DNA from: Desulfobacteraceae bacterium
GTDB taxonomy: Bacteria > Desulfobacterota > Desulfobacteria > Desulfobacterales > SKZT01
Direction of reading: 5' to 3'
DNA: 64,000 bases
Assembly (NCBI GenBank): GCA_011389745.1
Contig: JAABTQ010000001.1
Coordinates: forward strand, 142,497 to 206,496
Shown here: positions 1-64,000 of the stretch, in pieces
How the letters are laid out: each line of letters starts with the position of its first letter
Numbering within the stretch: the first letter of the stretch is position 1
The notes under the pieces: model-generated
Seen by the model: only the letters and a program-made list of their open reading frames with translations
Databases searched by the model: none
Told to the model about the DNA's origin: nothing
Position numbers and translations under genes: made by a program

Positions 1-2274
1 GCCGGGAAGCTTGTCATATTCATCAATAGCCACCTGGAACATGGCAACACGCTCCTCTTCTAAAGCAAGGCTGGTCAAAGCATCCCCGATTTTCTTGACA
101 CGAATTTCCGCAAGTTCGCTACCTTTCATAAAATGGCACTGGTAATCATCACCATGTTTGCACCCGAGCAAAAACACCCCGTCCATTCCCTGTGACAGCG
201 CATCTTTAATCCAGATCACGTTCATGGAACCAAGGCAACGTACCGGTATAAACCGAACATCCGCAGAATAGCTCAACCGATTCAGACCGGCAATATCCAA
301 CGCAGGGTATGCATCATTTTCACATACCAGACCTAGAATTCTCATGGGCGGTTCTTCATAATCATCCGAGGACGGAACTTTCACCGATTTGACCATGGAA
401 CCGACGCTATCCGGGCTATAGTCAGCAAAGGCAATGATACGTTCCGGGCATGCGCCCATACAGGTTCCGCATCGACGGCACCTTGTCGGGTTGGGTTTGG
501 GCGTACCTTTTTCATCATCATCCAATGCACCAAAGGGGCACTCCTGGGTGCATCGTTTGCATTGCGTACAACGCTGGAAAAAGAAATCGGGAAAGGTAAC
601 ATCACCGGACCTGGGATGTACAGCCTTACCTTTTTCAGAGCATTCAAGGCTCTGGATGGCCTTTAAAGCAGCTCCTGTGGCATCTTCGAGGGACTCCTCG
701 ATAGTCATGGTTCTTCGGATAGGCCCTGCAGCATAAATTCCTGTGCGCTGAGTTTCATATGGAAAGCAGATAAAATTGGAATCAACGTAGCCGTTGAAAA
801 GGTCGATATCCCTGAATGAGGGCCCCTGACGATAAGCCATGTTGACAATAGGTTCATCAACGGTTTTCGGTACCATTCCCATTGCCAGTACCACCAGATC
901 CGCCTTGACCTGAATTTTTTCACCGAGCAACGTATTGTCGGCCTCAATAACCAATCCGTCGCCATTTTGTGCGACTTTGATCACTTCGCCCTTTGTCATG
1001 AAAATTCCGGGATCCTGCTGGATGGTCTTGTAGAAATTTTCCAGGAGTCCGGGAGTTCTCATATGCTGATAGAATATATAGGATTTACCATCTTCGGGAA
1101 AATACTCACGAACATATTTGGCATGCTTTAATGCCACCATGCTCAAAACCGATCCGCCATATTCAAAATCCTGGTCATTTCCCAATCCGGGGCTCTGAAC
1201 AAAAACCACGGATTTAGCTTCTTTACCGTCGGAAGGACGGGTCAGTTTTCCGCTTGCGGCCATTTGTTCGAACTGGTGGTTGGAAACAACATCAGCGATT
1301 TCACCATATCCGAGGTGTGCGAATTCTCCGGCGGCCGGTTTATAAGGACGCCATCCTGCAGCAAGAACAACTGCACCAAATTTTTCACCCTTGGGATCAA
1401 AGGTGAGAATGTCGACTCGCCCTTTGTTATATTCCTTATATTTTTCTACCAGGACTTCCTGATCCAGTTCTTTCCCGTTTTCATCAACTTTCATTTCTTC
1501 GGGAAGCGGATATGGAACATCAAACTCAATTTTTTCACCCGGGGTTTTAAATGTTACCGTAAAATCACCCGGTTGACCCGCTAGTCGTGCCACTTCCGTT
1601 TTGGTTTTTAATGTAATTTTAGAGTCAGCCTTAACTTTTTTGATCAGATCATCCACGATGGGAGGAATCAATGAGTCATAAGGTATTTTCATGGGAAGCT
1701 GTTTTCGAAGTGTTTTGGCATAGCCTCCCAGTGCAGCTTCTTTTTCAACAAGGGTCACTTCATACCCTGCTTTTGCCGCATCCAATGCCGCACTCATACC
1801 CGTAACACCACCACCGATGACCAGGATCTTGCTGGTAAATTCATCCAGCTTATAAGGTTCAGGAACTTTCACCTTCTCCATTTTTGCCATGGACATACGA
1901 AGGTAGTCTTCGGCAAGCATCTGGAGCCGATCAAAATTAACGCCATCATCTTTCTGATCTTCGGTTAAAGGGGGAAATTGTGATCTCGGATGAGACCAGA
2001 CCACCTGTTCACGTAAATTCAAACGATCCACCAAACATCCGTCAAACCGAAAGACATCGAAGTTAACCCGTCGTGAACATGCTCCGATGATAACGGTATT
2101 AATTCCTTTTTCGATATCTCTTTTGATTATATCTACGCCTTCATTGCTGCAGAAAAACGGATGCGTTTTTACCGGCCAAGCTTCTTCTTCAGCCACATCT
2201 TTTAATGCATCAATATCCAGAGCATCTCCAATGCCGCATCCTGTACAGATATACGCACCATATTTTTTATCCAT
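1..2274 (-). CDS. qmoB: QmoB, flavin/Fe-S subunit of the Qmo complex (partial, C-terminus cut by window edge)
   Basis: QmoB is the HdrA-like plus MvhD-like subunit of quinone-interacting membrane-bound oxidoreductase, which is thought to pass electrons from menaquinol to AprBA. About 758 residues are visible. The N-terminus has CTGCG and GACSRR segments, then an FAD-binding VIGGGVTGMSAA motif. Two [4Fe-4S] motifs follow, CTQCKRCTQECP and CRRCGTCMGACP (encoded near 570-440), and then the MvhD-like region with VRCLGSM and LLGCKHGDDYQCHF. The reading frame is still open at base 1, so only a few residues should be missing. The start is the ATG at 2274 behind AGGAGGTT, 10 bases after the qmoA stop, so the two are co-transcribed. 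qmoC would be expected to the left of the window. Confidence 0.95.
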   Translation of the reverse strand, partial: MDKKYGAYICTGCGIGDALDIDALKDVAEEEAWPVKTHPFFCSNEGVDIIKRDIEKGINTVIIGACSRRVNFDVFRFDGCLVDRLNLREQVVWSHPRSQFPPLTEDQKDDGVNFDRLQMLAEDYLRMSMAKMEKVKVPEPYKLDEFTSKILVIGGGVTGMSAALDAAKAGYEVTLVEKEAALGGYAKTLRKQLPMKIPYDSLIPPIVDDLIKKVKADSKITLKTKTEVARLAGQPGDFTVTFKTPGEKIEFDVPYPLPEEMKVDENGKELDQEVLVEKYKEYNKGRVDILTFDPKGEKFGAVVLAAGWRPYKPAAGEFAHLGYGEIADVVSNHQFEQMAASGKLTRPSDGKEAKSVVFVQSPGLGNDQDFEYGGSVLSMVALKHAKYVREYFPEDGKSYIFYQHMRTPGLLENFYKTIQQDPGIFMTKGEVIKVAQNGDGLVIEADNTLLGEKIQVKADLVVLAMGMVPKTVDEPIVNMAYRQGPSFRDIDLFNGYVDSNFICFPYETQRTGIYAAGPIRRTMTIEESLEDATGAALKAIQSLECSEKGKAVHPRSGDVTFPDFFFQRCTQCKRCTQECPFGALDDDEKGTPKPNPTRCRRCGTCMGACPERIIAFADYSPDSVGSMVKSVKVPSSDDYEEPPMRILGLVCENDAYPALDIAGLNRLSYSADVRFIPVRCLGSMNVIWIKDALSQGMDGVFLLGCKHGDDYQCHFMKGSELAEIRVKKIGDALTSLALEEERVAMFQVAIDEYDKLPG

Positions 2275-2284
2275 GGATAACCTC

Positions 2285-3562
2285 CTACCTATTCACCAGG
2301 GTTTGAATTGCCTTAAGGGCCATACCCGTCGCATTCTGGTTCGATGAAACCACATCTGCCGGCTTATTGGCACATCCGGCTGCAAACATACCGCCTTTAT
2401 CAAAATCATTGATCATGAAACCGTCTTCGCTAATTTTCAAATCGGCGGACAATTTGCTAAGAGCTGCTGTTGGCTGCATTCCAGTGGCTAAAACGACCAT
2501 TTCGACTTCCTGCTTTACCTTTTCGCCGGTAACGGCATTTTCTGCAACCACGGTGATATTATTGTTATCCGGATTTTCAATAACCTCGGCAACTTTTCCC
2601 TTAATAAAAAATACATTCTCATCTTCTTTAATTTTGTCATAGAACTTTTCATAACGCTGCCCCGGCGCCCTCAGGTCGATATAGAAAATATAGACCTTGG
2701 CATCGGGATATTGTTCTCTGATATAAGTGGCATGTTTCAAAGATGCCATGCAGCATATATAGGAACAATACGGGAGATAATTCTCATCCCTGGAGCCGGC
2801 GCATTGCACAAAGGCGATACTTTCAGGCGCTTTTTTGTCGGAAGGCCGCTGGATAACTCCGGCGGTAGGACCGTTTTTGGAAGCCAGCCGCTCCAGCATC
2901 ATATTGGTTACGATATTGGGATACTGACCAAACCCCAAATTATCCATACGTGTAGCATCATAAGGCGTCCATCCGGTTGCCCAGATAATAGATCCCACCT
3001 GCAGATCTATTGTTTTTTCTTTCATTTCCAACTCGATTGCATCGTATTTGCAAACATCGACACATTTACCACAATCAACACCATGACATGCCACAGGATC
3101 AATGACATATCTGGTTGGAAAAGCCATTTCAAACGGCAGATAAACAGCCTTTGTCATGTCCATTCCAAAATTAAATTCGTTATTTCTCTCTGCGGGGCAA
3201 ACCGCTACACACTCGTTGCATGCCGTACAGTTGGTATTGATAAACCTGGGATTTAATTTAACGGATACTTTGTAGTTTCCAGGTTCGCCATCCACATTGG
3301 CAATTTCTGCAAGAGTAAAGGTGTGAACCAGAGGATTATCCTTAATGCGCCGATAATTTATCTCCAAACCACAGGTCGGAGGACATAACTTGGGAAAATA
3401 CTGATTTAACTGTGATACTCTTCCGCCCAGATAAGGATTTTTTTCAACCAGGAATACCTCGTAACCTACTTCGGCCGCTTCGAGGGCTGCGGTCAAGCCA
3501 CTGATACCCCCTCCAACAACCATAATGCTTCCGCTTCCAGAGGCTTTTTTGTTCTCTGTCAT
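2285..3562 (-). CDS. qmoA: QmoA, FAD/Fe-S subunit of the Qmo complex
   Basis: QmoA is an HdrA-related soluble flavoprotein that works with QmoB and QmoC to feed electrons to adenylylsulfate reductase. The N-terminus shows an FAD-binding motif, VVGGGISGLTAALEAAE, followed by YLGGR. Two cysteine clusters, CTACNECVAVCP and CGKCVDVCK, would ligate [4Fe-4S] centres. The product is 425 residues. I chose the ATG at 3562 because GGAGGGG lies at ideal distance; an in-frame ATG ten codons upstream (3592) lacks such a site. The gene is separated from aprA by a strong terminator, so it probably has its own promoter, while qmoB follows after 10 bases. Confidence 0.96.
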   Translation of the reverse strand: MTENKKASGSGSIMVVGGGISGLTAALEAAEVGYEVFLVEKNPYLGGRVSQLNQYFPKLCPPTCGLEINYRRIKDNPLVHTFTLAEIANVDGEPGNYKVSVKLNPRFINTNCTACNECVAVCPAERNNEFNFGMDMTKAVYLPFEMAFPTRYVIDPVACHGVDCGKCVDVCKYDAIELEMKEKTIDLQVGSIIWATGWTPYDATRMDNLGFGQYPNIVTNMMLERLASKNGPTAGVIQRPSDKKAPESIAFVQCAGSRDENYLPYCSYICCMASLKHATYIREQYPDAKVYIFYIDLRAPGQRYEKFYDKIKEDENVFFIKGKVAEVIENPDNNNITVVAENAVTGEKVKQEVEMVVLATGMQPTAALSKLSADLKISEDGFMINDFDKGGMFAAGCANKPADVVSSNQNATGMALKAIQTLVNR

Positions 3563-3641
3563 ACTATCCCCTCCGTGAATTTTAAGTTTCAATTTCGAAA
3601 CCGGTAAAATGTTTTTTTAAACCAGTCAAATTTCATTATTC

Positions 3642-3821
3642 AGGCGATATCCTCAATCCATGCTTTTTTTCTGAAATTTGAAACTCGAAGCTTGAAACCT
3701 TTTCAATCATCAATATGAATTATTTTTCAGGTTTTGTTGGGTTGGAAGGACATGAAAGTATATTCAAGCTTAGATTTCAAATTTCCAGTTTCAAATTTCG
3801 TACTTCCTTTGGATATCGCCT
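3642..3821. repeat. 180-bp inverted-repeat element upstream of qmoA
   Basis: The outer arms AGGCGATATCC (3642-3652) and GGATATCGCCT (3811-3821) are perfect 11-base inverted repeats. Just inside each arm lies another inverted copy of GAAATTTGAAACT (from about 3672 on the left, complement near 3788-3800 on the right), followed by related AAGCTTGAA-type sequence. The element fills most of the aprA-qmoA gap and must overlap or adjoin the qmoA promoter. It has no coding capacity. It resembles small palindromic intergenic elements, but whether it is mobile or regulatory cannot be told from one copy. Confidence 0.6.
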
Positions 3822-3851
3822 AAAACAAAATCACTCAACCGTTACTTAATA

Positions 3852-3890
3852 AAAACCTCCAGGCGCCTTTCGGCACCTGGAGGTTTTTTA
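3852..3890 (-). terminator. Strong bidirectional-type terminator after aprA
   Basis: A stem of twelve pairs (ACCTCCAGG with GGCGCC/GGCACC, one wobble) closes a TTTC loop and is flanked by A-run and T-run on either side. It lies about 55 bases downstream of the aprA stop on the minus strand. The element would end aprBA transcription before qmoA, implying separate promoters or partial read-through. Confidence 0.85.
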
Positions 3891-3943
3891 TTTCAAGTCC
3901 TTAAAAAAAGGCATTTTTTACTGAACCAATCCCTCTCAATGAA

Positions 3944-5917
3944 TTAGGGGATAAGTTTAATATAGTCTTTCTTGAAGGTATCAAACTTACCGGCTTTAGG
4001 ATCGTATTTTGAGTTTACGAAACAGAACCAGTTTGCGTCATCCTGGCCAGGATAGTCTGCCTGATAGTAGAATCCAGGATAGCGGCTTTCCTTACGGAAC
4101 TGAATGTGTCGCAGGTGAGCTTCAACAGTCCAGATACGATGTTTGATCTCCCATGCTCTCATGAGTTCATGCAGGTCACCGGCAGCCAGTTTTTCACAGT
4201 CTTCTTTCATAACGTTCAGCATTTCCATGATAATTTCAAGGTTTTTGCTGGTGGTCATATAGTAAGTGGCTGTTCCGGCACCATATTCATGGGTGGCTTT
4301 CATCAGACGCAGTGCCATTCCTGCAGGTTTGACATACGCGGGGTTGATGTCGACTGCCGTGGTATAGCTTTTGTTTTCCAGGAACAGTCTGACCGGTTTG
4401 TAGGTCATATCAACCAGTTCATCTTTTGACTGGCCTATAGTCGGTTTGAAATCAGCATGGTCACGTACGTACTTAACCATTTCTTTTGCGACCATACGGC
4501 CTTCAGCATGAGAACCTGAAGAGAACTTATGACCCGAGCAACCAACGCCGTCACCAGCGGTGAACAGACCCTTGACAGTGGTCATGCGGTTGTAAACTTT
4601 GTCACCGTCGCCCCATTTATAATCGGCAGGAACCCAGTCAAAATCAGGTCCTGAAACCCAGAAACCGCAACAACCAGAGTGTGAACCCAACAGGTAAGGC
4701 TCGGTCGGCATAACTTCAGAGTTTTTCTTTTCAGGCTCGGTATTTGTTGCACACCACAGGTTGGCCTGACCACATGTCATATCCAGAAAGTCTTCCCAAG
4801 CTTCGGCTTCGAGGTGCTTGAGTTCTTTCTTGTCCATGGTTTTGCCAAGTTCGGCCAAAGCAGTCACGGTGTCCATAATAATGGGCCCGCGGCCTTCTTT
4901 CATTTCAAACAGCATCAGGTGGTTACGCAGACAGGTCGGGGTAATGGCGGCAGTTCCATAAGGAGCATATCTTTCCAGCTCTTTTTTGGCTGCTTCACTG
5001 GCCGCAAAGTTTTCACCCAAACCATTAAGGGTTTTGGCTTTGAACAGCAAGAACCATGCACCAACCGGGCCGTATCCATCTTTAAAACGGGCCGGGGTGA
5101 AACGGTTTTCCATCATGGACAGTTCAGCACCAACTTTCATACCCATGTAGTATGTGGATCCTGCATTCCATACCGGATACCATGCACGGCCTTTGCCCTC
5201 ACCGACCGAACGGGGCTGATAAATATTTACCGCGCCGCCGCATGCGATCATGACAGTCTTTGCTTTGATGATGTATACTTTGTTCTCACGAAGGGAAAAT
5301 CCGACAGCTCCGGCAATCTGATTTTCAACTTTGTCATCCAGCAAAAGCTCGACAATAAAGCAACGTTCAATAATATCATCCTCGCCGATGGCTTTTTTAG
5401 CGGCTTCAGCTACGATTCTTTTGTAGGATTCGCCGTTGATCATGATCTGCCATTTACCTGTGCGTACCGGTTTGGCGCCACCTTTCAGTGATCCAACCTT
5501 CAAGCCTTTTTTGCCGTCCAGGTTCTTTCCATCATCGGATTTTTTCCAAATGGGTAGTCCCCATTCTTCAAACAGATGAACAGAATCATCTACGTGACAG
5601 CCAAGATCAAAAATGAGATCTTCACGAACAAGACCCATCAAGTCGTTTCGCACCATGCGAACGTAATCGTCAGGGGAATTTTCACCGATATATGTGTTAA
5701 TAGCTGAAAGCCCCTGGGCTACAGCGCCACTTCTTTCCATTGCTGCTTTGTCACAAAGCAACACTTTCTGATCATCAGACATCCACTTTTTTACTTCAAA
5801 AGCGGTCCCGCAGGCTGCCATACCACCGCCTACGATCAAAATATCAACTTCGCGTTCGTCGACCTCAGGGTCCTTTACTGCTTTAAGCTCACCTACGACC
5901 TTATTTGGTAATGCCAT
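3944..5917 (-). CDS. aprA: Adenylylsulfate reductase alpha subunit AprA
   Basis: AprA is the FAD-containing catalytic subunit that reduces adenosine 5'-phosphosulfate to sulfite and AMP in the cytoplasm of sulfate reducers. The 657-residue length is usual for the family. The N-terminal dinucleotide fold is visible as ILIVGGGMAACGTAFE. Further family segments include GRAWYPVWNAGSTYYMG near the middle and SGSHAEGRMVAKEMVKYVRDH in the second half. The gene follows aprB after 61 bases with a clear AAGGAGGATATA ribosome site. The order aprB-aprA then qmoAB is the classic deltaproteobacterial arrangement; the sat gene usually upstream is absent here. Confidence 0.98.
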   Translation of the reverse strand: MALPNKVVGELKAVKDPEVDEREVDILIVGGGMAACGTAFEVKKWMSDDQKVLLCDKAAMERSGAVAQGLSAINTYIGENSPDDYVRMVRNDLMGLVREDLIFDLGCHVDDSVHLFEEWGLPIWKKSDDGKNLDGKKGLKVGSLKGGAKPVRTGKWQIMINGESYKRIVAEAAKKAIGEDDIIERCFIVELLLDDKVENQIAGAVGFSLRENKVYIIKAKTVMIACGGAVNIYQPRSVGEGKGRAWYPVWNAGSTYYMGMKVGAELSMMENRFTPARFKDGYGPVGAWFLLFKAKTLNGLGENFAASEAAKKELERYAPYGTAAITPTCLRNHLMLFEMKEGRGPIIMDTVTALAELGKTMDKKELKHLEAEAWEDFLDMTCGQANLWCATNTEPEKKNSEVMPTEPYLLGSHSGCCGFWVSGPDFDWVPADYKWGDGDKVYNRMTTVKGLFTAGDGVGCSGHKFSSGSHAEGRMVAKEMVKYVRDHADFKPTIGQSKDELVDMTYKPVRLFLENKSYTTAVDINPAYVKPAGMALRLMKATHEYGAGTATYYMTTSKNLEIIMEMLNVMKEDCEKLAAGDLHELMRAWEIKHRIWTVEAHLRHIQFRKESRYPGFYYQADYPGQDDANWFCFVNSKYDPKAGKFDTFKKDYIKLIP

Positions 5918-5978
5918 ATTATATCCTCCTTAAAAATTATTCCATATTAAACAATGTGGAATTCCAGCCTTTCGCTAA

Positions 5979-6416
5979 TTAAGCAAGTGCTTGAGGCTTG
6001 GGAATTGAATAGCCGTCAGCTTCCTCTGTGCTCAAAAGCTGGCTATCCAGATCTTTACCCTTCAGAGAATTGTAAGCATTTGCCTCTCCCTCCGGAGTTG
6101 TCCGGATGGGGAACTTGAAGCGTTTAATAAGGCCATTTCTAAACTTACAGGTCCACATAACATCCTCTGTACCCATCATCGGCATAATGCTGCTTCCTAG
6201 TGGTACAAAATCAGAATATCCACGAACTTCGATTGCCTGAGTCGGACAAATTTTCACACATGAAAAACATTCCCAACACTGATCAGGCTCCTGATTGTAT
6301 GCCTTCATTGCGTTCGGGTCCAAAACCATCAAATCATTGGGGCAAATATACATACATGCTGTCTTGTCCCCACCTTTACAGCCATCACATTTTTCGTCAA
6401 TTACAAAGCTTGGCAT
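5979..6416 (-). CDS. aprB: Adenylylsulfate reductase beta subunit AprB
   Basis: AprB is the ferredoxin-like subunit that relays electrons to the FAD of AprA. The 145-residue protein starts MPSFVIDEKCDGC. It has two [4Fe-4S] ligand sets: one from CDGC through the unusually spaced insertion KGGDKTACMYICP, and one CWECFSCVKICP. The C-terminal tail after residue 100 is the segment that wraps around AprA in known structures. It is the first gene of the aprBA operon, preceded by a 560-base intergenic region and an AGGAGGAATA ribosome site. Confidence 0.98.
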   Translation of the reverse strand: MPSFVIDEKCDGCKGGDKTACMYICPNDLMVLDPNAMKAYNQEPDQCWECFSCVKICPTQAIEVRGYSDFVPLGSSIMPMMGTEDVMWTCKFRNGLIKRFKFPIRTTPEGEANAYNSLKGKDLDSQLLSTEEADGYSIPKPQALA

Positions 6417-6627
6417 TAATTATTCCTCCTAGCGTTAATTGGTTATTGGTATTATCCAATCAAAAACCATTCACCATCCCTATATATCCGAGTTCCATCC
6501 ACCCCCTTCCATACTTTGCTCAGTCCTGAGCACGTCTCTTTTCAAAATCCAAAAACTTTGAACGTCACCAGATATATGAAAATCCAATAATTTTAGATAG
6601 ATAACTACCCTCTAAAATCAAAGAGCA

Positions 6628-6656
6628 AATTTATCATTCATAATTTTGAATGTCAA
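6628..6656 (-). promoter_or_regulatory. Candidate sigma-70 promoter for aprBA
   Basis: Read on the minus strand, a perfect TTGACA (-35) is followed by 17 bases and TAAATT (-10, four of six matches). This would give a leader of roughly 200 bases before aprB. No transcription data are available, and the long leader could hide a second, closer promoter. Confidence 0.45.
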
Positions 6657-6745
6657 GAACTTTTAATCAGATAATTTCCAATATTGAACATTATTACTCT
6701 TTTCTAACGGCATTAATCCCATAAGTTGTCGTTAAAAAACTATTA

Positions 6746-6763
6746 AATACCATATGTGGTATT
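6746..6763. promoter_or_regulatory. Short inverted repeat AATACCA-N4-TGGTATT
   Basis: Perfect seven-base arms around TATG lie in the divergent region between aprB and the gene at 6978, ten bases from a larger palindrome. It may be a protein binding site; no regulator is identified. Confidence 0.35.
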
Positions 6764-6772
6764 ATGCTTGAG

Positions 6773-6797
6773 TTTTAATGAACACTGTTCATTAAAA
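6773..6797. promoter_or_regulatory. 25-bp perfect palindrome, probable operator
   Basis: TTTTAATGAACA and its exact complement TGTTCATTAAAA flank a central C. The core TGAACA-N-TGTTCA is the size and form of a site bound by a dimeric TetR-like repressor, which is an inference from shape only. It lies about 150 bases upstream of the candidate aprB promoter and 180 bases upstream of the divergent gene at 6978, so it could control either. No regulator gene lies next to it. Confidence 0.6.
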
Positions 6798-6977
6798 ACC
6801 TGATATTTTTATTTCGAATTAATGCCTATATTTTTTCCCTTTTGGTTTACACTCAGCAGATACCGGTCTGATTTTCATAAGGCCTACTTGCCAATGCCCA
6901 CATTTCGTTCTATAAAATAAAAATCAAAACAAAAATGCTCAACATTTCTATGAACACAAACCTGAGGAAGCTACAAC

Positions 6978-7709
6978 ATGGAAAGTGATTTTCTCTCTGT
7001 CCCTTCAAGCCATTCTTTTCAGTTCTCCTGCGGATCTCATATCCCCTGTTTTAATGAATGCTGCCGGAACCTGAATCAATTATTAACCCCTTATGATGTC
7101 CTTCGCCTTAAAAACAGCCTGGGCATCTGCGCAAATGATTTTTTGGAACGTTACACTTCTCAGCATACCGGACCTGAATCCGGCTTTCCTATAGTTCGAC
7201 TTCGGGAAAAACCCGACGATGGATTCAAATGCCCGTTTGTCACCTCTGAAGGCTGCTCTGTATATCATGACCGACCATCATCCTGCAGGGCCTACCCCAT
7301 CGCCAGGGGCGTGGTTCGAAACCGGCAGACCGGAAAACTTACAGAGCATTTCATGCTTTTAAAAGAACCTCACTGCAAAGGTTTTCAAACCGGAAAGCAT
7401 CACTCTGTCCATGAGTGGATCGAAAATCAGGGGCTGATGATATACAATAAAATGAATGATCTTTTGATGGAGATTATCAGTTTAAAAAATGTAACCATGC
7501 CCGGCCATCTCGACATCAAGTCGCGCCACTTATTTCATATGGCCGGTTATGACATTGATTCGTTCAGGAATAAAATCTTTAATAAAGGGCTTTTAAATTC
7601 GGCTAATTATGATGAGCACCTGCTTTCCAAGGCTAAAGAAGACGATACAGCTCTTTTAAAGATCAGTCTTAAATGGTTACAAAAAAAGATTTTTGGCCAA
7701 ACCGGATAA
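6978..7709 (+). CDS. YkgJ-family cysteine-cluster protein
   Basis: The 243-residue protein has a cysteine-rich N-terminal domain of the YkgJ type (CxxxCC): CFNECCRNLN, then PFVTSEGCSVYHDRPSSCRAYP, matching the conserved block in which a C-x-Y-x-x-R-P-x-x-C-R-x-[FY]-P motif supplies metal ligands (zinc or Fe-S; the biochemical role is not settled). The C-terminal 100 residues have no feature I recognise. Two more members of the family lie within 3 kb (8599-9372 and 9381-9971), and the one at 8599 shares the whole layout, so they are paralogues. It is divergent from aprB. Confidence 0.8.
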   Translation: MESDFLSVPSSHSFQFSCGSHIPCFNECCRNLNQLLTPYDVLRLKNSLGICANDFLERYTSQHTGPESGFPIVRLREKPDDGFKCPFVTSEGCSVYHDRPSSCRAYPIARGVVRNRQTGKLTEHFMLLKEPHCKGFQTGKHHSVHEWIENQGLMIYNKMNDLLMEIISLKNVTMPGHLDIKSRHLFHMAGYDIDSFRNKIFNKGLLNSANYDEHLLSKAKEDDTALLKISLKWLQKKIFGQTG

Positions 7710-7753
7710 TATGAAAATCCTGAAACCTTATTTTTAAGAAGATAGCTGACCCT

Positions 7754-8569
7754 ATGAAATTAGAAAACAAAGTGGCACTGGTGCTGGGAGCCATTAAAGG
7801 AATTGGAAAAAGAATCGGTCTCGGTCTTGCCCGGAAAGGGGTCAAAGTAGCATTAAACTATTTTGATTGGCCGGAGTCACTGGATCAAATGAGCAAAGAT
7901 TTCGACAATACCGGGACAGATCATCTGATCTTAAAAACCGATCTGCTTGACACCGAGAGGATAGCCGGTCTGGTCAATTCAGTGGTTGATCATTTCGGTC
8001 GCCTGGATATACTGATCAACAACATTGAAAGAGGCGGATGGCCGGTTGTGCATGGCCCATATGTTCAGGAGCAATGGGACCTGGAATTTGCCACCACACT
8101 GAGAGCAAAGTGGTGGATATTCAATTCGGCACTGCCCCATTTAAAAAAATCAGGGGATGGCGTGGTTGTCAACTTTTCCTCCATAGCAGGAATGGTGGGG
8201 AGGACAGGGCCGGCAAGTATGGTATTTAACGATGGCTATTGTGCCGCCAACCGGGGTATATCCCTTTTGACCGAAACATGGGCAAGGATGGGTGCGCCGG
8301 AAGTCCGTGTCAACGAAATCATGTTGGGATTTTTTAAAACAAGACATGCTGAAGGTACCCGCGGCTGGGGGATACTGTCTCAACAGGAAAAAGATGCGAT
8401 CGTTGAACATACGCTGCTGGGAAGAACCGGAAATATCGATGATGTGGTCAAGACTTGTGTTTATGTCATCAGAGATGCTTCATTTATGACAGGAAGCGTT
8501 ATACGTCTGGATGGAGGCTATGTGCTAGGAGGTGAAAAAGTCGGAAAGATGCCCTCCGGGGTTTTGTAG
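7754..8569 (+). CDS. Short-chain dehydrogenase/reductase
   Basis: This 271-residue SDR protein shows an N-terminal Rossmann motif, LVLGAIKGIGKRIG (Gly-rich TGxxxGxG variant), NNIER in place of the usual NNAG, the catalytic Ser in NFSSIAG and a YCAANRG segment containing the catalytic Tyr, though the usual YxxxK lysine is replaced (YCAAN). The C-terminus has FMTGSVIRLDGGYVLGG, typical of FabG-like enzymes. Because the YxxxK lysine is missing, activity is uncertain and the substrate cannot be named. It follows the Cys-cluster gene after 44 bases on the same strand. Confidence 0.8.
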   Translation: MKLENKVALVLGAIKGIGKRIGLGLARKGVKVALNYFDWPESLDQMSKDFDNTGTDHLILKTDLLDTERIAGLVNSVVDHFGRLDILINNIERGGWPVVHGPYVQEQWDLEFATTLRAKWWIFNSALPHLKKSGDGVVVNFSSIAGMVGRTGPASMVFNDGYCAANRGISLLTETWARMGAPEVRVNEIMLGFFKTRHAEGTRGWGILSQQEKDAIVEHTLLGRTGNIDDVVKTCVYVIRDASFMTGSVIRLDGGYVLGGEKVGKMPSGVL

Positions 8570-8598
8570 CCTGAATTGATCATTTAAACCGGTTGAGG

Positions 8599-9372
8599 TT
8601 AAAAATTATCCGAAGGAATTGCCCAGATAAAAAATTTCACCCAATCAAATCCCAGCTTTAATAGCTCATCATCATTCGTTTTTATCCTTTTTATAATGGC
8701 GGACTTTAGCTTGTAACGCTTTAAAAAAGTACTCTTGAAAATAAAGCTCCTGAAACCATCTATATTATAGATGGCCATAAAAGCCATCCGTGCCTTTTGC
8801 CCATCGGGCCCTTCATTGCCCCAGGGATTATTTTGAAACAACCCTTTTAATTTTGCCCATTGGGCTGTCATTTTATGATATTTTTCAGCTTCCTGATCTT
8901 TTTCCCAGGCTTTTGGAGTCCAAACCTGACTTTCATACTGCCCCATACAAAATTCAGGTGGCCTGAAAAATTGCACCAACCGGGTTTCTTTTTTCTTCGG
9001 ATCAAAAATCATTCCCTGTTCCACGGGAAAAGTGCGGCAAGCATCCGGCCTGTCGGGGTAAACTCGACATCCCGAATCAGACAGAAAGGGGCATACCATT
9101 TCTCGGTCTTCATCCATGCGCAGCAAAACATCCGGGAAAAAAGTCCCCGGCCTCAGCACAACATCCACGTGTTTATCTATAAACTCATCTGATGACATAC
9201 CAAGGCTTGATTTCAATCCAATGACATCATAGGGGTATAAAAAAAGATTTAAATTACGGCAGCATTGATTGAAGCAGGAAATACCCGGATAGCAACGAAA
9301 TGAAAATGTGGAATTTTCAGAAAGCTTTTTTCCGGGTAAATGGTCTAAATTTTTTATTTCAACACTTTTCAT
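8599..9372 (-). CDS. YkgJ-family cysteine-cluster protein (paralogue of the one at 6978)
   Basis: 257 residues. The N-terminal cluster reads CYPGISCFNQCCRNLN and continues with CPFLSDSGCRVYPDRPDACRTFP, the same arrangement as in the protein at 6978-7709. A shared YDVxxLKSSLG segment shows that they are full-length paralogues rather than only domain relatives. It is convergent with the SDR gene and is followed on the same strand by nothing but is itself 8 bases downstream of a third family member, so the two minus-strand genes are probably one transcript. The function is unknown. Confidence 0.8.
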   Translation of the reverse strand: MKSVEIKNLDHLPGKKLSENSTFSFRCYPGISCFNQCCRNLNLFLYPYDVIGLKSSLGMSSDEFIDKHVDVVLRPGTFFPDVLLRMDEDREMVCPFLSDSGCRVYPDRPDACRTFPVEQGMIFDPKKKETRLVQFFRPPEFCMGQYESQVWTPKAWEKDQEAEKYHKMTAQWAKLKGLFQNNPWGNEGPDGQKARMAFMAIYNIDGFRSFIFKSTFLKRYKLKSAIIKRIKTNDDELLKLGFDWVKFFIWAIPSDNF

Positions 9373-9380
9373 AGGATCAT

Positions 9381-9971
9381 TTAAAAAGGTACTTCACCCA
9401 GTATAATTTCCGCAACCGTCTTTTTGATTTTTTGCTTAAACCCGAAATGTTCTTTAAGTTGATTTTCCAGCCGGGACATTTGGTGGTAAAAAGGCGTGCG
9501 ATCAAATTTAAAGTAGTCCTTTTTTCTGCACTGCCGGGTGAATTCCTCGCAGCCAGAGCTTATTACAGTTCTATTCACACCTGTTTTGGAGGGAAAACTC
9601 CATTCACTGGGTATTCCGTGAAGCCTGCAGATCATGGGACGATGATAATATACAACACACTTGCCTTCAAAATTAGCGGGGCACATGGTTCTTGCCGGAG
9701 CTGTTTTTTGATCGGATTCCCTTTTTTTCCGACAATTTTCCGTGGCCCGTTCATATATCAGCTTTTTAAGCTCAGAAGACAGGATATCAAAACCCTCTTT
9801 CAGATAAAAAAACTCCAAATATGTGTGATGATAAAAAAGCGTCATGCAACAGTTTTCATCACAACCATGACAATGAAAATCATAATAGGAAGCTGCTTCA
9901 TCATATTTTTCATTCATGGATAAGAAAAGATTTTCCAGCTTTTCTAAAAACGGCTTAATTTCCATGTCCAT
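9381..9971 (-). CDS. YkgJ-type cysteine-cluster protein, divergent form
   Basis: This 196-residue protein has CHGCDENCCMTLF near residue 35 and CPANFEGKCVVYYHRPMICRLHGIP around residue 100, a recognisable but diverged version of the Cys-cluster domain. The start at 9971 has an AAGGTAACC weak ribosome site; an ATG two codons later is also possible. It sits 8 bases upstream of the gene ending at 8599 and likely forms an operon with it. The C-terminus is basic and featureless. The role is unknown. Confidence 0.75.
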   Translation of the reverse strand: MDMEIKPFLEKLENLFLSMNEKYDEAASYYDFHCHGCDENCCMTLFYHHTYLEFFYLKEGFDILSSELKKLIYERATENCRKKRESDQKTAPARTMCPANFEGKCVVYYHRPMICRLHGIPSEWSFPSKTGVNRTVISSGCEEFTRQCRKKDYFKFDRTPFYHQMSRLENQLKEHFGFKQKIKKTVAEIILGEVPF

Positions 9972-10033
9972 GGTTACCTTATTAATATTAATTTAGAGTG
10001 CATTGGATTTTTCATGGCTGTTTTAAATTTGAA

Positions 10034-11149
10034 TTATACCTGGGGCGATGGGAAAAAAATTTTTTTGTAAAGATTTAAGGCATATCGGTCGGTCATGCTG
10101 GCGATAAAATCACAGATAAACTTCTCTTTGGGCTGTCCGTTTTTACTGCAGGCTATCATCTCCATATTGGCCATTTCCTGATAAAGCAGTTTTTCATTTT
10201 CCATAAAACAGCCATAAAGTTCGGATAATATTTTTTTGGCCTTTAAAAATTCCTTGTGAACACGATTGGACCTGTAAACATTTTCATAAAGAAATTCCCG
10301 CAAAATGGTCATAGCATCAGATACCGCATCACTCATGCGAAGATAAAAGCGGCTGTTTTCCTCGTAACTTGAAAAAATTAAATCACGAATCATTGTCGTC
10401 GCACGCTCGGAATGGCTTTCCCCCAGGTTTTTTACGCAAAAATCAGGCACTTGCTCACTTTGAATCACACCACTGCGTATCGCATCATCTAGATCGTGAT
10501 TTAAGTAGGCCATAATATCGGCAATACGAACCACACGGCCCTCAATGGTAATTGCAAGCTCTTTTGGATTATCCGGAAGTATTTTCCCATATCCTTTGGA
10601 ATGTTTCAAAATCCCGTCTCTGACTTCACAGGTTAAATTGAGTCCTTTTCCGTTTTTTTCCAGGATATCTACAACCCGAAGGCTTTGTTTATTATGGGAA
10701 AATCCACCGGAATCAATTTCTTTCAAAGCCATTTCTCCACTATGGCCGAAAGGAGGATGTCCCAAATCGTGGCCCAAAGCGATAGCTTCAGCCAAATCCT
10801 CATTTAACCGCATGGCTCTCGCAATGGTTCTGGCCATTTGAGACACTTCCAGTGTGTGGGTCAGACGTGTGCGGTAAACATCTCCAAGGGGAGATAAAAA
10901 AACCTGTGTCTTATATTTCATGCGCCGGAAAGCATTGGAATATACAATTCTGTCCCTGTCTACCTGAAAAGGAGTTCTGATGGGACATGGAGCCTCTTTG
11001 CGTTTTCTCCCTCTGGAGTCAGCGCTTAGGCATCCATAGGAGGCAATGAAGGTTTTTTCCCTTTTCTGAAAATCTTCGCAAATTGACAATGAACTTGGCA
11101 AGGGATCGATTAGAGATCGTTTTTTTTCTTTTTCAAGCAGTGTCAGCAA
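10034..11149 (-). CDS. dgt: Deoxyguanosinetriphosphate triphosphohydrolase-like protein (HD domain)
   Basis: Members of this family hydrolyse dNTPs to nucleoside and tripolyphosphate. The HD-domain metal ligands are visible: RLTHTLEVSQ (His), ALGHDLGHPPFGHSGE (His-Asp and the extended GHPPFGH motif) and later RVVRIADIMAYLNHDLDDA (Asp). The 371-residue length matches the short dGTPase form. The start is TTG at 11149, with AGGAT upstream, since no better ATG precedes the conserved RDRIVYSNAFRRMKYKTQV block. It is divergent from the gene at 11359. Confidence 0.88.
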   Translation of the reverse strand: MLTLLEKEKKRSLIDPLPSSLSICEDFQKREKTFIASYGCLSADSRGRKRKEAPCPIRTPFQVDRDRIVYSNAFRRMKYKTQVFLSPLGDVYRTRLTHTLEVSQMARTIARAMRLNEDLAEAIALGHDLGHPPFGHSGEMALKEIDSGGFSHNKQSLRVVDILEKNGKGLNLTCEVRDGILKHSKGYGKILPDNPKELAITIEGRVVRIADIMAYLNHDLDDAIRSGVIQSEQVPDFCVKNLGESHSERATTMIRDLIFSSYEENSRFYLRMSDAVSDAMTILREFLYENVYRSNRVHKEFLKAKKILSELYGCFMENEKLLYQEMANMEMIACSKNGQPKEKFICDFIASMTDRYALNLYKKIFFPSPQV

Positions 11150-11358
11150 AGCAATATCCTAATTATATTTTTTTTATCATTTAAAAAATTAAACATGTAT
11201 TATCTTCATAAATTGATTGATTTGTAAAGAAATCATCGTTTATTATAATCATTTTCTGGGATTTGTCAGCAACTATTCAACATTGACAATAACAAGTCTT
11301 CACCGGATTAATGAAATTTATGCCTTGTTACTAACCATTAAATATATATCTGAAAAAA

Positions 11359-11916
11359 ATGAATAGCCTTAAACACCATCTGGTGCTGGGAGAACTCAAG
11401 GATTTTCTCACCGGCAAAACAATCGAGGATAACCACGATGAACGTCTTCGTCAAAAGCTGGCCAGATTTTTAGTCGAAGAAAAAAAATACACAAAAGAAA
11501 CCATCACAAGCCATATCAAACTAAGGGTCAGCGCAGGGGAAAAAAAGGCGAACGTCAAGGTGGATTTTAAGATTCGTATTCTTGATAAGACATGCGTGCT
11601 TGTCAAATACGGCCCCGGATCTCTGGTTACAAGACGAAGACCGTCACTGGCATCGTCAAGGCTTATCGAATCCTATCAAATCCCTTTTGTCGTGGTTACC
11701 AACGGAATCGAAGCTGAAATCCTGGATGGGGTTTCCGGAAAAATCATTGGTAAAGGCCTGCAGGCTGTTCCAAGCCGATCCGAGGTAACCAACCAATTCG
11801 ATCATCTCGAGTTTAAACCGATTTCCGCCAAAAGAGCTGAATTGGAATCCCGGATTCTTTATGCTTATGAAGTCGACGACGCTTGTCCTTGTGATGATAA
11901 TATTTGCAGACTATAA
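11359..11916 (+). CDS. HsdR N-terminal-like (type I restriction nuclease fold) stand-alone protein
   Basis: The 185 residues match the stand-alone type I restriction enzyme R protein N-terminal domain family. Visible parts are an early RLRQKLARFLVEEKKY segment, a core with VDFKIRILDKTCVLVKYGPGSL that resembles the PD-(D/E)xK nuclease core (here VKYG replaces the usual E-x-K), and VVVTNGIEAEILD. No hsdM or hsdS is nearby, so it is not part of a restriction system here. The stop lies 6 bases before the deaminase start, so the two are likely co-transcribed. Confidence 0.7.
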   Translation: MNSLKHHLVLGELKDFLTGKTIEDNHDERLRQKLARFLVEEKKYTKETITSHIKLRVSAGEKKANVKVDFKIRILDKTCVLVKYGPGSLVTRRRPSLASSRLIESYQIPFVVVTNGIEAEILDGVSGKIIGKGLQAVPSRSEVTNQFDHLEFKPISAKRAELESRILYAYEVDDACPCDDNICRL

Positions 11917-11922
11917 AAAGAG

Positions 11923-12438
11923 ATGACCGCAATAGAAAAAAACGACGAATATTTTATGAGTCTTGCCTTAAAAGAGGCAAAAAAAGCGCTTTCTTTTGGA
12001 GAATTTCCTGTAGGCTGTTTGATGGTAATGGGGGATCAGGTGCTGGTATCAGGTGCCAGAGCAAACAGTTCAGGGTGCAACACCAATGAACTTGATCATG
12101 CGGAAATTGTCACTTTACGCAAATTGAACTCCTTAAATGGCTTTTATGAATACGATTGTGTTAAAGTTTATTGCACTATGGAACCCTGCTTAATGTGTTA
12201 CGCCGCATTAATTCTTTCCGGTATTCGTCGCATTGTCTGGGCATATGAAGATATTATGGGAGGCGGCACCAAATGCGACCTGAGTATACTTCCGCCACTG
12301 TACGCCACAAGTCGGGTTTCGGTCGTGCCTTATGTCCGCCGACAGGAAAGTTTGGAAATTTTCAAAACCTTTTTTTCCAATCCGCTTCATCAATATTGGA
12401 AGAATAGCCTATTGGCAGAATACACCTTAAAACAGTAA
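11923..12438 (+). CDS. TadA-like nucleoside deaminase
   Basis: The 171-residue protein has both zinc-deaminase signatures: HAEIVTL (His ligand plus catalytic Glu) and CTMEPCLMCYAAL (PCxxC). This is the layout of TadA, which converts A34 to inosine in tRNA-Arg, and of guanine/cytosine deaminases. GARANSSGCNTNELDHAE replaces the typical TadA GWNRPIGRHDPTAHAE region, and the tail is longer, so it may be a related deaminase instead of the tRNA enzyme. It follows the HsdR-N-like gene after 6 bases. Confidence 0.75.
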   Translation: MTAIEKNDEYFMSLALKEAKKALSFGEFPVGCLMVMGDQVLVSGARANSSGCNTNELDHAEIVTLRKLNSLNGFYEYDCVKVYCTMEPCLMCYAALILSGIRRIVWAYEDIMGGGTKCDLSILPPLYATSRVSVVPYVRRQESLEIFKTFFSNPLHQYWKNSLLAEYTLKQ

Positions 12439-12565
12439 TTTTTATTTCATTTTTTTCTTGCATTTATTTAACCGGTCTTATATTCTTTGCAATTGAATTA
12501 TATTGATGGCATGCGCCCTGCGGCTAGTTTATGCCTTAAAAAAAATTATTAGGAGGTGAAAACGT

Positions 12566-13105
12566 ATAGCAACCCCGAAACGACCCTTTAACAAACAAAC
12601 TAAAGACAAGACTAACATCAATAAGGAAATCAGGGCCAAAGAGGTCAGGCTGATCGACCAGGACGGCAACCAGGTAGGTGTGGTTCCTGCAAAGCAGGCA
12701 ATGGCGTCAGCTGCTGAATCCGGACTTGATTTGGTTGAGGTTTCTCCTAATGCGGTTCCGCCTGTATGCAAAATTATGGATTATGGCCGCTATAAGTATG
12801 AACAGACAAAAAAACTGCAGGAGGCCAAGAAAAAACAAACCACATTCCAAATCAAAGAGATAAAAGTCCGTCCCAAAACCGGTGAGCACGACCTGATGGT
12901 TAAAATCGGTCACATCAAACGATTTATCGAAAGAAAAGATAAAATTAAAGTGACCGTAGTGTTTAGGGGAAGGGAAATCACCCTTTCGGAACAGGGCCGA
13001 GAGATGCTCGACACTATTGCACATGAAACAGAGGAAATCGCAACAGTGGAACAAGAGCCCAGATTTGAAGGCCGTACAATGGTTATGATTTTAGCGCCGA
13101 AATAG
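12566..13105 (+). CDS. infC: Translation initiation factor IF-3 with AUA start
   Basis: IF-3 binds the 30S subunit and discriminates against non-canonical start codons. The family block INKEIRAKEVRLIDQ is encoded from about 12620, upstream of any ATG. In this frame a TGA lies at 12557-12559, and between it and the block there is no ATG, GTG or TTG. AGGAGGTG (12551-12558) sits seven bases before ATA (12566), giving 179 residues, one fewer than E. coli IF-3. E. coli infC uses AUU for autoregulation, so AUA here is probably the equivalent. It heads the infC-rpmI-rplT cluster. Confidence 0.9.
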   Translation: MATPKRPFNKQTKDKTNINKEIRAKEVRLIDQDGNQVGVVPAKQAMASAAESGLDLVEVSPNAVPPVCKIMDYGRYKYEQTKKLQEAKKKQTTFQIKEIKVRPKTGEHDLMVKIGHIKRFIERKDKIKVTVVFRGREITLSEQGREMLDTIAHETEEIATVEQEPRFEGRTMVMILAPK

Positions 13106-13186
13106 CTCGCACATACCATTCATTTCCATTACATCGATTGCCTTTTTGATGGGTGATAATGTTATTTTGCGTTGAACCTTTTCTGG

Positions 13187-13222
13187 TGGCGTGAGTATTC
13201 AAATTTATGAATCCTCACGCCA
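13187..13222 (+). promoter_or_regulatory. Stem-loop between infC and rpmI
   Basis: TGGCGTGAG (13187-13195) pairs exactly with CTCACGCCA (13214-13222), and inner ATTCA/TGAAT extends the stem past one mismatch. There is no T-run, so it is not a simple terminator. Its place in the 170-base infC-rpmI spacer, about 50 bases before rpmI, suits an L20-type leader or an RNA processing site. I did not identify the known L20-binding fold. Confidence 0.45.
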
Positions 13223-13275
13223 TCTTATGTTTGATACCCATAATGAATTGATATCGAATAAAGGAGATTCTAATA

Positions 13276-13473
13276 ATGCCGAAGATTAAAACCAATCGTG
13301 CCGCTGCCAAGAGATTCAAGCGGACCGGAAGCGGAAAGTTCATGTACAGTAAATCTCACAGCAGCCATATTTTGACCACAAAAACCCGTAAAAGAAAACG
13401 ATCATTGCGAAAAAGCATGGTCATTGACAAAAGCAATGAAAAATTAATCAGACTTCTTTTACCTAACTCATAG
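13276..13473 (+). CDS. rpmI: 50S ribosomal protein L35
   Basis: 65 residues beginning [15 protein letters not shown], the nearly invariant L35 N-terminus, with a lysine/arginine-rich body ([16 protein letters not shown]). The size is normal. AAGGAGATT precedes the ATG at good distance. It stands between infC and rplT in the standard order. Confidence 0.97.
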
Positions 13474-13528
13474 AACACTTTAAAAAAGTCTGCCCCAGTA
13501 CAATTTGAATTGAATAAGGAGTTTTGTT

Positions 13529-13888
13529 ATGCGCATTAAAAGAGGATTTAAGGCGAGAAGACGACGCAAAAAGGTGTTAAAGCTGGCCAAAGGATTTCGG
13601 GGAGGCCACAGCAAACTGTTTCGAACAGCGGCAGATACTGTTGACAGAGCGCTCATGTATTCATACAGGGATCGAAAGGTTCGTAAGCGTGATTTCAGAA
13701 GACTCTGGGTCATCCGGATAAATGCCGCCGCCCGTATAAACGATCTTAGCTACAGCAAATTTATTCATGGTTTAAAACTTGCCAATGTGGAACTGGACCG
13801 CAAAGTTCTTGCGGAACTTGCTGTTTCAGATCCTGGCGGTTTTTCAAAGATTGCCGGATTGGCATCCCAGCAATTATCGCAAGCTTAA
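13529..13888 (+). CDS. rplT: 50S ribosomal protein L20
   Basis: The 119-residue protein starts [20 protein letters not shown] and contains [14 protein letters not shown] and the C-terminal globular domain with [11 protein letters not shown] and [12 protein letters not shown]20 is needed early in 50S assembly and represses its own operon in several bacteria. The ribosome site AAGGAG is 7 bases before the ATG. Confidence 0.97.
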
Positions 13889-13957
13889 TAACCTTGAGTC
13901 AGATGGCAACCGCAATCCTATGACCACCTGTCTAAAATTATAAGCAAGAGCAATACA

Positions 13958-14965
13958 GTGGAAAACAGTATCGAAGAAATTGAAGCCGAAGCGCTTCAAG
14001 AACTTGCGGCAGCTGCGGGCAAAGATGAAATACAAGAGCTCAGTGTCACTTATCTTGGACGAAAAGGAAAATTAACCCGATTTCTCCGGAACATTTCCAA
14101 TTTACCCCCTGATAAGCGGCCGGATGCAGGAAAATCAGCCAATATTCTTAAAAAGCGGCTTGAAGAGGCGTTCAAGTCTGCATTTGAAAAAATGGATCTG
14201 GCGGAAGCACATCGCATTGAAGCCATTGATGTTTCTTTGCCCGGAAGACCTGTTCCATTAGGGACTTTGCATCCCATTACGCAAATTATCCGTGAAATTT
14301 GTGCAATTTTTCAAAAACTGGGTTTTGATATTGCCGAGGGTCCCGAAGTTGAATCGGATTATTACAATTTCGAAGCCTTGAACATCCCCAAAAATCACCC
14401 TGCCCGGGATATGCAGGATACTTTTTATGTATCCGAAAATATCGTTTTGCGGACTCATACCTCACCCCTTCAGGTGCGCATGATGGAAAAACAAAAGCCA
14501 CCTGTAAGAATCGTAGCACCCGGCAAAGTATACCGATGCGATTCGGATATTACGCACACACCGATGTTTCATCAGGTAGAGGGTCTTCTCGTGGATCAGG
14601 ACATTTCCTTCGGTGACCTCAAAGGTGTCCTCACAGCTTTTGTTCAGCAAATCTTTGACGAGCAAACTTCTCTGAGATTCCGTCCAAGCTTCTTTCCTTT
14701 CACTGAACCCAGTGCTGAAGTAGATATTTTATGTGTCATGTGCAGAGGAAAAGGCTGCCGGGTCTGCTCTCAGACCGGATGGCTCGAAGTTCTGGGTTCC
14801 GGAATGGTTCATCCTGCCGTTTTTGAAAATGTTGGATACGACATCTCCCGATACACCGGATTCGCGTTTGGAATGGGAGTTGAGCGAATAACCATGTTGA
14901 AATATGGCATTGATGATATTCGAAAATTTTTTGAAAACGACTATCGTTTCCTGAAACAATTTTGA
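13958..14965 (+). CDS. pheS: Phenylalanyl-tRNA synthetase alpha subunit
   Basis: The 335-residue catalytic subunit charges tRNA-Phe as an alpha2-beta2 enzyme with PheT. The N-terminal coiled-coil region carries YLGRKGKLT. Class II motif 2 region appears as GKVYRCDSDITHTPMFHQVEGL, and motif 3 as GFAFGMGVERITMLKYGIDDIR. The start is GTG at 13958 with only a weak upstream ribosome site, chosen because it gives the normal family length. A CRGKGCRVCSQTGW insertion near residue 255 resembles the zinc-knuckle-like CxxCxGxGCxxC found in many PheS proteins. pheT follows after 45 bases. Confidence 0.96.
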   Translation: MENSIEEIEAEALQELAAAAGKDEIQELSVTYLGRKGKLTRFLRNISNLPPDKRPDAGKSANILKKRLEEAFKSAFEKMDLAEAHRIEAIDVSLPGRPVPLGTLHPITQIIREICAIFQKLGFDIAEGPEVESDYYNFEALNIPKNHPARDMQDTFYVSENIVLRTHTSPLQVRMMEKQKPPVRIVAPGKVYRCDSDITHTPMFHQVEGLLVDQDISFGDLKGVLTAFVQQIFDEQTSLRFRPSFFPFTEPSAEVDILCVMCRGKGCRVCSQTGWLEVLGSGMVHPAVFENVGYDISRYTGFAFGMGVERITMLKYGIDDIRKFFENDYRFLKQF

Positions 14966-15010
14966 TTAGGGTATTCGATCCACGTTTTTTTCAGAGGAAA
15001 TTATTTTGTT

Positions 15011-17425
15011 ATGATAGTTAGTCTTAGCTGGCTTGAAGATTATGTTTCAATTCAAATGGATGTATCATCTTTAGCTGATGCGCTTACCATGGTCGGCCTT
15101 GAAGTTGAAGCGGTATGGGATAGATATACATATCTTAACACTGTTGTTGTGGGCAAAATTGACGATGTCTTCCCTCATCCGAAAGCTGACAAACTCACCA
15201 TTTGCAAGGTAAACACCGGCGACCGCCAACTTGATATCGTTTGTGGTGCACCCAACGCCAGAAAAGGAATGCTGGCAGCTCTGGCTTTTCCCGGCACTGT
15301 TTTACCCAATGGAAAGATCCTGGAAAACAGCACAATCCGGGGAATAAAAAGCGAGGGTATGCTCTGCAGCGAAAACGAACTGGCTCTTGGAAACAAAACC
15401 GGTGGTTTAATGGAACTTCACGGTAACTTTCAGCCTGGAACGGCCTTAGCCAAAGCATTATCACTGTCCGATCATGTCATGGAAATCGGCCTTACCCCCA
15501 ATCGTCCGGATTGTTTGAGCATTCTGGGAATTGCCAGAGAAATTGCCGCTATCCAGAAAACCACATTAAAATATCCTGAATGTTCCTTGAAAGACAAATC
15601 GAGTGAGGTCTTCCATATGACCTCAGTGACAATAAACGATCCTGAACATTGTCCCCGCTATTGCGCAAGGCTTTTAGAAAATATGGTAGTCGGCCATTCA
15701 CCTTTCTGGATGCAGGATCGTTTACTTTCGGTTGGTTTGCGACCCATTAACGCCATCGTGGATATTACCAACTTTGTTATGATGGAAACAGGCCAGCCTC
15801 TCCATGCATTTGATTTTGACCGTCTTGCCCAAAACCGTATCGTTGTCAGAACTGCAAAAGACAAAGAAGCATTTACTACCCTTGATGGAAAAAAGCGCGA
15901 ACTTAATTCGGAAACACTCATGATTTGTGACGGTGAAAAACCCGTTGCTATCGGAGGTGTCATGGGCGGTGAAAACTCCGAAATTCAAATGGACACCACC
16001 CGCGTGCTCATTGAAAGTGCATGCTTTGATCCTGTCAGTATCCGGAAAACTTCAAAATATCTTGGCCTGAGCACCGATGCTTCTCACCGGTTCGAACGTG
16101 GTGTCGATCCGGGCGGGACTGTGAAAGCTTTGAATCGTGCAGCATCCCTCATGTCGGATATCTCAGGCGGACACATTGTTCCAGGGCTTATAGACGAGCA
16201 TCCCGTTCAATCCGGGACTAAATCGATAGAACTCGATACCGCCTACGCCAATCGGGTTTTGGGACTCTCCCTGAATGCCTCCCATATGCAAACGCTTCTG
16301 GAGTCTGTCGGATTTCTGGTCCAATCCGCAGATAACCTGCAGCTTGTGGTGACCCCTCCATCTTTTCGGGTCGATGTGAGCCGTCCTCAGGATCTTATGG
16401 AAGAAATCGCCCGTATTTACGGCTATGACAAAATCCCCACCACTTTTCCACTGATACCTGCCCAACAAAGAATACCTTCGGGACAATGGGATTTCAGAGG
16501 CCAAATTAAGGATTTAATGCAAAGCCTTGGTTTTAACGAGGTGATCAACTATAGTTTTATGGATGAAAAAGCTTGTGATTTGCTTGAACTGGATGCAAAT
16601 GACAAACGCCGGAAAGTTTTACCAATCTTAAATCCACTAAACGAAGATATGGCGGTTATGAGAACCTGTCTCATCTCCGGCCTTCTGAAAGCAATGGTTC
16701 TAAACCTCTCCCAACAGATGAAAACTCTCAAAATTTTCGAGGTCGGCAACACTTTTATCAGTCAGGGAAATGATTGTCTTCCTGTGGAAAATGAATACCT
16801 GGCAGTTCTGTGGACAGGATCAAGAAGTGATCACTCCCTGCACATGAAAGATATTGATTGTGACTTTTATGATATCAAAGGTGCAGCGGAAGCATTATTA
16901 CGATCCTTGGAAATTCAGGACGTTATATTCACCAAAATGCCGGAAAATTCCTGTCAATACACCAAAGCAGGCCACAGCGCCCGTATCCTGTCCGAAGGAA
17001 AAGATATAGGGCTTTTGGGGGAAGTTGACCCCAAAGTAATTTCGGCATTTGATCTGAAGCAAAAAGCCTTTATCTTTGAACTGGACCTGAACATAATGTC
17101 TTTTCTGACCCCTAAAACCAAGCAGTTTCAGCCTGTGCCCAGATTTCCCGCCACCTATAGAGATGTCACCATCATTATCGACAAACATATCGAATCCGGA
17201 GAAGTGGTGGAAATGGTCCGAAATGCCAATGAATCTCTTATTGAAGCGGTTTTGTTATACGATTTGTACGAAGGAGACCCGATCCCCAAAGGGCAAAGTA
17301 GCATTACTTTGCGAGTTATTTACCGCTCTGCTGAAAAAACTCTGGAAGATACCGATGTAACGCCTGTTACCGAACGAATTGCTAAAGAGCTTTTAAACAG
17401 ATTGAATGCGTCTTTGCCCGGATAA
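15011..17425 (+). CDS. pheT: Phenylalanyl-tRNA synthetase beta subunit
   Basis: 804 residues, close to the 795 of E. coli. Domain order is normal: an N-terminal tRNA-binding (EMAP-like) domain with VVVGKIDDVFPHPKADKLTIC, the B3/B4 editing domain (EIGLTPNRPDCLSILGIAREIA), the B5 domain, a degenerate synthetase core with EVINYSFMDE, and the ferredoxin-fold anticodon-binding domain at the end (PRFPATYRDVTIIID). It is the partner of PheS in the same operon. Confidence 0.96.
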   Translation: MIVSLSWLEDYVSIQMDVSSLADALTMVGLEVEAVWDRYTYLNTVVVGKIDDVFPHPKADKLTICKVNTGDRQLDIVCGAPNARKGMLAALAFPGTVLPNGKILENSTIRGIKSEGMLCSENELALGNKTGGLMELHGNFQPGTALAKALSLSDHVMEIGLTPNRPDCLSILGIAREIAAIQKTTLKYPECSLKDKSSEVFHMTSVTINDPEHCPRYCARLLENMVVGHSPFWMQDRLLSVGLRPINAIVDITNFVMMETGQPLHAFDFDRLAQNRIVVRTAKDKEAFTTLDGKKRELNSETLMICDGEKPVAIGGVMGGENSEIQMDTTRVLIESACFDPVSIRKTSKYLGLSTDASHRFERGVDPGGTVKALNRAASLMSDISGGHIVPGLIDEHPVQSGTKSIELDTAYANRVLGLSLNASHMQTLLESVGFLVQSADNLQLVVTPPSFRVDVSRPQDLMEEIARIYGYDKIPTTFPLIPAQQRIPSGQWDFRGQIKDLMQSLGFNEVINYSFMDEKACDLLELDANDKRRKVLPILNPLNEDMAVMRTCLISGLLKAMVLNLSQQMKTLKIFEVGNTFISQGNDCLPVENEYLAVLWTGSRSDHSLHMKDIDCDFYDIKGAAEALLRSLEIQDVIFTKMPENSCQYTKAGHSARILSEGKDIGLLGEVDPKVISAFDLKQKAFIFELDLNIMSFLTPKTKQFQPVPRFPATYRDVTIIIDKHIESGEVVEMVRNANESLIEAVLLYDLYEGDPIPKGQSSITLRVIYRSAEKTLEDTDVTPVTERIAKELLNRLNASLPG

Positions 17426-17776
17426 TCCATATTCCAGCCGAAATCAGAGAGTTTTAACCACCTATAAATTACTACACGATCTTCTTTTAAGTAACTTGGT
17501 TTTAGGTTTTAAGTTTTAAATTGGGTATCTGCCAAGATCTTTACTGACACCTGAACACTGAAACCTTTGTGAAAGACCCTTCAGCCTGCTCCGGGGTCGA
17601 CACTGACAAGCTTTCGCCGAAATGACGTATTCCCGCTTTTATCTTCTTTTTCCGGATATGGAAAACAAAATCTTCTTTGTTTGACTAAACCGGTTTCGTG
17701 TTTAAATTAGTTTATCCAAAAACAATAATTATGCAAATATAGTGCCAAGGATCACTTTGATATCATGGAGGATTGA
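17426..17776 (+). other. Intergenic region upstream of clpB
   Basis: No gene is apparent in these 351 bases. The left part holds low-complexity AGGTTTTAAGTTTTAAATT and CTGAACACTGAAACC sequence of the same flavour as the aprA-qmoA spacer element, suggesting dispersed intergenic repeats. Near 17681 a TTGACT followed after 17 bases by AAATTA could be a weak sigma-70 promoter. I found no convincing heat-shock sigma promoter or CIRCE operator for clpB. Confidence 0.4.
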
Positions 17777-20365
17777 ATGAGATTTGATAAATTCACAATA
17801 AAATCGCAGGAGCTGATTCAAAATGCGCAAACAACGGCATCCAATCTGAATAACCAGCAGATTGAGCCGGAGCATATTCTTTTGGCTATGCTTCATGAAA
17901 AAGAAGGAATTGCTCGTTCGATTTTTAGAAAGCTGGGGGTTTCACCGGAAAGTCTTTATCATGAGATTGCTGTAGTTGTTGATAAGCTTCCTAAAATCAG
18001 CGGAGTTTCCGAGACCTACCTTTCACCCCGGACCAAAACAGTTCTTGATTCGGCATTTGGTGAAGCTTCCAAGATGAAAGACCAGTATGTGAGCATCGAG
18101 CATAACCTTCTGGCTATATGTGATGAAAAAGAGGGAGAAGCCTATAAAATTTTCAAAAGTTATGGAATAACACGGGATTCGATACTGAGGGTCCTCATGG
18201 ATATCAGAGGATCTCAGAGGATTACCGATCCCAACCCTGAAGAAAAATATCAAGCCCTGGATAAATTTAGCCGGGACCTTACGGATCTGGCCCGACTCGG
18301 CAAGCTCGATCCGGTGATCGGAAGGGACGAAGAAATCCGCCGGATTGTTCAGGTGTTATCCCGGCGTACCAAAAACAATCCGGTTCTTATCGGTGAACCC
18401 GGAGTTGGGAAAACCGCCATTGTTGAGGGACTGGCGCAAAGAATCATTGCAGGAGATGTCTCCGAGAGTTTAAAAAACAGGCGCCTTGTTGCCCTTGATA
18501 TGGGTGCGTTGATTGCAGGTGCCAAATACCGTGGAGAATTTGAGGACAGGTTAAAAGCGGTATTAAAAGAAGTCGAAAGTGCCGAAGGAGAAGTAATTCT
18601 TTTTATCGATGAACTACATACTCTGGTTGGTGCCGGTGCAGCCGAGGGAGCCGTAGATGCTTCCAATATGCTAAAGCCTGCCCTGGCCAGGGGAACCCTT
18701 CGCTGTGTCGGAGCCACCACCTTAAATGAATACCGGAAGCACATTGAAAAAGACGCCGCACTTGAGCGGCGCTTTCAGCCCGTACTGGTTCGGCAGCCCA
18801 CTGTCGCCGATACTATATCCATTCTCAGGGGCTTAAAGGAAAAATATGAGGTGCATCACGGTGTTCGTATTAAAGATTCGGCAATCGTAGCTGCAGCTAC
18901 GCTGTCCAACAGATACATTACCGATCGTTTTTTGCCTGATAAGGCCATTGATCTCATGGATGAATGCGCTTCAAAGCTCAGAATCGAAATCGACAGCATG
19001 CCTGTGGAAATTGATGAAATTCAACGCAAAATCACACAACTTGAAATTGAAAAGGAGGCATTAAAAAAAGAATCCGATGATGCCTCCAAAGATCGATTAC
19101 AAAAAATAGAAGCGCTTCTTGAATCACAAAAAGAGGAACTTCACAAAATGAAAGCTCACTGGCATAATGAAAAGGATCAGATTCAGGCAATCCGTAAGAT
19201 TAAGGAAGAAAGGGAACAACTTAGCATCGAGGAGCAGCAGGCTGAAAGATCCGGTGATTTAACACGCGTAGCGGAAATACGTTACGGTAAAGCTATTGAA
19301 TTGCAAAAACGGATGGAAGAAGCAAAACAAAAACTTCTTGAACTCCAAGCCGAGAAGAAAATGCTCAAGGAAGAGGTTGATGAGGAAGACATTGCCGAAG
19401 TGGTTTCAAGGTGGACTGGTATACCGGTCAGCAAAATGCTCGAGGGTGAAAGGGAAAAGCTGGTAAAGATGGAAGACCGGCTCAGTCATCGGGTTATCGG
19501 ACAGGAGGAAGCCGTATTGGCGGTCTCCAATGCGGTTCGTCGTGCCAGAAGCGGCCTTCAGGACCCCAACCGTCCTATTGGTTCTTTCATTTTTATGGGC
19601 CCGACAGGTGTTGGCAAGACTGAATTGGCCAAAGCCCTTGCAGAGTTTCTCTTTGATGATGAACAAGCCATCATTCGAATCGATATGTCTGAATATATGG
19701 AAAAACACTCTGTGGCACGTCTGATCGGCGCTCCTCCAGGATATGTCGGATATGAAGAAGGTGGGTATCTGACGGAAAGTGTCAGGCGACGGCCATATTC
19801 AGTAGTTCTTTTCGATGAAATTGAAAAGGCTCATCCCGAAGTTTTCAATATCCTGCTTCAAATACTTGATGATGGCCGCATGACCGACGGGCATGGCAGG
19901 ACAGTCGATTTTAAAAATACCATCATCGTTATGACATCCAATATTGGAAGCCAGTGGATACAGGAATTGGGTTCGAATCGGCGCGAAGAAATGGAACAAC
20001 GGGTAACCAACGCTCTCAGGGCGGCATTTAAGCCGGAATTTTTAAACCGTGTAGATGAAACCATTATCTTTCAAAGTCTTTCATCCGAGCAACTTATCAA
20101 GATCGTTGATATTCAACTCGAAAGGCTTAAAAATCGTCTTTCTGAAAAACAGATTGAAATAGAAATATCAGAGAAGGCAAAAGAATTTCTGGCTAAAAAT
20201 GGCTACGATCCGATTTACGGTGCCCGTCCTTTGAAACGAACCATTCAGCGTTATCTCGAAAATCCTTTATCCATGGAAATTTTGAAAGGTAAAGTTGCTT
20301 CGGGAAGCACAATATTTGCCGATGCGAATGACCATAATCTGTTCTTTAGAATGGAAAACAAATAA
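17777..20365 (+). CDS. clpB: ATP-dependent disaggregase ClpB
   Basis: The 862-residue AAA+ chaperone extracts proteins from aggregates with DnaK. It contains the N-terminal double Clp repeat domain, a first AAA module with Walker [16 protein letters not shown] and Walker [14 protein letters not shown], the long coiled-coil middle domain (about residues 410-530) that distinguishes ClpB from ClpA/ClpC, and a second AAA module with [14 protein letters not shown] and [11 protein letters not shown]. The C-terminus has [18 protein letters not shown]. The start follows GGAGGATTGA. A strong terminator lies 15 bases downstream. Confidence 0.97.
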
Positions 20366-20380
20366 GACCATACACCAATC

Positions 20381-20423
20381 CCAAAACAAAAAAGCCCGGC
20401 TTTTTCCGGGCTTTTTTGTTTTG
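20381..20423. terminator. Bidirectional terminator between clpB and the ATP synthase operon
   Basis: CAAAACAAAAAAGCCCGG and its exact complement flank a short CTTTTT loop. The GC core (AGCCCGG) is bordered by A-run and T-run on both sides, so it can end both the plus-strand clpB transcript and the minus-strand atp transcript, whose last gene stops at 20433. Confidence 0.93.
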
Positions 20424-20432
20424 AAAAGGAAT

Positions 20433-21029
20433 TTAAATGCTGCTGGGAATTATGTTTTCTATATAATTCTGTACCAGCTTTTCACCGTCTTCTTCCGTGA
20501 TCTCTTTTGGAAGCCTTTCCAATACAAGGTCAAAAGCGGTATCAACAAGTTCTGCACGATATTTTTCCTGTGCACGAACAATCTGGTTGTCAACTCTCCG
20601 TTTGGCTTCAATCAGCATATAACTAATATGCTGCTCGGCTTCTTCGATAAGTTGCTCTTTTCTCTTTTCACCTTGAGAAATAATACGCTCTTTTATAAGG
20701 TTGTATCGATCCTTGCCCTCTTCCAACATTTTTTTGGCTTCCTGAATTTTCTCTTCAGCCTGTTCCTTCATATCCTCGGCCTTCTGAATTTCCTTTTCCA
20801 TTTCATACTTTTTGCCCTGGATAAAATCCATTAGCGGGTTCTTCAAAAACTTGTAAAGCACCCCGGCCAGAATCAAAAAATTAACCCACATCATGATCAT
20901 GTCATATGTGGGACGCCAATTGGCTGCATCATCCGCAGCCGCTGCAGGGCATATGAAAAGGAACATAACGGCAAGTCCAACGATGACGGCTGCAAATAGT
21001 TTGTTTTTTGCGTACTTGTTTGCTATCAA
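20433..21029 (-). CDS. atpF: ATP synthase F0 subunit b
   Basis: 198 residues. A hydrophobic signal-like N-terminus (FAAVIVGLAVMFLFICPAAAA) is followed by a membrane segment near residue 50 (IMMWVNFLILAGVLYKFLKNP) and a long charged coiled coil, the peripheral stalk. Its 5' end overlaps the stop of the preceding b'-type gene by four bases (translational coupling). It is the last gene of the operon. The delta, alpha, gamma, beta and epsilon genes that often follow are absent. Confidence 0.9.
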   Translation of the reverse strand: MIANKYAKNKLFAAVIVGLAVMFLFICPAAAADDAANWRPTYDMIMMWVNFLILAGVLYKFLKNPLMDFIQGKKYEMEKEIQKAEDMKEQAEEKIQEAKKMLEEGKDRYNLIKERIISQGEKRKEQLIEEAEQHISYMLIEAKRRVDNQIVRAQEKYRAELVDTAFDLVLERLPKEITEEDGEKLVQNYIENIIPSSI

Positions 21030-21478
21030 GCCAGCCTCCGTTCCAGGACCTTTTCCATTATTTGGTTGACCAGAATTTCAGATTCCTTTTGTATGGATTT
21101 TTTGGCCTCATCAAGCTGCGCTTTTACATCTACCTTTGCGCTTTCCCTCATGGCCTCTATTTTATTTCTGGCCTCCCGGTAAATTTCAGTGGCTTTCAGG
21201 TCTCCATCTGATTCCAGCTTAGTTTTAATGGAAAAGGCCTCTTCTTTTACAGCTGCTTCATTTTCCGAAAGCATCCGTTTAACATTGTCAAGTTCCTGCT
21301 CTGCTTCAGTGATTTCACCGTACATTTTATCAATATGGTCATTTCTTTCGTTTACTACTGAAAGAAGGGGTTTAAACATCACACGATTGATGATGTAAAG
21401 AAAAATCAGAAAGGAAACAAGCTGAGCTATCAATGTTTCATTAATGCTTATCAGGGCAATATTGCTGATAATTTCCAT
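21026..21478 (-). CDS. ATP synthase F0 subunit b' (second b-type stalk)
   Basis: The 150-residue protein has one N-terminal membrane helix (LIAQLVSFLIFLYIINRVMFKPL) with the MFKPL motif of b/b' proteins, then about 120 residues of coiled coil. With the longer b subunit this makes a heterodimeric peripheral stalk. It lies between the c subunit gene and atpF, overlapping atpF by four bases. Confidence 0.88.
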   Translation of the reverse strand: MEIISNIALISINETLIAQLVSFLIFLYIINRVMFKPLLSVVNERNDHIDKMYGEITEAEQELDNVKRMLSENEAAVKEEAFSIKTKLESDGDLKATEIYREARNKIEAMRESAKVDVKAQLDEAKKSIQKESEILVNQIMEKVLERRLA

Positions 21479-21519
21479 TTATAATACCTGTCTTTCATCG
21501 TATTGTTTTTGTCAATAAA

Positions 21520-21768
21520 TCATACGACAAACAACAGCAACAAGGCGACAACCAGAGAATAAATACCCGTGGATTCCGATACCGCCTGTCCGACAAGCAT
21601 GGTACGGGTTAACAGTCCGGCCTCCTTGGGATTTTTTCCGATGGCTTCACAGGTTTTTGCAGCTGCCATACCTTCCCCTACCCCCGGCCCAATGGCTCCA
21701 AGCCCCATTGCAAGACCTGCTCCTAAAAATGCTGCTGCTTTGACAATATCTGCTCCTTCGATTGCCAT
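21520..21768 (-). CDS. atpE: ATP synthase c subunit with Na+-type two-carboxylate site
   Basis: This 82-residue hairpin protein forms the F0 rotor ring. Counting from Met1, helix 1 has GPGVGEG with Pro28 and Glu32, and helix 2 has [11 protein letters not shown] with Val63, Glu65, Ser66, Thr67 and Tyr70. These are exactly the numbered positions of the Ilyobacter tartaricus Na+ site, except that Gln32 is replaced by Glu32, as in the Fusobacterium nucleatum two-carboxylate ring. Na+ coupling is therefore predicted, not shown. Start: AAGGAGGATAAA then ATG. It directly follows the fused four-hairpin c-like gene. Confidence 0.93.
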
Positions 21769-21807
21769 TTTATCCTCCTTAAAAGTAAGATATAAAAAAC
21801 TTAAAGA

Positions 21808-22782
21808 TTAGACAACAAAAATTAGGCAAAGACTCACAACCATGGCATAAATCGCCGTAGATTGCGAGACCGCCTGACCGACCAACATTATTCTCATGAG
21901 GCCTCCCGCATTTTCAACACTGCGGGCGACCCAACGGACCGCGCCTTCAGCGGCCATACCGTTGCCGACACCTGGTCCGATACCTCCGAATCCCGTGCTG
22001 ATACCCGCGGCTAAAAGTCCCGCCGATGCCGCAAAAGTGGTGGATTCGGGAAAAGCTTTGAACATCAAAACAAAACTGATTAAGAGACCGAATATTGAAG
22101 GTGTCTGGGCCACTGCCTGGCCAACAAGCATGGTTGTTGTCACAGGTCCCGCTGTTTCGGGCTGCCTGGCGACACCCTCACAACTGGCGCCGGCTGCAAA
22201 CCCGCCGCCCATACCTGAGCCGATGGCTGCCAAACCGGTACTAAGCCCCGCCCCAATCACAGCCGCCCATGTGGGAAAAAGGGGGGCCTTTGAAAAGTCT
22301 ATAAAGATCAACATCAGGGCAACAACCATGGAAAAAATGGCCGGCGTCTGGCATACGGCAGACCCGATCAGCATATTGGTCGTCAGCCTGTTTCCAATCG
22401 ATGGCTGCCTGGCAAGACCGATACATGCCTGACCGCCCGGAAGGCCGGAGCCAATACCCGAACCAATCGCCCCAAAACCCATACAAAAGCCCGCTCCAAG
22501 AAGTGATGCGGCTTTTATCATGGTAGCATCCGGCATTTTGTAAAATAACATCAAAACAGCGATGACAAGTGCAAAAATAGATGCTGATTCGGCAATTGCC
22601 TGGCCTACAAGCATGGATTTGAACACATCGCCTGAAAGTTTTGTATTACGTGATACCGCAAAGTTAGCCTGTGCTGCGGTATACCCCTCGCCAATTGCCG
22701 CACCGATAGCCCCAAGGCCCATAGCCAAGCCGGCACCGGTATAAGCAGCTACACTCACCCAAGTTTGAACGTCGTTTATCAT
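21808..22782 (-). CDS. Four-hairpin fused ATP synthase c-like subunit with a single ion-binding pair
   Basis: 324 residues made of four tandem c-subunit hairpins (about 1-82, 83-161, 162-242, 243-324), that is eight membrane helices. Hairpin 1 keeps Glu32, Gln61, Glu65 and Ser66 (GQAIAESASIF). In hairpins 2 to 4 the position of Glu65 is Gln: VCQTPAIF (Gln145), VAQTPSIF (Gln226), VSQSTAIY (Gln307), and position 32 is Ser112, Gly193 and Asn274. Each helix-turn-helix loop still has the polar loop (ARQP in 2 and 3). It starts 3 bases after the atpB stop and is followed by the normal c gene. Fused rotor subunits with fewer carboxylates are known in Acetobacterium and archaea; a fourfold fusion with one pair is unusual for an F-type operon. 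Confidence 0.92.
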   Translation of the reverse strand: MINDVQTWVSVAAYTGAGLAMGLGAIGAAIGEGYTAAQANFAVSRNTKLSGDVFKSMLVGQAIAESASIFALVIAVLMLFYKMPDATMIKAASLLGAGFCMGFGAIGSGIGSGLPGGQACIGLARQPSIGNRLTTNMLIGSAVCQTPAIFSMVVALMLIFIDFSKAPLFPTWAAVIGAGLSTGLAAIGSGMGGGFAAGASCEGVARQPETAGPVTTTMLVGQAVAQTPSIFGLLISFVLMFKAFPESTTFAASAGLLAAGISTGFGGIGPGVGNGMAAEGAVRWVARSVENAGGLMRIMLVGQAVSQSTAIYAMVVSLCLIFVV

Positions 22783-22785
22783 AGG

Positions 22786-23460
22786 TCATTTTACCTGCAC
22801 TGAAATATATACAACGGTCAACATCGTAAACACAAATGCCTGAATTGCACCTACAAAAATCCCAAAAAACGCAATCAGCAATGGCGGAAGAACCAGGCTA
22901 TAGACCAGGTAACTTACCACCAGTATGATAATCGATCCTCCCATAATATTTCCAAACAAACGGAAGGAAATAGAAACGATCTTTGACATTTCTCCTATAA
23001 TATTTAAAGGAGCCATGATAAAGATCGGTTCACAGTACTCTTTAAGGTACTTTTTAATGCCCTTGCTCCTGATGCCGGCGTAATGGGCAATGAAAAATCC
23101 CATTATACCCAGACTCAACGGCGTATTCAGATCTTTTGTCGGCTCATGCATATGGGGAAACATTCCGATCCAGTTGCAGAGCAACAAAAACATGAAAAGT
23201 GCCGTTATCAAAGGAGCATACTTTTTTGCCTTTTCCTTATCCAGTGCATCTTCGGTTAAACCATAAAGCTTGGTTACGATCATCTCCCCAAAAATCTGAG
23301 CTGTTCCAGGGCGCATTCCCCGGTTTTTGGAGGAATAGTAGCCAAAAAGGATCAGCAGGGCAATAACGATCCATGTCATAACAATGGCTTCCAGGTTTAA
23401 GGTGATGTTATGCCCCATCACCGGAATAATGAGTTGATGAATTCTTCCTAAATCTCCCAT
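22786..23460 (-). CDS. atpB: ATP synthase F0 subunit a
   Basis: The 224-residue stator protein carries the ion half-channels. Its signature helix has SFRLFGNIMGGSII with the conserved Arg that faces the rotor carboxylate, followed by the last hydrophobic helix with AFVFTMLTVVYISV. NWIGMFPHMHEP is the usual loop after the second helix. It begins with MGDLGRIHQLIIPVMGHNITLNLEAI. It is three bases from the fused c-like gene. Length is near the short bacterial form. Confidence 0.95.
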   Translation of the reverse strand: MGDLGRIHQLIIPVMGHNITLNLEAIVMTWIVIALLILFGYYSSKNRGMRPGTAQIFGEMIVTKLYGLTEDALDKEKAKKYAPLITALFMFLLLCNWIGMFPHMHEPTKDLNTPLSLGIMGFFIAHYAGIRSKGIKKYLKEYCEPIFIMAPLNIIGEMSKIVSISFRLFGNIMGGSIIILVVSYLVYSLVLPPLLIAFFGIFVGAIQAFVFTMLTVVYISVQVK

Positions 23461-23469
23461 AGATTGCCT

Positions 23470-23859
23470 CTAAATTTTTTTTCGATGGGTTAACAAAATC
23501 GCACTTTTGAGATAATCCCAAAGGATTACCAACTGAACCATAAAAATTCCGATGATCACGGTGATGAGATCGAATCTATCCGGAAACCTTATGCCCAGAA
23601 CTATGGGTACGGCCAAAAGTACGTATCTGGAAACAATGGAACCTAACGAAATAAGATATGTTTTGCCTCGGGATTTCCCGACTTTATGGGGAAGCACTTC
23701 TCCCATTAAGGCAAAATTTATTGAGCTGAACAGGGTCCCTAATATCAACCCCTTTCCAAGCGAACTTTGCCCTGCTATGATTAAAAAAAAGCCTATAATA
23801 ATCGCTGTTACCAACGCCAAGGAACAATATTTTTTCTGGGTCTCTCTAATCTCTTTCAC
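23470..23859 (-). CDS. atpI: ATP synthase protein I (AtpI-like)
   Basis: 129 residues with four hydrophobic segments, including LVTAIIIGFFLIIAGQSSLGKGLILG and VIIGIFMVQLVILWDYL. This matches the ATP synthase I family found upstream of atpB, which helps c-ring assembly in several bacteria. It overlaps atpZ by four bases and precedes atpB by nine, so the order is atpZ-atpI-atpB. Confidence 0.8.
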   Translation of the reverse strand: MKEIRETQKKYCSLALVTAIIIGFFLIIAGQSSLGKGLILGTLFSSINFALMGEVLPHKVGKSRGKTYLISLGSIVSRYVLLAVPIVLGIRFPDRFDLITVIIGIFMVQLVILWDYLKSAILLTHRKKI

Positions 23860-24119
23860 TGGTCTTCCCCGTTTTTGTTGTCACGGTTTTTCTTCTCTTC
23901 AAATACATCGATAATCTGACGGTATGACACAACCCCACCGCCGACAACTCCCAATAAAATAAAGATGCTCACAAAAATTCCCTTTGTTCCCAGCCATTGG
24001 TCCAGCTTGTAACCGATATAAAGACAAAATAAAATACAGCCGACCATCGTCAGACCCAACTGCATTACAATCTGGAAATTTTCAGCCCAAACCCGGTTTT
24101 TTTTATAATCAAAAGACAT
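23856..24119 (-). CDS. atpZ: AtpZ/AtpI-type small membrane protein
   Basis: The 87-residue protein has two membrane helices (MQLGLTMVGCILFCLYIGYKLD and GIFVSIFILLGVVGGGVVSYRQI) with the YKLDQWLGT linker typical of the AtpZ family. AtpZ partners with AtpI and has been linked to c-ring assembly and Mg2+ supply. It is the first gene of the operon; upstream are 324 noncoding bases. Confidence 0.82.
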   Translation of the reverse strand: MSFDYKKNRVWAENFQIVMQLGLTMVGCILFCLYIGYKLDQWLGTKGIFVSIFILLGVVGGGVVSYRQIIDVFEEKKNRDNKNGEDQ

Positions 24120-24443
24120 TATAATCCATCAAAGCCTTTCCTTAATTATAAAAATTCTCAATAAAACCTCAGGCTAATATTTTTGCTGTTCCGAGTACTC
24201 ACCAAATCGATGATTTATATGGTTATGAACAACAGGGATGCTTAGCAGAGAACATTCGAAGCTGTCAAGGAGATACTTGTATTATTTTAAATTTATTATT
24301 TGAAGATAATTCACAGCTCCAGCCCAAGAATACAACTGAGTAACAGGTTACACTCAATTCAAATTGTGTTCCCGCCAAAATTGGGTTGTAAAATCTATTG
24401 ATTCTTTATAAGATTAATATAATTATATAATAGGGTATAAAAA
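24120..24443. other. Divergent intergenic region upstream of atpZ and the DHH gene
   Basis: 324 AT-rich bases without a gene. On the minus strand a perfect TTGACA lies at 24268-24263, but the -10 expected 17-18 bases on is poor (CTAAGC or TAAGCA), so an atp promoter is only tentative. Nothing else structured is seen. Confidence 0.3.
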
Positions 24444-25469
24444 ATGGGACATTCAGCGGCTGAAAAACTGAGACGGTTTTATAAAATTTTTTCCGGTGAA
24501 GATCGCGTACTGGTTTTAATTAATGCAGACCCGGATGCGATTGCCAGCGCAATGGCCGTCAAAAGACTGCTGTGGCGAAAGGTTGCGGGCGTGACCATAT
24601 CCAATGTCAACGTGATAAGCCGCCCTGACAATGCAGCCATGCTCAGACTGTTGGGAGTCGCCATTACCCATGTTGATAATATCGAAAGCAGCAGGTTTTC
24701 AAAATTTGTGATTGTCGACTCCCAACCCGATCATCATGATCTTTTCTCAGCTTTTTCATTTAATGCTGTTATCGATCATCATCCGGATACGGGTATCAAG
24801 GCTGATTTCAGGGATATCCGTCCTGATTACGGTGCGACCGCAAGTATCTTAACCGAGTACCTCAGATCAGCCAGGATCAAACCTTCCATAAAGCTTGCCA
24901 CAGGACTTCTTTATGCCATTAAAACAGATACGAACAGTTTTGCCAGACAAACCATTATGGAAGATATACGGGCGTTTCAATTTCTTTTTAAGCATTCTAA
25001 CACTCATTTGACCAGAAAAATTGAGTGTGCCGACTTAAGGTTCGACTATCTCAAATATTTTCGAAATGCCCTTTCGAATTTACAGCTAAGAAGAGGCAGA
25101 ATTTATGTTCACCTTGGGCCGGTTGTCACCCCTGATGTTTGTGTTTTACTGGCGGACTTTTTCATGCGGGTCAATCCCGTAAAGTGGAGTATTGTTTCAG
25201 GTATTCACGACAATAAACTTATCATCATTATAAGAAATGATGGGGTTCGAAAAAATGCCGGAAAAGTTGCCAAAAACGCTTTTTCAGCAGATGGCTCCGC
25301 AGGAGGACACAGAAGCATGGCACGGGCTGAACTGCCTTTGGAAACGTTTTCGGATTTTATCGATGTAGACGACACTAAGGTTGTACGAAAATGGATTATC
25401 AGTAAAATTGAACCAAGACCCAAAAAAAAGGGACGAAAATCGGGTGAAACCAAAGAAGGGCAATCCTGA
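24444..25469 (+). CDS. DHH-family phosphoesterase (NrnA-like)
   Basis: 341 residues with DHH-family metal-binding motifs: NADPDAIASAMA (motif I), VDSQPDHHD (motif II) and VIDHHPD (the DHH motif). The C-terminal DHHA1-like domain ends in GSAGGHRSMARAELP, with the G-G-H nucleotide-contact motif. Homologues are nanoRNases, pAp phosphatases or cyclic dinucleotide phosphodiesterases; which one cannot be told. No CBS or DRTGG domain is attached. It overlaps the next gene by about 26 bases. Confidence 0.85.
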   Translation: MGHSAAEKLRRFYKIFSGEDRVLVLINADPDAIASAMAVKRLLWRKVAGVTISNVNVISRPDNAAMLRLLGVAITHVDNIESSRFSKFVIVDSQPDHHDLFSAFSFNAVIDHHPDTGIKADFRDIRPDYGATASILTEYLRSARIKPSIKLATGLLYAIKTDTNSFARQTIMEDIRAFQFLFKHSNTHLTRKIECADLRFDYLKYFRNALSNLQLRRGRIYVHLGPVVTPDVCVLLADFFMRVNPVKWSIVSGIHDNKLIIIIRNDGVRKNAGKVAKNAFSADGSAGGHRSMARAELPLETFSDFIDVDDTKVVRKWIISKIEPRPKKKGRKSGETKEGQS

Positions 25470-26250
25470 CATAAAGATTACCATTCTGGGATCGGGCACA
25501 TGTGTACCGTCCCTGAAACGGAGTTCCTGTTCCGTTCTTGCTGAAACAGGCAACCAGAAAATCATTTTAGATGCCGGACCGGGAACCATGCGCAGACTTT
25601 TGGAAACAGGAAATGAAATTTTTGACATTACCCATATTATTTTCAGCCACTTTCATCCGGACCATACCGGAGAATTTGTCCCTTTTATTTTTGCCAATAA
25701 ATATCCGAACAGTAACCGAAGAAAGGTTCCATTAACGCTTATCGGCGGAAAAGGTTTCAAAGACTTTTTTAATAACCTCAAGAATGTATATGGGGAATGG
25801 ATTGAACTTTCCCCGGGAATTGTAAATGTTTTGGAGTTGGATAACAAAAAGGCTTTAACCCTGGATTTTCAGGATTTCAGAATGGATTCCATACCGGTAA
25901 ACCACCGGCCGGAAAGCATCGCGATTAAAATCACGACCGTAAACGGTTATTCATTCGTCTATTCAGGGGATACTGGTTTTAGCGAAAACCTTATCACCAT
26001 AGCTTTAAACACCGACCTTTTCATTTGCGAGTCCGCGCTTCCCGACAGCCTGGAGGTGCAGGGACATCTCACCCCATCTTTGGCCGGAAAAATCGCCACA
26101 CAGGCCAAAGTATCCCTTCTGGTACTAACCCACTTTTATCCTGAATGTGATCAGGTCGATATTGTAAAGCAGTGCCGTCGAACCTATAATGGCACACTTG
26201 CTCTGGCTGAGGATCTAATGAGTTTTGAACTTCCACCGGATCTCTCATAA
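25444..26250 (+). CDS. MBL-fold metallohydrolase (RNase Z-like)
   Basis: A metallo-beta-lactamase fold protein of 268 residues with LGSGTCVPSLKRSSC near the N-terminus, the zinc motif FSHFHPDHTGEF (HxHxDH), then SIPVNHRPESIAIK, VYSGDTGF (Asp ligand) and VLTHFYPECD (His ligand). This order matches ribonuclease Z/ArsA-type hydrolases. I take GTG at 25444 as start, overlapping the DHH gene end, because an in-frame ATG at 25381 lies deep inside that gene; the choice is not certain. Confidence 0.82.
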   Translation: MKPKKGNPDIKITILGSGTCVPSLKRSSCSVLAETGNQKIILDAGPGTMRRLLETGNEIFDITHIIFSHFHPDHTGEFVPFIFANKYPNSNRRKVPLTLIGGKGFKDFFNNLKNVYGEWIELSPGIVNVLELDNKKALTLDFQDFRMDSIPVNHRPESIAIKITTVNGYSFVYSGDTGFSENLITIALNTDLFICESALPDSLEVQGHLTPSLAGKIATQAKVSLLVLTHFYPECDQVDIVKQCRRTYNGTLALAEDLMSFELPPDLS

Positions 26251-26296
26251 TATTCAGGAAATAATCTCACTATAATTATTATTACAGGTTTTACAC

Positions 26297-26971
26297 ATGC
26301 GATACTATCCGGTTAATCTTGATATCAGAAAAAAGAATTGTCTTGTCGTGGGAGGAGGCTCCGTTGGAACCCGAAAAGTAAAAATGCTTCTTGAGTGTGG
26401 TGCAAAAGTGACGGTGGTCAGCCCTTTTGCCACGGAAAAGCTTGCAAAAATGGCTGAAAACAATAAGATCACCTTGCATAAACGATCCTATGAAGCATCA
26501 GATCCGGATAGTGCTTTTCTGGTAATCGGAGCAACGGATGATGAAGCATTAAATATCCAAATATCCCGGGATGCTGAAAAACAAAACAAGCTATGCAACA
26601 TAGCGGATCGACCGGAAGTGTGCAATTTTATTCTCCCGGCCATTGTTAAAAGAGATGATTTAATCATTGCCATATCCACATCGGGAAAAAGCCCCGCATT
26701 TGCAAAAAAATTAAGAAAAGAATTGGAAAAACAATTTGGTGATGAATATGCCGTGTTTTTGAAAATGATGGGAGCCATCAGAAAAAAACTTCTTTCCGAA
26801 AAGCATGAGCCCGAAGCCCATAAACCCATTTTTGAAAAACTGATTCATTCGAACCTGTTGGAATATATCCGATCAAAAGACCTGAAAGCAATCAACACCG
26901 AGCTTTACAACCAGCTCGGAAACGGTTATCGATTTGAGGATCTTTTTCCAATAAATGACCATCCTCTTTAA
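26297..26971 (+). CDS. Precorrin-2 dehydrogenase / siroheme synthase N-terminal type
   Basis: 224 residues of the Met8p/SirC/CysG-N family, which oxidises precorrin-2 to sirohydrochlorin and may insert iron. The NAD-binding motif LVVGGGSVGTRKV lies near residue 18. CNIADRPEVCNFILPAIVKRDDLIIAISTSGKSPA is the family signature block (here read in two parts: CNIADRPEVCNF and ISTSGKSPAFAKKLR). The catalytic Asp region is retained (IADRP). It precedes ccsA-like and hemA, so the locus is tetrapyrrole synthesis for siroheme (sulfite reductase) and heme. Confidence 0.88.
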   Translation: MRYYPVNLDIRKKNCLVVGGGSVGTRKVKMLLECGAKVTVVSPFATEKLAKMAENNKITLHKRSYEASDPDSAFLVIGATDDEALNIQISRDAEKQNKLCNIADRPEVCNFILPAIVKRDDLIIAISTSGKSPAFAKKLRKELEKQFGDEYAVFLKMMGAIRKKLLSEKHEPEAHKPIFEKLIHSNLLEYIRSKDLKAINTELYNQLGNGYRFEDLFPINDHPL

Positions 26972-26986
26972 AAATTGGTGCCATAA

Positions 26987-27808
26987 ATGAATTTTATTAA
27001 CAGTATTGTCATTTTTTTTTATTTGATGGGCACAGCGACTTACCTGGTTTTTTTCTTTAATCAGAAAAAAAGCAGGGAAAAAACAGGTCATTATTTTTTA
27101 ACAGCGGGTTTTGTCATACATACCACAGCGCTGGTATATGGATTTTTTTCATCAGGTCATATACCTGTCAGGAACCTTCATGAAACACTATCGGTGGCCG
27201 GTTGGGCTGTCTTATGTATTTTTTTGATTTTGCAATATAAATTTAATCTTAAAATTTTAGGCGTTTATGCCGCACCTCTGGCCTCATTAATAATGATCAT
27301 TTCTTTAATGCTGCCTAAAACACCTTTTCATGACCCGGAAATTTTTAAAAGTTTCTGGCTTTTTTTGCATATACTTTTTATTTTTTTAGGTGAGGCATCT
27401 TTTGCATTGGCATGTGGGGTCGGTGTGCTTTATCTTCTTCAGGAACGTGCAATTAAAAGCAAGCGGCCTGGTTTCTTTTTTCACCGGTTACCTTCCCTGG
27501 ACTTGCTGGATACCATCGGCTATGTTTGCATTCTGGCAGGCTTTACACTCATGACCATTGGACTGATCACCGGATTTGTTTATGCCAAGACCATATGGGG
27601 AAAATTCTGGAGTGCAGATCCCAAAGAAATCTGGTCGATTATCACCTGGTTGCTCTATGCCGCGCTGCTTCATGGCAGACTTATGATTGGATGGAGAGGC
27701 AGACGATCCGCTGTTATGGCCATCATTGGGTTCGCAGTGATTCTGTTCACCTTTCTTGGCGTTAATTTTCTACTTGAAGGACACCATAAGGTATTCACAC
27801 GATGGTAA
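26987..27808 (+). CDS. CcsA/HemX-type cytochrome c assembly membrane protein
   Basis: The 273-residue protein has about eight hydrophobic helices. It carries the heme-handling WGKFWSADPKEIWS motif (tryptophan-rich WGxxWxxDxKExW) close to the C-terminus and conserved His residues (LLHGRLMIG). It is the CcsA family of system II cytochrome c biogenesis or the HemX relative found beside hemA. Placement between a siroheme gene and hemA supports a heme role without separating the two options. Confidence 0.85.
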   Translation: MNFINSIVIFFYLMGTATYLVFFFNQKKSREKTGHYFLTAGFVIHTTALVYGFFSSGHIPVRNLHETLSVAGWAVLCIFLILQYKFNLKILGVYAAPLASLIMIISLMLPKTPFHDPEIFKSFWLFLHILFIFLGEASFALACGVGVLYLLQERAIKSKRPGFFFHRLPSLDLLDTIGYVCILAGFTLMTIGLITGFVYAKTIWGKFWSADPKEIWSIITWLLYAALLHGRLMIGWRGRRSAVMAIIGFAVILFTFLGVNFLLEGHHKVFTRW

Positions 27809-27847
27809 ACTTTTTGAATAGTTATATTTGTTGGAAACAAAGAACCA

Positions 27848-29119
27848 ATGCTTGACATTGTTTTAATAGGAATAAATCACAGGACAGCTCCCATTGAGCT
27901 GAGAGAATGTCTCGCTTTTAGCGAGGAAGACATGCTTAACGCTTTTTCGGTATTTAAGAACAGCCCTGTAATCAAAGAACTGATGGTGTTTTCCACATGC
28001 AATCGCGTTGAACTGCTTATGACCTCGCCGAATCCGGATAAAGCGATTCAAGCTGCCAAACAATATTTATCTGATTCCAAACAGATGGCATTGAGACAAT
28101 TTGAGAATTCGCTTTACATACATCAGGGAGACGATGCAATCCGACACATTTTTAGAGTGGCTTCCAGCCTTGATTCTTTAATTGTCGGAGAACCTCAGAT
28201 TTTAGGACAAATTAAAGATGCTTACCGAAGAGCTACCTCCCAAAAAACTTCCGGAGTTATCTTAAACCGCCTTTTGCATAAAACCTTTTTTGTTGCCAAA
28301 CGGGTACGCCATGAAACAGGCATTGGAGATCATGCCGTTTCGATAAGCTATGCAGCCATTGAGTTGGCAAAAAAGATTTTCGGCTCTCTTGAAGATAAGG
28401 AAGTTCTTCTCATTGGTGCCGGGGAAATGGCCGAATTGGCTGTGGAAAACCTGATTCGAAATCGGAGCGGAAACATTTTCGTGGCCAATCGAACCTTCGA
28501 AAATGCATTGAAAATTGCTGACCGTTTTAAAGGAAAAGCCATTCGGTTCGAAGAAATTTCCACGGCGATTGAACAGGTGGACATCATTATCTCCTCCACC
28601 GGCGCTCCGGATATCATTATTCATCAGGATCAGGTTAAAAAAATATTACGCAAACGAAAAAACAGGCCGCTATTTTTTATTGACATCGCTGTCCCCAGAG
28701 ATATTGATCCCGAAATTAACCGGTTATCAAATGCATATGTGTACGATATCGACGACCTGAAAGGCATTATCGAAGAAAATTTAGAGGACAGAAAACAAGA
28801 AGCAGTTAAAGCCGAAAGAATGATAGACCAAGCTGTTATAAAATTCCGTCAATGGCATGAAAACCTCGAGGTTGTTCCGACCATTATAGACTTGAGAAAA
28901 AAATTAGAAACCATAGTCCAAAACGAGGTTAAAAAAACATTCAAATCCCTTCACCATTTATCAGAAACCGATTGCCAGGCAATTTACAGAATGACACATG
29001 CCATTATCAATAAAATTTTGCACGATCCGACCTTGTTTTTAAAGCAAAACGGATATCATGGCCCCACTTCGGCTTCAATTGATTTTGCCCGTAAACTGTT
29101 CAGGCTCGATGACGAATAA
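27848..29119 (+). CDS. hemA: Glutamyl-tRNA reductase
   Basis: HemA reduces glutamyl-tRNA-Glu to glutamate-1-semialdehyde, the first step of C5 tetrapyrrole synthesis. The 423 residues contain INHRTAPIELRE at the N-terminus, the catalytic Cys in FSTCNRVEL, GEPQILGQIKDAYRRA, the NADPH-binding VLLIGAGEMAELA and the DIAVPRDIDPEI motif. The C-terminal dimerisation helix is complete. The usual length is about 420. Confidence 0.97.
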   Translation: MLDIVLIGINHRTAPIELRECLAFSEEDMLNAFSVFKNSPVIKELMVFSTCNRVELLMTSPNPDKAIQAAKQYLSDSKQMALRQFENSLYIHQGDDAIRHIFRVASSLDSLIVGEPQILGQIKDAYRRATSQKTSGVILNRLLHKTFFVAKRVRHETGIGDHAVSISYAAIELAKKIFGSLEDKEVLLIGAGEMAELAVENLIRNRSGNIFVANRTFENALKIADRFKGKAIRFEEISTAIEQVDIIISSTGAPDIIIHQDQVKKILRKRKNRPLFFIDIAVPRDIDPEINRLSNAYVYDIDDLKGIIEENLEDRKQEAVKAERMIDQAVIKFRQWHENLEVVPTIIDLRKKLETIVQNEVKKTFKSLHHLSETDCQAIYRMTHAIINKILHDPTLFLKQNGYHGPTSASIDFARKLFRLDDE

Positions 29120-29129
29120 AGGAGGATTT

Positions 29130-30071
29130 GTGAATAAAACAGTATTTTTATTTCCCGGACAAGGTTCACAGGCTGTTGGAATGGGCAAAGATATTTATAA
29201 TGAGTTTGCTTTCGTCAGGGAACTATTTGAAATGGCAGAGGAAATCACCAAAAACCACCTCGCACGCCTTTGTTTTGAAGGACCCATGGAATCATTAACT
29301 CAGACGGTTAACCTTCAGCCCGCAGTAACTTGTGTGAACCTGTCGTTTTTGGCAATCCTGGAAAAAGAAGGAATCTTTCCCGATATTGTCGCCGGTCACA
29401 GCCTTGGAGAATACGGAGCACTCTGCTCATCCGGAATACTTTCGAGACAGGATACGATCCGGGTGGTGGATGTTCGGGGCAGATTGATGCACCGGGAATC
29501 CCTTCGGCATCAAGGTGCCATGCATGCTATTGTCGGACTTGATATCAATGAGGTTCAGGACATCGTTGATGAGGCCGCCGGAGAAGGCGTTGTGTCCATT
29601 GCCAATCATAACACGCAAAATCAGATCGTTATCACCGGATCCCCAAACCCGGTCAAAAAAGCTTCTGAAATTGCAACCCGGAAAGGAGCAAAATCTATTG
29701 CTCTGAAGGTAAGTGGCGCGTGGCACAGTGAACTGATCAAGGGCGCTGAGGAAGACTTTAACCAATTTCTGAATGAATCTGAATTTCATCTACCAGAGCG
29801 CCCGGTCGTTCATAACTTTACTGCGGACATATCTCCTTCCGATCCCGTTCAAATCCGCACGATTATGAGGCAACAGCTTTGCCATCCGGTAAAGTGGTAT
29901 GACTCTGTATGCAGACTTAATGAAATGGGAGTCATCAACTATGCAGAAGTAGGCCCCGGCAAAGTTCTCACAGGGCTGGTAAAAAAAATATTACCGAAAA
30001 ATTCATCAGCCGCATTATTTAACATCAACAGCCTAAAGGCGCTGGAATCCTTTGTTATGGAAATCAGGTGA
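29130..30071 (+). CDS. fabD: Malonyl CoA-acyl carrier protein transacylase FabD
   Basis: The 313-residue enzyme transfers malonyl groups to ACP for fatty acid synthesis. LFPGQGSQAVGMG is the N-terminal motif; the nucleophile elbow is AGHSLGEYGAL (Ser in GHSLG); the catalytic His is in VSGAWHSELIKGA. The start is GTG at 29130, with AAAGGAGGATTT just upstream, 11 bases after the hemA stop. A larger reading frame begins inside hemA but has no ribosome site. Other fab genes are not next to it. Confidence 0.95.
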   Translation: MNKTVFLFPGQGSQAVGMGKDIYNEFAFVRELFEMAEEITKNHLARLCFEGPMESLTQTVNLQPAVTCVNLSFLAILEKEGIFPDIVAGHSLGEYGALCSSGILSRQDTIRVVDVRGRLMHRESLRHQGAMHAIVGLDINEVQDIVDEAAGEGVVSIANHNTQNQIVITGSPNPVKKASEIATRKGAKSIALKVSGAWHSELIKGAEEDFNQFLNESEFHLPERPVVHNFTADISPSDPVQIRTIMRQQLCHPVKWYDSVCRLNEMGVINYAEVGPGKVLTGLVKKILPKNSSAALFNINSLKALESFVMEIR

Positions 30072-30184
30072 TCTGTTATTCCAGATTTTTCCAAATTTTA
30101 AATTTTATCTTTACAAATCCAATTTAAAATTGTTATGTATATCCTTTTATATAATTGTGCTTATTTGATCGGAAAGGATGTATC

Positions 30185-30547
30185 ATGGACGCAAAAGATC
30201 TGGAATATTTTAAAAAACTCTTAAGTGACCGGCTCCAGGAACTTTTACACCACGCAGATGATACAGTGGTCGGCATGGCCGACACCCGGGATAACTTTCC
30301 CGACCCCACCGACCGCGCTTCTTTGGAGGCAGACCGAAATTTCATGCTTCGCATAAGGGACAGAGAAAGTAAGTTGATCAAAAAAGTAAAAAAAGCCTTG
30401 CAAAGAATTGAAAACGGGACTTTCGGCATCTGTGAAAAATGTGGTGAGGATATCAATATCGAACGTATCAAAGCAAGACCTGTGACAACACAATGCATCG
30501 ATTGTAAAACCAAAGAGGAGGCTTTGGAGAAAGCCCTTGGGCTGTAA
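30185..30547 (+). CDS. dksA: DksA/TraR-family RNA polymerase-binding protein
   Basis: 120 residues. The coiled-coil tip carries DPTDRAS (the D-x-x-D-x-A pattern that DksA inserts near the polymerase active site), and the zinc finger is CEKCGEDI with CIDCK 18 residues on. DksA works with ppGpp. Start is ATG 30185 with GGAAAGGA upstream; an in-frame ATG ten codons earlier has no such site. It overlaps the next gene by 11 bases. Confidence 0.92.
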   Translation: MDAKDLEYFKKLLSDRLQELLHHADDTVVGMADTRDNFPDPTDRASLEADRNFMLRIRDRESKLIKKVKKALQRIENGTFGICEKCGEDINIERIKARPVTTQCIDCKTKEEALEKALGL

Positions 30548-31412
30548 AAATAAGGTAAAAATCGATCTTCATATTCACTCTACTGCGTCGGACGGTACTC
30601 TCACACCTATTGAAATTCTATTGCTTGCTGAAACTCTTCATCTTGGAGCCATATCCCTAACCGATCACGATGCTTTAGATGGCAATAGAGATATCCTGAA
30701 AAAAGGAGTTCCTGATTCTATCGGTTTTTTAACCGGTGTAGAAATCAGTGCGCTACCCCCATCTCTTTTTCCTGTTTTTGGAAGTTTCCATATACTCGGT
30801 TATGGAATCAATATAGAAGATCATGCATTGAATCAGACACTGATTACCCTTCAGAATGCCCGTAAAAACCGTAATCCACAAATAATACAGAAACTGAATG
30901 CTCTTGGAATTAAAATTGATTTGAATCAAGTCAAACAATTTTCGGGTAAATGTCGGCTTGGAAGACCACATATTGCCGGATATCTTGTCTACAAAGGCTT
31001 TGCCGGTTCAATTGATGAGGTTTTTGATAAATATTTAGGAAAAGGAAAATCGGCTTATGTCGAAAAATTCCGGATTTCCTGTCAGGAAGCCATAAACCTT
31101 ATTCTCAATGCAGGAGGTTTACCTGTACTGGCCCATCCTTATTTACTGGAACTTGGTAAAGGTTTTGATTTTGAGGAACTGATCGGCGAACTGAAATCCA
31201 TGGGCTTAAAGGGAATCGAAATATATTATCCCGAACATCCGCCGGAATCTGTTCGGTTTTATGCCAACATCGCCAGGGAATATAACCTGTTTATCACAGG
31301 GGGTACCGATTTTCATGGGGACATCAAACCGGAAATAAAATTAGGGTCAGGGCTCGGGGATTTATTTGTTCCCTATGAAATCTATGAAAATATCATCAAT
31401 TTATTAAAATAG
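30537..31412 (+). CDS. PHP-domain phosphoesterase (TrpH/RNase AM-like)
   Basis: The 291-residue protein begins with the PHP motif DLHIHSTASDGT, then LTDHDAL, VEIS, and later LAHPYLL and FITGGTDFHGD, the four metal-binding motifs. E. coli RnAM (TrpH) of this family is a 5'-3' exonuclease on pAp and short RNAs; the same role is plausible. The first possible start is TTG at 30537 inside dksA, with no good alternative before the PHP motif, so translation is probably coupled to dksA. Confidence 0.87.
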   Translation: MGCKNKVKIDLHIHSTASDGTLTPIEILLLAETLHLGAISLTDHDALDGNRDILKKGVPDSIGFLTGVEISALPPSLFPVFGSFHILGYGINIEDHALNQTLITLQNARKNRNPQIIQKLNALGIKIDLNQVKQFSGKCRLGRPHIAGYLVYKGFAGSIDEVFDKYLGKGKSAYVEKFRISCQEAINLILNAGGLPVLAHPYLLELGKGFDFEELIGELKSMGLKGIEIYYPEHPPESVRFYANIAREYNLFITGGTDFHGDIKPEIKLGSGLGDLFVPYEIYENIINLLK

Positions 31413-31425
31413 GGATTGCAAAATC

Positions 31426-32121
31426 TTGGCTGATATTAATTTTTTTGAACTTGAGCAAAAAATTCAATATTTTTTTAAAAATAAAAGTTTTTTGGAAGAA
31501 TCTCTCCAACACAGTTCATGGGTCAATGAAAATCCGGAAAAAAATTTACGGAATAATGAGCGTCTGGAGTTTTTAGGCGACGCTGTCGTTAATCTGGCTG
31601 TTGCCACCTGTCTTATGGAAAAGTTTCCTGAACTCAATGAAGGCAATCTTTCTCGCATAAGGGCCAATCTTGTCAACGAAACCCAGCTCGCCGATCTGGC
31701 AAGAGGCCTTTACCTGGGGCCGTATTTGCTTTTGGGCAAGGGTGAAATTTTAACAAACGGAAGGGAAAAAAACTCGATACTTGCTGATGCTTTTGAAGCT
31801 GTTGTTGCGGCGGTATACCTGGATGGCGGGTTTAACGCCGCATTCGGTTTTGTACAAAAATGCTTCGACCCATTATTGATCGATGCGGTTTCACCCGATT
31901 CAAACCTTGATTTTAAGAGTCGCTTACAAGAAATTGTTCAAACCCGGCAAACCGAAATGCCGGAATACATCATTATTAAAGAAAGCGGTCCTGACCATAA
32001 TAAGACATTTAATGTGCAAATCGAAGTGTTTGATATCGTATCGGTCGGTGTCGGCAAAAGTAAAAAAATGGCTGAACAGGATGCCGCCCGAAACGCACTG
32101 GAAATTTTAAAGGAATCTTAA
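31426..32121 (+). CDS. rnc: Ribonuclease III
   Basis: 231 residues. The catalytic signature NERLEFLGDAVVN is present; the second acidic pair lies in ILADAFEAVVAAVYLDGG. A C-terminal double-stranded RNA-binding domain ends with VGVGKSKKMAEQDAARNAL. The start is TTG at 31426 with AGGG upstream. It cleaves double-stranded RNA in rRNA processing. Usual length is about 226. Confidence 0.96.
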   Translation: MADINFFELEQKIQYFFKNKSFLEESLQHSSWVNENPEKNLRNNERLEFLGDAVVNLAVATCLMEKFPELNEGNLSRIRANLVNETQLADLARGLYLGPYLLLGKGEILTNGREKNSILADAFEAVVAAVYLDGGFNAAFGFVQKCFDPLLIDAVSPDSNLDFKSRLQEIVQTRQTEMPEYIIIKESGPDHNKTFNVQIEVFDIVSVGVGKSKKMAEQDAARNALEILKES

Positions 32122-32127
32122 CCAACC

Positions 32128-33171
32128 ATGAAACGAAGGGAAACACCCTTCATTGTACCCATATTTATCCCCCAGCAGGGTTGTCGCCACCAATGTGTTT
32201 TTTGTAATCAATCCGCTATTACCGGCCATCCGATTAAGTGGCCCTCACGCGAAACACTTCGGAACGAAGCCAACAGATATTTAAGCTATAACAGACATCA
32301 CAAACCATCTGTGATGGCTTTTTACGGTGGTAATTTTCTCGGTCTTTCCAAAGAAAAAATCGATCAGCTTCTGCAACTGGCCGATGAATTTATCAGTAAA
32401 GGAAATATCCGGGGCATCCGATTTTCCACCAGGCCTGATACCATATCAGAATCCGGAATGAAACAGCTGGAGAATTTTGCTGTCAGCGAAATAGAACTCG
32501 GAGTACAATCTATGAATGACGGGGTGCTGAATATCTGTCGACGGGGCCATTGTGCTTTGGATACGAAAAATGCGGTTACACTCTTAAAACACTATCAGTA
32601 CAAAGTGGGCGTGCAATTGATGATCGGTTTGCCCGGACAAACCGCTGAAAGCGCTTTTGACACAGCAGAGCAAATAGCCTCGCTTTCTCCCGACTTCGTT
32701 CGCATTTACCCGACACTCGTGTTAAATCAAAGTGTCTTGTCACGATGGTATCAAGAGGGAAAATACCATCCACTTTTGCTGAAAGAAGCTGTATTTCAGA
32801 CAAAAAAAATCTATCTTTTGTTTAAAAATTCCGGCATTCCGGTCATTCGTATGGGACTTCAATCTTCAAATGATTTAGATGACAAAAAAAATGTCATTGC
32901 AGGCCCATATCATCCTGCATTCGGCCATCTGGTATTTTCAGAAATTTTTATGGATACCATTTGTACCTATTATCAAAAATATCCCCCCATCCAAAATAAA
33001 GCTACCATTATGGCCAATCCAAAATGCATTTCCCGCATCAGAGGAATTAAAAATGAGAATATTCGAAACCTGAAAACAAGATTCCACCTTGATGAAATAA
33101 CGGTTAAATCCAACTCCTCATTATCTCCGGAGGGTTTATCCGTTGATGATCACTGGATTGATATGAATTGA
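32128..33171 (+). CDS. Radical SAM protein (Elp3/HemN-like)
   Basis: 347 residues with the radical SAM cluster motif CRHQCVFC near residue 19 and FYGGNFLGLS, followed by IELGVQSMNDGVL and QLMIGLPGQT, the pattern of the Elp3/coproporphyrinogen oxidase-like branch. There is no acetyltransferase domain at the C-terminus, so it is not Elp3 proper. It starts 6 bases after rnc. Related genes often follow rnc in deltaproteobacteria. The substrate is unknown. Confidence 0.85.
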   Translation: MKRRETPFIVPIFIPQQGCRHQCVFCNQSAITGHPIKWPSRETLRNEANRYLSYNRHHKPSVMAFYGGNFLGLSKEKIDQLLQLADEFISKGNIRGIRFSTRPDTISESGMKQLENFAVSEIELGVQSMNDGVLNICRRGHCALDTKNAVTLLKHYQYKVGVQLMIGLPGQTAESAFDTAEQIASLSPDFVRIYPTLVLNQSVLSRWYQEGKYHPLLLKEAVFQTKKIYLLFKNSGIPVIRMGLQSSNDLDDKKNVIAGPYHPAFGHLVFSEIFMDTICTYYQKYPPIQNKATIMANPKCISRIRGIKNENIRNLKTRFHLDEITVKSNSSLSPEGLSVDDHWIDMN

Positions 33172-33191
33172 AAATTTCCCGACAATGGCCT

Positions 33192-33716
33192 TTACTTTTT
33201 CGGCAGCCTGACAACCAAAACCGGCTTTTCTGACCCGCGAATCACTTTTTTTGCCGTAGACCCCATCACGACATCAGCCAAAAACCCATGCCCATGAGTT
33301 CCCATAATGATCAAATCACAGTTTTTTTCCTGTGATTGTTCCAGAATCACCTCAGCGGGCTTTCCCCTTTTGACAAGTATCTCATCGGTTTCAAAATGTT
33401 CCCCGGAAGTACTTTTTATATCTTCGCAAAACCGACCCAAAGCTTCACGAATAACACCACGTTCACGCTTTTTCCCGGTAAGAGATTCTCTGGCCTCTTT
33501 TAGGTTTCGTTCTCTTAACTCCTCCCACTGGTCCACGCCGATATAGGCTTGCACTGAAGTATTCAGATTGGGTATCTCCATTAATACGTGCAGGATAACT
33601 ATAGCCGCCCCATAGAGATTGGCCATACTGACTGCGTAAGCGAAAGCATAATGCGCGCTTTCCGACAAGTCCGTTGCATAAAGGATTTTTTTTATTTTCA
33701 CACTCGGCAACATCAT
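33192..33716 (-). CDS. Universal stress protein
   Basis: 174 residues with the UspA fold. KILYATDLSESAHYAFAYA is the N-terminal strand-helix with Asp for ATP, and the C-terminal ATP motif GTHGHGFLADVVMGSTAKKVI (G-x2-G-x9-G-S/T) is intact, so it probably binds ATP. It is convergent with the radical SAM gene and stands 51 bases after the PBP gene stop in the same direction. Confidence 0.9.
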   Translation of the reverse strand: MMLPSVKIKKILYATDLSESAHYAFAYAVSMANLYGAAIVILHVLMEIPNLNTSVQAYIGVDQWEELRERNLKEARESLTGKKRERGVIREALGRFCEDIKSTSGEHFETDEILVKRGKPAEVILEQSQEKNCDLIIMGTHGHGFLADVVMGSTAKKVIRGSEKPVLVVRLPKK

Positions 33717-33767
33717 TTTCTGATATCTCCTTCTCTAAGCATCTTGGTTTTAAGTGTACCGCTATTT

Positions 33768-36176
33768 TTACATACCACTCTTAAAAAATTCGTCATAACC
33801 AATCGTCATACTTTTGCCGGCCGTATGCTGTTTAGGAACAGTTCCTTCTTTAAAACATTCAAATACCGTTTTTTTACTCTCATATATCGGTAACAATCCG
33901 GTTTCCGCGTCTATCCTTGCAAAAACAATATCGTCCGGGACCTGAAATAGCCTGACCGGCTCATCCTCGAGTATCCGACTCATGAAACCGAGCCAGATGG
34001 GTGCAGCTGCGCTTGCACCGGTTTCTCCTTTTCCAATGGAAGCTTCTTCATCAAATCCTACCCATGTTCCCGTAATGTACTGGGGAGTATACCCGACAAA
34101 CCATGCATCATTCATATCATTGGTCGTTCCGGTCTTACCGGCTGCCGGACGGTTCAGTGCCTGAACACTTTTCCCGGTCCCTTCCTTTATTACACTTTCC
34201 AGAAGACTAGTTATCAGGTAGGCCGTGCTTTTTTCGATAACTCTTTCCATTTCAATTTCCGCTTCTTCAAGAATGTTTCCATGCCTGTCAACAATTTTGG
34301 TGATAAAAACCGGTTTTAAATTATATCCCATATTGGCAAAGACAGAATAAGCATTAACCAGTTCAAGAAGAGAAACACCTGAAGAACCCAGCGCAAGAGA
34401 TAGATCTCGTTGTAATGGAGAGGTGATTCCCAATTTTTTAGCATAATTTATCGTGTATCCAACCCCGATGTCTTTAAGAATCTTTATAGTAACCAGATTT
34501 CTCGAATAGGCCAGAGCTTCCCGAAACAAAGTCGGGCCATAAAATTTCTGGCTGTAATTTTTCGGTTTCCAGACATAATTTTGCTCCTTATCCTCATAAA
34601 CCACAGCAGTGTCCAAAATGACCGATGCCGGAGTGTAACCTTTATCTAGTGCAGCGGCGTAAACTACCGGTTTAAATGCACTTCCCGGCTGTCGTCTCGA
34701 CTGAATGGCACGATTGAACTGACTTTGTTCAAAATCCCTGCCTCCCATCATGGCTTTGACATGTCCCGTGCCGGCCTCAAGGCATAATAAAGCCGACTGA
34801 ACTTTGGGTTCCTGCTCCAAAGCTAATTCCCAGGTATTCTTGTTTGATTGTTTTTCAATGGTTTTGACATAAATCACATCTCCTGTTCTCAAAACATCTC
34901 CCGGTTTTTTTACACTGTTCCCAGAATAACCGATATTGGGATTCGGCTTCCGGGCCCAGGCCATTCTTTTGAGTGGAATGATTCCAAAATCTTCCCCTAT
35001 TTTCACTAAGGTCTCATTTTTCGAATCATTAATCTCTGCCACCACTCCTTGCACAATTTGGTTTTTTTCGAGGGGTTTTTCCTGCATCTTTTCTTTAATC
35101 TGCTTGCTGAACGTTTCGATTTCTTCCTTAGCCAGCGTCTTTAAGGGACCTCTGTATCCCTGCCGCTTATCCAGATCTCTCAACCCTTTGTCAATTTCCT
35201 GTTCAGCAGTTTTCTGCATATCGATATTTACCGAGGTGTAGACCTGCAGCCCTCCGTTGTAAAGAAGGCCCCTCCCATATTTCTTTTCAACATATTGGCG
35301 AACATACTCCGTATAATAAGGAACCTTTTCCAGATACCAGTTTCGCCTAGGTTTTATATTCAATGGCTCATTTAAGGCCTCGGCTGCTTGCGCGCTGGTG
35401 ATATAGCCCTCCGAAACCATTCGGTTTAAAACATAAACCTGCCTGTTGCGAGCCCTTTCAGGATACCTAAAAGGAGAGTACCTGGTGGGAGCTTGTGGAA
35501 GACCGGCCAAAATCGCGCACTCGGCCAATGTGAGTTCCTGAACATCCTTATCAAAATAATTTTCAGCCGCTGCCTTAACACCATAAGCTCCATGCCCAAG
35601 ATAAATCTGATTCAAATAAAGAAAAAGTATATCATTCTTGCTGAATGTCTTGTCGATTCTGTAAGCCAGAATCACCTCCCTTATTTTTCGCTGATAACTT
35701 TTTTCGGGAGATAGAAAAAAAGATTTGGTCACCTGCTGGGTAATGGTGCTTCCGCCCTGAACAATAGTTCCTGCCTTAATATTTTTTATAAATGCACGAA
35801 GGATACTTAGCAAATTTATACCCTTATGCTGGTAGAACCGGTCATCTTCCGCTGCAATAAATGCATTTTTCAGCATATCCGACATATGGGAAAGAGGAAT
35901 CACAATTCTACGCTCCTGAAAAAACTCTGCAATTTTTCGATTATCATCGGAATAAAAGGTAGTAACCGTGGGAGGATTATAGTCCTTTAGTGAAGATATC
36001 CTGGGAAGATCCTGCTTGAAATACATATACCCGCCTGCTAAGATAAGTGCTGCAGTGATCAAAATCAAAAATCCCACTAAGACTGTAATACCCAACAGCA
36101 AGGAGAAAATATTCTTGGTTTTTCGTTTTGATCCTTTTTTATAATTTTCATGTTTACTTCTTTGCTTTCTTATCAT
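33768..36176 (-). CDS. mrcA: Penicillin-binding protein 1A (bifunctional)
   Basis: This 802-residue membrane enzyme polymerises and cross-links peptidoglycan. A basic N-terminus and membrane helix (near residue 35) precede the glycosyltransferase GT51 domain with AAEDDRFYQHKGIN (catalytic Glu) and GGSTITQQVTKSFFLS. An OB-like insertion domain follows. The transpeptidase has the SxxK motif in RQPGSAFKPVVY, SxN as YSRNL, and KTGTTN. The C-terminus GFMSRILEDEP is usual. It is monocistronic on the minus strand. Confidence 0.95.
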   Translation of the reverse strand: MIRKQRSKHENYKKGSKRKTKNIFSLLLGITVLVGFLILITAALILAGGYMYFKQDLPRISSLKDYNPPTVTTFYSDDNRKIAEFFQERRIVIPLSHMSDMLKNAFIAAEDDRFYQHKGINLLSILRAFIKNIKAGTIVQGGSTITQQVTKSFFLSPEKSYQRKIREVILAYRIDKTFSKNDILFLYLNQIYLGHGAYGVKAAAENYFDKDVQELTLAECAILAGLPQAPTRYSPFRYPERARNRQVYVLNRMVSEGYITSAQAAEALNEPLNIKPRRNWYLEKVPYYTEYVRQYVEKKYGRGLLYNGGLQVYTSVNIDMQKTAEQEIDKGLRDLDKRQGYRGPLKTLAKEEIETFSKQIKEKMQEKPLEKNQIVQGVVAEINDSKNETLVKIGEDFGIIPLKRMAWARKPNPNIGYSGNSVKKPGDVLRTGDVIYVKTIEKQSNKNTWELALEQEPKVQSALLCLEAGTGHVKAMMGGRDFEQSQFNRAIQSRRQPGSAFKPVVYAAALDKGYTPASVILDTAVVYEDKEQNYVWKPKNYSQKFYGPTLFREALAYSRNLVTIKILKDIGVGYTINYAKKLGITSPLQRDLSLALGSSGVSLLELVNAYSVFANMGYNLKPVFITKIVDRHGNILEEAEIEMERVIEKSTAYLITSLLESVIKEGTGKSVQALNRPAAGKTGTTNDMNDAWFVGYTPQYITGTWVGFDEEASIGKGETGASAAAPIWLGFMSRILEDEPVRLFQVPDDIVFARIDAETGLLPIYESKKTVFECFKEGTVPKQHTAGKSMTIGYDEFFKSGM

Positions 36177-36457
36177 TTACGAATATCCTCGATTTTTTTA
36201 AAACTCAATGGCCGCATACTTTTTCGGCTTTTTTTAAAATGATTTTATATTTAACAAAACAAGACACTTTGAGCAAGCTCACCATGCATGAATTGCACGA
36301 AAACTGAAAATGTTCATTGACATTTCCGCAGCGCATGGATAACAAAACAGATCCGGTTTGAAATACCGACTTCGCAGGAATATTCTATCAATAAATTCTT
36401 TTAGTTGGAATTTTTATTTTATTCATACAGGCACTTTAGCCAACGGAGCTTCAAAAT

Positions 36458-36832
36458 ATGGCGGATCTGAATTTTGACAAAATGAATGGCCTTATCCCTG
36501 CCATCGTACAGGATTATAAAACAAACAACATCCTGATGCTGGCGTTCATGAATGAAGAAGCATGGCTTCATACTGTTTCCACAAAAAAAGCCACCTTTTA
36601 CAGCCGGACCCGCAAAGGGCTATGGGTCAAAGGAGAAACCTCCGGGCATATTCAGGTTGTCAAAGAAATTTTTATCGACTGTGATAATGACACGGTATTG
36701 CTAAAGGTGGAACAAATCGGCGGTGCCGCTTGCCATACGGGGTATGCCGGTTGTTTTTATAAAAAAATCGAGGACGGTCAAATAACAATTATGGGTGAAC
36801 CGGTATTCAATCCGAAAGAAGTGTATAAATGA
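36458..36832 (+). CDS. hisI: Phosphoribosyl-AMP cyclohydrolase
   Basis: The 124-residue enzyme opens the purine ring of PR-AMP in histidine synthesis. [44 protein letters not shown] and the zinc-binding [14 protein letters not shown] motifs are all present. No fused HisE domain is attached and no other his gene is near. Normal stand-alone size. Confidence 0.96.
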
Positions 36833-36922
36833 AGTGAGCGGTGAGCAGGAAGCAGAGAACGCCCTAAACAATTCATCGAAAAAACTCCGGAAGTTTCCCG
36901 GACCCTTCAACAGGATCAAAAA

Positions 36923-38062
36923 ATGAGTGTAAGCAGATTAAAAGACATTTCTTCATTCATTGTCATGGATGTTCTGGAAAAGGCGCATGAGCTTGAGAGG
37001 CAAGGCATCAACGTAATACACCTGGAAGTTGGCGAACCCGATTTTGACACTCCCGCCTGCATCAAAAACGCTATCTGCAAAGCTATGGATGACGGCCAGA
37101 CTCACTACACTCACAGCCTCGGTACTATTGAGCTCAGAGAAGCCATTTGTGAAAACTACCACAAACAATATGGGGTGACCGTATTCCCCGACCAGATACT
37201 GGTGTGTTCGGGCACATCTCCTGCGATGTTCATCATGTTCGCTGCATTGCTGGAAAAAGGCGACCAGGTTATCATTTCAGATCCTCATTATGCCTGTTAT
37301 CCCAATTTTATCAAATTTTTGGATGCTGAACCCGTGACGGTTAAGGTGTTTGAAGAAGATGGTTTTCAATACCGTCCGGAAGCCATCAAAAAAAAAATCA
37401 GCCACAAAACAAAAGCAATCTTTATAAATTCTCCGTCCAACCCAACCGGTAACCTGTTATCTCCTGATCGTATGGCTGAAATAGCCGAATTTTCTCCGTA
37501 CATTCTTTCAGATGAAATTTATCACGGACTGGTTTACGAAGGAAAAGAACATTCCGTATTGGAATTTACCGATCATGCATTTGTTTTAAACGGCTTTTCA
37601 AAACTTTTCGCCATGACCGGACTTCGTCTCGGATATGTCATTGCTCCGAAACCTTTTATCCGGCCGATGCAAAAAATACATCAGAATTTTTTCATTTCAG
37701 CCAATTCCCTTGTTCAAAAAGCCGGCATTGCCGCTTTAAAGGAAGCGCAAGATGATATCATAAACATGAAAAATATTTATAACCAAAGGCGTCTTTACAT
37801 GATTGACCGGCTTAAAAAAATGGGACTCGGAATCACGGTGGAACCTACGGGAGCTTTTTACGTTTTTGCCAACGCAAAACACATTTCTAACGATTCTTAC
37901 AAGCTTGCCTTTGATATTTTGGAAAAAGCATTTGTGGGAGTTGCTCCGGGTATCGATTTTGGAAATAACGGTGAGGGATACCTTCGCTTTTCATATGCCA
38001 ATTCTCTTGAAAACATTCAGGAAGGTCTCGACAGGCTCGAAAACTATCTGAACAACCTCTAA
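36923..38062 (+). CDS. Class I/II pyridoxal phosphate aminotransferase
   Basis: 379 residues of the AspC/AAT-I fold. HLEVGEPDFDTP at the N-terminus, INSPSNPTGNLLS in the middle, LSDEIYHGLVY (Asp and Tyr for PLP), and the Schiff-base lysine in LNGFSKLFAMTGLRLGYVI. The C-terminus has APGIDFGNNGEGYLRFSYA. The class fits aspartate, LL-DAP or aromatic aminotransferases; I cannot fix the substrate. It lies between hisI and engB. Confidence 0.88.
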   Translation: MSVSRLKDISSFIVMDVLEKAHELERQGINVIHLEVGEPDFDTPACIKNAICKAMDDGQTHYTHSLGTIELREAICENYHKQYGVTVFPDQILVCSGTSPAMFIMFAALLEKGDQVIISDPHYACYPNFIKFLDAEPVTVKVFEEDGFQYRPEAIKKKISHKTKAIFINSPSNPTGNLLSPDRMAEIAEFSPYILSDEIYHGLVYEGKEHSVLEFTDHAFVLNGFSKLFAMTGLRLGYVIAPKPFIRPMQKIHQNFFISANSLVQKAGIAALKEAQDDIINMKNIYNQRRLYMIDRLKKMGLGITVEPTGAFYVFANAKHISNDSYKLAFDILEKAFVGVAPGIDFGNNGEGYLRFSYANSLENIQEGLDRLENYLNNL

Positions 38063-38086
38063 TTTAACGCTTATACAAACACATTC

Positions 38087-38692
38087 ATGATTATTAAATC
38101 CGCAGTCTTTATTAAAAGCGCCACCAAACCATCCCATTACCCTGACCCTTTGTCATCTGAAATTGCTTTTGCCGGCCGGTCCAATGTGGGAAAGTCTTCA
38201 CTGATCAATACGTTACTCAACCGGAAAAGTCTGGTCAAAACCAGCCGTACCCCCGGACGGACTCAATTAATCAATTTTTTCATGATCAATGAATTATTTT
38301 ATTTTGTGGATCTTCCGGGCTACGGATATGCAAAAGTCCCTCCGAAAATAAAAAGGGAATGGGGACCCATGGTCGAGTCCTATCTTTTTAATCGTAACAA
38401 TTTAGATGCTGTAGTTCTTGCCATGGATATTCGAAGAACCCCGACAGATGATGAAAAAAATCTTTTGAAGTGGTTTGATCACCTGAATCTGAGAAAAATT
38501 CTTGTTCTTACAAAATCCGATAAATTATCGAAAAACAAGCAGATTCAACAGCAATCCGTCTATGCTAAATCCCTTTTTGTTGACAAGAGTGACTTATTTC
38601 TATTTTCCGCAAAAAACTTTCAGGGGAAAGAAAATATTCTAACAAGACTTGAAACAATTATTAACGACGCTTCTCAAAAGGTCCATACGTGA
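38087..38692 (+). CDS. engB: Ribosome-biogenesis GTPase EngB (YsxC/YihA)
   Basis: 201 residues with the G1 loop GRSNVGKSSL, T of switch I in RTPGRTQLINFF, G3 DLPGYGYAK, G4 TKSD and G5 FSAK. The size and the family-specific PGRTQ segment identify EngB, which acts in 50S assembly. Its stop overlaps the era start by four bases (GTGA). Confidence 0.96.
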   Translation: MIIKSAVFIKSATKPSHYPDPLSSEIAFAGRSNVGKSSLINTLLNRKSLVKTSRTPGRTQLINFFMINELFYFVDLPGYGYAKVPPKIKREWGPMVESYLFNRNNLDAVVLAMDIRRTPTDDEKNLLKWFDHLNLRKILVLTKSDKLSKNKQIQQQSVYAKSLFVDKSDLFLFSAKNFQGKENILTRLETIINDASQKVHT

Positions 38693-39582
38693 ATCATCCG
38701 ACAACAAATTTTAAATCAGGATTTGCCTTAATTCTAGGTGCGCCCAATGTGGGCAAATCCACCCTTCTCAACCGTTTGCTTGGTGAAAAAATATCGATTA
38801 CATCCCGAAAACCTCAAACAACCCGTAATAAAATTCTAGGCGTCTTCCACATGCCGGATGCCCAAATTGTTTTTCTGGACACTCCAGGGGTCCATGCAGC
38901 TAAGGATATATTCAACAAAAAAATTGTAGAGGTTGCCATTTCTTCCATTGGTGACGTTGATGTGGTGCTCTTACTTGGCGATGTGAACAAGCCTGATCAT
39001 GTTTCCGGGAAAATTTTATTAAAAATATTGTCCGAAACAAATAAACCCGTGGTTCTGGCCCTAAACAAAATCGACCGGAAAAAATCCCCGGATATCCCAT
39101 CAATTTCGGAACAATGGAACAGTATGTATTCCTTTAAAGCCATAGTTCCGATTTCTGCAAAATTCGGCTTTGGAATGGAAAAGCTTATAAAGGCTCTTGT
39201 AAATATACTTCCTCCCGGATCCCCTTTTTTCCCGGAAGACACCCTCACCGATATGCCCATGCGATTTATCGTCTCTGAAATTATCCGTGAAAAAGTTTTT
39301 CGCCTCACCGGAGAAGAAATACCTTACTCTATTGCCGTAACCGTAGAAAAATATGAAGAAAAAAAAAATTTGTCCGTTATTCATGCCGTAATTCATGTTG
39401 AAAAAGATTCTCAAAAAGGAATTATCATAGGGAAACAAGGACAAATGTTAAAAAAAATAGGCCAGGACTCCAGAAAAGATATTGAAAAGCTCTTAGGCCA
39501 CGGAATTTTTCTTAATTTATTTGTCAGGGTTCAGAAAAACTGGAGCAAAGACACAAAGGCGCTAAGAAAGTTTGGATATTAA
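38689..39582 (+). CDS. era: GTPase Era
   Basis: 297 residues. GTPase motifs are GAPNVGKSTL (G1), DTPGVH (G3), NKID (G4) and SAKFG (G5), with the Era-specific SRKPQTTRNKILGV switch I. The C-terminal KH domain has IIGKQGQMLKKIGQDSRKDIEKLLG. Era chaperones 16S rRNA 3'-end maturation. The start is GTG, coupled with engB; the stop overlaps the start of the next gene (TAATG). Confidence 0.96.
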   Translation: MNHPTTNFKSGFALILGAPNVGKSTLLNRLLGEKISITSRKPQTTRNKILGVFHMPDAQIVFLDTPGVHAAKDIFNKKIVEVAISSIGDVDVVLLLGDVNKPDHVSGKILLKILSETNKPVVLALNKIDRKKSPDIPSISEQWNSMYSFKAIVPISAKFGFGMEKLIKALVNILPPGSPFFPEDTLTDMPMRFIVSEIIREKVFRLTGEEIPYSIAVTVEKYEEKKNLSVIHAVIHVEKDSQKGIIIGKQGQMLKKIGQDSRKDIEKLLGHGIFLNLFVRVQKNWSKDTKALRKFGY

Positions 39583-40439
39583 TGATTTTGTCTTTTCATC
39601 CGCTGATTTGCGCTGATAAGAATATTCTGTGTGCGGGCAGAAATCCCGGCGAGCATGATCTTGAAGCGATTAAACAGGCTGATGCGGTCATTTTGCCCAT
39701 AGGCTGCAAAAAAAATCTTTATGAGCTGGTCCGGAAAAACTGTCGGGATGTATTTCCCAACTATGACATGCGATTTGATTTTCCCGGTAAAATAGGCCAA
39801 ATCGAGCTTTTCCGAAAAATGGGGGTCAACCATCCGGACACCAAATCCTATGTCGATTTAGAATCCTTTGAATTGCAATTGAGCCATTCAGGAAAAAAAT
39901 GGCCCATGGACTTACCGTTCGTATTTAAATTCGACTGGGGAGGTGAAGGAGAGACGGTCTTTTTGATTCGCACGATTTCCGATTTTTCATCCCTTATGGA
40001 AATGGCTCAGCGTTATGAAACTACAGGCCAGAAAGGCTTTTTAATCCAGGAATGGATACCGGCCGACTTAAAATCTCTAAGGACCGTTGTTGTTGGTGAA
40101 CGGTTATATTCCTATTGGCGGATTCAGCAACACCGGAACCAATTTAAAACAGGTCTGTCCTCCGGAGCTGTTATTGATTACCAATCCGATCCTGAACTGA
40201 TCAAAAAAGCGGAGCATGATCTTAGGCTTTTTATGAAAAAAACAAAAATTAACCTTGCCGGGTTTGATTTTCTTTTTTCACCCTTATCCCCAAAACCCTA
40301 TTTTATTGAAATTAACTATTTTTTCGGCAGAAGAGGCTTAGGCGGATCTGAAAAATTTTATAAGATTCTTATAGAAGAAATTAACCAGTGGCTAAAGTCC
40401 TCAGGATTTTCTCATTGTCTTGAGCTTGATCCCCATTAA
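39582..40439 (+). CDS. ATP-grasp-type protein of unknown substrate
   Basis: 285 residues. A central ATP-grasp-like region is suggested by LPFVFKFDWGGEGETVFLI (lysine-containing strand and Gly-rich loop), LIQEWIPADLKSLRTVVVG and FDFLFSPLSPKPYFIEINYFFGRRG (E-x-N metal motif). That resembles RimK-type ligases. The N-terminal 80 residues are less typical. It starts on the era stop codon (TAATG), so expression is coupled with era. No substrate can be assigned. Confidence 0.72.
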   Translation: MILSFHPLICADKNILCAGRNPGEHDLEAIKQADAVILPIGCKKNLYELVRKNCRDVFPNYDMRFDFPGKIGQIELFRKMGVNHPDTKSYVDLESFELQLSHSGKKWPMDLPFVFKFDWGGEGETVFLIRTISDFSSLMEMAQRYETTGQKGFLIQEWIPADLKSLRTVVVGERLYSYWRIQQHRNQFKTGLSSGAVIDYQSDPELIKKAEHDLRLFMKKTKINLAGFDFLFSPLSPKPYFIEINYFFGRRGLGGSEKFYKILIEEINQWLKSSGFSHCLELDPH

Positions 40440-40476
40440 AACAAAACATTTGTATCATTGAAATTTTATTCAACCT

Positions 40477-40776
40477 ATGGATCCAATTAACTTTCATATT
40501 GAAATTGAACAGATCAGGAAAGAAAAAGACAGAGCCCGGCTTCTCAGAGCCACCCAGTGGTGGAAACGAAAAATCGCAAAGGGGATATGCTATTATTGCA
40601 AAAATCCTGTTAAACCTAAGGACTTAACAATGGATCATATCGTACCTGTCTCACGAGGTGGTTTAAGCACCAAAGGAAATGTGGTTCCCACATGCAAAAC
40701 ATGTAACAATAAAAAGAAACAACTCCTGCCAATGGAATGGGATCAATACCTGAAACAAATTTCTGAAAAAGAATAA
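40477..40776 (+). CDS. HNH endonuclease-type protein
   Basis: The 99-residue protein carries an HNH motif: two CxxC pairs (CYYC and CKTC) bracketing MDHIVPVSRGGLSTKGNVVP, with the His of DHIVP and an Asn of the TCKTCNNKK segment. This is the Cys4-HNH nuclease type, common as solo proteins, in phages and in intron proteins. It follows the ATP-grasp gene after 37 bases, same strand. The role is unknown. Confidence 0.8.
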   Translation: MDPINFHIEIEQIRKEKDRARLLRATQWWKRKIAKGICYYCKNPVKPKDLTMDHIVPVSRGGLSTKGNVVPTCKTCNNKKKQLLPMEWDQYLKQISEKE

Positions 40777-40778
40777 AA

Positions 40779-40855
40779 CATGGGTCACAGGGGGGAAGGG
40801 AGTTAAAGCCAGTTATTGCTTGGTAACAAAAAAATGGCATTATTAGTGACCCATG
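40779..40855. repeat. 77-base inverted-repeat element just after the HNH gene
   Basis: CATGGGTCAC (40779-40788) is repeated exactly inverted as GTGACCCATG (40846-40855). The 57-base interior holds purine-rich GGGGGGAAGGGAG and TTGGTAAC. It starts 3 bases after the HNH stop and could fold into one long hairpin, a small mobile element or RNA 3' end. No tRNA-like fold fits. Confidence 0.45.
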
Positions 40856-41043
40856 CAGTATTATATTAATCATCCCGCCATCAAGGGTCAACCCGGACAA
40901 AAAAATGCGTCCGTAACACTTTATTTTCTGTTGACAATCTGAACAAGGTTAAACAAAATGAACAGATGTAATTTTTTCAAGTGCAATGGGATCAAGAAAT
41001 ATAGAAAAATACAGACCTGAAAAGAAAAAGAAAGGAAAAATGA

Positions 41044-41463
41044 ATGCCCGCCAGCCTTGAGCTTCTCAGATCAATCGAATTATTTTCAACATTTACACAG
41101 GAAGAACTGGAAAAGATCGCTCCCCTGGTAAATCCGATGAAGGTTATGGAAGGTGAGATCCTTGCCGGAAGAGGTTACCGTGCCCGCACTTTCTTTATAG
41201 TCATCAAGGGTAACTTCATGCTTTCTTTTGAAAATGGTAAAGCGATCACCCTCCATAACAAGGGAGATATCATGGGTTGGTCCACTTTAGTCGCACCTTT
41301 TCAATACAGAGGTACCGTCATCGCTCTGACCAAGGGAGAAGTATTGACACTGCCGGGTCAGGAATTTTACCTGCTGCTTCAAAGCGAGTCGGTGTTGAGC
41401 AGTAAAATCATGGATGAAATCAATTCAATAATTGCCTCAAGAACACCTTATCATGAGGCCTGA
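41044..41463 (+). CDS. Cyclic nucleotide-binding domain protein, no DNA-binding domain
   Basis: 139 residues comprising one cNMP-binding (Crp-type) beta-barrel: LFSTFTQEELEKIAPLV, then FFIVIKGNFMLSF and GDIMGWSTLV. The cAMP-phosphate binding RxS motif of Crp is not evident (the region reads PFQYRGTVIAL). No helix-turn-helix follows, so it is a sensor or regulatory subunit. Spaced 35 bases before the OadG-like gene, it may be in that operon. Confidence 0.8.
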   Translation: MPASLELLRSIELFSTFTQEELEKIAPLVNPMKVMEGEILAGRGYRARTFFIVIKGNFMLSFENGKAITLHNKGDIMGWSTLVAPFQYRGTVIALTKGEVLTLPGQEFYLLLQSESVLSSKIMDEINSIIASRTPYHEA

Positions 41464-41498
41464 AGCGATATAAAACTTTCATTTCAAGGAGGATAACA

Positions 41499-41915
41499 TT
41501 GTACGGATTAGAAAATATCTCCGCGCATAACGGATGGGCCATATCTTTAGTAGGCATTACCATTGTTTTTACGGGATTGACGCTTTTGTCGTTAACCATC
41601 GCCCAGTTACACAAAATATTAGATTTGTGGGAAAATAAGGATAAATATATAAACAATCGGAACCATAAGACACTAACCTCCACCCCGGCTGATGTCGCCC
41701 CCCAACCAGGCATGCCTGCCGAAAACCTCGAAGACATTCACCAATACAAACTAATAGTCGATCGACTCGAACAACCGTTTTCCCTTCCCAAATTGCTCGA
41801 TATTGCGGTAAAGATCGGGTTGGAACGGCCGCATTCAACAATCAATAAGTTATTGGTTAAAAAAATTATTGTTTCAGATGGAAAAGGTTATTTTATTTGG
41901 AAATTACAATTTTAA
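41499..41915 (+). CDS. OadG-like gamma subunit of a Na+ pumping decarboxylase with extra C-terminal domain
   Basis: 138 residues. The N-terminal 35 residues contain one membrane helix (WAISLVGITIVFTGLTLLSLTI), typical of the OadG/MmdC family that anchors Na+-translocating decarboxylases. After a proline-rich linker (about residues 58-75) comes a 60-residue C-terminal part with LPKLLDIAVKIGLERPHS and IIVSDGKGYFIWKL, which looks like a small winged helix, but this is only a visual guess. Start TTG 41499 after AAGGAGGATAACA. It is followed after 50 bases by oadB. Confidence 0.75.
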   Translation: MYGLENISAHNGWAISLVGITIVFTGLTLLSLTIAQLHKILDLWENKDKYINNRNHKTLTSTPADVAPQPGMPAENLEDIHQYKLIVDRLEQPFSLPKLLDIAVKIGLERPHSTINKLLVKKIIVSDGKGYFIWKLQF

Positions 41916-41965
41916 TTCACAAGATCTGAAAAATCAGAAAAATCGGATTTAAAGGGGAAGATTTT

Positions 41966-43093
41966 ATGGGACAACTTTTTCTTGAATTTTTATCCAATAC
42001 CGGATTTGCTCTTGCTGATTATCGTCATTTCATCATGATTTTAATCGGGATCATTTTCATATATCTGGGTATCGCCAAACATTACGAACCTCTTTTGCTG
42101 GTACCTATCGGATTTGGTATCCTGGTAGGCAACATCCCTGTTTTTAAAGGCCTCGGCCTTGGAATATATGAGGACAACAGTGTGCTTCATTACCTTTATA
42201 TGGGGGTGACATCCGGTGTTTATCCTCCTCTTATTTTTCTGGGGATCGGAGCCCTTACAGACTTTTCCACAATGCTGGCAAGACCCATGCTGATGCTTTT
42301 GGGCGCTGCAGCTCAAATGGGTATCTTTCTCACTTTTCTCGGTGCGCTCGCTCTCGGCTTTGCACCCAATGAAGCTGCCGCCATTGGAATTATCGGCGGG
42401 GCGGATGGGCCTACCGCCATATTTTTAACCGCAAAATTAGCCCCGCACCTTATCGGTCCCATTGCCGTAGCCGCCTATTCCTATATGGCCCTTGTCCCGG
42501 TGATTCAGCCGCCTATTATGAAGCTTCTGACCTCCAGAAAAGAACGGTTGATCCGGATGGAAGAACCCAGGGAGGTCTCCAAAAGAGAAAAAATCATATT
42601 CCCTATCTTAGGCTTTTTACTTTGCTGCTTTTTGGCGCCTGCGGCCTTACCCCTTTTGGGCATGCTATTTTTCGGTAATCTGCTCAAAGAATGTGTTGTT
42701 GCCGAGCGTCTGGCACAAGCCGCCCGAACATCGGTTATCGACACCGTCACCATTCTTCTGGGGCTGACTGTCGGTGCCAGTACCCAGGCCGATGTGTTTC
42801 TGACACCCCAATCCGTGGGCATTTTTATTCTTGGCGCTACTGCCTTTGGCATAGCCACCGCATCCGGAGTGATTTTCGCTAAAATCATGAACCTGTTTTT
42901 GAAAGCTAAGATCAATCCGCTGTTGGGCGCAGCAGGTGTATCCGCCGTTCCTGATTCCGCACGCGTTGTTCAGATGGTGGGACAGGCCGAAGATCCCAAT
43001 AACTTCCTGTTGATGCATGCCATGGCACCCAATATTTCAGGTGTTATCGGTTCCGCAATCGGAGCTGGTATTTTATGGAGTTTTGTTGGATAA
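41966..43093 (+). CDS. oadB: OadB-type Na+-translocating decarboxylase beta subunit
   Basis: The 375-residue membrane carboxylase subunit decarboxylates carboxybiotin while exporting Na+. About ten helices are apparent. The family-specific GGADGPTAIFLT segment holds the Asp needed for Na+ coupling in Klebsiella OadB, and GVTSGVYPPLIFLGIGALTDF is the N-terminal signature. The C-terminus has MHAMAPNISGVIGSAIGAG. It could serve oxaloacetate, methylmalonyl-CoA or glutaconyl-CoA; the alpha and biotin subunits are not here. Stop and next start overlap (TAATG). Confidence 0.92.
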   Translation: MGQLFLEFLSNTGFALADYRHFIMILIGIIFIYLGIAKHYEPLLLVPIGFGILVGNIPVFKGLGLGIYEDNSVLHYLYMGVTSGVYPPLIFLGIGALTDFSTMLARPMLMLLGAAAQMGIFLTFLGALALGFAPNEAAAIGIIGGADGPTAIFLTAKLAPHLIGPIAVAAYSYMALVPVIQPPIMKLLTSRKERLIRMEEPREVSKREKIIFPILGFLLCCFLAPAALPLLGMLFFGNLLKECVVAERLAQAARTSVIDTVTILLGLTVGASTQADVFLTPQSVGIFILGATAFGIATASGVIFAKIMNLFLKAKINPLLGAAGVSAVPDSARVVQMVGQAEDPNNFLLMHAMAPNISGVIGSAIGAGILWSFVG

Positions 43094-44556
43094 TGGATAA
43101 AACCACGGACAATTCAAAGCGGCTGGCCACTATGATGATTTACGGCCGCGTACCTCTCATATTCGCCGGACTGATCTGCGCTTTGGGTGTCATGTGGACC
43201 AAAGATCCAATCATATATACTCTGGGCGTTTCCCTTCTTTTCATATCCATGGCTTTCGATGTTTCAGGTGTCTGGATTGCATCGCGTTTCGAGCAGGTTC
43301 CGGCCCTGACCCATCTGGCCGACCGGGTCATGGACAAGCTGGTTTATTCAATTATTTTTCCATTGGTGGCTGTCGGGGAAATGTGGCGGCTACAGCAGAT
43401 GGTCACGGAAGTTACCAGAGGTGAACGGCTCCACGCCATCTTTGTACTCATACTTTGCATTACAGTATTAATAAGAGACAATTTTGCGCATTATATGCGC
43501 AATTTTTCCATCCGAAAGGGTGAGCAACCTAAGCCCAGCGAATTAAGCCGTTTGAGATTTTTGGTTGCAGCGCCTGTTGCCGCCATTTTATATGCACACG
43601 CATTTTATATTCCAGGTTTTTCGCACCTTCCGGTTCTTGGCTGGTTTTCCTGGTTCGGCAATATCTCCCTAAGACTTCTTTTTTTTATAGAGATTCTTTT
43701 TCTTGTTATCAATTTCGGTTCGATTGCTCGTTATTGTAAAAAATACGGAAGCTTATGCCTGGACGAATTGTGCTTTGAAAATGATATTCTCAGAACGAGA
43801 ATCTTGTCGTTTTTTCCCAATACACTGACCGTCATGAACGCCATCATGGGTTTGTTATCGGTTTTTTTTGCTTACCAGGGAAGAATACAGGAAGCCTACC
43901 TGATTTTGATCGGGGCCGCTTTTTTTGACAAACTGGATGGCGCCCTTGCAAGAAAACTTGGATTGACACAGCCTAAAAATGAATACGGCAACCACGGAAA
44001 AATTACTATGGGGGCTATATTGGATGACATCTCCGATGCCATCAGTTTTTGTATATGCCCCGGATGGATTTTTTATATTGTTTTTTCCGAAAATTTTAAC
44101 GGTATCACTTTTCTTCTTCCCATCGGTGTCATATCGATATTTTACGCAATTATGGGAATCGCCCGTCTTATCTATTTCACTCTGGACAAAAATCCCATTC
44201 CGGGGTTTTTTAAAGGGTTGCCTACCCCTGCGGCGGCTTTGCTTGTGACAGCTCCCATGATCATTTTTAACCAAAGTTTAACCTCTGAAAACGGTATGAT
44301 ACTTTTCTGGGGAAATTTCTGTTTTTTCTGGATGATTTTCATTGCGATAATGATGAATTTTTACCCGATTCGTTATCTGCACGTAGGCCGTTTCATGGAT
44401 CAACATCCCTGGTTTACCTGGGCATGTATTCTTTTTCTTTTTATCTTTATTTTTACACCATATTTTGGCCACGCCGCATTTGTGCATATGCTCTCCTACC
44501 TGTTGTCTCCCTTGATTACCCGGAAAATAGATATCGATTTGACATCCTCAAAATAA
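43093..44556 (+). CDS. CDP-alcohol phosphatidyltransferase, tandem-domain
   Basis: 487 residues, many hydrophobic. The second half has the CDP-alcohol phosphotransferase motif as DKLDGALARKLG, then after a longer-than-usual gap GAILDDISDA (D-x2-D-G-x2-A-R ... G-x3-D-x3-D). The N-terminal half carries a degenerate copy: FDVSGVWIASR lacks the second Asp, while DRVMD keeps the last pair. The start is ATG on the oadB stop, so the two are coupled. The likely product is a phospholipid headgroup transfer such as phosphatidylserine; the substrate is not known. Confidence 0.82.
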   Translation: MDKTTDNSKRLATMMIYGRVPLIFAGLICALGVMWTKDPIIYTLGVSLLFISMAFDVSGVWIASRFEQVPALTHLADRVMDKLVYSIIFPLVAVGEMWRLQQMVTEVTRGERLHAIFVLILCITVLIRDNFAHYMRNFSIRKGEQPKPSELSRLRFLVAAPVAAILYAHAFYIPGFSHLPVLGWFSWFGNISLRLLFFIEILFLVINFGSIARYCKKYGSLCLDELCFENDILRTRILSFFPNTLTVMNAIMGLLSVFFAYQGRIQEAYLILIGAAFFDKLDGALARKLGLTQPKNEYGNHGKITMGAILDDISDAISFCICPGWIFYIVFSENFNGITFLLPIGVISIFYAIMGIARLIYFTLDKNPIPGFFKGLPTPAAALLVTAPMIIFNQSLTSENGMILFWGNFCFFWMIFIAIMMNFYPIRYLHVGRFMDQHPWFTWACILFLFIFIFTPYFGHAAFVHMLSYLLSPLITRKIDIDLTSSK

Positions 44557-44580
44557 ACCCGGCAATAAAGGAACCATTTA

Positions 44581-44721
44581 TGAGCCGTTCATTTTCCAAA
44601 GATATTTTAGATCCTGATCATTTTGTCATGACTCTGTACAAAAATATCGGCCATTCTTGGAATATGCCAAATTTAAAGATGGGGTTTTCAGGTAATGAAG
44701 CAACTTCCGTTTCAGCAATCT
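44581..44721 (+). CDS. Possible small protein upstream of the methyltransferase
   Basis: A 46-codon frame starts at ATG 44581 behind AAAGGAACC and begins MSRSFSKDILDPDHF. It overlaps the methyltransferase start by 27 bases in another frame. There is no homology that I recognise. It may be a leader for the following gene, or chance. Confidence 0.3.
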
Positions 44722-46248
44722 GATCCGGTGCATAAAAATTTTCAGTTTCTCGAGGATCTAGCCACCGCCTACTGGTATTCCGAGGTGCTGTTTGCCGCCA
44801 TTGAACTGGATTTGTTCGGATGGATCGAAAAAGGATATCACCGGATGGAAACTTTAGCGGAGGCCGCAGGTTGCCGGATGCACGAATTCGGTCGCATGAT
44901 GCGTGTTCTCCGTCGCCTTGAACTGGTTTACGATTATGACGGACAATGGTTCAACAACCGGATCAGCCAAATGTACCTGGTTGACTCCAGCCCGGACTAT
45001 ATGGGTGATTTTTTTTTGTACCGGCAATATATGAAGCCCCAATGGTCGGATCTTCTCAAAAAGGTTTCCCGGGCCCACCATGTTCACAGCACCCCATTAT
45101 CTGCAGATGATGATTATGAAGTCCGGAATTTTCACTATGTCCGGTCCCTGGATCGTCTGATCCGGCAAAAAGCGCGGGAAATTATCTCCCTTTTCAGCCA
45201 CCTGCCCTGGAAAGGCCCTGTTCTCGATATCGGAGGCGGTGCCGGAACCCTGGCACGGGAACTGACAAACTCTCGTTTAAATGACCATGCGGTGCTGGTT
45301 GATCTTCCTGAAGTAATCAGAGCAGCCCGCCTGATTTATCCGGATTCAGCCGATTGGAAACAAATTCATGCCGTAGCCGGTGATTTCCGGTTTTATCCTT
45401 TTTCTGAAAGACGGTTCGGCCTGATTGTCATGAGCAATTTTCTCCATGCTTACAGCCAGGACACCGCACGGCATTTGCTGGAACAAGCTATAAAGCTTCT
45501 TCGCCCCGACGGCTTTGTTCTGATTCATGACTATATGCCGGACCGTTTTGGAAAATCACCCCACAAGGGACCTTTATACGACCTGAATATGATGCTCAAC
45601 ACCTACGACGGCCAATGCCATGACACGGCAAAGATTATGGATTGGCTCAAAACGGCTGGGATGAACCATTTGGCGGTTCATGATCTTCAAACGGACACCT
45701 CGGTCATTATCGGCAGTTTTAATCCCCTGCCCCTATCCTGTAAAGACCGGAAGAAACATTGGCGCCATGTGGCCAGGAATATGGGATTTGCCGATGCAAA
45801 ATTTCTCGCTTCGTCCGATATCGTCACAGCCGCCTGGGTCAGGATAAAATGCCGGTTCGGATGTGGAGGGTACGGTAAAAATCTGCAATGTCCCCCCCAT
45901 ACCCTAAGCCATTCCGAACTTAGGGAAGTTCTTGCTTCCTATTCACTGGTGCTTATGATTCAGGGGTCACCTCCGGGGCGTGATTTTCATAAAAAGCTGC
46001 TCGAACTTGAAAAAAGAGCCTTTCTGGACGGATTTCACAAGGCGCTGGTTTTCGGCGCAGGCCCATGCCCCGTATGTGATTCCTGCCCCGGGGACCCAGT
46101 CTGCCGAAATCCGGAAAAAGCCCGGCCTTCCATGGAAGCCTGCGGTATCGACGTGTATGAAACCGCCCACAATGCCGGGTTCAGAATTGAACCGGTCTGT
46201 GAAAAACAAGGCTATGTCAAATATTTCGGCCTGCTGCTGATGGAATAA
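44695..46248 (+). CDS. Methyltransferase fused to a DUF2284 metal-binding domain
   Basis: 517 residues in two parts. Residues about 1-345 form a COMT-like O-methyltransferase with an N-terminal dimerisation domain and a SAM-binding loop VLDIGGGAGTLA; HDYMPD follows the later strand. Residues about 350-517 are a DUF2284 domain with CRFGCGGYGKNLQCPPH and a cysteine-rich CPVCDSCPGDPVC. DUF2284 often accompanies anaerobic corrinoid or metal-dependent enzymes, though its role is unclear. A radical SAM gene follows as a broken copy. I do not know the substrate. No frameshift is seen at the domain junction. Confidence 0.82.
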   Translation: MKQLPFQQSDPVHKNFQFLEDLATAYWYSEVLFAAIELDLFGWIEKGYHRMETLAEAAGCRMHEFGRMMRVLRRLELVYDYDGQWFNNRISQMYLVDSSPDYMGDFFLYRQYMKPQWSDLLKKVSRAHHVHSTPLSADDDYEVRNFHYVRSLDRLIRQKAREIISLFSHLPWKGPVLDIGGGAGTLARELTNSRLNDHAVLVDLPEVIRAARLIYPDSADWKQIHAVAGDFRFYPFSERRFGLIVMSNFLHAYSQDTARHLLEQAIKLLRPDGFVLIHDYMPDRFGKSPHKGPLYDLNMMLNTYDGQCHDTAKIMDWLKTAGMNHLAVHDLQTDTSVIIGSFNPLPLSCKDRKKHWRHVARNMGFADAKFLASSDIVTAAWVRIKCRFGCGGYGKNLQCPPHTLSHSELREVLASYSLVLMIQGSPPGRDFHKKLLELEKRAFLDGFHKALVFGAGPCPVCDSCPGDPVCRNPEKARPSMEACGIDVYETAHNAGFRIEPVCEKQGYVKYFGLLLME

Positions 46249-46252
46249 CATT

Positions 46253-46776
46253 ATGAAAATACTGAAAATACTGCTTGTTCAAGTACCGACATCTCATATG
46301 GGCGCAAGAGAGCGTGTCTATCCCCTGGGACTTGCCCGGCTATCAAGCCTGATTAATGGACCGGATTTTTCAGAGAAGACTGCCTGAGCGCATCCCAATG
46401 CGACCTGGCGGTCAGGGCCGGATTATCCGCCATTTATTTTTCCGGTGACGCCCTTACCCGGCACGGTCTGGAATTGCTCGGCAAACGTCTGGCCAAAGCG
46501 GATCTTTTCCGGGCTTCCCGCCTGACGGTTTCCGCCGGCGTACTCACCATGTGCCACTTTCTTGTCAATTTGCCCGGCGAGTTTCCGGCCCATGAAACCG
46601 AGGCCCATGACACCCTGTAAAGGATTCTGGAAATTCATCAGCAGGCCGGAAACCTGGGAGCTGTGATTCTCAACACGGTTCGCATCTATCCTGATGCGCC
46701 CCTGACCCGACGGATGCTTCGCAAAGGATGGATAGCACCCGGACCCTGTTTGCCAAAGATCCTCAATGGCGGCTGA
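46253..46776 (+). pseudogene. Remnant of a B12-binding radical SAM protein
   Basis: From ATG 46253 the 44-codon frame starts MKILKILLVQVPTSHMGARE and ends at TGA 46385-46387; a normal protein would continue as a B12-binding domain. The next frame, from about 46392, encodes HGLELLGKRLAKADLFRAS, MCHFLVNLPGE and AGNLGAVILNTVRIYPDAP, the C-terminal radical SAM region, interrupted by TAA at 46618-46620 and ending at 46776. The internal cobalamin and CxxxCxxC regions are deleted. The gene follows the methyltransferase-DUF2284 gene, with which the intact form was probably co-transcribed. Confidence 0.8.
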
Positions 46777-47278
46777 CAGGAAAATCGGGTTCATCGGGGT
46801 CCTGCATACCTGGTCCCAGACCCTGACGGACCATTTTCATCTGCACTGCCTGAATAACTACAGGACGGGAAGGTCACATTTTCATACCGGGACCGATCCG
46901 ATGGAAACCGCAAAAAACCGATGGCCCTTGAAGCGAAGAGTTTATCCGGCGGTTCCCCGGAAAAGGCACTTGCAAGCCATGAATTGATTCCTGATTCGGA
47001 CACATTCTTTCAGTGGAAAAAATCCTGGAATTTTTGACGGCATTACTCACATCCTTTCGAATACACCTGACATCCGATACATAAACACTGACCTTGTAAG
47101 CACAACCTTGTAGTATTTAAAGCGCCCTTGCATAAAAATAAATATTGCTTATGTTGTACATAATCTTGATGCTTTCTTGAAAAAATATATCACTCAATAA
47201 TTACATCATATACAATTGCAGGACGATCTTTTATGTGCTTTGCTAATCTATTCAGGGAAAAAAGAAAGGAAACCGAAA

Positions 47279-47497
47279 ATGAGTTCACACACAGAAGAAA
47301 AAACGGAAGACTGCCCCGAATGCAGGGGAACCGGCAAAATCAGCGCATCTAATTGCAGTACTTGTGATGGAAAAGGAGAAATCATCATTCACTCCCACAC
47401 GCATAGTCACGGTGAAAACACTCACGACCACCCTCATCCTCATGATGAACCCCACCATCCCAAGGATGATACCCAACACGACCACAAACACAGCTGA
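47279..47497 (+). CDS. Small CxxCxGxG zinc-finger protein with histidine-rich tail
   Basis: 72 residues. CPECRGTGKI and CSTCDGKGEI are two DnaJ-type CxxCxGxG motifs, enough for one zinc site. After these the protein becomes a His-rich tail (HSHTHSHGENTHDHPHPHDEP and more, about 17 His in 36 residues), which should bind Ni, Zn or Co. The start follows AAAGGAAACC. It is at the border of the decayed accessory region. Possibly a metal store or metallochaperone; no partner is nearby. Confidence 0.72.
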   Translation: MSSHTEEKTEDCPECRGTGKISASNCSTCDGKGEIIIHSHTHSHGENTHDHPHPHDEPHHPKDDTQHDHKHS

Positions 47498-47552
47498 AGA
47501 ATTTACCACTAAACCAGGTCATATTAGTCCGTATGAATGAAAACCAGGCCAA

Positions 47553-47573
47553 GGGGAGATGAAAAATCTCCCC
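47553..47573. repeat. Perfect hairpin in the gap after the zinc-finger gene
   Basis: GGGGAGAT pairs exactly with ATCTCCCC around a GAAAA loop. Not followed by a T-run on either strand, so it is not a normal terminator. The gap from 47498 to 47790 otherwise holds no gene that I can see. Confidence 0.4.
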
Positions 47574-47790
47574 ACCAGCCTTCCATATCAGTTATTTCAA
47601 CCTCGCGGAAGTTCTGTACTCCTGATCTCCTAAAGACAGGTTATAGAGTGTTATTTATTTCATATCAATGAGCTATAAAATATCAGCAGCGATTGACCCT
47701 GGAAATTGAAACCCACACCTCCGCACCGCTCGCAACCGCGCCGTCCCTGGTAATGAGAATAATATGGTGCCGCTACAATTTTCCGGAGAT

Positions 47791-47913
47791 CAAGAGTCCT
47801 GAAGTTTGATTTTCAGTCATATCACTGTGACCCAGAAGTTTCTGGATTGTGCGGATATCATAATTGGCCTCAAGCAAATGGGTGGCAAAACTGTGCCGAT
47901 TATGCCGAGCTCG
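47791..47913 (-). pseudogene. C-terminal remnant of an integron-type tyrosine recombinase
   Basis: On the minus strand a frame reads [20 protein letters not shown] and continues [13 protein letters not shown]. The pieces [10 protein letters not shown] and LLGHSD are the conserved HxxR-H/W block of tyrosine recombinases (Arg-His and GH). YDIRTIQ is typical of IntI. The N-terminus and the tail with the nucleophile Tyr are missing. Its direction, opposite to the cassettes on the right, is that of an integron integrase. Confidence 0.7.
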
Positions 47914-47921
47914 GCATAATC
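47898..47921. repeat. 24-bp perfect palindrome at the integrase/cassette junction
   Basis: GATTATGCCGAG and its complement CTCGGCATAATC abut directly with no loop. The integrase frame runs into the palindrome, and what follows is the first cassette, so the palindrome marks the recombination or deletion scar between the two. Confidence 0.75.
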
Positions 47922-47968
47922 ACCATTGCTTTGCCTCCCCACCTGCTTTTATGCGAAAAATCGATACC

Positions 47969-47997
47969 TTGACACTGTACACGCATAGGTGTACAAT
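47969..47997 (+). promoter_or_regulatory. hicAB promoter with overlapping operator
   Basis: TTGACA, 17 bases, TACAAT forms a near-consensus sigma-70 promoter. Inside it TGTACAC (47977-47983) and GTGTACA (47989-47995) are perfect inverted arms around GCATAG, the expected HicB binding site. The transcript would start at about 48004, which is the hicA ATG, so hicA may be leaderless. Confidence 0.72.
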
Positions 47998-48003
47998 AGG
48001 TCT

Positions 48004-48180
48004 ATGAAGAAACGCGATTTAGAAAAGGCGCATGGGAGGATCGGTTGGGCGTATCTTCGCCATGGAAGGCGCCATGACATTTGGACCGACGGAGAACGTG
48101 AAGAAGCAATTCCTCGTCACAACGAAATAAACGAAAAGCTTGCAAGAACAATTCTCAGGCGAGCCGAGAGGAGAAACTGA
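48004..48180 (+). CDS. hicA: HicA-type mRNA interferase toxin
   Basis: 58 residues starting MKKRDLEKAHGRIGW. The HicA fold uses a catalytic His; here the motif is RHGRRHDIWTDGEREEAIPRH. HicA cleaves mRNA in the absence of HicB. Start is ATG 48004, at about the predicted transcription start; the upstream in-frame GTG lies in the promoter. hicB starts one base after the stop. It is the first cassette of the array. Confidence 0.85.
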   Translation: MKKRDLEKAHGRIGWAYLRHGRRHDIWTDGEREEAIPRHNEINEKLARTILRRAERRN

Positions 48181-48181
48181 T

Positions 48182-48601
48182 ATGCGTTTTTACGGGAAAG
48201 TATACAAAGACGGCAAGGTTTGGCTGGCGGAACTGCCTCTTCTCGATGCTATGACACAAGGCCATACACGAAAGGAGGCCTATGCCATGGTTGAGGACCT
48301 TTTGGAAAGCTTAGTGAACCGCCCAAGTTTTAAAGTTAGTGTGCACCCGGGCAAACATGGTGACTTTGAGGTGAGTGCAAACGATCCTCGGTTTCTGATA
48401 AGCCTTTTTCTGCGAAGACAGCGGGAGAGAAGCGGTCTTTCGCTATCAGAAGCTGCCGAGCGACTTGGTGCCAAGTCTCGCAATGCCTATGCTCGTTACG
48501 AGCGAGGAACATCAATGCCAAGCTTGGAGAAATTGGTCGAATTGTATCAAGCCGTTGCTCCAGGTAAAGACATCGTACTTCACGATAGTGCAGCCGCATA
48601 A
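48182..48601 (+). CDS. hicB: HicB-type antitoxin with helix-turn-helix
   Basis: 139 residues from ATG 48182 (GAGAGGAGAAACTGAT upstream). The N-terminal half is the HicB RNase H-like fold (FYGKVYKDGKVWLAELPLL), and the C-terminal half is an XRE-type helix-turn-helix (RSGLSLSEAAERLGAKSRNAYARYERG) that would bind the operator before hicA. The stop lies in the first bases of the following attC-like site, the hallmark of a gene cassette. Confidence 0.85.
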   Translation: MRFYGKVYKDGKVWLAELPLLDAMTQGHTRKEAYAMVEDLLESLVNRPSFKVSVHPGKHGDFEVSANDPRFLISLFLRRQRERSGLSLSEAAERLGAKSRNAYARYERGTSMPSLEKLVELYQAVAPGKDIVLHDSAAA

Positions 48602-48641
48602 CCCAGCCAGTCCACCGGACGGCTTATGCGGAACGTTAAGC
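48596..48641 (+). repeat. attC-like recombination site 1
   Basis: GCATAAC (R''-like, one mismatch to RYYYAAC) at 48596-48602 and GTTAAGC (a perfect GTTRRRY core) at 48635-48641 bracket a hairpin: GCC-A-GTCC-ACC-GGAC-GGC with a bulged base, inside outer GCATAA/TTATGC pairing. A bulged asymmetric stem is typical of attC. It starts at the hicB stop. Confidence 0.62.
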
Positions 48642-48665
48642 CTCTAAACGATAAAGGAGAATTAC

Positions 48666-48948
48666 ATGGCCGATAATCACCAGATTAAATGTATAATAAG
48701 ACAGACCGTCAAAGTGCTCATGAACGAATCAGCCACGTCGGTGGAGTGAATGGAGACGGACACGGTGGAAGTTAACTCTAGACCGGGCTATAGAAGGGAT
48801 CGAGTCTGGGAAATGGAGATTCTATGTGAGTATGAACGGAAAGTCGGTTTCGGTAATTGTCTCAACAAGTGCAAGCGGTAGGAAATATTTGAAAACTGAG
48901 AATGAGGTGACCAACCGACAATCTGCTCAGTCTGCTGAGTGCCCATAG
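48666..48948 (+). pseudogene. DUF3892-like cassette gene with two frameshifts
   Basis: From ATG 48666, behind AAGGAG, the frame begins MADNHQIKCI. A shift near 48692-48696 leads to NKTDRQSAHERISHVGGVNG, and a second near 48760 leads to RWKLTLDRAIEGIESGKWRF, YVSMNGKSVSVIVSTSASGR and KYLKTENE to the stop at 48948. The combined protein, about 93 residues, looks like the DUF3892 family of unknown function. The stop is the base before attC site 2, so it was a cassette. Frameshifts could be real decay or assembly error, but two shifts argue for decay. Confidence 0.75.
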
Positions 48949-49024
48949 GCTTAACAAACGGCTCAAATTCGCTGCGCTGCGCCGGACGCTCACTACGTTC
49001 GCGCTGTTTAGCCGGACTTTAGGC
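48949..49024 (+). repeat. attC-like recombination site 2
   Basis: R'' GCTTAAC (48949-48955, a perfect RYYYAAC) and R' TTTAGGC (49018-49024, one change from GTTAGGC) bound a 76-base element with imperfect arms: CGGCTCAAATTCGC on the left and GCGCTGTTTAGCCG on the right. Length, arms and core positions fit attC. It follows the DUF3892 stop directly. Confidence 0.75.
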
Positions 49025-49071
49025 ATACGGAGAGTCAGACTTGGTAAGTAATATTTCAAATTCAGTAATAG

Positions 49072-49158
49072 GCGCGGTCTCTTATTTATAAGCCGGAAAA
49101 CAATACGAGTATCATTATTAGCGCTCGTGATATGAGCCAAAAAGAGAGAAAAGCATAT
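49072..49158 (+). pseudogene. C-terminal remnant of a BrnT-like toxin
   Basis: In the frame ending at TAA 49158 the last 28 residues contain IIISARDMSQKERKAYGKK, which matches the BrnT C-terminus (RIISAR...KERRxYE). A TAG at 49069-49071 closes the frame on the left, and attC site 2 lies directly upstream. The toxin was truncated, presumably at the cassette boundary. The stop overlaps the ATG of the following antitoxin. Confidence 0.65.
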
Positions 49159-49426
49159 GGAAAAAAATAAACTAAGCAGTATATCGAAAGCAAATACATA
49201 TGAAAAAATGGGGGAATTCTGGGATTCACATGATTTCACGGAATTCGACGAGGAAAGCTCTCCCGATGTCAACTTTGAAATATCCTGCAAGATATCGGTT
49301 GAACCTGATTTGTTGTCATCGATTGAAAAACAGGCAAGGATTAGAAAAATAGATACAGAAACATTAGTGAACCTATGGTTGCATGAAAAACTGAATCAAG
49401 TTAAGAGCGAAATACACTCATCTTGA
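49157..49426 (+). CDS. CopG-type antitoxin (BrnA-like) without functional toxin
   Basis: 89 residues. FWDSHDFTEFDEES is the signature of the CopG antitoxin family that pairs with BrnT-like toxins, and the C-terminal half (VEPDLLSSIEKQARIRKIDTETLVNLWL) is the ribbon-helix-helix. The toxin remnant lies immediately upstream, so it is an orphan antitoxin. The region downstream of the stop should be the attC but is occupied by intron-like sequence. Confidence 0.78.
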   Translation: MEKNKLSSISKANTYEKMGEFWDSHDFTEFDEESSPDVNFEISCKISVEPDLLSSIEKQARIRKIDTETLVNLWLHEKLNQVKSEIHSS

Positions 49427-49440
49427 TATAAAAGCGGCCA

Positions 49441-49508
49441 ATCGGGTAGCCGGGGGTTTTCTCCCCCAGCCCCCACAACACCCGGCATGCGGATCCGCAC
49501 CGGGCGTT
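49441..49508 (-). ncRNA. Group II intron 3' end remnant (domains V and VI)
   Basis: On the minus strand, 49508-49477 forms a 32-nt domain V: AACGCCCGG pairs with CCGGGTGTT, with a TG bulge on the 3' side, an upper TGCG/CGCA stem and GATC loop. The CGC triad is that of class C introns. After it comes a domain VI hairpin with GGGGG/CCCCC and a bulged A seven bases before the end (CTACCCGAT at 49449-49441). Together these define the 3' end of a group II intron. It lies 15 bases after the CopG gene stop. Confidence 0.68.
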
Positions 49509-49639
49509 TCACTTAAAAAACCGGACAGTAGTCGGGTAATGAATTTTCACCCTGTTGCATTCCCAAAGGGAACCCTATTCAACAGGGTAAAACCACAGTT
49601 CTTTGACAGACAGCAGAACTTGATCCTTAAGCCGCTTAA

Positions 49640-49713
49640 TGGTCATGCCGCCTGAACCCATCACTTGAATCTGGAAACTCCGGATCAAAGACAGGAATCA
49701 TCACCAGAGTTTA
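49640..49713 (-). pseudogene. Fragment of a group II intron reverse transcriptase
   Basis: A minus-strand frame reads IPVFDPEFPDSSDGFRR before ending at TAA. This corresponds to the conserved intron-encoded protein block of the form L-x-P-x-F-D-P-x-F-S-x-S-S-Y-G-F-R-P. Most of the protein, and the RNA between this fragment and domain V, is missing, so the intron is a deletion relic. Between 49509 and 49640 I see only a CCTGTTG/CAACAGG inverted pair. Confidence 0.6.
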
Positions 49714-49723
49714 TGGCTTGTTG

Positions 49724-49793
49724 GATAAACCATTTCCGCTTTCTGGCCGGTTGTCGCGATGCACCGCCCGGCCCCTGAAATGCGGCGTTGGCA
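49724..49793 (+). repeat. attC-like recombination site 3 (degenerate)
   Basis: CATTTC (49731-49736) pairs with GAAATG (49777-49782), and GGCCGG (49745-49750) with CCGGCC (49768-49773), an arrangement with unequal internal loops as in attC. The end cores are weak: GATAAAC on the left and GTTGGCA on the right. It precedes the phd promoter by 8 bases. Confidence 0.45.
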
Positions 49794-49800
49794 TTAACAC

Positions 49801-49836
49801 TTGACTTTCGGTCCGAATGTGGTACTTTATTTGGAC
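49801..49836 (+). promoter_or_regulatory. phd-parE promoter and operator
   Basis: TTGACT and TACTTT are separated by 16 bases, a reasonable promoter. GTCCGAAT (49811-49818) and ATTTGGAC (49829-49836) are near-perfect inverted arms spanning the -10, the likely Phd binding site for autoregulation. The cassette thus carries its own promoter. Confidence 0.55.
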
Positions 49837-49848
49837 TGGAGGGAAAAA

Positions 49849-50130
49849 ATGAATATTACAAAGGATATTAAACCCGTTACTTATTTAAAATCACGGGCGG
49901 CCGATTTACTCAATCAAATTAATGAAACGCATCGACCTGTTATAATAACCCAAAACGGTGAACCTCGGGCTGTACTCCAAGATCCTGAAAGTTATGAAAA
50001 TATGCGTAATGCCATCGGTCTTTTAAAACTTATTTCAGCAGGGGAAGCCGATATTAGGGAGGGGCGAATAACGTCACAAGAAGATGTGTTCGATGAAATC
50101 GAAAGCGCACTAAAAGAAAGCCATAAATGA
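49849..50130 (+). CDS. Phd/YefM-type antitoxin
   Basis: 93 residues from ATG 49849, behind GGAGGG. The N-terminal fold is typical: VTYLKSRAADLLNQINETHRPVIITQNGEPRAVL (read as pieces VTYLKSRAADLLNQI and VIITQNGEPRAVL). The acidic tail (DIREGRITSQEDVFDEIESALKE) would wrap the toxin. It overlaps the parE gene by four bases (ATGA). Confidence 0.88.
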   Translation: MNITKDIKPVTYLKSRAADLLNQINETHRPVIITQNGEPRAVLQDPESYENMRNAIGLLKLISAGEADIREGRITSQEDVFDEIESALKESHK

Positions 50131-50453
50131 GCAAAGAATATCATGTTAAATGGGCTGCTATTGCGCAAAGCGATTTGAAACAAATATTTGATTATATAGC
50201 AGTTGATAGCCCGACCAATGCGCTACAAATACTAAAAAAAATCAGACAAAAAGCGTCAAGCCTCTACACCTTTCCTGATCGGGGTAGGATTGTAACGGAG
50301 TTGAAAGATCAGGGCATACACATCTATCGAGAAATAATTGTTCCTCCCTGGCGAATTATTTACAGAATATCAAATGCAACTGTTTTTGTTTTATCCGTTA
50401 TAGATTCAAGACGGAATGTTGAAGATATCTTGCTGAATCGATTTATCAATTAA
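50127..50453 (+). CDS. RelE/ParE-type toxin
   Basis: 108 residues. VKWAAIAQSDLKQIFDYIA is the ParE helical hairpin, followed by FPDRGRIVTEL and IVPPWRIIYRISNATVFVLSVIDSRR, which end the RelE/ParE fold. The C-terminal DSRRN resembles the YafQ/ParE end. It would poison gyrase or ribosome-bound mRNA; which is not decided. It is intact, translationally coupled to its antitoxin. Confidence 0.87.
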   Translation: MSKEYHVKWAAIAQSDLKQIFDYIAVDSPTNALQILKKIRQKASSLYTFPDRGRIVTELKDQGIHIYREIIVPPWRIIYRISNATVFVLSVIDSRRNVEDILLNRFIN

Positions 50454-50489
50454 ATGATTTGCCAACAAGCGATAGTTTCGGGGTTTGAT

Positions 50490-50550
50490 GATTAACAAGG
50501 CTTTTGCAGCGGAGCGCAAAAAGCCGCGCGGCTGATTAGCAGCGTTCGCC
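50490..50550 (+). repeat. attC-like recombination site 4 (degenerate)
   Basis: GATTAAC (R''-like) at 50490-50496 and GTTCGCC at 50544-50550 flank arms GGCTTTTGC (50499-50507) and GCAAAAAGCC (50516-50525), with a GCGCG/GCGGC bulged part. It lies 36 bases after the parE stop. The left core fits one mismatch, the right core two. Confidence 0.45.
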
Positions 50551-50602
50551 AGGAAAAAAGAGGATCAAGGAGGTATATAATGATAATTGATACGGAATTT
50601 AA

Positions 50603-50785
50603 ATGAAAGGATTTAAGGCTCTAACGTAATCTTTAGGGAGCGTGGATGCCGAGCGATTTATCGTCTGACTTCAGCGGGAACGATTTGATTATACGAAATG
50701 GCAAAGAACTTTATGGGAGGGACAAAGTGTTGAAGAGATCAGCCGAAATGCAATGAAATTTATGAGAGCATTCAACAAAGCGGTA
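50603..50785 (+). pseudogene. Small cassette gene with two in-frame stop codons
   Basis: From ATG 50603, the frame reads MKGFKALT, stop (TAA 50627-50629), SLGSVDAERFIV, stop (TGA 50666-50668), LQRERFDYTKWQRTLWEGQ and SVEEISRNAMKFMR. All pieces lie in one frame, with two point mutations. The FDYTKWQ...LW.G.SVEEIS pattern resembles a family of about 60-residue hypothetical proteins. After about 50785 the frame continues for 70 codons with low-quality sequence that I do not count as coding. Confidence 0.6.
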
Positions 50786-50981
50786 CATTTGACCAGGGCC
50801 AAAACGGGCCTTTACGGGAAGCTCATGGGAATGGCAACGTATTGCCGGAAAGCCTTCATAGGGGATATTCACCCCATAATTTCACGCCCATGCCGGGCGT
50901 ACACAAAAGCATGCACAGGATTCCGGCGCTGTCGCACCTCCAGCTGTGACAACGGCATTATGGATCAAAAAAGCCATATAA

Positions 50982-51152
50982 AAAGGCTGTCTTGGTAGGG
51001 TCTCCGACGGGATAATAACGGTTCGGTTTACATATAGTAAGTATAAAATCAGAATAATCGGCGCCGGATATTGGCGGAAAGGAAAGAAAATCTATGAAAG
51101 AGAAAATAAAATACACGAACGAACCAATGGGGAAAGTCAAGGTCATCCCTGA
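50982..51152 (+). pseudogene. C-terminal remnant of a second BrnT-like toxin
   Basis: A frame open from 50982 to TGA at 51150-51152 encodes VSDGIITVRFTYSKYKIRII and then GAGYWRKGKKIYERENK. This fits the second half of a BrnT-like toxin (x-V-R-F-T-Y ... R-I-I-x-A/G-x). There is no start, and the N-terminal half would need a shift to the neighbouring frame, where PYKKAVLVG is seen. Its end overlaps the start of the next antitoxin, as in intact modules. Confidence 0.68.
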
Positions 51153-51321
51153 CTTTCTTCCATCGCCGGAAGAACTTACTTTAAAAGATGAAACAGTAAA
51201 GGTTACAATTACACTAAGCAAAACGAGTGTTGATTTTTTTAAGAAAGAAGCAAAAAAATATAATACGCAATATCAAAAAATGATTCGCAGGCTTCTGGAT
51301 GAATATACTGCCCATCAATAA
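51094..51321 (+). CDS. CopG/BrnA-type antitoxin with dead toxin
   Basis: 75 residues. The N-terminal half (MGKVKVIPDFLPSPEELTL) and C-terminal ribbon-helix-helix (VKVTITLSKTSVDFFKKEA, then YQKMIRRLLDEYT) are those of antitoxins co-encoded with BrnT-like toxins. The toxin upstream is a remnant. The ribosome site GGAAAGGAAAG lies inside the toxin end. It appears intact. No attC could be seen after it up to the next gene. Confidence 0.8.
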   Translation: MKEKIKYTNEPMGKVKVIPDFLPSPEELTLKDETVKVTITLSKTSVDFFKKEAKKYNTQYQKMIRRLLDEYTAHQ

Positions 51322-51431
51322 TTGTTAACGATTTGAAAAATAAAACAGTTCATGGAAAGGTTCCGCCAAAGCGCTTATTTGTGTCACCCCAAAAATTATA
51401 TGCATTTTTATTTAAAATCAAGCAGCCTGCA

Positions 51432-51818
51432 TCAACAGGTGGAATGAAATATCCCGCCCACTTTCCTGCCTTTCTTGATAAGCTCGTTGAACAATTCTAT
51501 GGCCCGCGGGGTTTGCTCCATATGATACTCGATCCCCCGTGACTGAAGCAGTTTCTCGGTCTTACGGCGGGTCTGGAGCATAAGATTCATTCCCCGGGAA
51601 AGAATCATCACCTCGACATCCCGAGCAAGAATATCCTCGATATCGGCAGGCTGGATGCCCGGTTGATGGCGTGTGCCGGTCTCATTCCAGTCCCAGTCTG
51701 TCGCACCGCCGGGCCAGACCTTGCAGTCTCTGAACCTGCGGGATCTGCCGTTAACGGTGACTTCAATCCGGCCCCAGGAAAGATTTGTAATTTCAGTCGT
51801 ATGTTGATCATTGGTCAT
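51432..51818 (-). CDS. Mth938-like (DUF498) domain protein
   Basis: 128 residues starting at MTNDQHTTEITNLSWGRIEV, behind AAAGGAGAACC. The middle has KVWPGGATDWDWNETGTRHQPG and the later RGIEYHMEQTPRAIELFN. This is the Mth938/AAMDC fold found in all domains of life; the role is not defined (human and mitochondrial relatives are assembly factors). Frame continues further upstream but without a ribosome site. It is opposite to the cassettes and may mark the end of the array. Confidence 0.82.
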   Translation of the reverse strand: MTNDQHTTEITNLSWGRIEVTVNGRSRRFRDCKVWPGGATDWDWNETGTRHQPGIQPADIEDILARDVEVMILSRGMNLMLQTRRKTEKLLQSRGIEYHMEQTPRAIELFNELIKKGRKVGGIFHSTC

Positions 51819-52200
51819 GGTTTGGTTCTCCTTTGATGGTACAAAGTTTGAAAAATCCATTGTGATGTCATTCTGAGGGAGCAACTCGTAATGGTTTATT
51901 GGTTAAAAAATCATTTTTTCCATATACTGATTGAAACTATGGCGACCGAAGAATCTACGGTTTCACCCGGCACTGAAAAAACATTACAATGTTGGCCTCC
52001 TCAAAATGACCTATTTGGATACCTGGTTTGCATTTAGCCTGAAACTAATGGGCAAAAGCCTTAATCCATCAGATTGAACCATTGGTGACGGCCCAGGATA
52101 TATTGAAAGTTAATACCTTTTCTGTTACTTTACGAGGTGCTTATACCCGGTTTAGAAACAACTTCGATCGCAAACGTTGAATGATAAAGGAGTGATGTGA
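51819..52200. other. Intergenic region with dispersed-repeat fragments
   Basis: No gene is seen in these 382 bases. TGTCATTCTGAGGGAG occurs here (around 51867 as GTCATTCTGAGGGAG) and again at about 52316-52331, and a GAAGAATC/TACGG segment lies nearby. These are the pieces of an often-seen bacterial intergenic repeat, and the two copies flank the peroxiredoxin relic. Confidence 0.4.
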
Positions 52201-52330
52201 TGATGCAAAAGGATAATCGAAAAGCGCCTGATACCAAGGTGATATTATCGGATGGGTCTGTGAAACACCTTAGTGAATTTTGGAAAAAATAGAAAGTCAT
52301 ACTGGTCTATCTTCCTGTCATTCTGAGGGA
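52201..52330 (+). pseudogene. Peroxiredoxin-like N-terminal remnant
   Basis: From ATG 52201, behind GGAGTGATG, the frame codes QKDNRKAPDTKVILSDGSVK then HLSEFWKK and a TAG, followed in frame by KVILVYL. LSDGS...LSEFWK...VILVF is the start of an AhpC/TSA-like peroxiredoxin family. The remaining protein, including the CxxC-type or peroxidatic Cys, is not present; the frame runs into the repeat and the opposite gene at 52318. Confidence 0.5.
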
Positions 52331-52941
52331 GTCGGCAAGTTCTGAATCGTTGCGGCAATTTCCCGGCTCAACTCTTTCAATGCCTGGCTTTGTGCCGAAA
52401 CAATATCTTCATATCCTTTGCCCGTGAATGGGATTCGGATCTGAGACCCTTGCTCCAGCAAAATGAGCCTGCCTTCCCGTTCCAATATAATCCAGCGGGC
52501 ATTAAGGGTCACGGTCTCACCCGGCACTGCATCAAAGCGCATGATCCGGATCGTGACCTGGTATTGAACGGGTTTGCCACTCCTCCAGGGAAAAACATAA
52601 ACCTGGTCGTCCGGAAGCAGCGCAGACAGGTTTTCGGCAATCACCGAATTAATATTTTCCTTAAGGGTCCCGGCCCATCTGTGGAATTCGGCCAGGTGAA
52701 GCTGATTAGACCCCATCAGTGTGACGATCTGGGGACGATCAAGTTGGGACGGAATCTCCACCGGACCGACTCCTATGGTTTTCCCGTCCACTGAAAGATT
52801 CTCAGGAATCGTTGTGTTGATATCGGAAATAGCGGTCAATGTGTAAAAACGTGACGGTTGAGTTCTGGCGCACCCGGCGTGAAGCAAAATCAACAGGACA
52901 AAAAACAAAACAATGAATCGACTGGGACGGTTTGATGTCAT
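52318..52941 (-). CDS. PqiC/ABC-transport auxiliary lipoprotein
   Basis: 207 residues. An N-terminal signal with lipobox LLHAGC points to an outer-membrane or inner-leaflet lipoprotein. The body matches the ABC-type transport auxiliary (DUF330/PqiC) family: RFYTLTAISD near the start, IGVGPVEIPSQLDRPQIV and LHLAEFHRWAGTLKENI (read in parts). It is the last gene of the Mla/Pqi-type operon, four bases overlapping the MCE gene, and would bridge to the outer membrane. Confidence 0.83.
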   Translation of the reverse strand: MTSNRPSRFIVLFFVLLILLHAGCARTQPSRFYTLTAISDINTTIPENLSVDGKTIGVGPVEIPSQLDRPQIVTLMGSNQLHLAEFHRWAGTLKENINSVIAENLSALLPDDQVYVFPWRSGKPVQYQVTIRIMRFDAVPGETVTLNARWIILEREGRLILLEQGSQIRIPFTGKGYEDIVSAQSQALKELSREIAATIQNLPTPSE

Positions 52942-54032
52942 CTGATTCCCCCCTTTCCCTTGATAAGGGCTTCCGGATGCCGTTCAAGGTATTCAGCCAG
53001 GTTTCGAATGGAACGAGCCGCTGCCGCCAATTCATCAAATGCATTGTAGACCTGATAACCCATTGGGGTTTCCTTTCTTGCAATATCTTCCAGAGCCATG
53101 AATGTCTTATTCGCCTGATCCAGGGCAGTTTGAGCCGCTTCGGATGCGATTTTGATCTCACCGGTAAACGGTATGATCAGGTTATTGAGATTTACCAGGG
53201 TGGCCTCCATATTTTCTATCATTTTTTTGGCACCGGCAAAAGTTTGGATAAAATCATCACCAGCACCCAGGATAATTCTGTCGGTATTGTCGGAAAGCCC
53301 ATTCAGACTCTGAATCAGATCCCGCATATCCGTTGCCAGGGGAACAATCTCCTGGTTGATATTGACAGCCAATTCTTCAATATGTTTCATGGTCTTGGCA
53401 AGCGCAGAAAAACCTTCTTTCATTTCAGTGGAATTGATCATATTTTCAATCCCCTCGATAGCATCCAGGGCTTTGTAGGCAAGCGCTTCGATCGGTAGTT
53501 TTCCCAGGACTTTGGCAATTTCTTCCATTTCCGAAGGAATGGTCGGCAATTCCGGGTATGGGATATCACCTTTTGTTGCTTTTGCACTCAAAAAATTCGC
53601 TTCTCTGTCAGGATAGAAATCGAAATCCACATAAAGTTGGCCCGTCACCAGGCTATGCAGTTTAAGCTGGGCCCTGAGCCCATTGTTGATCAGTTCGGCG
53701 ATAATTCTGGAGGTTTCCTCTGAGTTTCTAAATTTGCCGGCCAGATAGGGAATTTTTTTCGGATCGATTTCGATGATTACCGGAATTCTGACGGTCAGAT
53801 TTTCCGGGTGAAAATACATTTGGATATCCGTGACGTAGCCGATCCGAACACCCCTGAAAGCGACATCAGCACCCACGTTCAGACCTTTTACCCTTCCCTC
53901 GAAATAGAGGACATACCTGGGCCGATCCGAAAAAAATCTACCGGTACCGAAAACCAGAATGCCGATAAAAAAAAGAGCTAAAGCCCCCAGCACGAAGATA
54001 CCGATAAATGTGGGACTTGCCTTTTTACTCAT
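52938..54032 (-). CDS. MlaD-type MCE-domain lipid-binding protein
   Basis: 364 residues with an N-terminal membrane anchor (FIGIFVLGALALFFIGILVFG) and one MCE domain (YVLYFEGRVKGLNVGADVAFRGVRIG is its start). A long helical C-terminal region (about 180-360) predicts a coiled coil or tunnel, as in PqiB/MlaD-like subunits. It is the periplasmic part of a retrograde/anterograde phospholipid transporter with the MlaE and MlaF genes upstream. Confidence 0.88.
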   Translation of the reverse strand: MSKKASPTFIGIFVLGALALFFIGILVFGTGRFFSDRPRYVLYFEGRVKGLNVGADVAFRGVRIGYVTDIQMYFHPENLTVRIPVIIEIDPKKIPYLAGKFRNSEETSRIIAELINNGLRAQLKLHSLVTGQLYVDFDFYPDREANFLSAKATKGDIPYPELPTIPSEMEEIAKVLGKLPIEALAYKALDAIEGIENMINSTEMKEGFSALAKTMKHIEELAVNINQEIVPLATDMRDLIQSLNGLSDNTDRIILGAGDDFIQTFAGAKKMIENMEATLVNLNNLIIPFTGEIKIASEAAQTALDQANKTFMALEDIARKETPMGYQVYNAFDELAAAARSIRNLAEYLERHPEALIKGKGGIR

Positions 54033-54062
54033 ATATATTCTTCCTGTTTAAATTTGGTTATC

Positions 54063-54839
54063 TTACGTTTTTTCTTCGGTATTCGACATCCCCCGGGTCA
54101 GAAACTGCTGCACTGTTGGATTGTCCGATTCTTTCCGCAACTTTTTAGGATCACCGCTGGCGATCATGGTCTTGCTTTCCGCATCCAGAAAAACCGAATT
54201 ATTACCGATATTGAAAATGCTTGCCAGTTCGTGAGTAACCACCACGATGGTTGCCCCAAGGCTGTCCCGAAGTTCCAGTATCAGTTTATCTAGCCGATGG
54301 GCGCTGATGGGATCGAGCCCGGCAGAAGGTTCGTCAAAAAAAAGGATATCCGGATCCATGGCCATCGCACGGGCCAGTCCGGCACGTTTTTGCATTCCCC
54401 CGCTAATTTCGGAAGGGTAAAATTCCTCAAACCCTGCAAGACCCACCAGTGCCAGTTTCAGTGAAACCACCCTCCGAATCTGGTCCGGGCCGAGATCGGT
54501 ATATTCCCTTAAAGGAAGGGCGATGTTTTCAGCCATGGTCATGGAACTCCACAGTGCTCCTCTCTGGTAAAGCACTCCGCAGCCCTTCATGATCTCTCTT
54601 CTTTGTTCTGAATCAACCTCCCACAGGTTTGTATCACCATAGTGAACATTCCCCTTGGCCGGCCGTTTTAGTCCGATCAGGATTCGCATGAGAGTGCTTT
54701 TGCCACACCCGCTTCCACCCATGATGATAAAGATGTCCGCACGGTTAATTGTGAAATTAAGATCCCGTTGAATGACAAAGTCACCATAAGCCATGGTAAG
54801 GTTTTCAACCACTATGTGAGGGGAGTCATTTGGGATCAT
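54063..54839 (-). CDS. MlaF-type ABC transporter ATPase
   Basis: 258 residues. Walker A GGSGCGKSTLMR, signature EISGGMQKRAG, Walker B ILFFDEPSAGLDP and the switch His in VVTHEL are all present. The MlaF family belongs to the lipid-transport class; the Q-loop is in LYQRGALWSSMT. It drives the MlaE permease and MCE protein next to it. The gene is separated by 30 bases from the MCE gene. Confidence 0.92.
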   Translation of the reverse strand: MIPNDSPHIVVENLTMAYGDFVIQRDLNFTINRADIFIIMGGSGCGKSTLMRILIGLKRPAKGNVHYGDTNLWEVDSEQRREIMKGCGVLYQRGALWSSMTMAENIALPLREYTDLGPDQIRRVVSLKLALVGLAGFEEFYPSEISGGMQKRAGLARAMAMDPDILFFDEPSAGLDPISAHRLDKLILELRDSLGATIVVVTHELASIFNIGNNSVFLDAESKTMIASGDPKKLRKESDNPTVQQFLTRGMSNTEEKT

Positions 54840-54851
54840 AACGTTCTTTCC

Positions 54852-56009
54852 TTATATATCCATAATACTGAACATGATGGTCAATAACGCATCCGAGACG
54901 ATAATCCACACAATAGCAGTCACCACGGCCTTTGTCGTGGCATCGCCGACAGCACCGGCACTTTGGCCGCACTCCATACCTCTCATACATCCGGCAACAG
55001 CCACCAGCACTCCGAACACCCCGCTTTTGATGATTCCCACGGCAAAATGGATGAGAGGAACCGCTTCGCGGGTCTGGATAAAATAGGCAACAGGACTGAT
55101 ATCAAGCATAAAAACGCCCACAAAGGCACCACCGATTATTCCCATGAGGTTGGCATAAATGCAAAGCAAAGGCATCATGATCGTAAGGGATATAATTCGC
55201 GGAAGCACCAGAAAATCCATGGGAGATATCCCTGCGGTAGTTAGCGCATCGATCTCTTCGTTTACGCGCATGCTGCCCAATTGTGCGGCAAAAGCCGCAC
55301 CGGTTCGTCCTGCCATAATAATCGACGCCATCATGGCCCCCATCTCCCTTGCCATTCCAAGTCCCACCAGGTTGGCCACATAGATCTGCGCTCCGAACAT
55401 CTTGAGCTGGATAGCGCCGACAAAAGCGAGAATCATTCCCACCAGAATGCTGATAAGGGTAATTATGGGCAAAGCTTTGGGACCACAATCCTGGAGTATT
55501 AAAAAAAAATCGGTGCGCTGCAACCGCACCTTTCCCTGAAATAGCCTTCCAAGAGAAAGAAAAACATTGCCTATAAATTCAAAAAATTTAACGGTATCGT
55601 GGCCCAACTCCCGAGCACGAATTCCTATCGTGGCAATCCAAAAGGAAGATTTTCCCAATTTTCCGGAATCGGTCTGTTCGGGTACCGCTGACGCAAGCTC
55701 AAAAAGGCTCCGAACTCCATCCGTAAGACCCTCTTTACAAATCTTGATGTCCCTTTTTTCGGCAATACGATTCACTTCAACCAGATAAACCAGCAAACCG
55801 CTATCCCATTGCGCTACATCGTTTGTGTCCAATTTAATCTTCCGGATTCCCGGCTCTTTTTCCAGCTCATCTAAAATCCTTTCCTGATTTGGTAGACCAT
55901 TTCCGATTTTCCACTTTCCAGACAGCCGGACTTGCAGGGTGTGAGATGAATCCCGATGGAAATTCAGTTCGTATTCCTTAGATAATGTATCCATTGGTGG
56001 GTAAATCAC
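54852..56009 (-). CDS. MlaE-type permease with N-terminal STAS-like domain
   Basis: 385 residues. The N-terminal 110 have a STAS-like fold (LSGKWKIGNGLPNQERIL... LDTNDVAQWDSGLLVYL), followed by the MlaE domain: TLISILVGMILAF, FGAQIYVANLVGLGMAREMG, IIMAGRTGAAFAAQLG, and a C-terminal helix. The STAS fusion occurs in MlaE orthologues of deltaproteobacteria and cyanobacteria, replacing the separate MlaB. It is 12 bases upstream of MlaF. Confidence 0.9.
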   Translation of the reverse strand: MIYPPMDTLSKEYELNFHRDSSHTLQVRLSGKWKIGNGLPNQERILDELEKEPGIRKIKLDTNDVAQWDSGLLVYLVEVNRIAEKRDIKICKEGLTDGVRSLFELASAVPEQTDSGKLGKSSFWIATIGIRARELGHDTVKFFEFIGNVFLSLGRLFQGKVRLQRTDFFLILQDCGPKALPIITLISILVGMILAFVGAIQLKMFGAQIYVANLVGLGMAREMGAMMASIIMAGRTGAAFAAQLGSMRVNEEIDALTTAGISPMDFLVLPRIISLTIMMPLLCIYANLMGIIGGAFVGVFMLDISPVAYFIQTREAVPLIHFAVGIIKSGVFGVLVAVAGCMRGMECGQSAGAVGDATTKAVVTAIVWIIVSDALLTIMFSIMDI

Positions 56010-56013
56010 ATAT

Positions 56014-56604
56014 TTAATGGGTTGCCTTTATGTTTTGGATCTCCGAAATCTGCTCCAAGGCTTCTTGAGAAAATTCCTTGTTGATTTCAACGACACGCAA
56101 AAACTGTTCCAATGCCTTATCGGGCATCCACGATATCTTATAAGCAAGTCCCATGACAAAATAGGGATCAGGAAAATCGGGTGCTAACAGAATAGATCTT
56201 TCATAATATTTTTCAACATGTTTCAACCAGTTTTGGCTGATTTTTTCACGACCCATTATGTATACCCGCATGCTACCCACATGAACCATCATAGATTCAT
56301 ATCTGTTTCGGGTATACAATTTGGCGACTGCCATTTTCTCCATAGCACCGGTGTATTCACCTTTTAAACCCTCAACCAAGCCCAGACCCACATAACCGGG
56401 AGCATATTCCATGTCAAGCTCCAGCGCACGCCTGAATTCAGCGTATGAGGCATTTATCTTGCCGGCTTGAAGGAGTTTCATGCCGTTATTATAATGCCTT
56501 GTCGGAGTATCCAGAAAAGCATCCTGCGGAATGATTTCAGGTATGCAAGAAAACAGAACAAAAAGGCTTAGGGTACCACAAAAAAGTCGGATTGATTTAA
56601 TCAT
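56014..56604 (-). CDS. TPR-containing lipoprotein of the Mla-type operon
   Basis: 196 residues. The signal with LFVLFSC lipobox precedes tetratricopeptide-like helices: HYNNGMKLLQAGKINASYAEFRRALELD and APGYVGLGLVEGLKGEYTGAMEKMA (read in parts), then a third with PDPYFVMGLAYKISWMPDKA. It starts the operon, ending 4 bases before the MlaE start. It probably scaffolds or links the lipid transporter. Confidence 0.78.
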   Translation of the reverse strand: MIKSIRLFCGTLSLFVLFSCIPEIIPQDAFLDTPTRHYNNGMKLLQAGKINASYAEFRRALELDMEYAPGYVGLGLVEGLKGEYTGAMEKMAVAKLYTRNRYESMMVHVGSMRVYIMGREKISQNWLKHVEKYYERSILLAPDFPDPYFVMGLAYKISWMPDKALEQFLRVVEINKEFSQEALEQISEIQNIKATH

Positions 56605-56836
56605 TTAAAATACCTTAAATATTTCCACCGGGTATTTTGTTGTTGCCCCATTTTAACCCTGCCCTACAACATTAAATTCTTTTATTCAGAAAAAATTAAA
56701 GAATTTTGTCTGAACAACAAACATTCATAAGTTTTTGACGGATGGAATCTTACCCGTAAATTTTTGTGTACACAAGGCATATATTCACGGTAACTTTTAT
56801 TGATTCATTTTCAGCAACATATCGAAAAATGAATTG

Positions 56837-57298
56837 TTACGAGATATTGGGCATAAGAGCCCATTTAATTATCCAGGACTGAGAATCTAATTCTTTGTCC
56901 AGACATATAATACCGCCATTTTGGAATTTGAAAATCGACTGTTCACCTGAGCCGATCACCAAATAAGAAGTCAATTTCTCCAAAAAAGGCAAATGGCCAA
57001 CAAGCATGACATTATCAGATTTGTTGATTTTTTCAGCGAATCTTACAACATCATCAAGAGGTTTCATGCCTTCGATTTCCTCAATTTCATTCCTGACGTT
57101 AAAGGATGCGGCAAAAATCTGGGCTGTTTGTCGCGCACGAGTCTTACCGCTATGCAAAATTTTTGAAACCTTTATACCATATTGGGCGGCGACTCCGGCA
57201 ATTCTTTTAACTTCAGCAACCCCCTCTTCAGAAAGACCTTTATGGATATCCACATTTTTTGACAAGCTTTTTCCGTGTTGAACTAGATATAGTGCCAT
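56837..57298 (-). CDS. SixA-type histidine phosphatase
   Basis: 153 residues of the histidine phosphatase family: LVQHGKS replaces the usual LxRHG, keeping the His, then HSGKTRARQTAQIF and VGHLPFLEKL. SixA removes phosphate from a His of HPt domains or PTS proteins. The Arg of RHG is changed to Gln, which could weaken phosphate binding. Monocistronic, with AAGGAGAAAA upstream. Confidence 0.8.
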   Translation of the reverse strand: MALYLVQHGKSLSKNVDIHKGLSEEGVAEVKRIAGVAAQYGIKVSKILHSGKTRARQTAQIFAASFNVRNEIEEIEGMKPLDDVVRFAEKINKSDNVMLVGHLPFLEKLTSYLVIGSGEQSIFKFQNGGIICLDKELDSQSWIIKWALMPNIS

Positions 57299-57452
57299 GT
57301 TTTTCTCCTTTACATTTTATTATTATTATCATGATTTTTCATAATAATAAAATAATCTTAAAATCCGATTCAAGCAAATTTGCTTTAAGTTAAACATTAA
57401 AAAATCCTTTCTGCATGTTCTTATTTTTTCCGTACAAAGATCCCATATTAAC

Positions 57453-57481
57453 TTGACAAAATGCAATGATATAAATAGTAT
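57453..57481 (+). promoter_or_regulatory. sigma-70 promoter upstream of ihfA
   Basis: TTGACA, 17 bases, TAGTAT, a perfect -35 and a good -10. The transcript would start near 57488, giving a 140-base leader. The 57299-57626 gap holds no gene otherwise. Confidence 0.65.
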
Positions 57482-57626
57482 ACGAAATATTATTTTTGTC
57501 CTGCTTTGCTATGGCAGCTCTTGACCTAATGTTAATCTTTAGGGAATTTCAAAACAATTTCTACAAATTTAAAAGATTTGTTAATGCGAAAAAACACTAA
57601 AAAAGTATACAAGGAGCACATCTGCG

Positions 57627-57911
57627 ATGACGCTTACCAAAGCGAATATCATTGAATGCATTCGCGACGATTTAGGCCTTCCAAGAAAAAAAAGTGCCGA
57701 CGTTCTGGAAACATTTCTCGAAATCATTAAAAGAAGTATGGAAAATGGTGATGACATACTTATCAGCGGTTTCGGAAAGTTTTGTGTTAATGAAAAACGA
57801 GCCAGGCGTGGTCGAAATCCTGCAACCGGTGATGACATGATGCTGGAACAAAGAAAGGTTATTACCTTTAAATGCTCCCAGGTATTGCGTAAAAGAATGA
57901 ATCAGGAATAA
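57627..57911 (+). CDS. ihfA: Integration host factor alpha / HU-family protein
   Basis: 94 residues from ATG 57627 (AAGGAGCACATCTGCG upstream). The DNA-bending beta-arm is GRNPATGDD with the conserved RNP motif; LTKANIIECIRDDLGLPRKK is the N-terminal helix. The length and sequence are nearest to IhfA. The partner ihfB is not here. Confidence 0.9.
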   Translation: MTLTKANIIECIRDDLGLPRKKSADVLETFLEIIKRSMENGDDILISGFGKFCVNEKRARRGRNPATGDDMMLEQRKVITFKCSQVLRKRMNQE

Positions 57912-57997
57912 ATGTTTTGTTCCGGTAAACCTACATGCCATTTTTTTGGGCATCAATCACCAATATTTTTACATTTTTTTATGATTAAACTCAATAC

Positions 57998-59092
57998 ATG
58001 GCGCTGAAAACCTCCTTTTTAATCCTAGCGATTTTCATTGCGTTTACTGTTAGTTTCTTTTCTCCGGCCCTTTCAAATGCGCCGGCAGACAATCCTCTCC
58101 CGGTCTTTGAAAACTATCCGATTCCTCAAAAATTAAGCCTGTGTGGCGAGCCATTACCGCTTGAAGATCAGTATGTAAGAGAAATGCTTGACCGTGAATT
58201 TACTATTTCGGTCTGGGATCAAGCCCAGGTATTTATGTGGTTAAAGCGGGCAGGAAGATATTTTCCTCACATCGAAATTGAGCTTGCAAAAGCAGGCCTT
58301 CCCAGCGATCTAAAATATCTAGCGGTCGCTGAAAGTTCTTTGATTCCTCATATTCGTTCCAAGGCCGGAGCGATTGGAATCTGGCAATTTATGCCCGCCA
58401 CCGGAGAAAGGTTTGGGCTGCAAAATACCACTACTCTGGATGAAAGGCGCCAGTTTGAGCAGTCCACCAAAGCCGCCATCAATTTACTGACAAAACTCTA
58501 TCAACAATTCTCCTCCTGGAGTTTGGCTATGGCAGCTTACAATTGCGGTGAGAGGTGTGTTGAAAATGCCATACGGGAACAAAAGATCAATAATTATTAT
58601 CGACTGAGCCTTCCACGGGAAACCGAACGCTTTGTTTTTCGAATTGCAGCGATTAAAATCATTCTTGAAAACCCCGAAAGCTTTGGCTACCATCTTTCCC
58701 CCGAACAGGTTTACCGACCTGTTAATGCGGATATGGTAACCGTATATCTGCAATATCCTTTACACATTACTGATATGGCGAAGGAATTGGGAACGGATTT
58801 TAAAATGATCCGGGACCTTAATCCACACATCGTGGTAAACTATCTGCCTTCCGGGACGTATACACTGCAAGTACCCCAAGGAAAAGGACAAAAACTATAT
58901 ACTGCCATTGGCAAACTATCAAAAATCGCCGCGGAAAAACCTCGAAAAGTTGACAAGTACTATATTGTTGTCAGAAATGATAACCTTTCAATAATTTCCA
59001 GAAAAACCGGGGTTTCCGTTTCACAGTTAAAAAGCCTGAACAGAATCAAGGGAGATATTGTCCATGTGGGCCAAAGGCTTCGTATCCGGTAA
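57998..59092 (+). CDS. MltD-like membrane-bound lytic transglycosylase
   Basis: 364 residues with a signal peptide (FLILAIFIAFTVSFFSPALSNA), an SLT domain with catalytic Glu in AVAESSLIPHIRSKAGAIGI and WQFMPATGERFGL, AMAAYNCGERCVENAI, and a C-terminal LysM domain (YYIVVRNDNLSIISRKTGVS ... LKSLN). A second LysM-like fold may lie at residues 245-290. It cleaves glycan strands to anhydromuropeptides. Confidence 0.9.
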   Translation: MALKTSFLILAIFIAFTVSFFSPALSNAPADNPLPVFENYPIPQKLSLCGEPLPLEDQYVREMLDREFTISVWDQAQVFMWLKRAGRYFPHIEIELAKAGLPSDLKYLAVAESSLIPHIRSKAGAIGIWQFMPATGERFGLQNTTTLDERRQFEQSTKAAINLLTKLYQQFSSWSLAMAAYNCGERCVENAIREQKINNYYRLSLPRETERFVFRIAAIKIILENPESFGYHLSPEQVYRPVNADMVTVYLQYPLHITDMAKELGTDFKMIRDLNPHIVVNYLPSGTYTLQVPQGKGQKLYTAIGKLSKIAAEKPRKVDKYYIVVRNDNLSIISRKTGVSVSQLKSLNRIKGDIVHVGQRLRIR

Positions 59093-59109
59093 AAAGGTTT
59101 CATACCCAG

Positions 59110-59586
59110 TTAATCGTTGTTTGTGATTTGAGTCGGGCCTTCAATCTCCCCCCTTTTGAGAATGCGAACAATTTTGGGCTGGTATACATCTTTTTGGGCC
59201 ATTTTGTTTCCCTTGGTTACGACAAAAAGGACAGCCGCGCCAAAAGATAAAAATCCTATGATCGCTGAGGATACCGAAGAATCTATTTGTAAAGCATACG
59301 CATAATTATTACCGATCACAGCGCCCCCAAGCAGGCACAGGATAGGAAACAGATACAACAGAAACATCACCTTCAATAATGAACCGGTTTTAAAGCTGAT
59401 AACAACCCGATCACCCACACGGGCTTTAGCAGCGTTGTTAGCGATGACTTCAGCTTCACCTCCTCCTCCCATGGTTTGACACATTCCCCTGGCGGTACAA
59501 GCTGCACAAGCGCCGCTTCGAACCGTGGAAACCAACACCTTTCCAGGCGCTGGAATTTTTGTGACAATTCCTTCTTCAGTAGCCAT
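59110..59586 (-). CDS. RseC/SoxR-reducing system protein
   Basis: 158 residues of the RseC family: N-terminal GIVTKIPAPGKVLVSTVRSG, the cysteine motif CAACTARGMC, then two membrane helices (MFLLYLFPILCLLGGAVIGNN and AIIGFLSFGAAVLFVV). Homologues lie beside rnf genes and reduce SoxR or transfer electrons. It is the last of the run below the RnfB-GltD gene, after 159 bases. Confidence 0.86.
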   Translation of the reverse strand: MATEEGIVTKIPAPGKVLVSTVRSGACAACTARGMCQTMGGGGEAEVIANNAAKARVGDRVVISFKTGSLLKVMFLLYLFPILCLLGGAVIGNNYAYALQIDSSVSSAIIGFLSFGAAVLFVVTKGNKMAQKDVYQPKIVRILKRGEIEGPTQITNND

Positions 59587-59744
59587 AAACTCTCTTCTTT
59601 ATAAAACTATGGATGATAACACTCTTCAAAACAAGATGCAGAATGAATAACTGATTGATCGTTTCATTCTGCATCATTTGATTATCATTGATCAACAACG
59701 ATTATGTGACTATCATATTATTAGCGACTGCAAATGCTTCGTGC

Positions 59745-61823
59745 TTAGGCTGCCTTTGTTTTTTTCCCGGTATGCATGTAGCAGATAAGGCCACACCGAA
59801 GGCATCTTCCAGCCTCTTTTCTTGCCATATGTTCATCAAACCCTTTTTCAAGTTCTATAACATCACCGGTTTCTTTAGGACTTCGCACCGGCATAATGGT
59901 TCTGGAAGATATTTTCACATCTTCTTTACCAAGTTCATATATATCTTGAACAACCGAATTTTCAGTGAGAACATTTTCATCCAGGAACGGATCGACATTG
60001 AACATGATCTGATGAATTGAAGCAGCTACACGTCGGCCTGCTCCAATGGCTTTAATGGCTGCATGATAATCGGACATGGTATCGGCCTTGGAAAAAAATC
60101 CGCTTTCATCTTTAAAAGCAGGGCGCTTATAAGGCTCCTGCGCAACCCATTTTAAAGGTCCTTGTTCTTTGGCTGCTTCTTCTTGATTCTCCTCCTCAGG
60201 ATCTATCTCAGGCTGAGCCTTTGTAAAAATCAGTTCCGGAAACCTTCCCCCGGCCAAAAAGAGAGTTTGTGCATTCAAAGTTTCGGTTTTATTCGTCTCT
60301 ATATCAATAACTTCGATTCCAGTCAGTTTGCTCGCCTCACCGAAAAGCCGGTTCACAGCCGTCTGGAATTTGATATGAATCCCTTCCTGTTCAAGTTTAG
60401 AGGCATCCACAATTCCTCCGGGCATCTGATCTTCAGCTTCCCTGAACAGGATTGTAATATTTTTTGCCCCGAGACTTTTCAAAAGTCCCACACTGTCTAT
60501 GGCCACGTTATCGCCACCGGCCACTACCACATTTGATCCTACCGTCAATGCTCCTGATTTTTGTCCATGCTTGATAAGATCCACCAACAAATAGGATCCG
60601 GGCACCAGTTGTTCAACTTTTTCCAACGCCCCCCGTGCCAAACGGCTGTCCCATCCACCGGTGGTTAATAGTGCGGCCTTAAAACCACCGGTCAACAATG
60701 ATTCGATGGTAAAATCTTTACCGAGAGCCATTTTTGTCTCGGCTTTAACTCCCATCTCAAGGATACCATCGATATCGTAGTCAATGATTTCCCTTGGCAA
60801 CCTGTTATTTGCGATTGCGCTTCTTAACAATCCACCCAACTGAGAAGTCGCTTCAAACACAGTAGCCTCATGACCAAGACGACATGTAAAAAAAGCCGCT
60901 GATAGTCCGGAAACACCCCCTCCGATAATTGCCACCTTATGGCCCGTATCCGGAGCTTTGAATGGAAAGGAACGTTGGCCGATTTCCTTTTCGTAATCAG
61001 CCACATATCTTTTTAAGAAATTGATCGCCACCGGTTCGTCAAGAAGACTTCTTCGGCATTCCAATTCACATGGGCGAGGACATATACGTCCTATGACCGA
61101 GGGAAAAGGATTTCGCTCTTTAATCACCTGAACCGCTTCAGAGTAGTTACCTAAAGAAATTTGTCGAATATACTCACAAATATTGATCCCGGCAGGACAG
61201 GCCCGCTGACAGGGTGTCGTGCACTCTTCGGTAGTATATTCTTTCAAAATTCTTCGGGTTACCGAGGAAAGATTGATGATATGTTTAGGACATACACGTT
61301 CGCAGGTGCCGCAGCCGGTACATTTTTGTTCATCCACCTTGGGAAGATTGTCTTCGCCGATAACAATGGCATCGAACGGGCAGGCTCTGGCACAACTTCC
61401 CAGCCCCAGACAGCCTATGGTGCAGACTTTCATTCCGCCTCCCAGAAGAGCGGCTGCCCTGCAGTCCGAAAGACCATCATAGATGTATTTGATATCCGCA
61501 TCCTGAAATCCGTATGTACATCCCGGACGCGCAATATCGGGTTCTTTGGCTTCTATGGCAACGCCTAAAATGGCGGCAATGGCCTGAGCCACATCATCTC
61601 CCGCAGCTACACAAGAATTAGGAGCGGCTTTACCTGCTACAATAGCCTCTGCATTGGAACTGCATCCCGGAAGACCGCAACCACCACAGTTGGCTCCGGG
61701 CAGTGCATCTTCCACCGATAATATCTTGGGGTCGACATACACGTAAAAAACCTTTGACGCCACAGCCAACCCGATACCAATGATCAGTCCCAAGCCTCCA
61801 ATCATGAAAACCGCTGATAACAT
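59745..61823 (-). CDS. RnfB-like ferredoxin fused to a GltD/NfnB-type flavoprotein
   Basis: 692 residues in three parts. About 1-30 is an RnfB membrane anchor (VFMIGGLGLIIGIGLAVASKVF). The Fe-S region follows: CGGCGLPGC, CTIGCLGLGSCARACP, and CTGCGTCERVCP, the RnfB pattern. From about 200, the GltD-type start CTTPCQRACPAGINICEYI, FAD binding VAIIGGGVSGLSAAFF and the NAD(P) fold VVVAGGDNVAIDSVGL lead to the end with CLRCGLICYMH. It follows the NuoF-like gene after 123 bases. This combination would tether a transhydrogenase-like module to the membrane. Confidence 0.9.
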   Translation of the reverse strand: MLSAVFMIGGLGLIIGIGLAVASKVFYVYVDPKILSVEDALPGANCGGCGLPGCSSNAEAIVAGKAAPNSCVAAGDDVAQAIAAILGVAIEAKEPDIARPGCTYGFQDADIKYIYDGLSDCRAAALLGGGMKVCTIGCLGLGSCARACPFDAIVIGEDNLPKVDEQKCTGCGTCERVCPKHIINLSSVTRRILKEYTTEECTTPCQRACPAGINICEYIRQISLGNYSEAVQVIKERNPFPSVIGRICPRPCELECRRSLLDEPVAINFLKRYVADYEKEIGQRSFPFKAPDTGHKVAIIGGGVSGLSAAFFTCRLGHEATVFEATSQLGGLLRSAIANNRLPREIIDYDIDGILEMGVKAETKMALGKDFTIESLLTGGFKAALLTTGGWDSRLARGALEKVEQLVPGSYLLVDLIKHGQKSGALTVGSNVVVAGGDNVAIDSVGLLKSLGAKNITILFREAEDQMPGGIVDASKLEQEGIHIKFQTAVNRLFGEASKLTGIEVIDIETNKTETLNAQTLFLAGGRFPELIFTKAQPEIDPEEENQEEAAKEQGPLKWVAQEPYKRPAFKDESGFFSKADTMSDYHAAIKAIGAGRRVAASIHQIMFNVDPFLDENVLTENSVVQDIYELGKEDVKISSRTIMPVRSPKETGDVIELEKGFDEHMARKEAGRCLRCGLICYMHTGKKTKAA

Positions 61824-61946
61824 GTTTTACACTCCTGTTTATTCTATTGTTCCGGTGCCTGTTCAAGGCACTTTATTGATAAGGTCTTTTAACAACCTTT
61901 TTTGAATTATTTCAACCAATAAACCCGGATGTACGATACCTTATGA

Positions 61947-63794
61947 TTAAAATATCGCACCGAACTTGCACTTATCAAAGCAGGTCATACACTTGATACA
62001 AATTTCCTTATCGATGACAGCCACTTCTTTCTTTTTCCAGGCTACAGCATCTACAGGACAGGCTTTAAAACATAACCCGCACATTGTGCATAGCTCGGGA
62101 TTTACTTCAAAATCAAGAAGATTCACACAGCGCTTGGCCGGACATTTTTTTTCATAAATATGCGCTTCATATTCATTACGAAAATAACGGAGCGTGGAAA
62201 GAACCGGGTTTGGACCGGTCTGACCCAAACCGCATAGGGAGGATTCCTTGATTACATATGAGAGTTCCTCCATTTTTTGGATATCTTCCGGCTCACCCCT
62301 TCCATCACAAATTTTTACCAAAAGCTCCTGAAGTCTTCTTGTCCCCTCCCTGCATGGTGTGCATTTGCCACAGGATTCATCCTGAATAAAGTCCATAAAA
62401 AAGCGCGCCATGTCTACCATACACGTATGGTCATCCATAACAATGACACCTCCGGAGCCCATGATTGCACCGACTTTAGCGATTTCCTCAAAATCAACCG
62501 GCGTGTCCAGGTGTTCTTCAGGTATGCATCCTCCCGAAGGTCCTCCCAGCTGAACGGCTTTGAACTTCCGCTTTCTTGGAATCCCTCCGCCGACATCGTA
62601 GATAAGCTCCCTTAAAGGCGTGCCCATGGGAACTTCCACCAAACCGATATTGTTGACATCACCGGAGATGGCAAACACTTTGGTCCCTTTGCTGGTTTCC
62701 GTTCCGACACTTGCGTACCATGTGCCACCTTTAATCATAATCTGGGACACATTGGCAAAGGTTTCAACGTTATTTAAAATGGTTGGTTTTTCCCAAAGGC
62801 CTTTATGGGCCGGAAAGGGCGGGCGAGGACGAGGCATCCCCCGTTTTCCCTCTATCGAACGCATCAGAGCCGTTTCTTCTCCACAAACAAACGCACCGGC
62901 TCCCTGATAAATCTCAACATCAAAATCAAAACCTGAACCTAAGATATCCTTTCCCAAAAGCCCGTGTTCCCGGGCATCTTTGATGGCAAGGCCCAGTCGC
63001 TTTACAGCCAGAGGATATTCGGTACGGCAATAGACATAACCTCTATGGGAATCAATCGCTTTTGCGGCAATAACCATACCTTCAACCACAGCGTGAGGAT
63101 CAGCTTCAAGGATACTTCTGTCCATGAAAGCTCCGGGGTCACCTTCATCAGCATTGCACAGGACATATTTAACATCTCCCGGGCTCTGCCTGGCAAAACC
63201 CCATTTAATACCTGTGGGAAATCCCGCACCCCCTCGTCCTCTAAGGCCTGAAATTTTCATTTGCTCGATAATATCTTCAGGGGTCATTTCCGTAAGAGCC
63301 TTGGCAAGACCTTTGTAACCATCCCTGGCAATGTAGTCATCTATGGATTCGGGATTTATAATGCCTTTATTTCGAAGGGCCCTGGGCAACTGATTGTGAA
63401 AAAAAGGAATATCGTCCTGGCGGGGAATACGCTTTTTGGTTACCGGATCCTTAAAAAGAAGCCTTTCAAGCGGTGTCTTTTTGAGCACCTGAGATTCGAT
63501 CAGTTCAGGAACATCCTCGGGCTTTATTTTCTCATAGAAAATTCCCTCGGGTTGTACCACCATGATCGGCCCTAATGCACAAAATCCATTACATCCTGTC
63601 TCAACCACTTTGACCGTGTTTTCCAAGCCCCTTGCCTTAACTTCGTTTCTAGCGACATCAATGACCTTAATACTTCCTGTTGCGTGGCATCCGGTACCAC
63701 CACAAATGAGCAGGTCGGTCCTGCCCTCTTTCATCAGCTCTCCGGCTGCTTTTTCCTGAAGCTTTTTAAGGCCATCCACGGATAATTTCACCAT
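61947..63794 (-). CDS. NuoF/HydB-like NADH-binding flavoprotein with extra Fe-S domains
   Basis: 615 residues from ATG 63794 (GAAGGAGAGAAAAAT upstream). An N-terminal [2Fe-2S] thioredoxin-like domain (CGGTGCHATG and TGCNGFCALGP), FMN/NADH-binding GLRGRGGAGFPTGIKWG and CNADEGDPGAFMDR, the SLBB domain, the [4Fe-4S] binding ESCGKCTPCREG...SLCGLG, and two C-terminal clusters CTMCGLCFKACP and CIKCMTCFDKC. This layout is that of HydB/HndC of electron-bifurcating hydrogenases and of StnABC-type transhydrogenases. No NuoE-like subunit is within the window; it may lie to the right. Confidence 0.92.
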   Translation of the reverse strand: MVKLSVDGLKKLQEKAAGELMKEGRTDLLICGGTGCHATGSIKVIDVARNEVKARGLENTVKVVETGCNGFCALGPIMVVQPEGIFYEKIKPEDVPELIESQVLKKTPLERLLFKDPVTKKRIPRQDDIPFFHNQLPRALRNKGIINPESIDDYIARDGYKGLAKALTEMTPEDIIEQMKISGLRGRGGAGFPTGIKWGFARQSPGDVKYVLCNADEGDPGAFMDRSILEADPHAVVEGMVIAAKAIDSHRGYVYCRTEYPLAVKRLGLAIKDAREHGLLGKDILGSGFDFDVEIYQGAGAFVCGEETALMRSIEGKRGMPRPRPPFPAHKGLWEKPTILNNVETFANVSQIMIKGGTWYASVGTETSKGTKVFAISGDVNNIGLVEVPMGTPLRELIYDVGGGIPRKRKFKAVQLGGPSGGCIPEEHLDTPVDFEEIAKVGAIMGSGGVIVMDDHTCMVDMARFFMDFIQDESCGKCTPCREGTRRLQELLVKICDGRGEPEDIQKMEELSYVIKESSLCGLGQTGPNPVLSTLRYFRNEYEAHIYEKKCPAKRCVNLLDFEVNPELCTMCGLCFKACPVDAVAWKKKEVAVIDKEICIKCMTCFDKCKFGAIF

Positions 63795-63813
63795 ATTTTT
63801 CTCTCCTTCGATA

Positions 63814-64000
63814 TTACCAGGATCCATCCAGTCCCCTGAGGCCGGTCATGTAAAGTCGTCCACAAGCCACAAAAAGGGAAAAACGGGTGCTGAGAAGAGG
63901 CATGTTATGTCTTTTTGCAGTTTCAACAACCTCTTCTTCAGGCCTTTTTCCCCTCACAAAAACAATCGCCTCCACCCCGGCTTTCATGGCGGCATCAACT
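63814..64000 (-). CDS. DRTGG-domain-like protein (partial, C-terminus only)
   Basis: Only the last 62 codons are visible, ending TGA-free to TAA at 63814. The text VDAAMKAGVEAIVFVRGKRP and later HNMPLLSTRFSLFVACGRLY is that of the DRTGG-domain proteins that lie in hydrogenase and NADH-module operons. It ends 19 bases before the NuoF-like start, so they are co-transcribed. The gene continues beyond the right edge. Confidence 0.62.
   Translation of the reverse strand, partial: VDAAMKAGVEAIVFVRGKRPEEEVVETAKRHNMPLLSTRFSLFVACGRLYMTGLRGLDGSW

What the first reader, a model, noticed from the sequence alone, without database searches (positions are those of the whole stretch)
21808..22782. Four-hairpin fused c-like rotor subunit with only one carboxylate pair
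The 324-residue protein is four c-subunit hairpins in one chain (eight helices). Only hairpin 1 keeps the ion ligands Glu32 and Glu65; hairpins 2 to 4 have Gln at the position of Glu65 and Ser, Gly or Asn at that of Glu32. It sits in the same operon as a full single c subunit, so two kinds of rotor subunit may be mixed. Double hairpins (Acetobacterium, archaeal V/A-types) and triple or multiple ones in archaea are known; a fourfold fusion with one pair beside a standard c is, to my knowledge, not a well-described case. A mixed ring would have fewer ion sites per turn, changing the ion/ATP ratio, or the fused protein may cap or assemble the ring.
Basis: partly seen in the sequence, partly recalled or inferred. 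Interest (0 to 1): 0.88.

Follow-up and report, generated by a model that had tools for sequence, protein, structure and literature searches.

The report
Fused rotor subunit with fewer ion-binding sites
Many marine sulfate-reducing bacteria carry a spare sodium-type ATP-synthase membrane motor whose rotor includes one long fused subunit with most of its ion-binding sites mutated away, which would lower the number of ions needed per ATP; half of the surveyed genomes of this order have it, and it appears to share the cell's ATP-making head with a second, ordinary motor.

Summary
The 324-aa ORF (minus strand) is four c-type hairpins. Hairpin 1 has Glu32/Glu65; hairpins 2-4 have Gln at 65 and Ser/Gly/Asn at 32. 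It is not an assembly artefact: the repeats are only 49-57% identical in DNA, and homologues stand in 144 of 292 genomes of the order, including closed chromosomes. The operon is Z-I-a-c4-c-b'-b without F1.

The best PDB match by sequence and fold is the Acetobacterium woodii hybrid-ring subunit c1, which has the same Glu-then-Gln logic in two hairpins. The fused family forms a graded series, EQ to EQQQQQ, in which sites 32 and 65 change together. The single c is nearly always a full Na+-type subunit and has a much stronger ribosome-binding site than the fused gene (103 of 104 loci).

I infer a hybrid Na+-type rotor with one fused chain plus several c, lowering ions per ATP. In 27 of 28 genomes subunit-a genes exceed F1 sets by exactly one, so two Fo probably share one F1; in several families the fused-c operon contains the genome's only F1. 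No biochemistry exists; the neutral arc's mechanical consequence is the main open problem.

The parts
21808..22782 (-). fused c subunit, 4 hairpins (324 aa), ion-site pattern E-Q-Q-Q
22543..22770 (-). hairpin 1 (residues 5-80): E32, I63, E65, S66; the only intact ion site of the fused chain
22303..22521 (-). hairpin 2 (residues 88-160): S112, Q145, T146; neutral
22060..22281 (-). hairpin 3 (residues 168-241): G193, Q226, T227; neutral
21814..22035 (-). hairpin 4 (residues 250-323): N274, Q307, S308; neutral
21520..21768 (-). single c subunit (82 aa) with full two-carboxylate Na+-type site E32/V63/E65/S66/T67/Y70
21774..21780 (-). strong Shine-Dalgarno (AAGGAGG) of the single c; duplex energy -12.1 against -3.8 for the fused gene
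22786..23460 (-). subunit a of the second Fo (PF00119, keeps FRLFGN with the stator Arg)
23470..23859 (-). AtpI-like (PF03899); the listed ORF starts with GTG at 23859
23856..24119 (-). AtpZ-like (PF09527)
21026..21478 (-). b' peripheral-stalk subunit of the second Fo
20433..21029 (-). b peripheral-stalk subunit; last gene of the operon, no F1 genes follow (clpB on the opposite strand)

Best explanation
The operon encodes a second, Na+-type Fo motor whose rotor is a hybrid ring: one fused four-hairpin chain (1 ion site) plus several copies of the single c (1 site each). Because three neighbouring hairpins of the fused chain carry Gln instead of the ion-binding Glu, each turn moves about three fewer ions for the same three ATP. 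If the ring has 11 hairpins, as in characterised Na+ F-rings, that is 8 ions per turn, 2.7 per ATP; the number 11 is an assumption. The operon has its own a, b' and b but no F1, so it most likely docks onto the cell's only F1, alternating with the ordinary Fo (a plus c elsewhere in the genome). Shown: sequence, conservation, graded series, operon content, gene counts, translation signals. Inferred: ring membership and stoichiometry, Na+ specificity, F1 sharing, lower ion/ATP ratio. A low ratio suits an ATP-driven Na+ pump, or ATP synthesis at high sodium-motive force; which direction prevails is unknown.
For: Nearest solved relative by sequence and by fold (4bem_J, TM 0.81 on the target) is A. 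woodii c1, a proven ring subunit with Glu in hairpin 1 and Gln in hairpin 2 (alignment). C. aceticum c1 has the same Q..ET / Q..QT pair and is read as lowering Na+/ATP (PMC7911925); A. woodii has 10 sites, 3.3 Na+/ATP (PMC7793690). Across 148 distinct fused proteins hairpin 1 is Glu in all complete ones, hairpin 2 Gln in all, the rest Gln or Glu, and Glu32/Glu65 are kept or lost together. The single c beside it is EVESTY at sites 32/63/65/66/67/70 in 128 of 131, identical to F. nucleatum's Na+ two-carboxylate site (PMC3692424). The single c has a far stronger Shine-Dalgarno than the fused gene in 103 of 104 loci (medians -10.9 and -4.1), the fused gene being no stronger than the one-copy subunit a, as expected for one fused chain and many c per ring. 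In families f105, f117, f94 and in a Methylomirabilis MAG the same a-cc-c-b'-b block runs straight into delta-alpha-gamma-beta-epsilon, and in several of these it holds the only F1 of the genome. In 27 of 28 genomes a-genes exceed F1 alpha/beta pairs by exactly one. Na+ circuits exist: Na+-decarboxylase beta subunit in this window; abundant Na+-Rnf in Desulfobacteraceae (PMC11887813).
Against: No ring has been isolated. One block of three (up to five in relatives) neutral hairpins leaves a 131 degree gap (11-ring) without a carboxylate at subunit a, hard to drive through in the synthesis direction; this could mean a pump-only enzyme or another arrangement. Na+ specificity from the motif can fail: Sporomusa ovata has Q..ET/S but a Na+-independent ATPase (PMC9430772). 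That Fo2 binds the shared F1 is inferred from gene counts only; I did not test relatives lacking the fused c, nor extra copies of delta, gamma or epsilon. G003 has only one a gene.
Confidence: 0.66

Rival explanations
1. Homomeric ring: the fused chain makes its own ring (for example three chains, 12 hairpins, 3 sites, one ion per ATP) and the single c makes another ring, or the two are used at different times.
For: Evenly spaced sites would avoid one asymmetric dead arc; Methanopyrus makes a single chain of 13 hairpins (PMC2359735).
Against: The single c is adjacent in every complete operon seen and the fused gene has a weak translation signal like subunit a; 5- and 6-hairpin forms would need different ring sizes; the known relative A. 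woodii c1 is a minority subunit of a mixed ring.
Confidence: 0.08
2. The fused chain is an assembly template, cap or plug of the c ring and does not rotate past subunit a.
For: Most of its sites are neutral; one copy per ring fits its weak translation signal.
Against: Hairpin 1 keeps a full, co-varying ion site in all complete sequences and the last hairpin is Glu in 68 of them; the loop Arg-(Gln/Asn)-Pro typical for gamma/epsilon contact is kept in most hairpins; an A. woodii-type subunit is in the working ring.
Confidence: 0.1
3. The F1-less Fo is not part of an ATP synthase: it is a regulated Na+ leak/channel or drives some other machine.
For: No F1 genes at the locus in the order; b is only 21-33% identical to the F1-operon b.
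Against: Other families and a Methylomirabilis MAG have the same block joined to F1 genes; b keeps full length and aligns along its length with canonical b; AtpI/AtpZ genes are present.
Confidence: 0.1
4. Assembly or sequencing artefact, or a decaying pseudogene.
For: The window lies in an unnamed 80-contig assembly.
Against: Closed genomes, about 150 distinct homologues, invariant residues, 49-57% DNA identity between hairpins.
Confidence: 0.01

Closest known systems
Acetobacterium woodii / Clostridium aceticum F1Fo hybrid rotor, subunit c1 (PDB 4BEM chain J)
   Same: Fused c with Glu in hairpin 1 and Gln in hairpin 2, encoded beside single Na+-type c; lowers sites per turn.
   Different: Two hairpins and one neutral hairpin there; here 4 (2-6 in relatives) with up to five neutral hairpins; site 32 is Glu here and Gln there; here the operon lacks F1 in the whole order.
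Desulfococcus oleovorans duplicated ectopic F0 locus 0A-0C-0B'-0B (Koumandou and Kossida 2014, PMC4154653)
   Same: A second Fo without F1 in one relative; a and c said to group with Thermotogae. Probably the same operon type.
   Different: Described as an oddity of one species or HGT; in the passages read nothing is said of fused c, loss of ion sites or F1 sharing.
Fusobacterium nucleatum two-carboxylate Na+ c ring (PMC3692424)
   Same: Glu32/Val63/Glu65/Ser66/Thr67/Tyr70 site of the single c.
   Different: Homomeric 11-mer.
V/A-type c subunits (E. hirae NtpK, eukaryotic c, M. jannaschii triple, M. kandleri 13 hairpins)
   Same: Hairpin fusion, often with sites lost.
   Different: V/A-type motors without this mix of fused and single F-type c; M. 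kandleri keeps all sites (PMC2359735).
N-ATPase
   Same: Extra Na+-type rotary ATPase in some of the same genomes (L118 in D. widdelii).
   Different: Complete operon with its own F1, single-hairpin c.

Membership tests
F-type c subunit (PF00137 proteolipid) | ATP-synt_C hairpins over the curated cut-off | tested here: met
   178 bits, 4 stretches, cut-off 24
F-type c subunit (PF00137 proteolipid) | encoded between a and b in an F-type operon | tested here: met
   Z-I-a-c4-c-b'-b
A. woodii-type hybrid F/V rotor | fused c with fewer carboxylates than hairpins plus a single Na+-type c in one operon | tested here: met
A. woodii-type hybrid F/V rotor | first hairpin Glu, second hairpin Gln | tested here: met
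   all complete fused proteins of the 148
A. woodii-type hybrid F/V rotor | both proteins in one ring | not testable with these tools
   only indirect: translation signals
A. woodii-type hybrid F/V rotor | F1 genes in the same operon | tested here: not met
   absent in the window and its order; present in families f105, f117, f94 and a Methylomirabilis MAG
Na+-translocating F-ATPase | Gln/Glu32, Glu65, Ser/Thr66 in c | tested here: met
   single c 131 of 131; fused hairpin 1 in all 62 EQQQ proteins
Na+-translocating F-ATPase | Na+-dependent activity | not testable with these tools
   motif not always sufficient
V/A-type ATPase | A/B catalytic subunits or V-type stator genes with it | tested here: not met
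   neighbours are F-type a, b, b', AtpI, AtpZ
N-ATPase | own F1 genes, beta and epsilon first, no delta | tested here: not met
   no F1 genes at the locus; the N-ATPase is a separate locus in D. widdelii

The most novel reading that the evidence does not exclude
Desulfobacterota run one F1 head on two interchangeable membrane motors, an ordinary c ring and a hybrid Na+-type ring whose number of ion sites has been tuned repeatedly in evolution by lengthening a fused subunit and swapping Glu for Gln, i.e. a natural gearbox with up to five contiguous neutral hairpins.
Probability: 0.42. Interest if true: 0.9.

Novelty: new variant of a known kind. Interest (0 to 1): 0.76.

Why it matters
The ion/ATP ratio is normally set by ring size. 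Here nature seems to set it by silencing hairpins in a fused chain, in a graded series from one to five, so the relation between site number, torque and the thermodynamic limit of ATP synthesis could be tested with natural variants. A contiguous neutral arc of 100-200 degrees also challenges models in which every hairpin must carry an ion past subunit a. If two Fo share one F1, these abundant sediment bacteria could switch gear or ion with a single ATPase head.

Tried and rejected
Collapsed tandem atpE genes: rejected (49-57% DNA identity between units, closed genomes). V/A-type or N-ATPase membership: rejected by neighbours and gene order. A clean 'H+ Fo versus Na+ Fo' pair: dropped, since the ordinary c has M32 in the window genome but Q32/E65/S66 in most relatives, so its ion is unresolved. 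Matthies 2014 and Brandt and Mueller 2015 (hybrid-rotor survey) are not held, so overlap of that survey with these operons could not be checked; from memory it lists about a dozen anaerobes with one F-type and one V-type c gene in an operon. Paper searches for fused multi-hairpin F-type c or two Fo with one F1 found only the D. oleovorans remark. Ring curvature could not be measured, because the model's coordinates are not released.

Full report
OBSERVATION. The ORF at 21808-22782 is on the minus strand and encodes 324 aa with four ATP-synt_C domains. AlphaFold2 on 62 natural homologues gives mean pLDDT 95.3, pTM 0.91 and an all-helical chain of four hairpins. At the I. tartaricus-type positions 32/65/66 the hairpins read E/E/S, S/Q/T, G/Q/T and N/Q/S. 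The DNA of the four units is only 49-54% identical to each other and 53-57% to the downstream c gene, and no near-identical repeats exist, so a collapsed array is excluded. The operon, all on the minus strand, is atpZ-atpI-a-c4-c-b'-b, followed by clpB on the other strand. No F1 gene is there.

DISTRIBUTION. A scan of one genome per species gave 56 loci, nearly all Desulfobacterales, including the closed chromosome of Desulfosarcina widdelii, and one Candidatus Methylomirabilis MAG. In the window's order 144 of 292 sampled genomes, 91 of 138 genera, have it; in the phylum sample 43 of 395. Gene order Z-I-a-fused c-c-b'-b is nearly constant; in one genome the fused gene precedes a (L101).

A GRADED SERIES. 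Aligning every hairpin to one profile gave 148 distinct fused proteins. Residue 65 per hairpin reads EQQQ in 62, EQQE in 50, EQEE in 14, EQQQQ in 12, EQE in 3, EQ in 2, and EQQ, EQEQ, EQQQQE and EQQS in one each; one QQQ row is a broken frame lacking hairpin 1 (L058). Outside the order there are also EQQQE, six-hairpin EQQQQQ, and one double hairpin with both Glu. Hairpin 1 is Glu in all complete proteins; hairpin 2 is Gln in all 148. Position 32 follows position 65: with Glu65 it is Glu or Asp in 225 of 230, with Gln65 it is Ser, Gly, Asn, Ala, Cys or Thr and never acidic. So both carboxylates of a site are kept or lost together, which is what selection on an ion site gives. On a tree of subunit a the pattern changes at least about 30 times and hairpin number about 21 times; the tree is quick and many forks are weak, so only the order of magnitude matters.

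RELATION TO KNOWN ROTORS. The best PDB hit by sequence and the only fold hit under E = 0.001 is chain J of 4BEM, subunit c1 of the A. woodii ring. Its two hairpins read ..AET.. and ..AQT.. (alignment), the same Glu-then-Gln logic. C. aceticum has the same, interpreted as lowering Na+/ATP (PMC7911925); the A. woodii ring has 10 sites, 3.3 Na+/ATP (PMC7793690). The single c next to the fused one has E32 V63 E65 S66 T67 Y70 in 128 of 131, the two-carboxylate Na+ site of F. nucleatum (PMC3692424). Na+ use is therefore likely, not proven: Sporomusa ovata has the motif but a Na+-independent enzyme (PMC9430772).

ONE FUSED CHAIN, MANY c. If a ring holds one fused chain and several c, the c gene should be translated more. 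The duplex energy of the ribosome-binding region with the anti-Shine-Dalgarno sequence has median -10.9 kcal/mol for c and -4.1 for the fused gene; c is stronger in 103 of 104 loci, while the fused gene is not stronger than the single-copy a (median -5.2). In the window the values are -12.1, -3.8 and -5.8. This is indirect but independent of the alignments. Start sites were taken as the best candidate within a few codons, for all genes alike.

ONE F1, TWO Fo. The window genome (99.9% complete) has one alpha/beta pair, on contig 67 with b, delta, gamma and epsilon, and two a genes: the window's, and one on contig 56 in an atpZ-atpI-a-c cluster with an ordinary c. In closed D. widdelii the F1 with its own b'/b is at 6.9 Mb, the ordinary Z-I-a-c at 7.29 Mb, the fused-c Fo at 4.25 Mb and an N-ATPase with its own F1 at 4.02 Mb. 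Over 28 genomes checked, 27 have exactly one more a gene than alpha/beta pairs; the exception G003 has one of each. Hits were assigned to F1 alpha or beta, FliI-like or Rho by score and length, an inference; in G010 and G212 one F1 gene is broken or missing. In families f105, f94 and f117, and in Methylomirabilis, the F1 genes sit in the fused-c operon and the ordinary Z-I-a-c is the lone one. So in one lineage the F1 travels with the ordinary stalk genes, in another with the fused-c Fo. The simplest reading is that both Fo use it. Not tested: whether relatives without the fused c follow the 1:1 rule, and extra delta, gamma or epsilon copies.

MECHANISM. Shown: composition, conservation, co-variation, context, translation signals. 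Inferred: the fused chain occupies four places of a mixed ring. With 11 hairpins (the number reported for all characterised Na+ F-rings in PMC3692424; assumed here) the pattern EQQQ plus seven c gives 8 ions per turn, 2.7 per ATP; EQ gives 10, EQQQQQ 6. Fusion guarantees a fixed number of silent hairpins per ring, which random mixing of two single subunits would not. The cost is an arc of 131 degrees (EQQQ) to 196 degrees (EQQQQQ) without a carboxylate facing subunit a. In the hydrolysis direction F1 can drive the ring through it; in the synthesis direction elastic or thermal motion would have to bridge it. I therefore think the enzyme is at least as likely to serve as an ATP-driven Na+ pump at low ion/ATP, or as a synthase only at high sodium-motive force; this step is open. 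Na+ energetics fit the setting: a Na+-decarboxylase beta subunit lies in the window and Na+-Rnf is abundant in Desulfobacteraceae (PMC11887813).

NOVELTY. The kind (hybrid rotor with a fused, partly silenced c) is known from acetogens. A second Fo locus was noted once, in Desulfococcus oleovorans, as a possible HGT (PMC4154653). Multi-hairpin fusions are known in archaea, with all sites kept in M. kandleri (PMC2359735). I found no description of the 3- to 6-hairpin F-type series, of up to five silent hairpins, of its wide occurrence in Desulfobacterota, or of the surplus-Fo rule; only open-access papers could be searched, and the 2015 survey of hybrid rotors was not readable. I class it as a new variant of a known kind.

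Noticed in passing
window 41966-43093 (+): Na+-transporting decarboxylase beta subunit (OAD_beta, 515 bits), evidence of Na+ energetics in the same genome.
   Followed up: no
window 59745-63827 (-): Flavin/FeS oxidoreductase and NuoF-like protein side by side, probably part of an electron-bifurcating or Hdr-type complex.
   Followed up: no
L101 (G097): Fused c gene placed before a instead of after it, with pattern EQEE.
   Followed up: partly
L106 (G177): A second fused-c Fo copy in a genome that already has one, lacking an intact a gene.
   Followed up: partly
L035 7000-7604: Two single c genes in tandem beside the fused c, as in A. woodii c2/c3.
   Followed up: no
L063 / L120: A Candidatus Methylomirabilis MAG holds the three-hairpin form in a complete F1Fo operon, its only F1; possible transfer between phyla.
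   Followed up: partly
L343: Double-hairpin c with both Glu kept and gene order a-c-cc, possibly near the ancestral state.
   Followed up: no
G070 (same genus as the window genome): No fused c found although the genome is 95% complete.
   Followed up: no

Follow-up and report, generated by a model that had tools for sequence, protein, structure and literature searches.

Structure of the fusion gene

The DNA analysed here, a stretch of 64,000 nucleotides from a Desulfobacteraceae bacterium (the window), carries at positions 44695-46248 of the forward strand an open reading frame that extends from ATG to TAA and encodes 517 aa, with no internal stops. The reading frame, Pfam, recurrence in other genomes and alignment identify it as one fusion gene (bzaC-DUF2284), in which a methyltransferase is followed by a DUF2284 domain and in which both CRFGCGGYGKNLQCPP and CPVCDSCPGDPVC are found. 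Directly behind it, on the same strand, lie two remnants of bzaD. The 5' remnant (46253-46384) retains the start codon and residues corresponding to about 19-58 of the BzaD of genome G167 (69-72% identity), while the 3' remnant (46354-46746), in another frame, corresponds to residues about 292-422 (71-73% identity) and contains two TAA codons, of which one falls at the junction. The two pieces have lost about 235 codons between them, and bzaD of the host genome is a deletion pseudogene. Other genes of the window read in translation as putative sulfate-respiration genes (AprA, Qmo).

The methyltransferase part has the architecture of a COMT-type enzyme, comprising a dimerisation domain at aa 16-96 (44740-44982, forward strand; Pfam PF08100 Dimerisation, E 2e-10) and an O-methyltransferase domain at aa 142-323 (45118-45663, forward strand; PF00891 Methyltransf_2, E 2e-18). 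His251 (45445-45447, forward strand), which we take to be the catalytic base, is invariant in 15 fusions and aligns with the His of the LHDW stretch in human hydroxyindole (N-acetylserotonin) O-methyltransferase (PDB 4a6d), the closest solved relative of this part (E 5e-19). The human enzyme shares the fold, the dimerisation domain and this His, and its substrate, a 5-hydroxylated bicyclic aromatic, would be chemically similar; it differs in belonging to another pathway and giving no DUF2284 match, identity in the Foldseek alignment being 22%. The top Foldseek matches of the full-length model are likewise methyltransferases of COMT type.

The DUF2284 domain occupies aa 370-515 (45802-46239, forward strand; PF10050, E 1e-38, 133 bits against a cut-off of 25) and displays a 3+4 cysteine pattern. 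Motif 1 consists of Cys386/390/399 followed by Pro-Pro (45850-45897) and motif 2 of Cys458/461/464/470 (46066-46104), both on the forward strand. All seven cysteines are invariant in two alignments, one of 15 fusions and the other of 21 DUF2284 domains, seven of which are stand-alone proteins. Binding of an Fe-S cluster or metal is predicted in the Pfam name only, and the family is without an assigned function in Pfam. NCBIfam NF041536 (arsenite methyltransferase/DUF2284 domain selenoprotein) likewise joins a methyltransferase to DUF2284, whereas the window fusion contains another methyltransferase family and has Cys throughout and no in-frame stop. The window protein scores 103 bits against the NF041536 cut-off of 575; an arsenite methyltransferase is ruled out, as the match (aa 359-517 only) is confined to the DUF2284 part.

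Distribution of the fusion

When 194 genomes of the host's order were sampled, 15 of them, the host's own included, proved to carry the fusion, which is unbroken in 13. The 12 other unbroken proteins are 35-64% identical to the window protein, and a frame break lies within DUF2284 in G110 and within the methyltransferase in G181. In the same 194-genome sample the fusion was not found in G043, the sole other member of the genus, nor in G095, of the same family. A 395-genome sample of the phylum added fusions in G308, G398 and G218, one more (G575) came to light among family members of G383, and a scan of named genomes detected the fusion in a Desulfomonilaceae MAG (L033), giving 20 distinct fused loci. 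Whole-genome searches covered the phylum of the host, and the two loci obtained from the named-genome scan are both from Desulfobacterota, the second, in a Desulfobacteraceae MAG, being taken as identical with the G084 locus. On viral contigs no relative of either the fusion or BzaE was confirmed and, among the matches listed in the plasmid search, only a methyltransferase of Trichlorobacter lovleyi was useful.

A sequence-only reading had described a COMT-like methyltransferase joined to a DUF2284 domain with CRFGCGGYGKNLQCPP and CPVCDSCPGDPVC, a description confirmed by the reading frame and Pfam, and had noted that absence of the fusion from every other genome would suggest chance gene joining. 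With 20 loci carrying it, this is not the case; because the fusion recurs in 15 of the 194 genomes of the order and elsewhere in the phylum, chance joining is ruled out.

Probable identity of the methyltransferase as BzaC

In relatives, the fusion belongs to a recurrent cluster composed of a ThiC-like BzaF, CobT, the fusion and the B12-binding radical-SAM proteins BzaD and BzaE, some genes being missing at some loci. Clustering with bza genes is thus observed through the relatives, the bzaD remnant being the only bza gene beside the fusion in the window. NCBIfam places the neighbouring CobT above its cut-off, and the BzaD model TIGR04385 scores 635.7 bits in L048 (cut-off 450) but stays under that threshold in two others, at 401 and 423 bits. 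The second radical-SAM protein, which has no close model, is presumed to be BzaE from its position. Of the 26 BzaC loci, 24 (all but L039 and the T. lovleyi stretch) were scanned for a cobalamin riboswitch (RF00174), and 15 of these have one ahead of the cluster or of bzaF. No cobalamin riboswitch is found upstream of bzaC in the window, and neither bzaF nor cobT adjoins it. On a T. lovleyi plasmid, the annotated order is cobT, 'BzaF' and a methyltransferase that is a relative of that of the fusion.

Since the NCBIfam matches of the fusion protein include no BzaC model, its identity rests on context. Clustering in relatives and the riboswitches, together with the fold, make it very probable that the fusion is BzaC, the enzyme that O-methylates 5-hydroxybenzimidazole when the cobamide lower ligand is made anaerobically. 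PMC8123684 sets out the pathway and how its genes are ordered in Moorella, Eubacterium and Acetobacterium, PMC6461909 gives the bza gene sets and describes a BzaC HMM, and a legend in PMC8620254 gives enzyme names for bzaC, bzaD and bzaE. As described in PMC8123684, BzaC of Moorella thermoacetica, Eubacterium limosum and Acetobacterium woodii is like the fusion in pathway place, O-methyltransferase domain and clustering with CobT, BzaF/AB, BzaD and BzaE; the window protein differs in its C-terminal DUF2284, the characterised BzaC proteins being compared by description only. Relative to these characterised operons, the window genome has a broken BzaD, and BzaE was not found.

It is highly improbable that the fusion is instead a COMT-type enzyme of some other metabolism lying near bza genes by chance. 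COMT paralogues of ~340 aa are indeed common among these genomes, G000:C3 being one that has no bza neighbours, but clustering with BzaF, CobT, BzaD or BzaE in many families, together with the riboswitches, speaks against a chance neighbourhood, and five such paralogues placed in a tree built on the methyltransferase part fall into a clade of their own (100/100).

This tree comprised 18 of the 20 fused proteins, six BzaC relatives without DUF2284 and the five COMT paralogues; the broken fusions of G110 and G181 and three further COMT paralogues (L024, L030 and L031) are outside it. The unfused proteins do not group and are scattered among fused ones. Three of them form pairs with a fused protein (G549 with G177, T. 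lovleyi with G218 and G383 with G308), G082 lies outside the pair of T. lovleyi and G218, and G174 branches outside 13 fused rows. The well-supported branches require at least five changes between the fused and unfused states. The BzaC of G513 is distant, falling outside all other BzaC rows and beside ordinary COMT paralogues, and may therefore not be an orthologue.

Association of DUF2284 with BzaD and BzaE

According to a Pfam check, at least six BzaC relatives lack DUF2284, and five of the six loci show neither BzaD nor BzaE. A cobalamin riboswitch accompanies the clusters of G174 (BzaF-BzaC), G383 (BzaF-BzaC-CobT), G549 (two ThiC-like genes, CobT and BzaC) and G082 (BzaF-CobT-BzaC). The fifth, the T. 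lovleyi plasmid stretch of cobT, annotated BzaF and methyltransferase, was assessed from annotation only and has no annotated BzaD or BzaE. The sixth, G513, has a BzaE split across two contigs, and BzaD was not found. Downstream of BzaC in L047, L087 and L088, nothing better than E 0.1 was detected for DUF2284, BzaD or BzaE, nor was any match to these three at 1e-6 downstream of BzaC in L139. The unfused BzaC were found by similarity rank and inspection of neighbours among the matches listed, G082 through its neighbours only, and absence of BzaD refers to genome-wide searches at E 1e-80 in the phylum sample and, for G174 and G082, to the neighbourhood only.

In contrast, BzaD, BzaE or both, or else a BzaD remnant (in the window and G010), occur at every one of the 20 fused loci, compared with one of the six unfused loci (Fisher p 9e-5). 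BzaD lies beside BzaC in 16/20 fused and 0/6 unfused loci (p 0.0009), and BzaE is present in 17/19 and 1/5, respectively (Fisher p 0.006); as the loci are related, these p values serve as guides only. Two fused loci, G398 and G218, have BzaE without BzaD beside them. The BzaE count sets aside G089, whose contig ends just past BzaD, and the T. lovleyi plasmid, the chromosome being outside the search; four of the 17 BzaE of fused loci are cut by a contig end (G084, G308, G398 and G575), two are on another contig (G132 and G156), and among the 16 BzaD that of G181 is interrupted by an in-frame stop. Decayed fragments in G143 and G189, G098 (BzaE on short contigs) and distant COMT paralogues were left out of the counts. 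The contrast is direct within a single genus, where G575 has BzaF-BzaC-DUF2284-BzaD-BzaE and G383 has BzaF-BzaC-CobT.

In the converse count, 12 of the 13 genomes of the 194 that we count as having a true BzaE (that of G084 being a contig-end piece) also have the fusion, among them G110 with its frame break in DUF2284 and G181 with its break in the methyltransferase. The exception is G098, a genome 83% complete with its BzaE on short contigs, where BzaC was not found. Four more matches of the BzaE search, at about 200 bits, are presumed to be other radical-SAM proteins. G000 and G010 retain DUF2284, and BzaE was found in neither. Some DUF2284 match is obtained in 23/23 BzaC genomes searched, including the unfused G174, G383, G549 and, weakly, G513; lacking the fused domain thus does not mean lacking the DUF2284 family. 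The seven stand-alone DUF2284 proteins have no other bza gene in their surroundings at E 1e-6. According to two reviews (PMC13390470 and PMC11321594), T. lovleyi makes cobalamin, despite a plasmid cluster without annotated BzaD or BzaE, and PMC3403914 places a second cobT on its chromosome. We have counted G513, G098, the retention of DUF2284 in G000 and G010 and the cobalamin of T. lovleyi against the reading that DUF2284 serves the BzaD and BzaE steps.

Because BzaD, BzaE or a BzaD remnant accompanies every fused BzaC and five unfused clusters show neither gene, the distribution hints that DUF2284 does not follow O-methylation and instead tracks the later B12-dependent radical-SAM steps. The sequence-only reading had proposed that the cysteine-rich domain assists methyl transfer, perhaps with a metal, corrinoid or thiol substrate, and had suggested examining fused and unfused versions with their neighbours. 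That comparison, now with 20 fused and at least six unfused loci, shows DUF2284 going with BzaD and BzaE. Assistance in methyl transfer finds no support, as unfused BzaC sits in riboswitch or BzaF clusters without BzaD or BzaE; the corrinoid link holds at the level of the pathway, which makes a cobamide lower ligand. We therefore consider it decidedly unlikely that DUF2284 helps its own methyltransferase, for example by binding substrate via a metal. Direct fusion of the two domains would speak for such a role, as would the fusion of DUF2284 to arsenite methyltransferase-like proteins (NF041536, and listed in PMC13188914), but in five clusters, where neither BzaD nor BzaE is seen, BzaC lacks the domain.

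Fold of the DUF2284 domain

An AlphaFold model of DUF2284 alone (pLDDT 87, pTM 0.85) retrieved epoxyqueuosine reductase QueG as all of the first ten Foldseek matches, at E 1.5e-3 to 2.5e-2. With VIA-align, QueG (residues 5-175) and the B12-dependent reductive dehalogenase NpRdhA both give Z 7.4, lower ranks being mostly flavin nitroreductases with the B12-handling MMACHC at Z 5.1, values at which kinship of fold is unsafe, as Z below 8 may reflect only a common arrangement. QueG and NpRdhA possess a cobalamin-binding nitroreductase-like domain, which in QueG we take to be residues 5-175. They are the best structural matches of the model, without significant sequence similarity to QueG: hhalign of DUF2284 against seven QueG domains gave only a 25-residue N-terminal match (probability 1.7%). 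Against a BzaE profile the probability was 0.6%, and a sequence search for solved relatives of DUF2284 returned nothing below E 0.4. The predicted resemblance of DUF2284 to the cobalamin-binding domain of QueG and reductive dehalogenases is thus treated here as a lead, no more.

State of the pathway in the host genome

The host assembly is rated 99.92% complete, and BzaE was not found in it by similarity or profile search. Its best BzaE-like matches reach 27% identity and, by profile, 129 bits, compared with at least 520 bits for most true BzaE, pieces ended by a contig edge scoring below 520; these matches were rejected as BzaE and are taken to be other radical-SAM proteins. The host has two ThiC-like genes, L057 and L058, which are 38-41% and 64-78% identical to the cluster copies, respectively, and for both of which ThiC is the best-scoring NCBIfam model. 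From its identity to the cluster copies and the cobalamin riboswitch that precedes it, we read L058 as the host bzaF, located apart from the bzaC locus. The single CobT of the genome is also away from bzaC.

With bzaD broken and no bzaE found, the host pathway should end at 5-methoxybenzimidazole, and the set BzaF-CobT-BzaC is predicted to yield 5-methoxybenzimidazolyl cobamide. PMC8123684 reports this cobamide for Moorella bzaA-bzaB-cobT-bzaC. Relative to G167, dN is 0.28 for the methyltransferase, 0.27 for DUF2284 and 0.21-0.23 for the dead bzaD pieces, synonymous sites being near saturation. Because even the dead pieces give 0.21-0.23, the break in bzaD is recent and dN says little on present selection; DUF2284 may be a relic in this host.

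Alternatively, the whole locus may be dying, bzaC-DUF2284 being a non-working leftover in an organism that makes 5-hydroxybenzimidazolyl cobamide or salvages its ligand. The bzaD pseudogene, the failure to find bzaE, the lack of an upstream riboswitch and the decayed bza remnants also seen in G143 and G189 are in keeping with such decay. We regard it as rather unlikely, given that the gene retains 517 stop-free codons, the catalytic His and all seven Cys, and that the riboswitch is retained at the host bzaF. A pathway ending at the methoxy compound is the reading we prefer, and the window would then catch the pathway being trimmed, with the broken bzaD still behind an intact bzaC.

Proposed role of DUF2284

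Conserved clustering, riboswitches and fold and, for the tail, its distribution lead us to conclude that the window gene is probably a BzaC with a seven-cysteine DUF2284 tail that serves the BzaD and BzaE steps, not O-methylation. The BzaC part would catalyse SAM-dependent O-methylation of 5-hydroxybenzimidazole, or of its CobT-activated riboside, to the 5-methoxy form, working as hydroxyindole O-methyltransferase does with His251 as the presumed base. DUF2284 would be dispensable for this reaction and belong functionally with the subsequent steps, in which BzaD is proposed to add a methyl group and BzaE to swap the methoxy group for methyl. On general chemical grounds, exchanging methoxy for methyl by a radical mechanism should call for a source of electrons in addition to the methyl donor, and a low-potential Fe-S domain attached to the enzyme of the step before would fit this need. 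In the accessible literature, the anaerobic conversion of methoxybenzimidazole to 5,6-dimethylbenzimidazole appears as gene assignments only.

How the domain might serve these steps is proposed more tentatively. The likeliest option, though at less than even odds, is that DUF2284 houses an Fe-S cluster, and perhaps a corrinoid or flavin as well, and that it delivers electrons, maintains the BzaD and BzaE cobalamin in its active state or passes on substrate. The main rival to this redox or corrinoid reading is structural docking, in which DUF2284, with a structural Zn or Fe-S, would be a scaffold that docks BzaC to BzaD and BzaE and channels the poorly soluble benzimidazoles, performing no redox chemistry. 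Co-occurrence with BzaD and BzaE suits a scaffold as well, and so does the place of the fused domain in the cluster, immediately ahead of their genes; however, the seven invariant cysteines, also present in seven stand-alone proteins without bza neighbours found at E 1e-6, better fit a cofactor site, and we view a purely structural role as rather unlikely.

Taken furthest, the cofactor reading would make DUF2284 an Fe-S, corrinoid-handling reductase domain with a QueG/dehalogenase-like fold that gives BzaD, and above all BzaE, electrons or reactivated cobalamin, being fused to BzaC so as to adjoin the substrate and lost with the last step. Stand-alone DUF2284 proteins would then partner other B12 or radical methylation systems, and the clusters with BzaE and without BzaD (G398, G218 and G513) would make 5-methylbenzimidazolyl cobamides. 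Such cobamides were long ago reported from sulfate reducers and would fit these clusters; in its entirety we consider this extended proposal speculative and unlikely.

The pathway, BzaC and methyltransferase-DUF2284 fusions of another kind (NF041536 and PMC13188914) were already known, and in the accessible portions of the open-access literature searched no link of DUF2284 to BzaC was found, neither of the two papers there that name DUF2284 bringing it together with BzaC. The final lower ligand, 5,6-dimethylbenzimidazole, is the one that makes a cobamide true vitamin B12. The occurrence of the DUF2284 tail mainly where BzaD and BzaE, the later B12-dependent enzymes, occur is a hint as to its function. 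If DUF2284 does partner BzaD and BzaE, an orphan cysteine-rich domain would gain a concrete pathway, and gene sets would predict more finely which cobamide a sulfate reducer makes.

Genes surrounding the probable bzaC-DUF2284 fusion

Upstream of the fusion gene, window 41966-44556 (+) is occupied by a gene for an oxaloacetate decarboxylase beta subunit (PF03977) and an overlapping gene coding for a 493-aa protein whose C-terminal half contains a CDP-alcohol phosphatidyltransferase domain. In the region following the broken bzaD, the end of a Group II intron RNA is detected at 49441-49509 (-) (Rfam RF00029, 46 bits against a cut-off of 40). We would guess that a mobile element was possibly involved in the loss of bzaE. 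Genes for an HTH protein (48140-48601, +), a PhdYefM antitoxin (49801-50130, +) and a ParE toxin (50127-50453, +) are grouped within 48140-50453. A short protein with a very His-rich tail is encoded at 47216-47497 (+); its DnaJ-type CxxCxGxG match is weak, at 28.9 bits, under the cut-off of 32.7, and the protein is possibly metal-binding.

Elsewhere in the window, a 324-aa ATP synthase c subunit is encoded at 21808-22782 (-), a single chain holding four ATP-synt_C repeats (Pfam PF00137, four stretches); ordinary ATP synthase c subunits consist of one hairpin. The gene adjoins others that read as ATP synthase genes. The 692-aa protein encoded at 59745-61823 (-) combines N-terminal PF04060 FeS and 4Fe-4S domains, followed by Fer4_20 and pyridine nucleotide oxidoreductase domains.

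bza clusters in related genomes

Among the relatives, decayed bzaC and bzaF fragments are present in genome G143 (locus L049, 4401-5045 and 7874-8300) and a DUF2284 fragment in G189 (L050, 440-691), signs of the bza cluster decaying repeatedly within the order of the host. In genome G089, the bza cluster is preceded, at a distance of a few kb, by a HEARO RNA (RF02033, 115 bits; L042, 5167-5387, -). BzaE is present with no BzaD beside it in G398 (L085), G218 (L086) and G513 (L091/L136), a gene set which would predict 5-methylbenzimidazole as the lower ligand.
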